Assembly (NCBI GenBank): GCA_030698395.1
Contig: JAUYKW010000011.1
Location: forward strand, 1-37,584
Direction of reading: 5' to 3'
DNA from: a bacterium
Lineage (GTDB): Bacteria > Patescibacteriota > Patescibacteriia > UBA9570
DNA length: 37,584 bases
The notes beneath the pieces are model-generated. The model did no database searches. It had not been told where the DNA came from and worked only from the letters and a program-made list of their open reading frames with translations. Of the stretch, positions 1 to 37,584 are shown piece after piece. How positions within the stretch are numbered: the first letter of the stretch is position 1; every line of letters starts with the position of its first letter. Both the position numbers and the translations under genes were made by a program.

Positions 1-722
1 AATAAAATATTTGATTCAATTTTACCCCGCGTATAGGAAACATACATTGGATTGTTTTGAACTTTTTGGAAACCTAATACTTTAGCTGTGTACTCTCTAT
101 CAATATTAATATTCACTCCAAATCCAGCGGCACTTCCAAGTGGAGACATGTCATTGATTTCGTATGCGCATTTAAGTATTTTGATATCGTCCAAAATTGC
201 TTCTGCATATTGACCAAACCACATACCAGCTGACGATGGCATAGCTCTTTGGGTATGGGTGTATCCGGGCATTGGGACAAACTCATACTTCTTTGCCTGT
301 TTTACAAAAGTTTCAACTAAAGACAAACTATAGTTAATGAGATCTAATGTTTTGTCCTTTGTATACAATCTTGTCATTACAACAACTTGATCATTTCTAC
401 TACGCGCTGTATGGATTTTTTTCCCTAGATTACCTAATTTGGCAATAAGATAATTTTCGATTGCTGTGTGGGAATCTTCATCTTCCATTTTTATTTTAAA
501 TTTTCCTTCTTCCCAGAGAGAGATGACTTTCTTCAGTTCTTGCTTGGTTTTTTTTATCTCTGTTTTACTTAGTATGCCTATCTTGTTCAGCATCATTGCG
601 TGACCAATAGAACCAAGTGCATCGTGTTTTACCATTAATTGATCTAATTCATGATCATTGCCCACTGTAAATTGGAGAATTTCCTTGTTTACGTCGTATC
701 CTTTTTGCCAAAGCTGTGCCAT
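1..722 (-). CDS. argH: Argininosuccinate lyase, C-terminus cut by window edge
   Basis: Cleaves argininosuccinate to arginine and fumarate, the last step of arginine synthesis, in the cytoplasm. My translation from the ATG at 722 begins MAQLWQKGYDVNKEI and gives about 240 residues before the left edge. It shows the family signature HTARSRNDQV (about residues 104-113), then GYTHTQRAMPSS and SPLGSAAGFG followed by NIDREYTA, the usual order in ArgH. The C-terminal half with the catalytic serine loop (GSSxMPQKKNP in the family) lies outside, so completeness cannot be judged. The start lies 9 bases after the pyrC stop, so it is probably the last visible gene of the car/pyr operon. That makes sense because carbamoyl phosphate feeds both pathways. 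No argF or argG is in view. No Shine-Dalgarno sequence precedes the ATG. Confidence 0.93.
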   Translation of the reverse strand, partial: MAQLWQKGYDVNKEILQFTVGNDHELDQLMVKHDALGSIGHAMMLNKIGILSKTEIKKTKQELKKVISLWEEGKFKIKMEDEDSHTAIENYLIAKLGNLGKKIHTARSRNDQVVVMTRLYTKDKTLDLINYSLSLVETFVKQAKKYEFVPMPGYTHTQRAMPSSAGMWFGQYAEAILDDIKILKCAYEINDMSPLGSAAGFGVNINIDREYTAKVLGFQKVQNNPMYVSYTRGKIESNIL

Positions 723-731
723 ATTTTTTTA

Positions 732-1958
732 TTAATTATCCTTTATATGTTTATATGTAAATGTAACTTTTCCTTGCATGCGATATTCTTCAAAAGGAGT
801 CCAACCACATTTAGTTTTTAAATCATGTTTTTTAATGACCCATTCTTTTACTGGATCAAAAACTACAATGTCCGCTGATTTTCCGACTTCAATTTTTTTA
901 TTAAATCCGAAAATCTTTGCAGGATTTTCAATGCAACATCTTTTCACATCATTTAAAGATATTTTTCCTTCATTAACCGCAGTCAAAAGTAACGGAAAAA
1001 GTAGCTCAATTCCTGGTATACCTGCTGGTGCTTCCCAATAATTTCTTTCTTTTTCCTCGGCCGTATGTGGAGCATGATCAGACCCAACTACAGAGATAAC
1101 CCCGTTTTTTAGTGCATCCCACAACGCATCATTGTCTGCTTCTAATCTTAATGGTGGATTAACTTTTACATAGTTACCAAGCTCCTGATATGCATTTTTA
1201 TTTAAGAATAGATGATGTGGTGTAACTTCGACGTGTACAATTATACCTGCAGCACGAGCTTCTTTTACTAATTCAATTTCTTCTTTGGTAGATACGTGAC
1301 AAAGGTATATTTCCCGGTTAAATTCTTTAGCTAAACTTAAGGCTTGTGAAACTGCAACGATAGCTGCCTCACGACCTCTGATTGCAGAATGTACTTCAGG
1401 TTCTTGTTCTTCCTTAAAAGATTGTTCATTTTTTCTAATGATACTTTCATCTTCTGCATGAATCATTAGTGGTTTTGTTGTGTTTCTAAAAATCTTTTCG
1501 AGATTAACAGATTTACTCACACACATATTTCCGGTTGAAGCACCCATAAATAGTTTTATGGCATCAGCGTTTTCCTCTGCCTGCTGAAAATCAGCCATGG
1601 AATCATCAGTTACTCCTAATGCTAACTTGAATTCAATCTTTGTTTGTTTGTCTATTATTTCTCTTTTTTCATCTAGTTGTGAATTTTTTAAAATTGGTTC
1701 AAGGTTATTTGGCATATCTACAACCGATGTTATGCCACCAGCCAAAGCAGCCTCTGAACCAGTAATCCAATCCTCTTTGTATTCTTGTCCTGGAGTTCTA
1801 AAATGTACATGAGAGTCAATTAAACCTGGCCAAATAATCTGGTCCGTGCAATCTATTTCTTCTTCGCACTCATTTCGATCTTCTCCTATAGAAGTTATTA
1901 TTCCGTCTGTAATTTCGACATCTCCAAGATTGCTAGTATTTTTTAATAATATTCTCAT
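732..1958 (-). CDS. pyrC: Dihydroorotase, class I
   Basis: Zinc amidohydrolase that cyclises carbamoyl-aspartate to dihydroorotate, step 3 of UMP synthesis. The protein has 408 residues, normal for class I (bacterial PyrC of Bacillus type). The metal ligands can be read in order: DSHVHFRTPG (H50, H52), the lysine in AIKLFMGAS (K135, position of the carbamylated bridging lysine in related enzymes), IHAED (H167), CHVST (H221) and GSDHAPHT (D294). It lies 3 bases downstream of pyrB and 9 upstream of argH. Other cyclic amidohydrolases such as hydantoinase or allantoinase share the fold, but the HFRTPG motif and the pyrB/carAB neighbours favour dihydroorotase. pyrD, pyrE and pyrF are not in the window. 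Confidence 0.93.
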   Translation of the reverse strand: MRILLKNTSNLGDVEITDGIITSIGEDRNECEEEIDCTDQIIWPGLIDSHVHFRTPGQEYKEDWITGSEAALAGGITSVVDMPNNLEPILKNSQLDEKREIIDKQTKIEFKLALGVTDDSMADFQQAEENADAIKLFMGASTGNMCVSKSVNLEKIFRNTTKPLMIHAEDESIIRKNEQSFKEEQEPEVHSAIRGREAAIVAVSQALSLAKEFNREIYLCHVSTKEEIELVKEARAAGIIVHVEVTPHHLFLNKNAYQELGNYVKVNPPLRLEADNDALWDALKNGVISVVGSDHAPHTAEEKERNYWEAPAGIPGIELLFPLLLTAVNEGKISLNDVKRCCIENPAKIFGFNKKIEVGKSADIVVFDPVKEWVIKKHDLKTKCGWTPFEEYRMQGKVTFTYKHIKDN

Positions 1959-1961
1959 ATA

Positions 1962-2864
1962 CTATTTATTCAATATATAATCAAGGATAGCAGCTCTAAC
2001 TGGTACTGCGTCTGCTGCCTGTTGAAAGTAATAAGCAAATGGAGTACTGTCGATACTTGTTGGTAGCTCATATAATCTAGGAAGTGGCGATAGAATTTTC
2101 ATTGAGGCTTTGGCATTTTTCAATTGCTGTAGAGATAGAATATAATTATCTTTCAATTTTTCATATTGGCTTTTATCTTCGAATCTTTCTTCTTGTACTC
2201 TGGTCATTAAAAATATATCTGTTTTTGATAAAACCGATTCATATTCGCTAAGTTCCGTAACTTGAACAGATTTTGTTCTTAAAAAGTCACGAATTTTATC
2301 TGGCATTTTCAATTCTCCTGGAGATACCCAAATTTGTTTGACGCCAGGATAAGATGCCAAAACTTGTGCTAATGAGTGCGCTACTCGAGAATAGGTTAAG
2401 TCCCCCACCATTGTTATAGTAAAATCTTTTATTTGGCCAAGTATTTCCTGGATCGCAAATAAATCTACCAGAGTTTGAGTTGGATGCGCATTAGCACCAT
2501 CTCCTCCATTAATAATTGGTACTGAACTTACAGTAGTAGCGCGCGCTGCAGAGCCTGCATCTGGATGTCTCATTACAATTGCATCTGCGTAAGCTGAAAC
2601 CATTTTGATTGTGTCTTCAAGTGATTCACCTTTGCTTTGAGATGTAGATTTTGCATTAGAGAATCCAATTACATTACCACCTGCTCGATGGATGGCGCTT
2701 TCAAATGATAGACGAGTTCTTGTTGAAGGTTCAAAAAAAAGGGTTGCTATTATCTTATTCTTAAGAGTTATTTGATATCCTTTTTCTTTGATTAACTTGG
2801 CGCGTTTTAAAATTGAAGCAATGTCTTCAATGGTATAATCTGCTGTTGTGATTAAATGATTCAT
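1962..2864 (-). CDS. pyrB: Aspartate carbamoyltransferase catalytic chain
   Basis: Transfers the carbamoyl group from carbamoyl phosphate to aspartate, the committed step of pyrimidine synthesis. The 300-residue length is typical of the catalytic chain. The carbamoyl-phosphate site FFEPSTRTRLSFE (STRTR at 47-51) and the HPTQTLVDL motif (127 onward) are intact, as is the SKGES loop near residue 77-81 that reaches into the neighbouring active site of the trimer. One base separates it from the carB stop and three from pyrC. No regulatory chain (pyrI) is seen, so allosteric control of the E. coli type is not supported by this window. Ornithine carbamoyltransferase is unlikely because the C-terminal half has LSPLPRLYELPTSID in the position of the ATCase HPLPR motif and the gene sits beside pyrC. 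Confidence 0.95.
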   Translation of the reverse strand: MNHLITTADYTIEDIASILKRAKLIKEKGYQITLKNKIIATLFFEPSTRTRLSFESAIHRAGGNVIGFSNAKSTSQSKGESLEDTIKMVSAYADAIVMRHPDAGSAARATTVSSVPIINGGDGANAHPTQTLVDLFAIQEILGQIKDFTITMVGDLTYSRVAHSLAQVLASYPGVKQIWVSPGELKMPDKIRDFLRTKSVQVTELSEYESVLSKTDIFLMTRVQEERFEDKSQYEKLKDNYILSLQQLKNAKASMKILSPLPRLYELPTSIDSTPFAYYFQQAADAVPVRAAILDYILNK

Positions 2865-2865
2865 A

Positions 2866-5800
2866 TTAATATTCGCTCCATGCCTTAATAGTTAAATCAT
2901 CCTCTGTTAGGTTACAGATAGCATTACTAAATATTTTTGCTATTTGTAAGTTGCTTATTAAAGGTATTTGGTAATCCACTGCTGTTCGTCTGATGTAATA
3001 TCCGTCTGTTAATTCCCGCCTGCTGTATTTACGTGGAATGTTTATAATAAGGTCAATTTTACCTGAATTGATGCAATCTAGTACATTTTGAGCATTAGTA
3101 GGCTTATTCTTTGCTGAAACCTTATATAATTTTATATTTTTTTTATCATTTTTGGAAAGGTAGTCTGATGTTCCTTCTGTTGCATAGAGTTTATATCCTT
3201 TTTTAAACAGTTTATTTATAAAAGGTAACATTTTTGTTTTATCAATGTCTTTTCCAATAGATAATAAAATAGATTTTTTAGGAATTGAGTAGCCAGCCGC
3301 CATCATTGATTTTAGCACCGCTTCTTGATATCCATCGCCAAACGTTGCAACCTCTCCTGTTGATCCCATTTCTACATACAAGATAGGATCTGCACCTTTG
3401 ATACGACTAAAAGAGAATTGTGGTGCTTTAACAGTTACATAATTTAGATCAAATCGCTTGAAGTCAACATTAATATCTTTTCCTAATATCGCTTGAGTTG
3501 CAATAGCTGCGAAGTTTATTTTTGTAGATTTAGACACAAACGGAAAGCTTCTCGATGCTCTTAAATTTAATTCAATAATTTTTATTTGATTATTTTTTGC
3601 TAAAAATTGAATATTAAATGGTCCCGTGATGTTTAATGCCTTTAATACTTCTTGTAATCTTTTTTTTGTGCGGCGGATTGTTTCAATATATGTTTTTTGG
3701 GGTGGAAACACTGCGTGAGCATCGCCAGAATGTACACCTGCATTTTCAATATGCTCCGTCATGGCATATACTTTTAATTCACCGTTTTGGGCAACACCAT
3801 CAAATTCAATTTCTCTAGCACCTTCTACAAATTTAGAAATTACAGCTGGATGTTTCTTTGAAATTTCCGCAGCTTGCTGTAAGTAGCTTTCTAAATGAAC
3901 CTCATCAAAGGCTACATTCATGGCAGCACCAGACAGGACATACGATGGACGGATCAAGATAGGATATCCAACTTCGTGAGCAAATTTTTTAGCTTCTGAT
4001 AAAGATGAAAGTTCTCTCCATTCTGGTTGATCAATGTTTAAAGTGTCTAGGAGTTTAGAAAATTTCGATCTATTTTCTGCCCTATCAATATCATTTGGTG
4101 ATGTACCTAAAATCTTTACATTTGCTTTCTGTAAATCCATTGCCAGATTGTTTGCAATTTGGCCTCCCATAGAAATAATTACTCCTTGAGGATGCTCGAA
4201 TTCGTAAATATCTAAAACTCTTTCTAAACTTAATTCATCAAAATACAATCTGTCACATACATCATAATCGGTTGAAACAGTTTCAGGATTACAATTAATC
4301 ATAATGCTCTTATATCCTTCCTTTTTGATTGTTTTAACTGCTTGCACACAACACCAATCGAATTCAACACTAGAACCGATACGATATGGTCCACTACCGA
4401 GGACAACTAACTGTTTACCCCCCTTCTTGATGTCATTTTCAGTGCCGTGATACGTCATGTACAAGTAGTTAGTTTTTGCGGGAAATTCTCCAGCCAGAGT
4501 GTCTATCTGTTTGACTACGGGTAAAACATTGAGTTTTTTTCGTTTGGATCTGATGCTATTTTCTGTAGTATTTTTTAGTATCGATATTTGTTCATCAGAA
4601 AAACCAAATTGTTTAGCCTTTAATAATGACTTTTTAGTCAACGGATTATTTTTAATTTGCTCTTCTTCTTCTACTATTGCTTTAATTTTGCTTAAAAACC
4701 ATTTATCAATTTTGCATAAGTTATGGATGGCATCAATCGTCATTCCTTTCTTAAAGGCCTCTGCAATTGCAAATACTCTTTGATCAGTTGGATTTTTAAT
4801 AATATCTATATAGTCTTTAATAGTTTTGTCATTTGCAACTAAACCAATATCACCTGTATTCGTCATGCGTAGTCCTTTTTGGAGAACTTCTCCAAAAGAT
4901 CTTCCTAGAGCCATAATTTCACCAACAGATTTCATTTCTGATGAAATAGTACGATCGGCATCTTTAAATTTCTTTAAGTCCCATCTAGGAATCTTTAATG
5001 CAATGTAATCGAGGGCAGGTTCAAAAAAAGCACTGGTAGTCTTGGTTATTGAATTCTTCAGATCACTTAATGAATAGCCTAAAGCTAACTTAGCTGCTAT
5101 CCATGCTAGTGGATAACCAGTTGCTTTGGAAGCCAGTGCTGAGCTTCTTGATAAGCGCGCATTCACTTCAATTACACGATATTCCTCAGATTTTGGATCT
5201 AGCGCATATTGGATGTTACATTCACCAATAATTTTCAAGTGCCGGACTGTTTTTATAGCAACCGATCTTAACATGTGGTACTCACGATTCGTTAAGGTTT
5301 GTGAAGGTGCAACTACAATACTTTCTCCGGTATGAATTCCCATAGGATCCATATTCTCCATATTACAGACTGTTACACAATTATCATAACTATCCCGCAC
5401 GACTTCGTATTCAATTTCCTTCCAACCACCTAAATACTCTTCGATTAATACTTGTGGCGCCGTCGATAAAGCCTCGTTTAATTTTTTTTCTAGTTGTTGT
5501 TCGTTTCTTACAACACCAGAACCTTCACCACCTAATGCATAGGCAGATCGCATCATGATAGGATAGCCAATTTTTTTTGCTGCTCTAATTCCTTTTTGTA
5601 CTGTATTAATAGCAATGCTTTCTGCAACAGATACGTTTATTTTCTCTAGATTTTTTGCAAATAGTTCCCTATCTTCTGAAATTCTAATCGAGGATGTAGG
5701 TGTTCCCAGAACAGTCACTCCGTATTTTTTTAGAACTCCTTTATCTTCTAGTTCTAGTCCAACATTTAATGCAGTTTGTCCGCCAAAACTTAGTAGGATT

Positions 5801-6051
5801 GCATCGGGTCGTTCTTTTTTGATTACTCTAGTAATTATATTTGCTGTTAAGGGCAAAAAATATATCTCATCAGCCATATCTTCATCTGTTTGTACTGTTG
5901 CGATATTAGGATTTACTAGAACAACTTTTATACCTTCTTCTTTTAGGGCTTTGATCGCTTGAGATCCAGAATAATCAAATTCCCCAGCCTGGCCAATTTT
6001 AAGTCCACCAGATCCTAGAAGTATAACTTTTTTTGGTTTTAAAATGCTCAT
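2866..6051 (-). CDS. carB: Carbamoyl-phosphate synthase large chain
   Basis: Makes carbamoyl phosphate from bicarbonate, ammonia (channelled from CarA) and two ATP. At 1061 residues it is full length. The duplicated architecture is visible: an N-terminal ATP-grasp half opening with KVILLGSGGLKIGQAGEFDYS, an oligomerisation segment around 400-550, a second ATP-grasp half opening near KQLVVLGSGPYRIGSSVEFD, and a C-terminal MGS-type allosteric domain (about the last 130 residues, with LYATEGTSDYL and DLIINIPRKYSRRELTDGYYIRR). The latter domain binds UMP or ornithine in relatives. The start overlaps the carA stop by 4 bases (ATGA), implying translational coupling. It ends one base before the pyrB start. 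No sign of decay. Confidence 0.97.
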   Translation of the reverse strand: MSILKPKKVILLGSGGLKIGQAGEFDYSGSQAIKALKEEGIKVVLVNPNIATVQTDEDMADEIYFLPLTANIITRVIKKERPDAILLSFGGQTALNVGLELEDKGVLKKYGVTVLGTPTSSIRISEDRELFAKNLEKINVSVAESIAINTVQKGIRAAKKIGYPIMMRSAYALGGEGSGVVRNEQQLEKKLNEALSTAPQVLIEEYLGGWKEIEYEVVRDSYDNCVTVCNMENMDPMGIHTGESIVVAPSQTLTNREYHMLRSVAIKTVRHLKIIGECNIQYALDPKSEEYRVIEVNARLSRSSALASKATGYPLAWIAAKLALGYSLSDLKNSITKTTSAFFEPALDYIALKIPRWDLKKFKDADRTISSEMKSVGEIMALGRSFGEVLQKGLRMTNTGDIGLVANDKTIKDYIDIIKNPTDQRVFAIAEAFKKGMTIDAIHNLCKIDKWFLSKIKAIVEEEEQIKNNPLTKKSLLKAKQFGFSDEQISILKNTTENSIRSKRKKLNVLPVVKQIDTLAGEFPAKTNYLYMTYHGTENDIKKGGKQLVVLGSGPYRIGSSVEFDWCCVQAVKTIKKEGYKSIMINCNPETVSTDYDVCDRLYFDELSLERVLDIYEFEHPQGVIISMGGQIANNLAMDLQKANVKILGTSPNDIDRAENRSKFSKLLDTLNIDQPEWRELSSLSEAKKFAHEVGYPILIRPSYVLSGAAMNVAFDEVHLESYLQQAAEISKKHPAVISKFVEGAREIEFDGVAQNGELKVYAMTEHIENAGVHSGDAHAVFPPQKTYIETIRRTKKRLQEVLKALNITGPFNIQFLAKNNQIKIIELNLRASRSFPFVSKSTKINFAAIATQAILGKDINVDFKRFDLNYVTVKAPQFSFSRIKGADPILYVEMGSTGEVATFGDGYQEAVLKSMMAAGYSIPKKSILLSIGKDIDKTKMLPFINKLFKKGYKLYATEGTSDYLSKNDKKNIKLYKVSAKNKPTNAQNVLDCINSGKIDLIINIPRKYSRRELTDGYYIRRTAVDYQIPLISNLQIAKIFSNAICNLTEDDLTIKAWSEY

Positions 6052-7106
6052 AGAGTTTTTATGAATTCATCAAACAAAAAGTTAGCGTCGGTTGGTCCGG
6101 GATTTGCTTCAGGATGGAATTGTACTGAAAAAAATGGCTTAGATTTATGCTTAATTCCCTCGACACTATTATCATTTAAATTTCGGTAATTTACTTGCCA
6201 TTGTGACGGAATAGTTGATTCTTTTACAGCGTAACCATGATTTTGTGATGTTAGGATGCATTTCTTTGAATTGGCTAAAATACAAGGTTGATTTTGACCA
6301 CGATGACCGTATTTTAGTTTATAGGTGTTTGCTCCCGCAGCTAAGGCCTGAATTTGACTACCTAAACAAATACCAAATTGAGGAATGCCAGATTTAAATG
6401 CTTCTGTGGTAAACTTGATAGTATCTTTGCACATTTTTGGATCACCTGGGCCATTTGATAAAAATAAACCATCGAATTCATTCAATTCTTTTAAGTAGTT
6501 GTAATTCCATGGTACACGCTTTATTTTGATGCCACGTTTTATGAAGTCATCAATAATACTTGTTTTTACTCCACAGTCTACTAGAAGAATTTGTTTTTTT
6601 GATTTTCCATACCAGATAGGCTTTTTTACACTTACTTCATTAACTAAATTTGTTTTATTAGGATCAGTAATTTTGCCTGATTGATTTTGATTATTAATAG
6701 AAATTTTTCCAAGCATTACACCATGAGTTCGTAGTTTCTTCGTAAGAGCTCTAGTGTCTATGCCATGAATACCTGGAATGTCATTTTCTATTAACCAGTC
6801 GCCTAAAGATTTTACGGCGTGCCAGTGAGAATAGTCGGGTTGATAGTTGGCGGCCACAACTCCTCTGATCTGCAATTCGCTAGATTCCCAGCCATGGTCC
6901 GTAACACCATAACTACCAATGAGCGGATAAGTATAAACTAAAATTTGTCCTCGATATGATGGATCAGTCATACTTTCTGTGTATCCAACCATGCCAGTGT
7001 TAAAAACTACCTCACCATCAGTGTTTGTTTCTGACCCAAAAGAGAAACCGTTATAAACGGTCTCGTCTTCTAATATTAATTTAGCTGGAGTACTATCCTC
7101 TTTCAT
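6048..7106 (-). CDS. carA: Carbamoyl-phosphate synthase small chain (glutaminase)
   Basis: Class I glutamine amidotransferase that releases ammonia for CarB. 352 residues: a CarA-specific N-terminal domain (GYTESMTDPSYRGQILVYTYP) followed by the glutaminase domain. The catalytic Cys (C247 in FGICLGS) and the His/Glu pair (H331, E333 in VQFHPEANPGPTD) are present, as are LSNGPGDP and SQNHGYAV. One oddity is serine at position 250, where the family usually reads GICLGHQ. The start codon overlaps the stop of the upstream amidohydrolase gene by one base (TAATG) and the gene overlaps carB by four, so the three are surely cotranscribed. Confidence 0.96.
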   Translation of the reverse strand: MKEDSTPAKLILEDETVYNGFSFGSETNTDGEVVFNTGMVGYTESMTDPSYRGQILVYTYPLIGSYGVTDHGWESSELQIRGVVAANYQPDYSHWHAVKSLGDWLIENDIPGIHGIDTRALTKKLRTHGVMLGKISINNQNQSGKITDPNKTNLVNEVSVKKPIWYGKSKKQILLVDCGVKTSIIDDFIKRGIKIKRVPWNYNYLKELNEFDGLFLSNGPGDPKMCKDTIKFTTEAFKSGIPQFGICLGSQIQALAAGANTYKLKYGHRGQNQPCILANSKKCILTSQNHGYAVKESTIPSQWQVNYRNLNDNSVEGIKHKSKPFFSVQFHPEANPGPTDANFLFDEFIKTL

Positions 7107-8077
7107 TACATTATTTCTAATATTTTTCTACCGTTAACGGTTGCAACGTCAACTAATGAATCAAAGTCATAATATCTGCAGGCTTCTTGCAACATGCGCA
7201 TTTCAGTATAGAGATCACCATCTACAAATGGATGATAGAAATCAAATATATTATCTGTTCCGAGTGCTACATTTACACCAGCTTTTAACATTTCAGGAAC
7301 ATTGGCAATAGAGTTATGTAATGGTGCTTGATACTGATCTAGTTGTCTCATGCCTAGAGCAGCCGCAGGCGCTACAACTACGCTAATTCCAGTATCTGCC
7401 AGGCTCTGATAAATTTTTTCGCGTTCAGCTTTTTTTAGTGCTGAAACGGAGATCATATGTATTGCAGTAACCCTACCTTCATAACCATGTTTTTTTGTAA
7501 ATTTCACAAGTTTTTCAGTGTCGCGTTCGTTGGGATTATTTTCTTGATCAATATGAATATGGAGAGGTTTGTTGAGATTTTTTGCAATGCTAAATAAATA
7601 ATCAAAGTTTTCATCATCTTTTGGTCTATCATAAGAAGGAAGTCCACCAGCAATATCAGCTAGCTCGGTAAGTTCTTCATATAGAGCTCTAGCAGTAGGA
7701 TCTAGTAGACCGCCTAAGGGCTGAGTAATTAGCTTAACCTGTATTTTGTCTTTATATTCTTCGCGCACTTTTAAAGCAGCGGTCATATTTTTATGTCCTA
7801 CGACATCATAAGCATCAATAAAAGTGCAGCATAATTTTACTCCCTGCGCAATCATTCTGTCTAAAACAGATCTTATCCTTGATTCCACCTCTTCAGGCGT
7901 TGCTTTGCGCTTTATATCATCACTCATACGCCATTTTTCTTCCATATCTACCATGGTTTTGGCTAAATCTGTCCTTGTGATGTAATTAGCTTTATCAAAA
8001 TGACCATGACAACTTACAAATCCGCCCTTGTCATTAATGACTTTAAGAAATTGTGTTTTTAAATCCCAGTTTTCCAT
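7106..8077 (-). CDS. Cytosine deaminase-like amidohydrolase, compact form
   Basis: First gene of the pyrimidine operon. The 323-residue protein is a metal-dependent TIM-barrel amidohydrolase, most like the cytosine deaminase (CodA) branch. Visible sites are CHGHFDKAN (H24, H26), HIHIDQEN (H175), AIHMISVSAL (H207) and LGTDNIFDFYHP (D275). In CodA the sequence HCDE supplies the catalytic glutamate; here the aligned residue is Gln178, with Glu179 next to it. CodA has about 427 residues with a beta-sandwich built from both termini; this protein starts and ends with the barrel, so that domain seems absent. The operon position suggests pyrimidine salvage (cytosine to uracil), but substrate and activity are inference. 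The dihydroorotase role is already filled by pyrC. Confidence 0.72.
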   Translation of the reverse strand: MENWDLKTQFLKVINDKGGFVSCHGHFDKANYITRTDLAKTMVDMEEKWRMSDDIKRKATPEEVESRIRSVLDRMIAQGVKLCCTFIDAYDVVGHKNMTAALKVREEYKDKIQVKLITQPLGGLLDPTARALYEELTELADIAGGLPSYDRPKDDENFDYLFSIAKNLNKPLHIHIDQENNPNERDTEKLVKFTKKHGYEGRVTAIHMISVSALKKAEREKIYQSLADTGISVVVAPAAALGMRQLDQYQAPLHNSIANVPEMLKAGVNVALGTDNIFDFYHPFVDGDLYTEMRMLQEACRYYDFDSLVDVATVNGRKILEIM

Positions 8078-8088
8078 TGTATTTGTTT

Positions 8089-8112
8089 AAAAAAAATACC
8101 CCATTTGGGGTA
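8089..8112 (-). terminator. Terminator-like hairpin in the pyr operon leader (possible attenuator)
   Basis: On the minus strand, TACCCC-AAAT-GGGGTA (6 bp stem, 4-base loop, positions 8112-8097) is followed directly by eight T (8096-8089), the layout of a factor-independent terminator. It lies between the promoter at 8169-8197 and the first operon gene, only 11 bases before that gene's ATG, so it would stop transcripts before the structural genes unless overridden. It could also simply end read-through from gatB and the sulfotransferase gene. No PyrR-type binding loop was recognised. Confidence 0.6.
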
Positions 8113-8127
8113 ATGTACCTTATTCTA

Positions 8128-8160
8128 TTATTTTTTATCTGGCCCTTTTGAGTAATTCAT
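8128..8160 (-). CDS. Possible 10-codon leader peptide of the pyr operon
   Basis: An ATG at 8160 opens a short frame, MNYSKGPDKK followed by TAA, inside the leader between the promoter and the terminator-like hairpin. It starts 8 bases after the -10 box, so the mRNA would begin at or within a few bases of the ATG. The stop lies 15 bases before the hairpin. There is no Shine-Dalgarno site. A translating ribosome here could influence hairpin formation, as in coupled attenuation. Such a short frame can arise by chance, so the call is tentative. Confidence 0.3.
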   Translation of the reverse strand: MNYSKGPDKK

Positions 8161-8168
8161 CGCAGACT

Positions 8169-8197
8169 AGTATATCAAATTGAAGTGCATCCGTCAA
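8169..8197 (-). promoter_or_regulatory. Sigma70-type promoter of the amidohydrolase-car-pyr-argH operon
   Basis: On the minus strand TTGACG (8197-8192), a 17-base spacer and TATACT (8174-8169) match the consensus at 5/6 and 5/6 positions, with a TGA just upstream of the -10 box (extended -10, TGATATACT). Predicted transcription start is near 8162, giving a leader of about 85 bases before the first gene. Confidence 0.75.
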
Positions 8198-8214
8198 AAA
8201 CTTATATATGCACA

Positions 8215-8793
8215 TTATGCATTAGCCTTATTACGATAAAGATCTTCATCAATAACATTAATCATTGCTTTTGTATCTAATTTATTCTCAAAAAAATCAT
8301 TGAGCCTGTTTACAGTAGGTTTTGGATTTTCTAATATTTCATGATACCAAGCAAATACAACATCTAAATGGTCTTGCTCATTAAGCCAAGCTAGAGTTTG
8401 GGTTAATAAACCATCAAATAAAGTGGCCATTTCGTCGTCATCAACTACAACATCTTTTTTTGTACGCTCCAACATCTTTTTTTGTGATACAAGTATTTCT
8501 TCCATGCGTCGCCGCATAAATACTACTTTATAGCGTCTGTCTTTTGGTAGCTCTTGCAGTAACATGGATACCATCTTTACTACTTTGCCCTCAGCATCTG
8601 GTAACCAACCCGTGTCTTCTGGTAATTTTTTTACACGTTCAAATTCATAGTATCCTTTTGGATTATCAACATCTGCTTGGCGAATTTCATCTATTAAAAC
8701 AGGAATGCCACCAGCTTCGAGCATTTTCATCATCATAGATGTTCCAGACCTAGGTAGTCCAGATACAATTATAATATCATTCTTTTCTGTCAT
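8215..8793 (-). CDS. Small sulfotransferase-like P-loop protein
   Basis: 192 residues. It opens with IIIVSGLPRSGTSMMMKML (residues 7-25), the PAPS-binding loop type of the sulfotransferase superfamily. MRRRMEEILVSQ further on resembles the second nucleotide-binding segment (R-x6-8-S). No acceptor-specific region is recognisable, and the protein is shorter than typical sulfotransferases (250-300), so the substrate is unknown and it may be a P-loop protein of other function. It lies 43 bases downstream of gatB and probably shares its transcript. It has no signal peptide or membrane segment, so it is probably cytoplasmic. Confidence 0.65.
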   Translation of the reverse strand: MTEKNDIIIVSGLPRSGTSMMMKMLEAGGIPVLIDEIRQADVDNPKGYYEFERVKKLPEDTGWLPDAEGKVVKMVSMLLQELPKDRRYKVVFMRRRMEEILVSQKKMLERTKKDVVVDDDEMATLFDGLLTQTLAWLNEQDHLDVVFAWYHEILENPKPTVNRLNDFFENKLDTKAMINVIDEDLYRNKANA

Positions 8794-8836
8794 AATAGTC
8801 CGCTTAATTTAACAACTTTATGAAAAGATGTCAAAG

Positions 8837-10339
8837 CTATTTCTTTAGTTTGTTGCGTAGAATGTCTGTTACAATCTGTGGATTAGCCTTTCCTTTAGTG
8901 TCCTTCATTACTTGGCCAACTAAAAACATCAAAACTCTGTCTTTTCCAGATAAATACTCTTCCACAATTGCCGGATTTGAATTAATTACCTCATCACAAG
9001 CTGAGTCAATTTCAGATTCATTACTTATTTGTTCTAAGTTATTCTCTGACATAACCTGTGATGGGTCAGAGCCGTTTGCGAACATATCTTTAAGAATGGT
9101 TTGCGCTGCTGATGAGTTTACTTTATTTTCGTATACCATTGTTATTAGTTCAGCCAGATTTTCTGGAGTAATTTTTAGTTCAGAGAAACTCTCCTTATTC
9201 TTTGTTAGTAGACCAAATATTTCACTGGTTAACCAATTACTAGCTAATCTGCAGAGCTTTTTCCCTGCTTGGTTCCAAATTTCTTCATCACTACCCTCTG
9301 TATTATCTAAAGAATTTAACCACGCTCTTAATTCAGATATAACTTTTTCATAATATTCTGATACAAGTGGATCAGTAGTGATAACTTTTGCATCATAATA
9401 TGACAATAGGTACTCAGCTTTGAATCGTTCTCTTTTATCAATTGGTAATTCCGGTAATTCTTTTAATATACTTTCTATGAATGCTTCGCTAATTTCAAGC
9501 GGTGGAATATCAGGTTCTGGGAAATATCGATAATCAGCAGCATCTTCTTTCGATCTTTGGGTTACCGTTTGTTGCTTTTTTTCGTCCCAGCCTTTAGTTA
9601 CGGTTAGTTCTGGTGCTTCATTTTTATCCCACAGATCTGTTTGGAGATTGATTTCAAATTCAAGAGCTTTTTCGACTGCTTTAAATGAATTCAAATTCTT
9701 TACTTCAGTTTTAGGATAGAGAGCATCGTCACCCTTGGGTCGCAAAGAGATATTGGCATCTGCCCGCATATGACCTTTTTCCATATCAGCATCAGATATG
9801 CCAAGATATCTTACGATCATCTGTAGTTCTTGCAGAAATATTCTAGCTACTGCAGGTGATGAAACACATGGAGTGGTTACAATTTCAATTAATGGAGATC
9901 CAGATCGGTTAAAATCTACTAAAGTTGCGTCATTTGTATGCACATTTTTAGCAGCATCTTCTTCTAGGTGGATTCTTTCTAAAATTACTGTAACTAATTC
10001 AGCTTCTTTATTATAAACAGACAACTCACCTCCAGAGCAAATTGGCATATCATATTGCGAGATTTGATAGCCTTTTGGCAGATCAGGATAAAAATAATGC
10101 TTGCGATCAAATTTTGTAAAGCTAGCAATATCACAATTAAGCGCCAGTCCCATTAGAATAGCCGATTTTATGGCTTCTTCATTTACTACTGGCAACGTTC
10201 CAGGGTGTCCTAATGAAATTGGATTAACATGGACATTAGGCTCTAATGAATCGGCATTAGAATCGCCAGAAAACATCTTAGATGCAGTATCTAATTGAAC
10301 ATGAATTTCTAAGCCAATTACTATTTCATAATCACTCAT
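8837..10339 (-). CDS. gatB: Asp-tRNA(Asn)/Glu-tRNA(Gln) amidotransferase subunit B
   Basis: GatB binds and phosphorylates the mischarged Glu- or Asp-tRNA so that GatA-derived ammonia can amidate it. The N-terminal catalytic cradle shows EIVIGLEIHVQLDT, HYFYPDLPKGYQISQYD and MEKGHMRADANISLRP. The C-terminal third is the helical YqeY-type tRNA-binding region, ending in KGKANPQIVTDILRNKL. I chose the ATG at 10339 (MSDYEIVIGLE, 500 residues) over a GTG at 10366, because the predicted promoter box overlaps the longer form and homologues begin close to the EIVIGLE segment. gatA and gatC are not nearby. Cotranscribed with the sulfotransferase-like gene. Confidence 0.95.
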   Translation of the reverse strand: MSDYEIVIGLEIHVQLDTASKMFSGDSNADSLEPNVHVNPISLGHPGTLPVVNEEAIKSAILMGLALNCDIASFTKFDRKHYFYPDLPKGYQISQYDMPICSGGELSVYNKEAELVTVILERIHLEEDAAKNVHTNDATLVDFNRSGSPLIEIVTTPCVSSPAVARIFLQELQMIVRYLGISDADMEKGHMRADANISLRPKGDDALYPKTEVKNLNSFKAVEKALEFEINLQTDLWDKNEAPELTVTKGWDEKKQQTVTQRSKEDAADYRYFPEPDIPPLEISEAFIESILKELPELPIDKRERFKAEYLLSYYDAKVITTDPLVSEYYEKVISELRAWLNSLDNTEGSDEEIWNQAGKKLCRLASNWLTSEIFGLLTKNKESFSELKITPENLAELITMVYENKVNSSAAQTILKDMFANGSDPSQVMSENNLEQISNESEIDSACDEVINSNPAIVEEYLSGKDRVLMFLVGQVMKDTKGKANPQIVTDILRNKLKK

Positions 10340-10346
10340 ATGCAGG

Positions 10347-10355
10347 AGTATATCA
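10347..10355 (-). promoter_or_regulatory. Extended -10 box before gatB
   Basis: TGATATACT on the minus strand lies 7 bases before the chosen gatB ATG (10339). This is the spacing expected for an mRNA starting at or next to the ATG. No good -35 box is seen at 17 bases. It supports the shorter gatB start. The same TGATATAnT box precedes tmk, the M23 peptidase gene and the pyr leader. Confidence 0.5.
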
Positions 10356-10369
10356 TAAAACGACACCCC

Positions 10370-10398
10370 ATTCTAGAGACACTGTTTTTTTATAGCAA
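10370..10398 (-). promoter_or_regulatory. Alternative gatB promoter
   Basis: TTGCTA (10398-10393), a 17-base spacer and TAGAAT (10375-10370) on the minus strand form a second plausible promoter for gatB. It would start transcription near 10363 and leave a leader of about 24 bases before the ATG at 10339. Confidence 0.35.
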
Positions 10399-10448
10399 AA
10401 CCACTATCTGTCTGGATTATCTATGAGTTTTTATCTAGTTCTACCATC

Positions 10449-11933
10449 TTACATTTTTTGTTTATGCTCTAAGAGCCAATTATGTAAGTATTCGGTAGCG
10501 ATAACATCATCTTCGTTATAGCTAATGATATCATTTAATACCTTGGTGTCTTGCGTTTCTAGCCACTTTTCATACCAAAATATGCTTTGCGCTCCACCCG
10601 CCTTTGGATGTCTCCATTTATAGTTTAAGAATGGAGATTTGGCTATGTCTTTAATTGAATAAAAATACAGTGGAAATACTACACTTTTTTGTACTACTTT
10701 GTATAAATCTATCAGACTATCTAAAAATTTATCCACATTACTGCTTGATCCATACATCTCTGATAGATGATTTGTTTTAGTTCTCTCATAATCTGCAAAA
10801 TGATAGACAAGATATTTATCTTTCGGTAGGAGCTTGATCCATTTGTGGAGTTCGTTCCACATTAGCTCTTCATCTTCTGGTTTGGGTGCGAGGAAATATA
10901 AATAATAATTATCAGTATCAGCATACGTGCGCACATTCCCTATTTTTGCATATTTTTTTTCTTTATCTCCGCTAACCCAGAAACCAAAGAGATACTCAAC
11001 TTGCAGAAGAGGATCACCTTCAATATCAAAATATATCTTTAATGGTGCAGATGGTATTTGTGGGTTATCTAACCATTTTACTTTATTTTCAACCAAGGAC
11101 TGTGCTTGTATATTGGCACGTAAAAGGGATTTCTCAGAAAGGAATGGAATTTTTGGAATCTTGGTTATATCTGCTCTGGCTAAATCATGAATAGTGTTAA
11201 TTCCATTTTCGCGCAACATAGTAAGTGAACGACTATCTAATTTATATATTAATGAAATGTCCTTCTTCTTTTCTGATTCTTCAACACATTGGTTAAACCA
11301 AGGACTAGCTTTGCATTTACTCACTAATTTTAATGGTGGCTTTTTACCTTCCATAATAGAAATAATTTCATCCGCCTTTTGTAGTGTTTCAGCAATATTA
11401 GTTTCAGTGATTTCCAATTCAATTTTTTCCTGCTCAGAATTAATAATACCTGCATCTGTTGGTAAATAGTTTTGGATGGATTCTAAAATCTTTGCGTAAA
11501 GCGTGAGCTGATAAATATGAGTTGGTTTTATGTCTTGAGAATTTTTTATATCAATGGGTGTGTAATAGTAGTTACCGAATTTTGAGTTACCAGGCTTCTT
11601 TACAAGTAGATCGGGTCTGCCATGATATGAAATATTGTCTTTTTTCATGCGAATAGCTCCCTGGTAGATATATTTCTCACCTTTTTTCATGAGAGCAAGT
11701 GTTGCTTGATATACTGCCTCGCCTTGTCCAGTTACTTCTGACACATTATATTTGGATATAAATTCTTCTTCGTGTAAAACACCTTGTTCTAAAAGTTTCT
11801 GTGTTAACTCTGGTACTTCGCCTTTATCTTTTGGATCAGTAAATTTGTCATGCCAAATCCAATGCGGACAAGTTGCATATTGAAAAAACAAGGATGGTGT
11901 AAAAGTAATAGTTTTTTGCTTCATTACTTGCAC
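10449..11933 (-). CDS. TM0106-type two-domain nuclease (RecB-like plus RNase H-like)
   Basis: 494 residues. The N-terminal half is a PD-(D/E)XK RecB-like nuclease: YHGRPDLLV (D108) and TPIDIKNSQ (D128, K130), then QLTLYAKIL. A short helix-hairpin-helix-like stretch follows (about 235-275). The C-terminal half is a DEDD exonuclease of RNase H fold: YFDIEGDP (D303, E305), YHFADYE (D381) and SYNEDDVIATEYLHNWL (D475/D476). Relatives often carry a four-Cys Fe-S site (C...Cx2Cx5C); here I see C22, C207 and C216 but serine at 210. Role unknown; DNA repair is plausible because its start overlaps the alkyltransferase gene by 10 bases. There are no Cas genes nearby, so it is unlikely to be a Cas4. Confidence 0.8.
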   Translation of the reverse strand: MQVMKQKTITFTPSLFFQYATCPHWIWHDKFTDPKDKGEVPELTQKLLEQGVLHEEEFISKYNVSEVTGQGEAVYQATLALMKKGEKYIYQGAIRMKKDNISYHGRPDLLVKKPGNSKFGNYYYTPIDIKNSQDIKPTHIYQLTLYAKILESIQNYLPTDAGIINSEQEKIELEITETNIAETLQKADEIISIMEGKKPPLKLVSKCKASPWFNQCVEESEKKKDISLIYKLDSRSLTMLRENGINTIHDLARADITKIPKIPFLSEKSLLRANIQAQSLVENKVKWLDNPQIPSAPLKIYFDIEGDPLLQVEYLFGFWVSGDKEKKYAKIGNVRTYADTDNYYLYFLAPKPEDEELMWNELHKWIKLLPKDKYLVYHFADYERTKTNHLSEMYGSSSNVDKFLDSLIDLYKVVQKSVVFPLYFYSIKDIAKSPFLNYKWRHPKAGGAQSIFWYEKWLETQDTKVLNDIISYNEDDVIATEYLHNWLLEHKQKM

Positions 11934-12175
11934 TCTTCTGCTAATAATAATTTCTTCTTTCTCGCTCCTCCGTTGTAACCACCAATTTTTCCATCAGATC
12001 TGATTACTCTATGACAAGGTATTAATAGATCATAGTTAGAGTTTAAGATATTACCAACCGCACGAGCAGCTTCTTCATTGCCAGCTAAAATAGCTACTTG
12101 CTTATAGCTAAGTGTTTCACCTTTCGGAATTTGTTTTACAATTCTAAAAACTTTTTGAGCAAATTCTGTATTCAT
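11924..12175 (-). CDS. Minimal O6-alkylguanine-DNA alkyltransferase domain
   Basis: Removes alkyl groups from O6-alkylguanine by transfer to its own cysteine. At 83 residues this is only the C-terminal DNA-binding/active-site domain; full Ogt/MGMT proteins have about 160-200. The active-site IPCHRVI (C54) is intact, so it is not of the alkyltransferase-like type that has PWHRV. The helix-turn-helix region with AARAVGNILNSN (arginine finger R38) and GGYNGG are also present. It shares a transcript with the downstream nuclease gene (10-base overlap). Small stand-alone domains of this type occur in other bacteria, so it need not be a fragment. Confidence 0.88.
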   Translation of the reverse strand: MNTEFAQKVFRIVKQIPKGETLSYKQVAILAGNEEAARAVGNILNSNYDLLIPCHRVIRSDGKIGGYNGGARKKKLLLAEECK

Positions 12176-12208
12176 ACTAAAAATAATTTATTATCGCATT
12201 CATTGACT

Positions 12209-12214
12209 ATTATA
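12209..12214 (-). promoter_or_regulatory. Candidate -10 box for the alkyltransferase-nuclease pair
   Basis: A perfect TATAAT on the minus strand, 33 bases before the alkyltransferase ATG. No convincing -35 hexamer at 16-18 bases, so it is weakly supported in this very AT-rich gap (12176-12257). Confidence 0.35.
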
Positions 12215-12236
12215 GATATTGTTATACCCAAAATTA

Positions 12237-12245
12237 TGATATCAT
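12237..12245 (+). promoter_or_regulatory. Candidate extended -10 box for the small membrane protein
   Basis: TGATATCAT on the plus strand, 12 bases before the ATG at 12258. The TGATAT core is shared with the extended -10 boxes before pyr, gatB, tmk and the M23 gene. A very short or absent 5' leader is implied. No -35 box recognised. Confidence 0.35.
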
Positions 12246-12257
12246 GTAAGCATTATT

Positions 12258-12557
12258 ATGCAAAAAAATATTAAGTTTATATTGTTTTATGTCGCTGGAA
12301 TCATTATTCCATCCGCAGTGATGACAGTTTTGGCATTAATTAGTGAATATGCCTTTTATTTAGGCATGGCAATTGGAGTAAATCTTTTTGGCTGGAGCAT
12401 TGTTGCTATTTTAATGAATGGAAAATTTAGACAACATAGTTCTAGTGGAACTGGCGGCTATCCCCTACTTAAGTTGACTCAATATGCTACATTGGTTGCA
12501 GTGCTGGGCTTTTTAGTATTTTTTGTTTTTTTATGGTTAACGATGATTAGTCTTTGA
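12258..12557 (+). CDS. Small three-helix membrane protein, unknown function
   Basis: 99 residues, not recognised. Three hydrophobic stretches are likely membrane helices: about residues 5-30 (FILFYVAGIIIPSAVMTVLA), 32-52 (FYLGMAIGVNLFGWSIVAIL) and 75-97 (ATLVAVLGFLVFFVFLWL). A short polar Ser/Gly-rich loop (about 58-66) lies between helices 2 and 3. It is the only plus-strand gene between 1 and 36440, and no credible gene lies opposite it for most of its length, so it is not a shadow. Its last 11 bases overlap the 3' end of nadB tail to tail, leaving no room for a terminator between them. Confidence 0.6.
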   Translation: MQKNIKFILFYVAGIIIPSAVMTVLALISEYAFYLGMAIGVNLFGWSIVAILMNGKFRQHSSSGTGGYPLLKLTQYATLVAVLGFLVFFVFLWLTMISL

Positions 12558-14058
12558 CGTAGTGTGCGCCGACACTATCTTTTCTCTTAATCGCTGCAGC
12601 AGTAATAGCCATTGCTACTTGAGTAATGTTAATTGTTTCTTGAATATTCACATTTGTACCTTTGAGCTGTATAAGTTGTAGTTCATTATTTATCGTAGAT
12701 AATTTCTTATGAGTAGCAGTGAGGATTTTTGAGTCTCTAACAATGCCAACATTATCCCACATAATATCTTTTACTCTTTTCTTTAAATAATGCACTCGCT
12801 TAGGAGTAGTGATTATTTTATTCAGGGTTGGCACCTGTCCCTTTATGAATCTTGTCTTCGGTAAGGCTGTGGCAATTGAGGAGGATGCTCTACTAGCAAA
12901 AACTAAACATTCTAAAATTGAATTACTCGCAAGTCTATTTCCGCCATGAACTCCAGTATGTGCACTTTCTCCTATTACATACAGTCCATTAATTGAAGAA
13001 CGACCATGTAAATCTGTATTTACTCCTCCACATAAATAGTGTGCAGCTGGTGATATTGGTATAAGATCTTTGTCTAACTTCAAATTGTACCACCATAATT
13101 GTTCGTATATGTATGGAAATCTGTTTTTTATATATTTACTTGGTTTATGCGAAATATCAAGATAAACTGGTCCTTTCTGTAATTCTGTAAAAACAGCTCT
13201 ACTAACAATATCGCGTGATGCTAATTCTTTGCTGGCGGAATACTTTGACATGAATCTCTTTTTCTTTGCATCTCGTAACACCGCTCCTTCGCCACGTAGT
13301 GATTCTGAGAGCAAAAAATGAGGCTTACCGGGTAGATTAAGGGTAGTTGGATGAAACTGTATGAATTCCATACCTTTCAAGTCAGCCCCTGCGCGTTGTG
13401 CCATAGCAACTCCATCACCCGTAGCAATTTTGGGATTTGTAGTATGCTGATATACCTGACCACAGCCACCAGTAGCAAGTACTACAAATTTTGCATGGCA
13501 AACAATATATTGATTATTAACATGATCAAATAATGTTGCACCACAAACTTTTTCACCTTTTTTATTGGTGATTAAATCTAAAGCTATAATTGACTCGTAT
13601 GCCTTAATATTTTTATGATTACGAGTATTAAAAATAAGAGCCCTTTCAACTTCACGTCCAGTAGCGTCATTGACATGAACAATTCTCCGGTTGGAATGGC
13701 CACCTTCACGTGTTAAATCTAATTTACCTTCATTACGGTTGAATCCAACGCCAAGATCAATTAGATTATGAATGTGTTTTGGTGCTTCCTTAACTAGTAT
13801 TTCAACAGCCTTTTTTGAATTTATATTACCACCAGCGTTCATAGTGTCTTTAATATGCGCCGTGTAATTGTCGAGCGGATCTAATACTGCTGCGATACCA
13901 CCCTGAGCATAATTAGAGTTGCTTTCCATCAACTCTTTTTTTGTTGCAATAACCACTTTTGATTTCTTTGCCATATTCAGCGCAAAGTATAATCCAGCAA
14001 TACCACTGCCTATAACTAGTACGTCAGTTTCTATGTATTTGGTTTTTTTACGCTGCAT
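12547..14058 (-). CDS. nadB: L-aspartate oxidase
   Basis: FAD enzyme that oxidises L-aspartate to iminoaspartate, the first step of de novo NAD synthesis. 503 residues. The FAD-binding VIGSGIAGLYFAL (about 15-27), the NYAQGGIAAV segment, the substrate/catalytic region REGGHSNRRIVHVNDATGRE, the SLRGEGAVLRD loop and the C-terminal FAD contact GGNRLASNSILECLVF are all in place. The helical C-terminal domain is shorter than in E. coli NadB (540). The start overlaps the nadC end by 11 bases; it is the last gene of the operon. Confidence 0.95.
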   Translation of the reverse strand: MQRKKTKYIETDVLVIGSGIAGLYFALNMAKKSKVVIATKKELMESNSNYAQGGIAAVLDPLDNYTAHIKDTMNAGGNINSKKAVEILVKEAPKHIHNLIDLGVGFNRNEGKLDLTREGGHSNRRIVHVNDATGREVERALIFNTRNHKNIKAYESIIALDLITNKKGEKVCGATLFDHVNNQYIVCHAKFVVLATGGCGQVYQHTTNPKIATGDGVAMAQRAGADLKGMEFIQFHPTTLNLPGKPHFLLSESLRGEGAVLRDAKKKRFMSKYSASKELASRDIVSRAVFTELQKGPVYLDISHKPSKYIKNRFPYIYEQLWWYNLKLDKDLIPISPAAHYLCGGVNTDLHGRSSINGLYVIGESAHTGVHGGNRLASNSILECLVFASRASSSIATALPKTRFIKGQVPTLNKIITTPKRVHYLKKRVKDIMWDNVGIVRDSKILTATHKKLSTINNELQLIQLKGTNVNIQETINITQVAMAITAAAIKRKDSVGAHYVKD

Positions 14059-14956
14059 CTGTGATTCTCCAAGAAAAATTAAATGCTGGAGCTGAATGAG
14101 TTAAGGCTCCTATAGATAATACATCTGCACCTGTGTTTCTATATTTGAGTACGTTGTCGTGCGTAATGTTACCGGAGACTTCTATAATATATGATTTTAA
14201 GTAATTGTTTTTTTTCATCCACGTAATCGCTCGAGTGCTTCTTTGTGGTGAAAAATTATCCAAAAGAATCGAATCAACTTTAATTTCATTTAAAATTACT
14301 TGTTTTAACTCATCCATTGATCGAACTTCAATTATTTTGGTAAAGCGCCTGCTGAAATGCACATGCTTTAGTTCAGCAATGCCCCCAAGATAGTCAATGT
14401 GATTATCCTTGATCATTATGCCATCATATAGGCCTAGTCTATGAGTCAAGCCACCACCAATAGCAACTGCTTTTTTATCAAGTCCTCCCCATAAAGTTTT
14501 ACGGGTTGCACTTATATACGACTTACCTCCAATTAGTTGAACAATATCATTTGTGTAAGTTGCAATTCCGGACATTCTTTGCAATGTATTTAAAATTGAT
14601 CGTTCTAATTTAAACATCATGCGACTATCCCCGGTAATAGAAAGTACAATTTGGTTTGGATTTATTTTAGAGCCATCCTTTGTTTTTGGAATTACAGATA
14701 ATTTAAATTTATTCGCCAACCATGTACATTCCTCGATGCCAGCAACTATACCAGCTTGCTTGGATACGATGATTGCAGTTGATGTTGATTTCTTTCGGAC
14801 GATTTTCTTTGAAGTGATATCGCTAAAAGCATCGTCATGTAATGATTCGATGATAAATCTTCTCATTTCATTCCGATATCTTTTGTTGGAAATTTTTAAA
14901 TTATCTTCTTTTTGATATATTTGAAAAACCTTCTTTTTTCGATGTTTTTTTGTCAT
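14048..14956 (-). CDS. nadC: Quinolinate phosphoribosyltransferase
   Basis: Converts quinolinate and PRPP to nicotinate mononucleotide. 302 residues, slightly longer than usual because of a basic N-terminal extension of about 25 residues. Motifs: LNTLQRMSGIATYTND, SATRKTLWGG (family usually TRKTTPG), GGGLTHRLGLYDGIMIKDNH, IIEVRSMDEL and SILLDNFSP, then IEVSGNI and a final SIGALTHSAPAFNFS. The active-site lysines and arginines seen in the family motifs are retained despite the LWG variation. It starts one base after the nadA stop and overlaps nadB. Confidence 0.94.
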   Translation of the reverse strand: MTKKHRKKKVFQIYQKEDNLKISNKRYRNEMRRFIIESLHDDAFSDITSKKIVRKKSTSTAIIVSKQAGIVAGIEECTWLANKFKLSVIPKTKDGSKINPNQIVLSITGDSRMMFKLERSILNTLQRMSGIATYTNDIVQLIGGKSYISATRKTLWGGLDKKAVAIGGGLTHRLGLYDGIMIKDNHIDYLGGIAELKHVHFSRRFTKIIEVRSMDELKQVILNEIKVDSILLDNFSPQRSTRAITWMKKNNYLKSYIIEVSGNITHDNVLKYRNTGADVLSIGALTHSAPAFNFSWRITDAA

Positions 14957-14957
14957 T

Positions 14958-15896
14958 TTATTTTATTGTTATCATTCGTTCAATTGATAATAAAGCTTGT
15001 TTTCTGATATCTTCTGGAATAGATATCTCATGTTGCATATTCTGTAATGCTAAAAGTACATTATCTAAGTTTATTTTTTTCATATACTTACAAATCGCAT
15101 CTTCTTTTAGAGGTATATATTTTTTGTTGGGTTCCTCTCTTTTCATTCTTTCAATAATTCCTATTTCTGTGCCGATAATAAACTCATCTGATTCTGAAGA
15201 TTTAACTTCTGCAATCATACCACTAGTGGATAATATTTTTGCGTTACTTAACTGACCATCGCTCATCATATATAGGCACTGACTAATACAACCACATTCT
15301 GGGTGTAAAATAAGCTCAGCATTGGGATGTTTTTTTTGAAGATTAACTAAATGATCATTTCTAAATTGGGCATGGACATGACATTCACCTGGCCAGATAT
15401 GCATTTTTCTATTAGTTCTTTTGCTTACATAAGCTCCTAAGAACATATCGGGACCAAACAAAATTTCTTTATCAGCTGGAATTGATTCTACAATATTAAT
15501 TGCATTTGATGATGTACAACAATAGTCAGCCAATGCTTTAACATCAGCACTTGTATTTACGTACATTACTACAACTGCATCAGGATGCTCTGATTTCCAC
15601 ATTTTTAATTGATCTGCTGTAATGGAATCGGCTAATGAGCAACCTGCCTCTAGATCGGGCAGTAATACGGTTTTGCTTGGTGATAAAATTGCTGCTGTTT
15701 CAGCCATAAAATGAACTCCGCAAAAAACGATCACATCGGCATTTGTATTTGCAGCCTTTCTTGATAACTCTAACGAGTCACCAATAAAGTCAGCAATGTC
15801 ATAGATTTCAGGTAATTGATAATTATGCGCCAAAATAACTGCATTTTTTTCTTTAGCTAACTCTCTGATTTTAGTAATTTTTTCTTTATTGGTCAT
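14958..15896 (-). CDS. nadA: Quinolinate synthase (4Fe-4S)
   Basis: Condenses iminoaspartate with dihydroxyacetone phosphate to quinolinate. 312 residues, the normal short-form length. The three cluster cysteines expected from NadA of Thermotoga appear at C86 (AGCSLAD), C172 (WPGECHVH) and C269 (AICKYMKKINLDN). The substrate-site AHNYQLPEI and the HPECGC segment are also present. The oxygen-sensitive cluster suggests an anaerobic or protected cytoplasm, which is inference. It overlaps nadM by 4 bases and abuts nadC. Confidence 0.95.
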   Translation of the reverse strand: MTNKEKITKIRELAKEKNAVILAHNYQLPEIYDIADFIGDSLELSRKAANTNADVIVFCGVHFMAETAAILSPSKTVLLPDLEAGCSLADSITADQLKMWKSEHPDAVVVMYVNTSADVKALADYCCTSSNAINIVESIPADKEILFGPDMFLGAYVSKRTNRKMHIWPGECHVHAQFRNDHLVNLQKKHPNAELILHPECGCISQCLYMMSDGQLSNAKILSTSGMIAEVKSSESDEFIIGTEIGIIERMKREEPNKKYIPLKEDAICKYMKKINLDNVLLALQNMQHEISIPEDIRKQALLSIERMITIK

Positions 15897-16396
15897 GTCG
15901 TAGATTCTCTAACTGCATTTTTAAGTTTATCTATTATCTCAGGATCAACAAATTTTTTCCAGTTGTCATTATTAGTAATTATCTGTTCTCGTATTTTACT
16001 TCCGCTGATATCAATACTTTGATTTACTTGATTAACGTTGTAGTTTTTATCATTAAATAATCTCGCAGTCCAATTATTGCCGGTGAAAATTGACTCGTAA
16101 TCACCAACTGCTGAATGTACAATTTTATTTACATGATCTACCCATTCATCATCGTTATGAATGTCGGGAATCTCAACTAATTTGATAACAGGAATGTCGT
16201 CATGCTTACTAGTTACTAGCTTAATTATTTCTATTCTTTCGTTAACAGATAAAGGATTTTTTTTAGTTCTTGAGTATTGTGAACTTCCAATTCCCACAAT
16301 CACTTCATTATAGCCTAAAGTATGCATTTTCTTTAAAACAGATAAGTGACCATCATGGAAGGGCTGAAATCTACCGATAAATAATCCGCGCTTCAT
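15893..16396 (-). CDS. nadM: Archaeal-type nicotinamide/nicotinate mononucleotide adenylyltransferase
   Basis: Adds AMP to NMN or NaMN. 167 residues of the NadM (COG1056-like) family rather than bacterial NadD. It starts MKRGLFIGRFQPFHDGHL (H14 and H17 of the HxGH nucleotidyltransferase motif) and has SSQYSRTKKNPLSVNERIE and IFTGNNW, then the ISGSKIR motif at 130-136 (ISxTxxR type). Length and motif order match archaeal NadM closely. It lies between nadE and nadA with 4-base overlaps on both sides, so it supplies the adenylylation step in this pathway. Archaeal NadM proteins accept both NMN and NaMN; the substrate here is inferred from the operon (NaMN). Confidence 0.9.
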   Translation of the reverse strand: MKRGLFIGRFQPFHDGHLSVLKKMHTLGYNEVIVGIGSSQYSRTKKNPLSVNERIEIIKLVTSKHDDIPVIKLVEIPDIHNDDEWVDHVNKIVHSAVGDYESIFTGNNWTARLFNDKNYNVNQVNQSIDISGSKIREQIITNNDNWKKFVDPEIIDKLKNAVRESTT

Positions 16397-17112
16397 AAAA
16401 CTTTTGGAATTGGAGGCAAAGTTAATTTGTGTTGTGCGTTGCTATATAATTCCATAACTCTTTGAATATGTTGCGGGTTAAAACCTACCAACGGTTTTTT
16501 ACTTTCCATAGACATAAGAATATCATCTAGCTCGGTATATGTAAGTCCAAGTTCTTTTTCATCAGATTGTCCAGGGAGTAAGCCAGCAGAAGGCTTCTTG
16601 ATAATAATTTTTTCCGAAACACCAATTTGAGATGCTAATTCAAATACTTGAGTTTTATATAAGTTTCCAATTGGTAGAAGATCAACTCCTCCATCACCGT
16701 GTTTAGTAAAGTATCCAGTTAATAATTCTGATTTATTTCCTGTGCCTACGACTAATCCTCCGTAGCTAGCAGCATAAGCATATAACAAAGACATACGAAT
16801 TCGAGGTTGTAAGTTAGCGCTGACATTTTTTTTCTTTGCAATTGGAGTAGTTTTTTTATATTCGTCAATGATTGATTGAATATTAATGATTTTGGAATCA
16901 ATTTTTAATTCATTACAAACATTTAAAGCATCCTTTACATCACTTTTCTTAGATATGTTTGAAGGCAATATTAAACCTAAGATATTATTACTACCAATTG
17001 CTTCAGCAAGTAAATACGCCACGACTGTAGAATCTATACCACCGCTTAAACCAATAATTGCTTTTTTCCCTGCAAGATATTCTCGTAAGAAAATTATTAT
17101 TTGTTCTTTCAT
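16393..17112 (-). CDS. nadE: NH3-dependent NAD synthetase
   Basis: Amidates deamido-NAD (NaAD) to NAD with ATP and ammonia. 239 residues, only the PP-loop synthetase domain; no nitrilase-type glutaminase domain is attached, so free ammonia is expected as donor. The ATP pyrophosphatase loop GLSGGIDSTVVAY (SGGIDS at 23-28) and GTGNKSELLTGYFTKHGDGG are intact, as is KPSAGLLPGQSDEKELG. It overlaps nadM by 4 bases and follows dut by 12. The presence of NaAD amidation confirms that the route goes through nicotinate intermediates. Confidence 0.95.
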   Translation of the reverse strand: MKEQIIIFLREYLAGKKAIIGLSGGIDSTVVAYLLAEAIGSNNILGLILPSNISKKSDVKDALNVCNELKIDSKIINIQSIIDEYKKTTPIAKKKNVSANLQPRIRMSLLYAYAASYGGLVVGTGNKSELLTGYFTKHGDGGVDLLPIGNLYKTQVFELASQIGVSEKIIIKKPSAGLLPGQSDEKELGLTYTELDDILMSMESKKPLVGFNPQHIQRVMELYSNAQHKLTLPPIPKVL

Positions 17113-17124
17113 GAATATTCAATA

Positions 17125-17547
17125 TTAAATACCGGAACTACCAAATCCTTTATCTCCTCGATCGGAGCTAGATAGTGCTTCAGTTTCAATTATTTCTGGC
17201 GTTATTACAGGTTGAATTAACATTTGGGCAATTTTATTTCTAGTGCCGACTAAATATGGAGTGTCACTTAAATTGTGTACTAAAACATTTATTTCACCAC
17301 GATAACCAGCATCAATTACTCCAGCTAGAGTAGTAATGCCATTCTTCGTGGCTATGCCTGATTTATCCCAAATTAGTCCTACGTATCCTTCTGATATTGC
17401 TACAGCTATGCCCGTAGGAACGAGCACTCTACTGTGAGGTGGAATTTCGATTTCATTAGCTGAATATAAATCCATGCCAGCATCATGCTCATGAGCGTAG
17501 TTTGGTAGTGTTGCATTTTTTGAAAGCTTTTGTATTTCAATTTTCAT
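17125..17547 (-). CDS. dut: dUTP diphosphatase
   Basis: Hydrolyses dUTP to dUMP, keeping uracil out of DNA and feeding dTMP synthesis. 140 residues with all five trimeric dUTPase motifs: AGMDLYS (23-29), DKSGIATKNG (61-70, where many have RSGLA), GVIDAGYRGEI (76-86), KIAQMLI (105-111) and the flexible C-terminal RGDKGFGSSG (130-139). It overlaps the tmk stop by 4 bases. dCTP deaminase-type relatives are excluded by motif 3 and the C-terminal arm. Confidence 0.96.
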   Translation of the reverse strand: MKIEIQKLSKNATLPNYAHEHDAGMDLYSANEIEIPPHSRVLVPTGIAVAISEGYVGLIWDKSGIATKNGITTLAGVIDAGYRGEINVLVHNLSDTPYLVGTRNKIAQMLIQPVITPEIIETEALSSSDRGDKGFGSSGI

Positions 17548-18170
17548 AACAATTCACCAATTACTTTTTCTACTTGGCTCTGAACTTCATCCAGAGTTTG
17601 ATTTGCATTTATAGTAGTCCAATTATCTTCATTTTCAGCTAGTTTTTGAAAGTATGATCGAACTTTACTATGAAATATAATTGTTTCAGAATCGAACTTA
17701 CTCATTTCATGTTTAGGTTGATGTAACTTTCTTTGCATGCCAACTTCAGGATCGACATCTAGATATATTACAATATCTGGCTCAATATTATCTCTGCTAT
17801 ATTGTTCGGTAGCTTTAATAACTTCTTCGCCTGTAAGTCTGCGTGCACCAATTTGATAAGCAAATGTAGATCCAGTAAATCGATCACATAGTATAATTTT
17901 TTGTTCTGTTAATGCCGGCTTAATGACAGATTCAATATGTTCTGATCTATCTGCTAAAAATAAAAATAATTCACTTCTCGGATGAATATTATCTGCTTTT
18001 GAGTCTAGTAATAAATTTCTAATTTTTTTCCCAAGTTCAGATCCACCTGGTTCATGTGTTTGTAGAACAGTGTGATTTTTGTTCTCCAACCACTTAGCTG
18101 TACGCTGTACATGATTAGTTTTACCACTACCCTCTCCTCCTTCAAATACTATAAAAAGGCCTTTTGACAT
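17544..18170 (-). CDS. tmk: Thymidylate kinase
   Basis: Phosphorylates dTMP to dTDP. 208 residues. P-loop FEGGEGSGKT (9-18), HEPGGSELGKKIR, the DRFTGSTFAYQ motif (the usual DRY position reads DRF) and a LID with RKLHQPKHEMSKFD are seen. It begins the tmk-dut-nad operon; the gene before it (M23 peptidase) ends 18 bases upstream, and an extended -10 box lies within that gap. No Shine-Dalgarno sequence. Physical linkage of dTTP-supply genes to NAD synthesis is unusual but has no obvious mechanistic link. Confidence 0.95.
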   Translation of the reverse strand: MSKGLFIVFEGGEGSGKTNHVQRTAKWLENKNHTVLQTHEPGGSELGKKIRNLLLDSKADNIHPRSELFLFLADRSEHIESVIKPALTEQKIILCDRFTGSTFAYQIGARRLTGEEVIKATEQYSRDNIEPDIVIYLDVDPEVGMQRKLHQPKHEMSKFDSETIIFHSKVRSYFQKLAENEDNWTTINANQTLDEVQSQVEKVIGELL

Positions 18171-18176
18171 GCGACT

Positions 18177-18185
18177 ACTATATCA
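18177..18185 (-). promoter_or_regulatory. Extended -10 box directly before tmk
   Basis: TGATATAGT on the minus strand ends 6 bases before the tmk ATG (18170), which predicts a leaderless transcript. At 17 bases upstream TTGCTG (18205-18200, inside the end of the M23 gene) may serve as a weak -35 box. The wider context TGATATAGTAGT is shared with the M23 gene and the pyr leader. Confidence 0.5.
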
Positions 18186-18188
18186 GAT

Positions 18189-19967
18189 TTATTTCCATCC
18201 AGCAACGCGACTTCCACCTTCATAATCAGCCTCATATGCGCGTTGATTGAATAAAACAGTCTTGTCAGCGTCTGTTCTGTAAACTTTAACCCAGGACTCA
18301 CCTTGAGATGCTTGACTCATCACTATCTCATCACTAAAAGGTTCCTCGTCCCATTCTAATGTACTAACATCAACACTGCCCTTGAACTCTGTACCAAATG
18401 GGTAAATTGAGATGCCTGTTTTTTCCCCTCGTCCGGTAAATACTCTTACTCTGCCGACGCGCTGACTTTCCGAACCGACTACAATTTCAGCCTTACCATC
18501 ACCATTAATATCTCCGGCTGTAACATTAGCGCCTCCTTTGAATTTTTCTTTGAACGGTTTAAATCTTTTAATCACCCTAGAGCCATCACCTTTTATAGTG
18601 GCAATCCGAGTTTTAGCACCTGATCTAGTACCAACAATAGCTTCATCAATGCCGTCGTTATTAATATCTCCAGTTGCCACATCTAAACCAGAAGTAATCT
18701 CACCATTAAATGGAGTAATTTCCCAAATTAATTCACCATTTCTTTTAAATGCCTTTACTTTTGCTTGCTGTTTTTTACCAGAACCAACAATAATTTCTGC
18801 TTGTCCATCACCGTTAATATCGCCAAGCGCAATTCTTGCTGCACCCTTGGAAAAGGCTGTAAAAGAATTTAGTAAGAGACCACTTGTAGTAGTTATTTTC
18901 ACAATACTTTTTGTGCTTGTTGATCCATTTATGCTTGCTAGTTCCGATGAGCTATCTCCATTAATATCGCCAACTGCAATATCCCCGCCCTTGGACCAGG
19001 TGTCAGAAAAAGGCAAGAAGTTACTCAGTACATCATTTCCGATTGACCATTGCAATATTTGCCCAGAGCTTTCTTTGCCTTTCATAGTGATGAAAGCAGG
19101 AACGTTGAAACGTTTAGCGTTTTTTGTAATTGTATTAGTATTGGTATTTTTGTTATTAAAATAATCTCTTACAACTGCAGTTATTATTACGTTGCCATCT
19201 GCTAAATCGTGCATATCTAAAGTGGCTGTATTAACTCCAGATGAAATGGCTGCATCACTTAGTGTTTGCCAAGTCTCACCATCATCGTCACTCGCTTTGT
19301 ATTTTATACTTTTAACTCCACTACCAATGTCTCGAGCTGTTGTAGAAATTTCAAGATTATCTCCAACTGTTTTTCCTTCAATTAAATCCCATGATATTTT
19401 TGGATCCCAGTTATCACTTGTTAAGTGAGTTGGAATATATAACGCTGGATCATACCAATCATTTTGTATATTTACATCTCTGACATGTCCATAATATATC
19501 CATATATTAGAATATGGTTGCTTATGAATTCCAAAGTGGAGATGAACATTCCAACCACCATTTTCATAAGGTTCACCGAGCACACCAATAACATCTCCAG
19601 CCTTAACATGTTGGCCAGGATACACTCGGACATCGCTTGGTCTTAAATGTCCATACAAAGTAACATTACGATCTTCTTTTTCTGGTTGATGTTCTATTAA
19701 AACTACTAGACCAAATCGGCTTCTAACTTTTGCTTCCTTAACAATTCCATCTGCAGCCGCATAAACAGGATCTCCTGCATTTAGTTCATATCCTGCATCT
19801 ATTCCCATGTGGTATACTCCTTTGCTAATTTCTTCACCATGAACTTCTTTAATTGTCCAAGAATCAAGTGGATAAATATAGTTCGTTAGTCCAAATGCAA
19901 CTTTTGGAAAAAATAGTAACAAGATTCCAATGACGATAAATTTGTTGCTGAATGCATGATATTTCAT
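18189..19967 (-). CDS. Exported M23-family peptidase with FG-GAP repeats
   Basis: 592 residues. A signal peptide is apparent (charged start, hydrophobic IVIGILLLFFPKVAFG at about 11-26). The M23 (LytM) domain, about 30-180, carries HMGID (H53, D57) and HLHFG (H142, H144), the zinc ligands of active endopeptidases, so it probably cleaves peptidoglycan cross-links. An Ig-like stretch (about 190-275) follows. Four FG-GAP/VCBS-type repeats come next, with Ca-binding GDINGD-like cores at 333, 382, 433 and 485, probably a beta-propeller-like binding region. There is no obvious sortase or membrane anchor at the C-terminus (ends GGSRVAGWK), so it may be released or held at the surface by the repeats. 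It has its own promoter box and is 18 bases from tmk. Confidence 0.88.
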   Translation of the reverse strand: MKYHAFSNKFIVIGILLLFFPKVAFGLTNYIYPLDSWTIKEVHGEEISKGVYHMGIDAGYELNAGDPVYAAADGIVKEAKVRSRFGLVVLIEHQPEKEDRNVTLYGHLRPSDVRVYPGQHVKAGDVIGVLGEPYENGGWNVHLHFGIHKQPYSNIWIYYGHVRDVNIQNDWYDPALYIPTHLTSDNWDPKISWDLIEGKTVGDNLEISTTARDIGSGVKSIKYKASDDDGETWQTLSDAAISSGVNTATLDMHDLADGNVIITAVVRDYFNNKNTNTNTITKNAKRFNVPAFITMKGKESSGQILQWSIGNDVLSNFLPFSDTWSKGGDIAVGDINGDSSSELASINGSTSTKSIVKITTTSGLLLNSFTAFSKGAARIALGDINGDGQAEIIVGSGKKQQAKVKAFKRNGELIWEITPFNGEITSGLDVATGDINNDGIDEAIVGTRSGAKTRIATIKGDGSRVIKRFKPFKEKFKGGANVTAGDINGDGKAEIVVGSESQRVGRVRVFTGRGEKTGISIYPFGTEFKGSVDVSTLEWDEEPFSDEIVMSQASQGESWVKVYRTDADKTVLFNQRAYEADYEGGSRVAGWK

Positions 19968-19973
19968 AGAACT

Positions 19974-19982
19974 ATTATATCA
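19974..19982 (-). promoter_or_regulatory. Extended -10 box directly before the M23 peptidase gene
   Basis: TGATATAAT on the minus strand (perfect TATAAT plus TG extension) ends 6 bases before the ATG at 19967, predicting a leaderless transcript. No matching -35 hexamer. Confidence 0.55.
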
Positions 19983-19999
19983 CAAATCAACCAGCACTA

Positions 20000-20558
20000 T
20001 TATGAGGATAACACTATTAATAAAGCGCCAATAATAATTATGAAAGTACCAATAAAACGTCGTTTGGACTCTTTTTCTTTTAGTAGTAATGCTGCAAGTA
20101 TTACTACAATAACTGGTCGTAATTGACCAAGTCCTGTAATTTGATAAACGAATCCTAGGCTAAGTGCATAAAAGTACGCTGTCCATCCTGTGGCTGAAGC
20201 GAGGCTTCTAACGAACAGGGCGCCAGAGAGTTTAACTGAGGAGAGCTGTCGTTTTAGTTTGAATAAGTGAGTTCGTCTAAATGTTAGTGCAGCAAAAATA
20301 AAAAAGAGATGAGCCAATTAAACTTATCACACCAGATAATAATCCCCATTTAATAGTAGTAATATTGAAGGAATCTATGCCCTCTAATAAGAAAATTGCA
20401 AAAATTCCTGTTATTATAGTTCCAAGAGTAGTTGCGAAAGCGGGATATGCAATGGGATGAGCATTTAGCTCATTTAAAAACTTGCGATCAGCAAGATTAA
20501 TAAAAGAGAAAGCAATCGTGGAGATTAATCCAAGAATTACCCAGCCTGGTGATATCAT
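20000..20558 (-). pseudogene. EamA/DMT-type transporter, frameshifted
   Basis: Two overlapping frames together make one protein. Frame one runs from the ATG at 20558 (MISPGWVILGLISTIAFSF) and stops at 20277. Frame two continues with FIFAALTFRRTHLFKL and ends at 20000. Removing one base from the run of six A at 20300-20305 (plus strand) joins them into about 185 residues with roughly six hydrophobic helices. The C-terminal part (ALFVRSLASATGWTAYFYALSLG, ITGLGQLRPVIVVILAAL and a last helix) looks like the last three helices of an EamA domain. Full DMT exporters have 10 helices and about 300 residues, so an internal deletion is also possible. A sequencing or assembly error, or slippage at the homopolymer, are alternatives. 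It overlaps the upstream kinase gene by 4 bases. Confidence 0.65.
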
Positions 20559-21088
20559 TCAGTAATCGCTTGTAGTTGATTATAATAATCTTCAAGCGAA
20601 CCTCTATTTGTGATTGTATAATCAGCTAGCTTAGCGAGTTCTAATATTTCAATTTCTGTTTTATCAGTTTCTCTTTGTTTAAATTCATCAAAAGTCATTG
20701 CAGATTCATCGGCCTTTTCAGATCTGTCTTTCATACGTTTAAATCTTACTTCCATAGGAACTGAAACATAAACCAATTTAAAATTTGGAAGCTTTTTAAG
20801 CAATTCGTACTCTGCAAGATATCGCATACCATCTACAATTTGTATTTTGGAATTGTCTTTCTTTATATCTTCTACTAATACTTGAGCAAGTACATCATCT
20901 CCGTAAACTTTTCGCAGAGCAATACCAAGATCAACAAGATTTTTTCTGGATGTATCTTTATGAAGACGTTCTAGAATATCAAACAAAACTTGTGAGAAGC
21001 GGAATTTCTTAGCGTCTTTTTCATTAGCAAAATAGTCCGATGCTGTTCCTTTGCCGGATAGTTTTTCACCTGTTAGAGCAATTAACAT
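20555..21088 (-). CDS. P-loop nucleotide kinase-like protein
   Basis: 177 residues of the P-loop kinase superfamily, similar in layout to dephospho-CoA kinase or (d)NMP kinases. Walker A is TGEKLSGKGTASDYF (residues 6-20). A strand IQIVDGMRYLAEYELL may carry the acceptor-site Asp/Arg. VYVSVPMEVRFKRMKDRSEK is the LID-like, arginine-rich segment, followed by ADYTITNRGSLEDYYNQL, a typical C-terminal strand-helix of CoaE-like proteins. The position 2 bases after a dCMP deaminase gene favours a nucleotide substrate, but this is inference. CoaE proper usually has about 200 residues and a HRVW motif that I do not see. Confidence 0.6.
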   Translation of the reverse strand: MLIALTGEKLSGKGTASDYFANEKDAKKFRFSQVLFDILERLHKDTSRKNLVDLGIALRKVYGDDVLAQVLVEDIKKDNSKIQIVDGMRYLAEYELLKKLPNFKLVYVSVPMEVRFKRMKDRSEKADESAMTFDEFKQRETDKTEIEILELAKLADYTITNRGSLEDYYNQLQAITE

Positions 21089-21090
21089 AC

Positions 21091-21540
21091 TTATGTAATG
21101 TTTTTCTCTTCCCCGTTTTCTATAATCGTGAGCTTTACTCCCGCTTGAGAGAACATTTCTACTATAGAGTCATCTCGATAAAAATTTTGAGCAACAACTC
21201 GAACAATATGTGCATTCAGAATAATCTTTGTACATATTTTACATGGACTGTGAGTGGTATACAAAGTTGCTCCTTTTGTTGAACTACCATGCACAGCTGC
21301 TTGAATAATAGCGTTTTGTTCAGCATGAGTAGTACGAATACAGTGATCGTTTTCCATGAGGTGTCCAGCATCATCACAATGAGGTAGACCATGTGGTGCG
21401 CCATTGTAACCGGTAGAAATGAGATATTTATTCATTACCAGAACTGCTCCAATATGAGCACGGTCACAAGTTGCTCGAGTTGCGACCACATTCGCTATGT
21501 CGAGAAAATATTTATCAAGTTGTGGGCGAGAATCTTCCAT
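21091..21540 (-). CDS. dCMP deaminase
   Basis: Zinc enzyme that converts dCMP to dUMP for thymidylate synthesis. 149 residues. It has the cytidine/deoxycytidylate deaminase zinc signature HAEQNAI (H72, E74) and SPCKIC (C100, C103), plus STGYNGAPHGLPHC and DHCIRTTHAE, which are typical of the dCMP deaminase/ComEB branch. It starts 3 bases after the rplA stop, so it is translated from the ribosomal protein operon. Together with dut and tmk elsewhere in the window it contributes to dTTP supply. Confidence 0.92.
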   Translation of the reverse strand: MEDSRPQLDKYFLDIANVVATRATCDRAHIGAVLVMNKYLISTGYNGAPHGLPHCDDAGHLMENDHCIRTTHAEQNAIIQAAVHGSSTKGATLYTTHSPCKICTKIILNAHIVRVVAQNFYRDDSIVEMFSQAGVKLTIIENGEEKNIT

Positions 21541-21543
21541 ATT

Positions 21544-22227
21544 TTATGCTACTGATATTGGTATTCCTGGTCCCATTGTTGATGATAGAGTTGTGTTTTG
21601 CATGTAAATACCCTTTGCAGTACTTGGTTTCGCTTTTCTAATGGCTTCAATGGCATTATTGATATTTTCTATCAACTGTGATGTTTCAAATGAAACTTTT
21701 CCTATACCTAAATGAACATTACCGGTGTCATCATTTCTAAAGTTTACTTTTCCAGCCTTTAATGCTTGAATCATCTTTGTCACGTCAGTACCAACTGTTT
21801 CATTCTTTGGATTTGGCATTAATCCTTTTTGTCCTAATATTCTTGCAATTGGACCAACTTGTTTCATCATATCTGGAGTCGCAATCGCAACTTCAAAATC
21901 TACTTTTCCGGTTTGTTTAATTTTGTCTATTTCTTCTTTAGTTCCAATAAAGTCAGCGCCAGCTTCCTTTGCTTCTGCTTCTTGGTTGGAATTCACAAAT
22001 GCCATTATTTTGACTGTTTTACCAGTTCCGTGTGGTAGTTGTACAGATCCTCTAACAATTTGATCTGACTTTTTTGCATTGATTCCTAATTTAATGTGAA
22101 GTTCGATACTACCATCAAATTTTGTTGGTTGTTCTTTTAATAGATCTACTGCTTCAGCAATACTATACTGAGATCCTCCAGTAATTTTTGCTTGTAGTTC
22201 TTTGTATCTTTTTGATCTTTTTACCAT
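21544..22227 (-). CDS. rplA: 50S ribosomal protein L1
   Basis: Binds 23S rRNA at the L1 stalk and in other bacteria represses its own operon. 227 residues, full length: YSIAEAVDLLKEQPTKFDGSIELHIKLG, GTDVTKMIQALKAGKVNFRNDDTGNVH and the C-terminal TLSSTMGPGIPI signature. It starts 4 bases after rplK. The genes that normally follow (rplJ, rplL) are not here; a dCMP deaminase gene follows instead. No Shine-Dalgarno site before the ATG. Confidence 0.97.
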   Translation of the reverse strand: MVKRSKRYKELQAKITGGSQYSIAEAVDLLKEQPTKFDGSIELHIKLGINAKKSDQIVRGSVQLPHGTGKTVKIMAFVNSNQEAEAKEAGADFIGTKEEIDKIKQTGKVDFEVAIATPDMMKQVGPIARILGQKGLMPNPKNETVGTDVTKMIQALKAGKVNFRNDDTGNVHLGIGKVSFETSQLIENINNAIEAIRKAKPSTAKGIYMQNTTLSSTMGPGIPISVA

Positions 22228-22231
22228 ATAT

Positions 22232-22654
22232 TTATTCTACTGTAAGGCCCATTTGGCGGGCTGTTCCTTCAATAATTTTCATAGCTGCTTCTATGTCGTT
22301 CGCATTTAAGTCTGGCATTTTTTGTTCCGCTATTTCCTTAATTTGGTCCTTTGTTACTTTACCAACCTTTTCCTTTAGTGGATTGCCAGATCCTTTAGAG
22401 ATACCTGCAATTTTTTTAAGCAATTCTGCAGCTGGAGGTGTTTTTACGATAAAATCGAAAGTTCTATCTTCATAAACATTAATTACAACTGGCAATATAT
22501 TACCTCTTTCATCTTTAGTTTTGTCGTTGAATGCTGTACAAAATTCCTGGATGTTCAATCCATGCTGTCCTAGTGCAGGCCCTACTGGTGGCGCTGGATT
22601 AGCCTGACCGGCTGGAATTTGTAGTTTGATGATTGTTTTTACTTTCTTTGCCAT
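22232..22654 (-). CDS. rplK: 50S ribosomal protein L11
   Basis: Forms the GTPase-associated centre with 23S rRNA and is needed for stringent-factor sensing in relatives. 140 residues, standard. The N-terminal [21 protein letters not shown] and the C-terminal rRNA-binding [22 protein letters not shown] segments are conserved. Located between nusG and rplA with 4-base gaps, in the usual bacterial order. Confidence 0.98.
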
Positions 22655-22658
22655 ATAC

Positions 22659-23204
22659 TTATATTTTTTTAACTTGCAATGGATCTAATTCTACTGGTGT
22701 TTCGCGTCCAAACATTGACACTAAGACTTTTACTTTTCCTCTTACGTCGTCAACATCAGATACCTTTCCTTCCATGTCTTTGAATGGACCATCAATGATT
22801 CTGATAGGATCACCTTTATCGAAATCCATTTTCATACTAGGTTGTTCAATACCCATTCGTCTTTGTAATTCCTTTACCTCCTCTTCTGATATTGGTGTTG
22901 GTGTTGTTCCCGATCCTACAAATCCGGTTACATTAGGTGTGTTTCTAACTACATACCAGGAATCATCGGTTACAATCATCTCTACAAGTACGTAACCAGG
23001 AAATATTTTTTCAGTAACTACTTTCCTTTTTCCGTTTTTAATTTTAATCTTTTTTTCTGTTGGAACTAATACACTGAATATTTTGTCCTCCATATCCATG
23101 GATTCTATTCTTTGCTGAAGATTTTCGGTTACATTTTCTTCATATCCGGAGTACGTATGTAATACATACCATCTTCTGCCCTGATTTCCTGTTTGTTTTG
23201 GCAT
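22659..23204 (-). CDS. nusG: Transcription termination/antitermination factor NusG
   Basis: Binds RNA polymerase and couples it to the ribosome or Rho. 181 residues: NGN domain opening [20 protein letters not shown] with the FPGYVLVEM motif, then [12 protein letters not shown], and a KOW domain with [18 protein letters not shown]. No inserted domain. It lies 4 bases upstream of rplK and 12 downstream of secE. Confidence 0.97.
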
Positions 23205-23216
23205 ATAATATTATAT

Positions 23217-23474
23217 TTATGTTAGTGAAATAAGGTACGTTAGGCCTTGATTGAATCCGTAATCAAGAACACCTAGAAATCCAGCAACTAAGACGCTGAA
23301 TATTATTACAATACCAGTACTTCTAATGGCATCTTTTCTTGTTGGCCACTTAACTTTTTTTAACTCTTTGTAAGAATTCTTAACATATTTGACTAACGAG
23401 AATCTTTCTTTAGTTTCCAGCGGTGTTTGCTTAGCACTTTCTTGTGAGTCTTGTGTTGTTTCTTCTTTGTTCAT
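23217..23474 (-). CDS. secE: Preprotein translocase subunit SecE
   Basis: Membrane subunit of the SecYEG channel. 85 residues, the short single-helix form. A polar N-terminal stretch is followed by the conserved VKYVKNSYKELKKVKWPTRKDA amphipathic region and one membrane helix (about IVIIFSVLVAGFLGVLDYGF). First gene of the secE-nusG-rplK-rplA-deaminase-kinase-transporter operon, with a strong promoter just upstream. Confidence 0.96.
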   Translation of the reverse strand: MNKEETTQDSQESAKQTPLETKERFSLVKYVKNSYKELKKVKWPTRKDAIRSTGIVIIFSVLVAGFLGVLDYGFNQGLTYLISLT

Positions 23475-23485
23475 GAAAGTATATT

Positions 23486-23504
23486 AAAAAGGCCTTTCTT
23501 GGCC
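23486..23504 (-). promoter_or_regulatory. Small hairpin with U-run in the secE leader
   Basis: On the minus strand GGCC-AAGAAA-GGCC followed by five T, between the secE promoter and its ATG. The stem has only 4 bp, so termination would be weak. It may be an attenuation or pausing element or chance. Confidence 0.3.
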
Positions 23505-23514
23505 ATCTGTACAT

Positions 23515-23544
23515 ATAATATACTAAAGTTATTTTCTTTGTCAA
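23515..23544 (-). promoter_or_regulatory. Promoter of the secE-nusG-rpl operon
   Basis: On the minus strand a perfect TTGACA (23544-23539), an 18-base spacer and TATTAT (23520-23515); TATATT at 16 bases is an alternative. Start of transcription near 23508, about 35 bases before the secE ATG. It lies in the short gap after the DUF46 gene. Confidence 0.75.
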
Positions 23545-23548
23545 ATCC

Positions 23549-24078
23549 CTACCAGGGATTATCCTTTAACTTTAGTCGGAAACCAATTTGATTAACGATT
23601 AAGTGCAATATAATACCACCTATAATGATCATTAACCAGCTTGGAATGGTTATTTTTGCAAACATTGTTAAAACAATTCCAGAGCCTAGTAAAAAGTCTA
23701 TTTGATCAAAAGGAAACCAGCGTGTACCAGGTTTATGATGGAAGCGTCTTTTGAAAAAACTTTTAATTAAATCTCCAAATATTGCACCGGCAGCAAATAA
23801 AAAACCGAACCACCAAGCAAATTCACTATAATTATAAGCGGATATTTCTTGAAATTCAGTCATATTTAATCCTAGGTATCTTTGGAGAACAAAAAATAAT
23901 CCACCACTGATAATTGCCACTACTAATCCACGCCATGTTTTATGGTTCCCAAATAATTTTTTATTAATTGGGTACGCCAAACTCTTGAATGAGTTTCTAA
24001 AAAGAACCGGTGCCATGTTTGCCAATCCTGCCGGAAGGAAAAACCAAGTTAGTTTTCCGAACCAGACTACCCAATACA

Positions 24079-24079
<1 letters not shown>
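23549..24079 (-). CDS. CDP-archaeol synthase-like (DUF46/CarS family) membrane protein
   Basis: 176 residues, about four to five membrane helices. Family motifs in order: LPAGLANMAPVL (15-26), GNHKTWRG (44-51), GDLIKSFFKRR (102-112) and PGTRWFPFDQIDF (117-129). In archaea this family transfers CMP from CTP to the unsaturated archaetidic acid precursor to make CDP-archaeol. Bacterial members exist, but their lipid substrate is not established, so CTP-dependent activation of a phospholipid precursor is the reasonable inference. The start overlaps the gyrB stop by one base, so it is translated from the gyrB transcript. Confidence 0.85.
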
Positions 24080-26139
<2,060 letters not shown>

Positions 26140-26159
26140 TTATATATACAATTACGTGT

Positions 26160-26188
26160 AGTGTACCATACTCCTGAACAGTACTCAA
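26160..26188 (-). promoter_or_regulatory. Promoter of gyrB
   Basis: On the minus strand TTGAGT (26188-26183), a 17-base spacer ending in TGG and TACACT (26165-26160). It has both a -35 box and an extended -10. The predicted leader is about 20 bases with no Shine-Dalgarno sequence. Confidence 0.65.
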
Positions 26189-26226
26189 GTGAAAATAATT
26201 ACTTTTTTTGCTAATTTTAGGTAAAT

Positions 26227-28599
26227 TTAGAAACGATGAATAGCATTAAATTTTTTAGATAGCTGGTCGACAATATTTGTTCTAATTTTCTCTGCTTCAT
26301 TCATGGTAAGGGTTCTATCTTTTGCTTGAAAAAACATTCTAATTCCTAAAGATTTTTTATTTTCGTCAATTTTATCACCTTCATAAACATCAAATAGTTC
26401 AGCAGATTCTAAATATTTTCCAGCACTTTTTACAATTTCAGCTTGAATCATATTCCAGTTAATTTCTTTTGTCACTTCTATTGAGATGTCCAGATCTATT
26501 TTTGGTAATAGGTTAATCTTCTTAAATTTAGTAGTTTTACTAGATAGTTCAACAAAACGTGGTAAATGAATTGTAAAAAATGCAATACTACCGGAGATAT
26601 CATATTTATCTAGTATATTTTGTTTAATTAAGCCTATTGTAGCTATTTGAGACTTCCCGGCTGTATAAATTGCATCAGCTGCAGGATTAAAGACTTGATA
26701 GTTTGTGTTTTCTCGTTCATCTGAATCTTCAAGTGGTTTCAGCAAAACTTTAATATTATGCCTGATTAGTAATTCTTCGACTAAACCCTTTGCCTTATAG
26801 AAGACACTATTATCTTCGAGAGAGATTACTCCAGCCACAACTGAAAATTCATTATTAGGAAAGAATACATGACCATATTCTACTAAAGAAATATTCTTAT
26901 ATTGATTATCCTGATTGTACTTTATTGATTTCAGTAAACCCGCGAGTAGTGTTTGACGCATATATTGTTGATCCGGATTCATTGGATTCACAATTTCAAT
27001 GTGCTTTTCTTCGGATAATTCCAGTTTTTCTACGTCTTCTGTTCCATAAAAAGAATAGTTCATTACTTCTCTTGCTCCCCAAGCGCTAAGTTGGTGAATT
27101 AATTGTTCGCCAATATAGGTAGTTTTTTCTCTAATTGATGGTTCCAGTAAACCAAGCAAGGGCGTAACCGGTATAGCATCATACCCAATCATGCGAGCAA
27201 TTTCCTCAATCAAATCTTGTTCATTAGAAATATCAGTTCTGTGGTCTGGGACTTCAATTGTTAGTACACCTTCCTGATCATTTATAATTTCAAAACTCAG
27301 TCCTGTTAGTATTTCATTTATCTTTTCTCTACTTATTTGCATGCCAATTAATCTTTCGATAAATTCCAGTGATAACGATTGCTCCTTTTTTTGAGGACGA
27401 CCTTGATTAACATTCTTAATACTAGATGCTACTTTTGCATTTGCATGCTCTACTAATAGTTCAATTGCTCTCCAAAAACCTAATTCTGGAAAGATAAAAC
27501 CTAAACCTTTTTCATGTCTAGTACTTGCTTCTGTTCTCAAAGATTGTTTTGATGATGCTTTTCTAATGATAGTTGGTTCAAAATTTGCGGATTCCAATGC
27601 CATGGTTGTGGTTTTATCAGAAATCTCTGACGTTAAACCGCCCATAATACCGGCTAATGCAGTAGGATTATTATCATCCGCAATTACTAAAGTATTTTCG
27701 TCTAGTTTGTGATTCTTGTTATCTAGAGATACAAATAGTTCATCTTTTTTTGCTCGTCTTACAATTATTTTATTACCATTCAGTTTATCAAAATCGAAGG
27801 CATGTAAGGGCTGTCCATACTCCATCATTACATAGTTTGTAATGTCTACCACATTATTTATTGGTCTTACACCTACTGATACTAATCTAGCTTGCATCCA
27901 ATCGGGTGATGATTTTATCTTTATATTGTTTAACACAACTCCCATATATCTTGGACAAGATTTAGGATCTTCAACTTCCACAGTAAATTTTATTTCATCA
28001 CTTTGTTCAGCTTCGAGGAGTGCTGGAATGTTAAGTTCTTTCTGTAAAACTACGGCAATTTCACGAGCAAATCCTACATGATTAAATAAATCTGATCGAT
28101 GAGTCAAGGTTTTATTATCAATTTCAATAATGACATCATTTAACTTCAATACTTCGCTTATTGGTGTTCCGGTGGTAACGCTGTTGTCAAAAAAATGTAA
28201 TTTTTCTTCATTATCTAATATTCCAATTTCTGAATTTAAACAACACATCCCTTGAGATATTTCATTGCGCAACTTTCTTTCAGAAATTGTTATTTCACCA
28301 ATATGTGCTCCAGGCAAGGCAACCGGTATCATATCCCCTGCTTTTAAAACTGCTTTTCCGCCAAAAACAATTTGCCGAGCATTATCTTCGCCTACATCAA
28401 ATTGGCCAATGTTTAAGTTGTCCGCATTAGGATGTCTTTTAGCTTCTAAAACTTTTCCAACAACAATATGCTTCAAGGATTCTGCCTGATTTTCAAAACC
28501 TTCAACTTCAGCAATGTGCATTGTTATTAGCTCTGATATTCTTTCTGGTGTTTCGTTGATTTCAACAAACTCTTTTAACCAATTAAGTGATAATTTCAT
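26227..28599 (-). CDS. pheT: Phenylalanyl-tRNA synthetase beta subunit
   Basis: Tetrameric PheRS editing and tRNA-binding subunit. 790 residues, full length. It opens MKLSLNWLKEFVEI, followed by a tRNA-binding (EMAP-like) domain with VGKVLEAKRHPNADNL, the B3/B4 editing region (RPINNVVDITNYVMMEYGQPLHAFD, written here as positions about 245-270), the B5 domain, a catalytic-like core and a C-terminal FDX-ACB domain (FPKIDLDISIEV-type region reading LLPKIDLDISIEVT). It lies 11 bases downstream of pheS. Confidence 0.96.
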   Translation of the reverse strand: MKLSLNWLKEFVEINETPERISELITMHIAEVEGFENQAESLKHIVVGKVLEAKRHPNADNLNIGQFDVGEDNARQIVFGGKAVLKAGDMIPVALPGAHIGEITISERKLRNEISQGMCCLNSEIGILDNEEKLHFFDNSVTTGTPISEVLKLNDVIIEIDNKTLTHRSDLFNHVGFAREIAVVLQKELNIPALLEAEQSDEIKFTVEVEDPKSCPRYMGVVLNNIKIKSSPDWMQARLVSVGVRPINNVVDITNYVMMEYGQPLHAFDFDKLNGNKIIVRRAKKDELFVSLDNKNHKLDENTLVIADDNNPTALAGIMGGLTSEISDKTTTMALESANFEPTIIRKASSKQSLRTEASTRHEKGLGFIFPELGFWRAIELLVEHANAKVASSIKNVNQGRPQKKEQSLSLEFIERLIGMQISREKINEILTGLSFEIINDQEGVLTIEVPDHRTDISNEQDLIEEIARMIGYDAIPVTPLLGLLEPSIREKTTYIGEQLIHQLSAWGAREVMNYSFYGTEDVEKLELSEEKHIEIVNPMNPDQQYMRQTLLAGLLKSIKYNQDNQYKNISLVEYGHVFFPNNEFSVVAGVISLEDNSVFYKAKGLVEELLIRHNIKVLLKPLEDSDERENTNYQVFNPAADAIYTAGKSQIATIGLIKQNILDKYDISGSIAFFTIHLPRFVELSSKTTKFKKINLLPKIDLDISIEVTKEINWNMIQAEIVKSAGKYLESAELFDVYEGDKIDENKKSLGIRMFFQAKDRTLTMNEAEKIRTNIVDQLSKKFNAIHRF

Positions 28600-28610
28600 G
28601 AATATATAAG

Positions 28611-29657
28611 TTAAAACTGATCTAAGAAGCGCAGATCACCCTTCATAAACTCTCTTATATCAGGAATTCCATATTTTAGCATTGCCAATCTGTTTATGCC
28701 GATGCCAAATGCAAATCCCGTATATTTACCTGCTTCATATCCTGCGGATTCAAATACTTTTGGATGAATCATTCCACATCCTAGCATTTCTACCCATCCA
28801 GTATATTTGCATGTTTTACAGCCTTTTCCATCGCAATTCACGCAGGAACAATCAGCTTCAAATCCGGGTTCTACATATGGAAAATAACCTGGTCTTAATC
28901 TAATTTGAACGCTCTGTTGTAAAATCTTAGACATTGCCTCCTTTAACACATAGGTTAAGTTAGAGATTGATACATCTTCATCAACAACAAATCCTTCCAT
29001 CTGATAAAAAGTGTGTTCATGTGATGCATCTATAGCTTCATTTCGAAATACTCTTCCAGGTACAACTATTCGTAATGGTGGCTTTTGTTGTTCCATGATA
29101 CGAACTTGCATATTGGAAGTGTGAGTTCTTAGAACCTCTTCAATATCACTGTTTTGATATTTTTTTACATAGAATGTATCCTGTAAATCACGCGCTGGAT
29201 GAGTTGCTGGTATATTAAGATATTCAAAACAATAAAGTTCATTCTCTAGTTCATTTCCTTCGTGAACACTAAAGCCCATTGAATAAAAAATATCAACCAA
29301 TTCTTCTTGTACTTGTCGTAATGGGTGGATTCTTCCGAGTGATGGAGTTTTTCCTGGCAGAGTTACATCAAAGTTAGACATCTTCGCTGTTGTTGATTTG
29401 TATTCAAGTGCTAGCTTGTCTAATTTTGCAAGTATTTCAATTTTTGTCTCATTCGCAAGTTTACCCAAATTCTTCTTTTCTGCAGGATCTTTTATACTTT
29501 TAAGGCCTCGTAAAACATTGGTTAGTTTGCCTTTTTTACGATTAAAGAAATAATCATTAATAGCATCTACATCTGTAATAGATTTAACTTCGGAAGATTT
29601 CACTTTGAATTCTTCTTGAATTGATGCTAATTGAGTGTCCATGTCTTGATTACTCAT
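28611..29657 (-). CDS. pheS: Phenylalanyl-tRNA synthetase alpha subunit
   Basis: Catalytic class II synthetase subunit. 348 residues: N-terminal coiled coil (about 1-95), motif 1 region HPLRQVQEELVDIFYSMGF, motif 2 GRVFRNEAIDASHEHTFYQMEG and motif 3 GFAFGIGINRLAMLKYGI. A cysteine cluster at 270, 272, 275, 280 and 283 (CSCVNCDGKGCKTC) looks like a zinc knuckle of the kind present in several bacterial PheS proteins. Start overlaps the stop of the membrane protein gene by 4 bases, so both come from one transcript. Confidence 0.96.
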   Translation of the reverse strand: MSNQDMDTQLASIQEEFKVKSSEVKSITDVDAINDYFFNRKKGKLTNVLRGLKSIKDPAEKKNLGKLANETKIEILAKLDKLALEYKSTTAKMSNFDVTLPGKTPSLGRIHPLRQVQEELVDIFYSMGFSVHEGNELENELYCFEYLNIPATHPARDLQDTFYVKKYQNSDIEEVLRTHTSNMQVRIMEQQKPPLRIVVPGRVFRNEAIDASHEHTFYQMEGFVVDEDVSISNLTYVLKEAMSKILQQSVQIRLRPGYFPYVEPGFEADCSCVNCDGKGCKTCKYTGWVEMLGCGMIHPKVFESAGYEAGKYTGFAFGIGINRLAMLKYGIPDIREFMKGDLRFLDQF

Positions 29658-30085
29658 AATTCTTTGGTTGGTGCATTTCTAGGTTGAGCTCTTTTTCTTG
29701 GATCTGGATTTTTCATCAAATAGAAACTCTCTAATACAACTAATCCGCCCAATAATAATAAGACAGACCACCACGTAAATAAATCGCTTGCCAATAACAC
29801 TAAAGACATGACAATTACAATTGAAAACCAAACTGCCTGCCTAATTGAAGGTGATATAAACCTAAATGCAACTACTTTCTCATGATGAAGACGTTTTAAA
29901 CCCATTCTTATGCCTAAACCTAGCATTGTAAATGTTCCTAATAAGGAAAAAAACAATGCTGCATAAAAAACAAATATTCCTATTCTGGAAGCCTCAGGAT
30001 CAATGTAAAATAAAACAGTAAACCAAGCAATCCAGCTAAAAAGTGTTACAACACAAATGGAAATTAAAAAATCTTTTAATGTCAT
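29654..30085 (-). CDS. Four-helix membrane protein upstream of pheS, unknown function
   Basis: 143 residues, not recognised. Hydrophobic helices at about 8-28, 36-60 (FVFYAALFFSLLGTFTMLGLG), 85-104 (AVWFSIVIVMSLVLLAS) and 106-124 (WWSVLLLLGGLVVLESF), with a basic C-terminal tail (NPDPRKRAQPRN). A conserved-looking cytoplasmic loop (RMGLKRLHHEKVVAFRFISPSIRQ) joins helices 2 and 3. Translationally coupled to pheS by a 4-base overlap, yet no link to tRNA charging is evident. Confidence 0.65.
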   Translation of the reverse strand: MTLKDFLISICVVTLFSWIAWFTVLFYIDPEASRIGIFVFYAALFFSLLGTFTMLGLGIRMGLKRLHHEKVVAFRFISPSIRQAVWFSIVIVMSLVLLASDLFTWWSVLLLLGGLVVLESFYLMKNPDPRKRAQPRNAPTKEL

Positions 30086-30096
30086 ATAGAAAATTT

Positions 30097-30105
30097 ACTA
30101 TAACA
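30097..30105 (-). promoter_or_regulatory. Candidate extended -10 box for the membrane protein-pheS-pheT operon
   Basis: TGTTATAGT on the minus strand, 11 bases before the ATG at 30085, with TTGAGA further upstream at a suboptimal distance (15 bases). A very short leader is implied. It sits in the 43-base gap after the giant gene, where no strong terminator is visible. Confidence 0.4.
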
Positions 30106-30128
30106 CAAAAAAGTAAATCTCAACACAT

Positions 30129-33100
30129 TTATTTACTTTCATGAGCTGCTACTGCTCTCTCCCATTGTTCTCTATAGAAATCTACGTTAGACATAACTTC
30201 CGAAGTAGGGACACCCTCTCGGAATAAGCTTAGTCTGTAATCTGTAAAAGAACTTCCTGGCGTATAGTAGATATCGGGTTCGCCTTCTGGAATTATTCCT
30301 AATGCACCATTTAGTTCTCTAGACGCTTCTGCAAATTCAATACGTGCAGCAGTTTCTAAGCTAGCTGGATCTACCTCAGGACGTGCCTCTTGATATGCAG
30401 TAATATAATCAGCTTCAGTCATTCCTGGTTTGAATCCTGGATATTCAGTAGTTATTGATTCCATCTGTGCAAGATCTTCTATAGCCTGAGTTAATTTTGC
30501 AGGCATAGCTTCCAATGCACTGTCTAGGGCAGATTGATTAAGAGCTTCATGTGTCGCTGTATCATATAAAAGAATTATTGGGTTTTCTGCAGTTCCAGAT
30601 AATACAACAGAATACTTATCCTTATCCATTACCCATAGTTGTTCATTACTATCCTCACTCCAGATTGAAACATCTTTTCCATCAATGTGTATTTTTTCTT
30701 GAGCTAGAAGAATTGGCTTTGTCATTCTTAAAGCCCATTTATGTACATCTCCTTCTCCGGAGAATCCAAACTCATCAGCTCTAGCTTCTAATTGACGTGT
30801 TAGAGGATGTGACACACCTTCGCCTGCCTTAATTGTCATATTGCCCCATTCTTCATCGGTAAAGGATCCAATACCTGGGATTGTAATAGGTTTAACTACT
30901 TCTGCAATAGCTGGTTTTGTGCCTGTTAGTACATCCTCAGATGGAGTATCTGTGTCTACAATATTAGGTTGTGGTGCCGGCTCCGTTCCAGTTGATAAAT
31001 CTGTTTCAATATTTATTTCTGAATGTGGAGCTGGAGCTATAATGTCTGCTGGAGTATCAGTGTTTGCAATAGATTCTTGACCATTAAAAGAATGAACTAA
31101 CTCCGGTATCATAGCTCCAATAGTAAATCCTACAGCCTTGGTAATTGTAGCAGTAGTTCTTCTTCTATTTGCTGTAGCTAGACTATTCTGTAGTTCTTCT
31201 TCAAGTAGTTTTGTTGCTGAACTAACTTCTGAGAGTGCATTTTGTGCATGTAATAATAATGCTTGATCATAAACATCAACAGCCTCAATTAATACTTGTC
31301 TTTCAGTTGGAGATAATCCAAGGTATTCAGCTTGTTTTATTCTAGATCTTGCTCTCGCAACATCTATTTTATCCATTCTTGATACTGAAATATTCTCAGA
31401 GGCTTCTCTTAATCTATCAATCAGGGCTATGTTTGATGGATATAATCTTCCAGATTCAGATCCTCGAGTAGCAAAACCACGTACTAAATCAGCTGCTCGC
31501 ATACCTGCAATTCCTCCCAAAACATTTCTTAATATTGGCATTTCTCTTGCTAAAACAGCAATAGTTGTATATGCAGTGGTAGCGATATTCTTATCAGTTA
31601 AAGTTTCTCCACCTCGAACTAGTTTGTTCTCAGTTAAAAATGCCATGCATTTAGATAGCCACTTTGGCTTACGTTCACGCTCTGCTTCTCGTTCTAAGGT
31701 CAATGAGTTTTGATCAAGACTATATAGAGCAGCTGCTGCATTAGCCATTTGTTCGATCCCTAATACTTTTACTTTTTCGTAATAAGCTTCTTTAGCTGTT
31801 GCTAATTCATCTCTTAAAATATCTCCAATTGCATAACCAGTTCTTGCGTCTTGGTATGCTTGATAAATAGTTGGCGCCTGTTCTAACATCATTGAGTCAA
31901 TCATCCTGCCACGGTAGGCATCTCGTTCCATGTTAATTACTTCTGCCAAATCATTTCTCTCGATCTGTTTTCTATTTCCTGTACTATCTAAATATTTGTC
32001 TCTAGCTTCGCTAATTGTAGTATACCCAAATGCAAGTTCATCATCACGATTGTCAATTTGTTGCTGTTTAGTTGAAGCGAGTTCCGCTAGAAGATCTTCT
32101 CGTACTTTTTGAAAAAAGTCCGAATCTTCAAGACGCAGCATTTCTCGCAGGCTTCTTTCCTTTGCAATAATATTGTTTCTTCTTGATCTGTCTGTTAATA
32201 AATTATCAACTAATCTAGTTCCTAACATCACACCCGCAATTTGCGCACCTGGAATCCACCCGGTTGCAGCTATTCCCACGCCTGCTCCAATATAACCGGC
32301 GGCTTTGAGTAAGCCTTTCTTCCAGCTCCTATTAGATTTTTCTAATTGTTTAGCTTGTTGATGAATTCTTTCGCTTTGTCTTTGCAGAACTAATAGTACC
32401 TTGTCTACAGGGATACCTAGTTCTGTAGCGATTTGATCAATACCTGGATGTTCCTGTGCATTAGATACTCCTATACTTATTACTTCTTCAATGAGATTAT
32501 TTATGTTTTGTAGTAATGCATCATTTGCTTGTAGGGCCTCTATTCTGACATATCTTGCCTGAGCTAATTCTCTATTAAAAGAATCAACATCTGCTGTTTG
32601 TTGCCTTAATTTAAACTCATTTAATAAATCACGAATGTTTGTGTCTGGCGTAGTTGATTTCACTGGAACTGCCTCCCCGCGATTTGGATTAGGCATGGTT
32701 ATTGGTGGTAATTTCCTATCTCCGGCTACCACTCCAACATGAGTTTCTTGCTCTGATTCTGCAGCATCCATTACATCAACAACTGCTTCTTTTAATAATT
32801 TATCCCATCCATCAATAGGGCCGATTTTTTTAAATGGAACATTTGTTCCATCATGAACAGTTAACTGCGCTTCATCCTTTGTAAGTTCACAAACTATTGT
32901 TAACTCATCACCATAGGAAAATTTTACAATATCTAAGTCATCGATTGCACTTTCTCTTGTAATCTCACAATCCGTTAGACCATCAATTCCCATATCAACC
33001 ACTGCACCATTTTTAAAAATCACTTGCTGAGTAGTTTTGTCATACTTAGTTAATCCAGGTAAAGCTCTCAATGAAATAACTTTACGACTATTATCACTTT

Positions 33101-35690
33101 CCTGCTTTATATGAGCAAGAATTTCATCCATAAATGATGCAAAATCTGTTATATTTCCACTACGCATGAACAATCTTGCTGTACCATCAGCACCAGTAAC
33201 TATCAATGAACCATCTTCAGAAAGTCTGCAGACGATATGATAATCATCGTTATATCTGAATTGTATTTTTAAGTTATCAGAGCTTCGATTTAATACTAAT
33301 AACTCACAAGCCGGTAAGTTAGGAATAGACATAGCTATATCAATTCCTGTAGCTAGTGTAAATGTTTGGCTTTCAGCATCAAAAACTCCTAAATCTGTTA
33401 GGGTAAGTTCATTTTCTGGTGTTACTTGGATAGTTTCTGCTTGAACAGTTGGTTGCTCTTCAAAAGCCTGTTCTCCTAGTCTTTCTACTTTAATAACTTG
33501 TACTGTAATATTGTCTCCATGTTTTCGATATCCCCATTGATCTTCAGCAAAACCGTAGCGTGTGGCGTCCATATTAACAATATCATTATCTCCAGGCCCC
33601 CATTTAATTTGAAAATCAACAACAGAATTAGCTCTTGAAAAAGCTAGATCAAATATCTCTCTTTGTAACTTAGCCGTATCCCCATTGGATGTAATTGCTA
33701 ATTGCTCAATCTCATATTCACTAACTAGGTCTGTGATAGCTCCATCTGAACCAACTATAATAAAGTCATCTTCTTGGGCCTTAAATTCTAGTGCATTATC
33801 TTCATTATGATTACGTTCTCTACCAGTTGATGAAAGAATTACATTATTATTTGGATGTATAAAATATTGTCCTGCAGTAGCACCCGCTCTTTCAATGGCT
33901 GCTGTAGCTACATTATCAGGTATTGATGTAGCATCTCTAAGAATTTTTCCATTACGAATAGTAATAATCTTGGCATCACCGCTCCAACCAACCTCTGTAT
34001 TACCAGTTGTTTCTATTTTAACAATTGCGCAACAAGCATAACTACTGCCCTGATAACTATTATATACAGCCGTGTTAGCTTCTTTTAAAGCATCGTTTAC
34101 TGAAACTCCTTCCTGTAATTTTCTTTCAATTGTTATATTAGCAATTCTACTAGCTCCTAAACCATTGTTACTTCCCCCAGCTCCATCAATAACTCCGGCA
34201 ATCAATGCTCTGGTAGGTGTTTCTCCAGCAAACATAGTATCTTGATTTTCGTATGAATATTTTGATGCTGGTCCACCATAATCGCAACGGCCGTCAATTG
34301 TTCCAATAGATGTTGTTATGTGGATTTCTCGATCTCTTTCTAGTACCTCAGAAGGATGTGTATACCTACCTTTTTCAAAAATAACCTGTCTTGATTCTCC
34401 AGTGTCTATTTTTTCTCGCCATTCTTGTTTTTCACTAGGCTCTGTTTCCATATCCTCTGATTGAACAGTTTGTTCTGCATTCTGCTCTGTTGGTAGTTCA
34501 AAACTTTCCAATACTCTATAACCATCTCCTTGATCATTTAGGACTATTTTATCTGGAGTTACTCCAAGTCTGCCGGCTGTTTCATTAATGGCATTTGGCC
34601 TGTCTTGTAAAAAAACTTTCCAAATAGCTGCAAGCTCCATTGTGCTATTAAATGTGCATGGAAAAAAACCACCCTCTACACCCCAAAAATCCGCAGCCAC
34701 CAATTTTGGTTCACCGCTTCGATTAGAGTGTTTGAGCTGTACTTCATATTTATATTTATTTCCATGCTTGAACATTAATTTAACAGTGTCACCGACTCTT
34801 TCAAATCCACTATAAATTACAGGAGGTAAGCCAATAATACTTAAATCTACAATTACGTCACCTTCCAAAATTAGTTCTTGAGATAAAACATCAATTGATT
34901 CTAAACCAGGAGATAAATCGTCTAATTTTGTTGCAATGCTATGAGGCTCTGGCAAGGATGTACTGTCAATATTATTAACTCGTTCTGTTTCAATTTCATC
35001 ATTTTCAAGATTCTCTATTTGTTTGGTATCAAGTTCTGGTACTAGATAATCATCTACATCACTACCCAAAGCTGCTTGCCATGTTGCTCTTTCAGTATCT
35101 ACATTAGATGCCCAACTTAAAGCCTGTTCATACCCTCTCCTAATAGCATCTTTTATCTCTTCTTCTCTATCCAATTGTTGCGAAATATCAATAACTATTT
35201 TCAATAATTTTTTTTTATCTGTGCTATCAGGTGTATGCACTATAGGCTCTTCAAAAGCTAATTCTTGAAGTAAGCTTCTCATCGTTGTAATTTGTGAGGC
35301 GTTCAACTCATCAAATTTAACTAATTCAGCAATGGCATTTGATAATGATTTTGGTTCAACTATAATAAGTTCGGTTTCAAGTTCAACAGCAGGTGAAGCT
35401 GCTGCAGCCACATCCGCTCTTGCTTGCATTGCTGTTATTCTACCTTGATCTATCAGCCTTTGAAGAACGGCTTTATCCTCCGGAGATGCAACTACAGCTA
35501 CTTCTGTTGGAAGTTCAGATAACTTATCTTCGGCAGTGTTTATTCCAGCACGAACTGCATCCGCTGCCTGATTTAAAGCATTTACTGGATCAATTTCAAT
35601 AAGACCAGTGATCTCTGGTTTAAGTTGTCCTGGTGGTATCCCTGGTTCAGGAGGGATATTTTTTTTTGCTGGATCTTTCGGATCTGCCAT
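30129..35690 (-). CDS. Giant multidomain protein with PP2C-type phosphatase domain
   Basis: 1853 residues, not assignable as a whole. Residues 1-40 are Pro-rich and disordered, and 41-270 helical. A PP2C Ser/Thr phosphatase domain (about 458-735) has the metal-binding aspartates: ENQD (D484), GVIDGAGG (D502), WSGDAK (D572), VGSDGAITD (D649) and HGDNITV (D726), so it looks catalytically intact. Three diverged copies of a beta-rich module lie at about 276-363, 776-862 and 889-976. Helical/coiled-coil regions (1015-1120, 1165-1350, 1415-1510) are separated by hydrophobic Gly-rich segments (1124-1160, 1368-1402, 1512-1532). A Pro/Thr-rich linker (1538-1605) leads to a C-terminal domain (about 1606-1712) whose IKAGEGVSHPLTRQL is vaguely LysM-like. 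Membrane attachment with the C-terminus outside is possible but inferred. No partner kinase is in the window. It lies 3 bases downstream of a small coiled-coil gene. Confidence 0.8.
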   Translation of the reverse strand: MADPKDPAKKNIPPEPGIPPGQLKPEITGLIEIDPVNALNQAADAVRAGINTAEDKLSELPTEVAVVASPEDKAVLQRLIDQGRITAMQARADVAAAASPAVELETELIIVEPKSLSNAIAELVKFDELNASQITTMRSLLQELAFEEPIVHTPDSTDKKKLLKIVIDISQQLDREEEIKDAIRRGYEQALSWASNVDTERATWQAALGSDVDDYLVPELDTKQIENLENDEIETERVNNIDSTSLPEPHSIATKLDDLSPGLESIDVLSQELILEGDVIVDLSIIGLPPVIYSGFERVGDTVKLMFKHGNKYKYEVQLKHSNRSGEPKLVAADFWGVEGGFFPCTFNSTMELAAIWKVFLQDRPNAINETAGRLGVTPDKIVLNDQGDGYRVLESFELPTEQNAEQTVQSEDMETEPSEKQEWREKIDTGESRQVIFEKGRYTHPSEVLERDREIHITTSIGTIDGRCDYGGPASKYSYENQDTMFAGETPTRALIAGVIDGAGGSNNGLGASRIANITIERKLQEGVSVNDALKEANTAVYNSYQGSSYACCAIVKIETTGNTEVGWSGDAKIITIRNGKILRDATSIPDNVATAAIERAGATAGQYFIHPNNNVILSSTGRERNHNEDNALEFKAQEDDFIIVGSDGAITDLVSEYEIEQLAITSNGDTAKLQREIFDLAFSRANSVVDFQIKWGPGDNDIVNMDATRYGFAEDQWGYRKHGDNITVQVIKVERLGEQAFEEQPTVQAETIQVTPENELTLTDLGVFDAESQTFTLATGIDIAMSIPNLPACELLVLNRSSDNLKIQFRYNDDYHIVCRLSEDGSLIVTGADGTARLFMRSGNITDFASFMDEILAHIKQESDNSRKVISLRALPGLTKYDKTTQQVIFKNGAVVDMGIDGLTDCEITRESAIDDLDIVKFSYGDELTIVCELTKDEAQLTVHDGTNVPFKKIGPIDGWDKLLKEAVVDVMDAAESEQETHVGVVAGDRKLPPITMPNPNRGEAVPVKSTTPDTNIRDLLNEFKLRQQTADVDSFNRELAQARYVRIEALQANDALLQNINNLIEEVISIGVSNAQEHPGIDQIATELGIPVDKVLLVLQRQSERIHQQAKQLEKSNRSWKKGLLKAAGYIGAGVGIAATGWIPGAQIAGVMLGTRLVDNLLTDRSRRNNIIAKERSLREMLRLEDSDFFQKVREDLLAELASTKQQQIDNRDDELAFGYTTISEARDKYLDSTGNRKQIERNDLAEVINMERDAYRGRMIDSMMLEQAPTIYQAYQDARTGYAIGDILRDELATAKEAYYEKVKVLGIEQMANAAAALYSLDQNSLTLEREAERERKPKWLSKCMAFLTENKLVRGGETLTDKNIATTAYTTIAVLAREMPILRNVLGGIAGMRAADLVRGFATRGSESGRLYPSNIALIDRLREASENISVSRMDKIDVARARSRIKQAEYLGLSPTERQVLIEAVDVYDQALLLHAQNALSEVSSATKLLEEELQNSLATANRRRTTATITKAVGFTIGAMIPELVHSFNGQESIANTDTPADIIAPAPHSEINIETDLSTGTEPAPQPNIVDTDTPSEDVLTGTKPAIAEVVKPITIPGIGSFTDEEWGNMTIKAGEGVSHPLTRQLEARADEFGFSGEGDVHKWALRMTKPILLAQEKIHIDGKDVSIWSEDSNEQLWVMDKDKYSVVLSGTAENPIILLYDTATHEALNQSALDSALEAMPAKLTQAIEDLAQMESITTEYPGFKPGMTEADYITAYQEARPEVDPASLETAARIEFAEASRELNGALGIIPEGEPDIYYTPGSSFTDYRLSLFREGVPTSEVMSNVDFYREQWERAVAAHESK

Positions 35691-35693
35691 AGT

Positions 35694-35879
35694 TTAGTTT
35701 TGTTCAAGACCCTCTAATATTTTTTCTATTTGCTCGCTAGTATTGCCAGCGTCAGTGCGTTCCATGATATTTCTTATCAAAATCTTTCTTTCTCTTTGGA
35801 GTTCTTCTATGCTCTGTTCAAAATTCAGATAAATTTTCTGAATCCTATTAATACGTTTTTGGGCTTCTTGTGCTGTCAT
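35694..35879 (-). CDS. Small coiled-coil protein, unknown function
   Basis: 61 residues from the ATG at 35879 (MTAQEAQKRINRIQKIY). A longer frame opens at 35915, but it would overlap the DUF5663-like gene by 32 bases, while the shorter start follows that gene's stop by 4, so I prefer it. Nearly the whole chain is a charged amphipathic helix (FEQSIEELQRERKILIRNI), with an acidic C-terminal helix (EQIEKILEGLEQN). No known family recognised. It is sandwiched between the DUF5663-like and giant genes, suggesting a shared function such as an adaptor, which is inference only. Confidence 0.6.
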   Translation of the reverse strand: MTAQEAQKRINRIQKIYLNFEQSIEELQRERKILIRNIMERTDAGNTSEQIEKILEGLEQN

Positions 35880-35883
35880 GAAT

Positions 35884-36219
35884 CTATGATTGCTTTGCAG
35901 CAGAAATAAACTCACTTGCCAGTTCTTGTAGCCCTATTTGTAATTTATTCTCGAAATCAGAAACGTTTTCTACAAGGTATTTTTGCATTTCCATAGGATC
36001 TACATCATTTTCTTCAATAAATCTAGTTACATACTCTGCTTTTTTTTCATCATTCAATTCACCAATTGCAATTATTCCGATACGTCTTTGTACTTGGGCC
36101 ATTAGATTAGCCTTATATATCTCTAAAAAATCATCAGGTATTCCAGTTAATCCCGCTTCTGTAATTAGATTATCTACAAAATTAGACATGGGATCTTTGC
36201 TATTTATTTGTTCAGCCAT
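35884..36219 (-). CDS. DUF5663-like small helical protein
   Basis: 111 residues, all helical, no membrane segment. The segments FVDNLITEAGLTGIPDDFLEIY, ANLMAQVQRRIGIIAIGELN (split here at about residues 14-35 and 38-57) and NVSDFENKLQIGLQELASEFI resemble the DUF5663 family seen mainly in candidate-phylum genomes; the match is from memory and not searched. Function unknown. First gene of a three-gene operon with the small coiled-coil and giant PP2C proteins, under a consensus promoter, and divergent from the V/A-ATPase operon. Confidence 0.65.
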   Translation of the reverse strand: MAEQINSKDPMSNFVDNLITEAGLTGIPDDFLEIYKANLMAQVQRRIGIIAIGELNDEKKAEYVTRFIEENDVDPMEMQKYLVENVSDFENKLQIGLQELASEFISAAKQS

Positions 36220-36249
36220 ACAAAATTTTATTAGAAATAATACACGAAA

Positions 36250-36278
36250 ATCATAGTTGTTTTTGGGTGTTTTGTCAA
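36250..36278 (-). promoter_or_regulatory. Promoter of the DUF5663-giant protein operon
   Basis: On the minus strand a perfect TTGACA (36278-36273), a 17-base spacer and TATGAT (36255-36250). Predicted start near 36243, a leader of about 24 bases with no Shine-Dalgarno site. Confidence 0.8.
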
Positions 36279-36319
36279 GTTAATTCAAAAAAATATTGCT
36301 AAAATTACATAATTCATGT

Positions 36320-36328
36320 TTATCCACA
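36320..36328 (+). other. Single perfect DnaA-box-like sequence in the divergent control region
   Basis: TTATCCACA matches the DnaA box consensus TTATNCACA. It lies in the 221-base AT-rich gap between the divergent promoters. Only one copy is seen here, so it does not mark an origin; DnaA-linked regulation or chance are both possible. Confidence 0.25.
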
Positions 36329-36356
36329 AAAAAGAGGTATTTTTTTTAATTAACTA

Positions 36357-36385
36357 TTGACTCTTATTAGATTCTCCAATATTAT
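36357..36385 (+). promoter_or_regulatory. Promoter of the V/A-ATPase operon
   Basis: TTGACT (36357-36362), a 17-base spacer and TATTAT (36380-36385) on the plus strand. Predicted start near 36392, giving a leader of about 49 bases, longer than elsewhere in the window, AT-rich and without a clear Shine-Dalgarno site. Confidence 0.75.
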
Positions 36386-36440
36386 ATATGCGCTTGAGAT
36401 TTTATATTAATAAAAAATTTTCTAAACCTAAGATAATATT

Positions 36441-36758
36441 ATGGCAAATGGAGCAGAGATAGTTGAAAAAATAAAAGAGAAGGAAGAAGCATTTGATAAT
36501 GCTGTATCTGAAGCGAAACACAACGTTGAACAACAAGTACAACAAGTACGAGTTGAACATGAAAAATTGAAAAGTAATTTAGAAAATGCGATCGATCCAG
36601 AAAAGATGAAAATTTTTGAAAAAGCAACTCAGGAAGTGAAAGCCAAAAAAAGTGAATACAAAAAAAAACAAAGTGATGACATGTCTAAAGTAGAAAACAT
36701 AAAAGAAGGCCAAATAAAGAAAATCGCTAAAGAAATAGTTGACGAGATCATCGGATAA
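36441..36758 (+). CDS. V/A-type ATPase peripheral stalk subunit (G/H-like)
   Basis: 105 residues, almost entirely a charged coiled coil (VSEAKHNVEQQVQQVRVEHE and onward), rich in Lys/Glu/Gln, ending in a short helix KKIAKEIVDEIIG. This matches the layout of the archaeal AhaH / Thermus-type G stalk subunit, which pairs with subunit E in the peripheral stalk. The identification rests mainly on position: the next gene, 2 bases downstream, is subunit I, the usual order in V/A-ATPase operons. Sequence alone would only say coiled coil. Confidence 0.75.
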   Translation: MANGAEIVEKIKEKEEAFDNAVSEAKHNVEQQVQQVRVEHEKLKSNLENAIDPEKMKIFEKATQEVKAKKSEYKKKQSDDMSKVENIKEGQIKKIAKEIVDEIIG

Positions 36759-36760
36759 TA

Positions 36761-37584
36761 ATGGCTGTAGCAGAAGTAAAAAAAATTCAATTAGTTGGAA
36801 TAAACAAACATAGGGATAATATCCTAAATTTGTTGCAAAATACTGCTGCTGTTGAACTTATAGGAGAGACAGAGAGTGAAGTCGTTGTTCAATCATTGGA
36901 ATATGATATTGCTCAAATCGCTTATGCGATAAATTTTGTATCTGAGCATTTTGATGAAAAAGTGCCGATGATTGAAAAAATCAGAGGTGGAAAGTATAGA
37001 TTATCCAAAGAAGAGATAGAAAAAATAGTTGAAGATTTTGATTATAAGTCGATAACTAATGAACTAACAGATATTGGCACAAATTTAACTGCTGTAAATA
37101 ATTTAATTGAGAAAAATACTGAAGAAATTGAATTGCTTCAACCTTGGATGGAATTAACAGCAGCTCCTATTGAATTTCAGGACACAAAGCTTACTGGCAT
37201 TTTACTTGGAACAATTAGCACGGCAAACTTTGACGAATTAAAGGTTCGGTTGAGGGAAATTAAGGATGATGTGGAAATTACACTTGTTTCTAAAGATGAA
37301 AAAGACTCTAGAATCATGGTTGTTTTTTCAAAAACTGTTATTAGTGAGTTAACAAAGTTATTGGAAGAACATAAATTTGAGACAACATCACTACCTCATC
37401 AAGAAAATATTCCTAAAGAAACTATTGATAGATTAACAAAAGAAATAGAGACTACAGAAATAGAACGTGAAGCGCTAGAAAAAAAGATTTGTGATTTTGG
37501 TAAAGATATAAAGAATTTGAAGATTTTACATGATTTTTTAACATGGCAATTGAGCCAGAAATCAGCAGAAAGATTTGTTGAAAA
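36761..37584 (+). CDS. V/A-type ATPase subunit I, cut by window edge
   Basis: Membrane stator subunit that forms the ion half-channels with the c-ring. The frame opens MAVAEVKKIQLVGINKHRDN at 36761 and continues to the right edge (274 residues). It covers only the N-terminal cytoplasmic domain: an alpha/beta start typical of subunit I (contact residues for stalk subunits), long coiled-coil helices (about 100-130 and 225-265) and a second alpha/beta lobe (LTGILLGTISTANFDELKVRL). The membrane half lies outside, so ion specificity cannot be judged. The start is 2 bases after the previous stop. Confidence 0.85.
   Translation, partial: MAVAEVKKIQLVGINKHRDNILNLLQNTAAVELIGETESEVVVQSLEYDIAQIAYAINFVSEHFDEKVPMIEKIRGGKYRLSKEEIEKIVEDFDYKSITNELTDIGTNLTAVNNLIEKNTEEIELLQPWMELTAAPIEFQDTKLTGILLGTISTANFDELKVRLREIKDDVEITLVSKDEKDSRIMVVFSKTVISELTKLLEEHKFETTSLPHQENIPKETIDRLTKEIETTEIEREALEKKICDFGKDIKNLKILHDFLTWQLSQKSAERFVE

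Follow-up and report, generated by a model that had tools for sequence, protein, structure and literature searches.

Organization of the locus

The window, i.e., the whole stretch of DNA analyzed, is an entire contig of 37,584 bp from a genome totalling 1.32 Mb. The host is an ultra-small, parasite-like bacterium of a Kerfeldbacteria-like Patescibacteria family, which we take to belong to the class ABY1. An Rfam search of the window returned no RNA families. The initial annotation reported an open reading frame at 30129-35690 encoding 1853 residues, and we found it on the minus strand, starting with ATG and free of internal stop codons (Table 1). This giant reading frame is genuine. The initial annotation had raised the possibility of an assembly chimera, which was ruled out because the PP2C domain, the core, and the C-terminal domain align collinearly with a syntenic homologue of 2220 residues (G003).

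The gene order gyrB-pheT-pheS-small membrane protein-giant-DUF5663 is conserved in relatives from the same family. Giants of 1181, 1692, and 2220 residues were found in the same place in G001, G002, and G003, respectively, between the pheS side and an ATP-synthase-like operon. Gene names at the locus were assigned by eye, except for PheS, which was confirmed with Pfam in the window. The small membrane protein belongs to this conserved order and its association with the giant is not specific. The plus strand at 36441-37584 of the window encodes a 105-residue coiled-coil protein with a weak match to V-ATPase G (E = 0.0012), and a cut-off coiled-coil frame; in this place, three family relatives carry what appears to be an F-type ATP synthase operon. 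A V-type ATPase beyond 36441 was unsupported, with no V_ATPase_I match in the genome.

Table 1. Features of the giant gene and its neighbors in the window (residue numbers refer to the giant protein).
Feature	Position	Strand	Basis
Giant protein, whole ORF, 1853 aa	30129..35690	-	ORF call
N-terminal region, residues 1-260, without family match; Pro-rich at the start, predicted helical/acidic after it	34911..35690	-	Translation, Pfam
Alpha/beta repeat 1, residues ~268-340	34671..34889	-	z 6.2 and 5.1; low-confidence model shows strands
PP2C phosphatase domain, residues ~450-745 (D484, D502, D572, D649, D726)	33456..34343	-	Profiles, motifs, fold search
Alpha/beta repeat 2, residues ~765-870	33081..33398	-	z 14.2 with repeat 3
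Alpha/beta repeat 3, residues ~884-982	32745..33041	-	Local alignment against shuffles
Core (helical/hydrophobic), residues 1003-1535, with conservation among other giants	31086..32684	-	Homologue comparison
Gly-rich hydrophobic hairpin A, residues ~1124-1160	32211..32321	-	Hydrophobicity
Gly-rich hydrophobic hairpin B, residues ~1366-1400	31491..31595	-	Hydrophobicity
Possible single membrane crossing C, residues ~1508-1532, preceded by Arg-rich NRRRTT	31095..31169	-	Hydrophobicity, sequence
Pro/Thr-rich linker, residues ~1533-1594	30909..31094	-	Sequence
C-terminal domain, residues 1598-1853	30132..30899	-	40% identity to second giant of the genome
DUF5663-family partner gene, 111 aa	35887..36219	-	HMM trained without it, E = 2.2e-21
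Membrane protein, 143 aa, downstream, in conserved order beside pheS	29654..30085	-	Locus comparison

The PP2C domain

The initial annotation recognized an intact PP2C phosphatase with all expected metal-binding aspartates, a reading that the failure to predict a PP2C fold at residues 458-735 would have refuted. Our analysis recovered both the aspartates and the fold. The motifs ENQD (D484), DGAGG (D502 and G503), SGDA (D572), SDG (D649), and GDN (D726) were complete. The metal-ligand aspartates of motif I, DGxGG, SDG, and GDN correspond to D484, D502, D649, and D726, and D572 is located in the SGD motif. The Pfam model PP2C_2 scored 22.5 bits on the whole protein, below the cut-off of 24, and 27.7 bits, above the cut-off, on the same stretch scored in the genome. 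The NCBIfam Stp1/IreP profile matched residues 481-685 (E = 8.5e-13). The score against the Stp1/IreP equivalog NF033484 was 48.4 bits with a curated cut-off of 230, and the domain is therefore not Stp1 itself. Sequence comparison alone matched PDB chains of a bacterial phosphatase (E = 4e-4). The structure of residues 255-1000 was predicted from an input of two sequences only, with modest confidence in the PP2C part (block means mostly of 50-72) and poor confidence elsewhere. With this model Foldseek gave 2pk0 as the best match (E = 3.9e-12, probability 1.00, target TM 0.70), and PstP and tPphA were among the further matches. Judged from its complete motifs, profile match, and fold match, the domain is a true PP2C, and we infer that it would be catalytically active in vivo.

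PP2C domains were found inside the giants of the window, G003, G002, G004, and the loci L196 and L209, the last two being from distant families. The metal-ligand motifs are retained in the window giant, in G003, and in L196 and L209. In G012, PP2C is encoded by a separate gene located 11 nt after the giant. The giant of G004 (L015:7625-11377, plus strand) carries a degenerate PP2C, in which YAAGA replaces DGAGG and SFGYS replaces SGDA, and it is likely a pseudo-phosphatase.

Regions outside the PP2C domain

The PP2C domain makes up about 15% of the chain. The remaining 85% was originally described as lacking any recognized family; this stands insofar as no Pfam or NCBIfam family besides PP2C was matched in a whole-protein profile search, whereas the core and the C-terminal domain do have relatives in other giants. 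Comparison of the core profile to known structures revealed no relatives. Scanning with the full-length giant across named genomes and viral contigs gave none either; the family diverges too rapidly for short exact peptides.

The repeated modules proposed from the first reading are three alpha/beta copies of about 95 residues that flank PP2C, one on its N-terminal and two on its C-terminal side. Local alignment of the pairs gave z-scores of 6.2, 5.1, and 14.2, none of which was reached in 300 shuffles. The Pro/Thr linker and the C-terminal domain noted earlier were also recovered. The C-terminal domain has 40% identity to a region of a second giant encoded in the same genome (2223 residues, contig 14, L012:4062-10733, minus strand; DUF5663 gene directly upstream at L012:10750-11058, minus strand). 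The second giant shares only this C-terminal-type domain (its residues 755-1000) with the window giant. Pfam LysM did not match the C-terminal domain, and hhalign comparison to the LysM-like tails of other giants gave a probability of 10% over 21 columns. The structure model of the domain had a pLDDT of 49 and was unusable.

Three hydrophobic Gly-rich segments had been reported, and they are present but only moderately hydrophobic. The Kyte-Doolittle (KD) peaks of segments A, B, and C were 1.39, 1.17, and 1.26, which is borderline for transmembrane helices. Segments A-C coincide with conserved, more hydrophobic, hairpin-like stretches of other giants, which are arranged in the same order and have KD values of up to about 2. 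Segment C is preceded by the basic stretch NRRRTT, with no basic residues among the 15 residues after it, which fits a chain that is inside before and outside after this segment.

The moderate hydrophobicity, the charged residues inside segment B (AREMPILR), the unusable C-terminal model, and the lack of an apparent signal peptide would also fit a cytosolic scaffold phosphatase. In such a protein, the Gly-rich segments would be helices buried within a globular or oligomeric core, and no part would reach the cell exterior. We consider this unlikely, as the homologous segments of other giants form strongly hydrophobic hairpins, and a Pro/Thr/Glu linker with LysM-like or muramidase domains comes after them.

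Pairing with DUF5663 genes

The partner gene is located directly upstream of the giant on the same strand, with a gap of 193 nt. The Pfam DUF5663 model (PF18908) on its own did not match the window partner, whereas relatives do match it. We therefore used an HMM built from 54 members of the class, from which the partners of this family's giants were excluded except that of the contig-14 giant. A DUF5663 gene was found directly upstream in all seven giants fetched by similarity (the window, G003, G056, G027, G002, G001, and G004), and none was found with this HMM beside the stand-alone PP2C of G005. Both giants of the host genome have an upstream DUF5663 gene.

The pairing was also observed when starting from DUF5663. 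Among 51 usable DUF5663 loci of the class, 44 had a giant downstream (727-2940 residues, median 1497), defined as a gene of at least 600 residues starting within 700 nt on the same strand; the background for small open reading frames from the same stretches was 24 of 454 (5.3%). The window giant, whose size had seemed striking for a compact genome, is not an isolated case but an instance of a recurrent two-gene module of the class, in which a single giant protein takes up to 9 kb of a genome of about 1 Mb. The gap between the two genes was bimodal in the 44 loci, with 19 at -4 to 48 nt, 25 at 180 to 330 nt, and none between.

Of 381 class genomes, 85 contained DUF5663 by the Pfam model, and a sample of 380 genomes from across the phylum gave DUF5663-like genes in 162. 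The pairing was weaker beyond the class: giants followed directly in L246 (G433), L247 (G402), and L255 (G616), and ordinary genes in the others. One of these three giants has a LysM-like domain (E = 2e-26). In L248, a DUF5663-like gene precedes an FtsZ-like gene. DUF5663 also matched protein A constructs and apolipoprotein, apparently through generic helix similarity, and these matches were set aside.

Since the DUF5663 protein is small, apparently lacks a signal peptide, and is encoded just before the giant, our guess is that it acts as a chaperone or cytosolic adaptor. A short gene placed immediately before that of a giant protein with coiled coils and hydrophobic segments superficially resembles a tail chaperone and tape measure of phages, and one relative carries SLT and VgrG3-like muramidases. 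A tape-measure-like protein or injected effector of phage-tail descent, with DUF5663 as the chaperone, was nevertheless rejected as highly improbable. The loci are surrounded by housekeeping genes (gyrB, pheST, smpB, infC, and rplT; most names by eye) with no tail gene noticed, tblastn of the giant against 50,697 phage records gave no matches, and its sole PHROG match was in the PP2C region.

The small partner gene, together with variable modules on a common backbone, could likewise suggest a polymorphic toxin-like effector with DUF5663 as immunity or anti-toxin partner. Immunity genes usually follow the toxin gene, whereas DUF5663 is upstream. Furthermore, PP2C and kinase domains are atypical as toxin tips, there are few copies per genome at most, and the module is fixed in housekeeping positions within the family. 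We regard this explanation, too, as very improbable.

Diversity of the giants

Besides five seeds, core homology to the window giant was found at first pass for L070 (1.8e-46), L075, L012, L063, L062, and L053, and we claim core homology from these first-pass matches only. An iterated core HMM matched 20 of 42 giants. Its controls were clean except for L047, which had itself been fetched as a DUF5663 locus, and one reversed giant (1.6e-6). It missed all of the ten held-out giants, which came from this type of locus. Many other giants have only position, size, and usually the hydrophobic pattern in common, and the DUF5663-paired giants may not all descend from one ancestor.

The order of PP2C, hydrophobic segments, and C-terminal region is identical in the giants of the window, G003, and L196. 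A LysM-like domain was present in at least nine giants. The DUF5663-paired giant L089:1321-7215 (plus strand; G008), of 1965 residues, has a VgrG3-like muramidase at residues 1250-1427 and an SLT lysozyme domain at 1488-1614, both C-terminal of the hydrophobic segments. Another DUF5663-paired giant, L057:1250-6514 (plus strand; G314), carries a protein kinase domain at its extreme C-terminus (residues 1499-1739).

Large open reading frames of Patescibacteria have been proposed to encode host-attachment or pore-forming proteins (PMC10066038). The high divergence and variable length of the module giants, and the wall-directed modules in relatives, would agree with a role in adhesion or attachment at the surface of an epibiont. 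In that case, the core and C-terminal domain would do the main surface work, with PP2C as a passenger or self-regulating module. However, neither an adhesin domain nor, by eye, a signal peptide was found. PP2C also recurs with intact motifs in giants of distant families and is encoded directly after the giant in G012, which suggests that signalling is part of the role of the giants. We consider this explanation rather unlikely.

Relation to known proteins

The giant shares the fold and all metal-binding motifs with bacterial PPM/PP2C phosphatases (Stp1, PstP, tPphA, and IreP), with Stp1/IreP as the best profile. These are domains of about 240 residues, alone or with one transmembrane helix, to which the giant adds the repeats, the core, and the C-terminal domain. 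The proposed layout is analogous to that of the PASTA-type receptor kinases PknB, PrkC, and Stk1, with a cytosolic phospho-signalling domain, a membrane part, and a wall-contacting exterior. In contrast to these, the giant is a phosphatase, i.e., the opposite enzyme, is much larger, and has a different anchor and a putative outside ligand; neither a kinase domain nor PASTA repeats were found in it by Pfam.

Very large, poorly annotated open reading frames are also known from the reduced genomes of small, often host-associated Patescibacteria and Omnitrophota, and roles in adhesion or predation were suggested for them (PMC10066038). Whereas these were noted for their size, the DUF5663 giants are defined by partner gene, core, and PP2C. 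The open-access journal literature searched contained no mention of DUF5663, and Patescibacteria and PP2C occurred together in a single plant-rhizosphere study. PP2C, giant open reading frames of small bacteria, and DUF5663 are thus each known separately, and as far as this search goes the architecture of the giant and its pairing with DUF5663 appear to be undescribed.

Possible function of the giant

We tentatively favor the possibility that the giant is an envelope-anchored, receptor-like PP2C Ser/Thr phosphatase and the large half of a module with the small DUF5663 protein. The N-terminal half would be cytosolic, with the complete PP2C framed by three repeats that probably bind a substrate or partner. 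The helical core with its Gly-rich hydrophobic hairpins would insert into the membrane as an anchor, and the final crossing and the disordered Pro/Thr linker would place the C-terminal domain outside, where it may contact the cell wall or host surface. An outside cue could then alter the core and thereby how active the phosphatase is or where it is placed. The phosphatase would undo Ser/Thr phosphorylation by Hanks-type kinases of the bacterium. With four kinase matches in the genome, the cell likely has reversible Ser/Thr phosphorylation at its disposal, and substrates may exist.

The receptor-like reading is based on the module order, the charge step at segment C, and the wall-directed modules placed likewise in relatives. 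Against it stand the borderline KD peaks, the low LysM probability and poor model of the C-terminal domain, the degenerate active site in G004, and the held-out giants missed by the core HMM. The kinase of L057, located C-terminal of the hydrophobic segments, is also unlike a simple inside-to-outside order. The suggestion that the protein is a signalling or surface-spanning regulator is still the best reading, with membrane spanning being plausible.

It is conceivable, if doubtful, that the modules form a common system for envelope signalling and wall interaction in the class ABY1 and in some of the other Patescibacteria. In this system, a DUF5663 adaptor would work with a giant membrane scaffold, on which cytosolic phosphatase or kinase modules and outer wall-binding or wall-cutting modules are exchanged between lineages. 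If so, it would be the patescibacterial counterpart of receptor kinases, perhaps sensing host contact. Little is known about the means by which ultra-small, host-dependent Patescibacteria sense other cells and make contact with them, and the conserved DUF5663-giant module, which has an intact phosphatase in this lineage, is a concrete candidate. The pairing also provides a genomic context for DUF5663 and makes both genes testable.

The host genome also encodes tandem kinase-type proteins of 861, 903, and 306 or more residues (L201; G000:C17), and the kinase match was confirmed for the first two. They have the N-terminal motif RFxDTAFD in common with a separate PP2C protein of 561 residues (L200; G000:C14:40000-45000), which may serve for docking or as a phospho-site within one kinase/phosphatase network.
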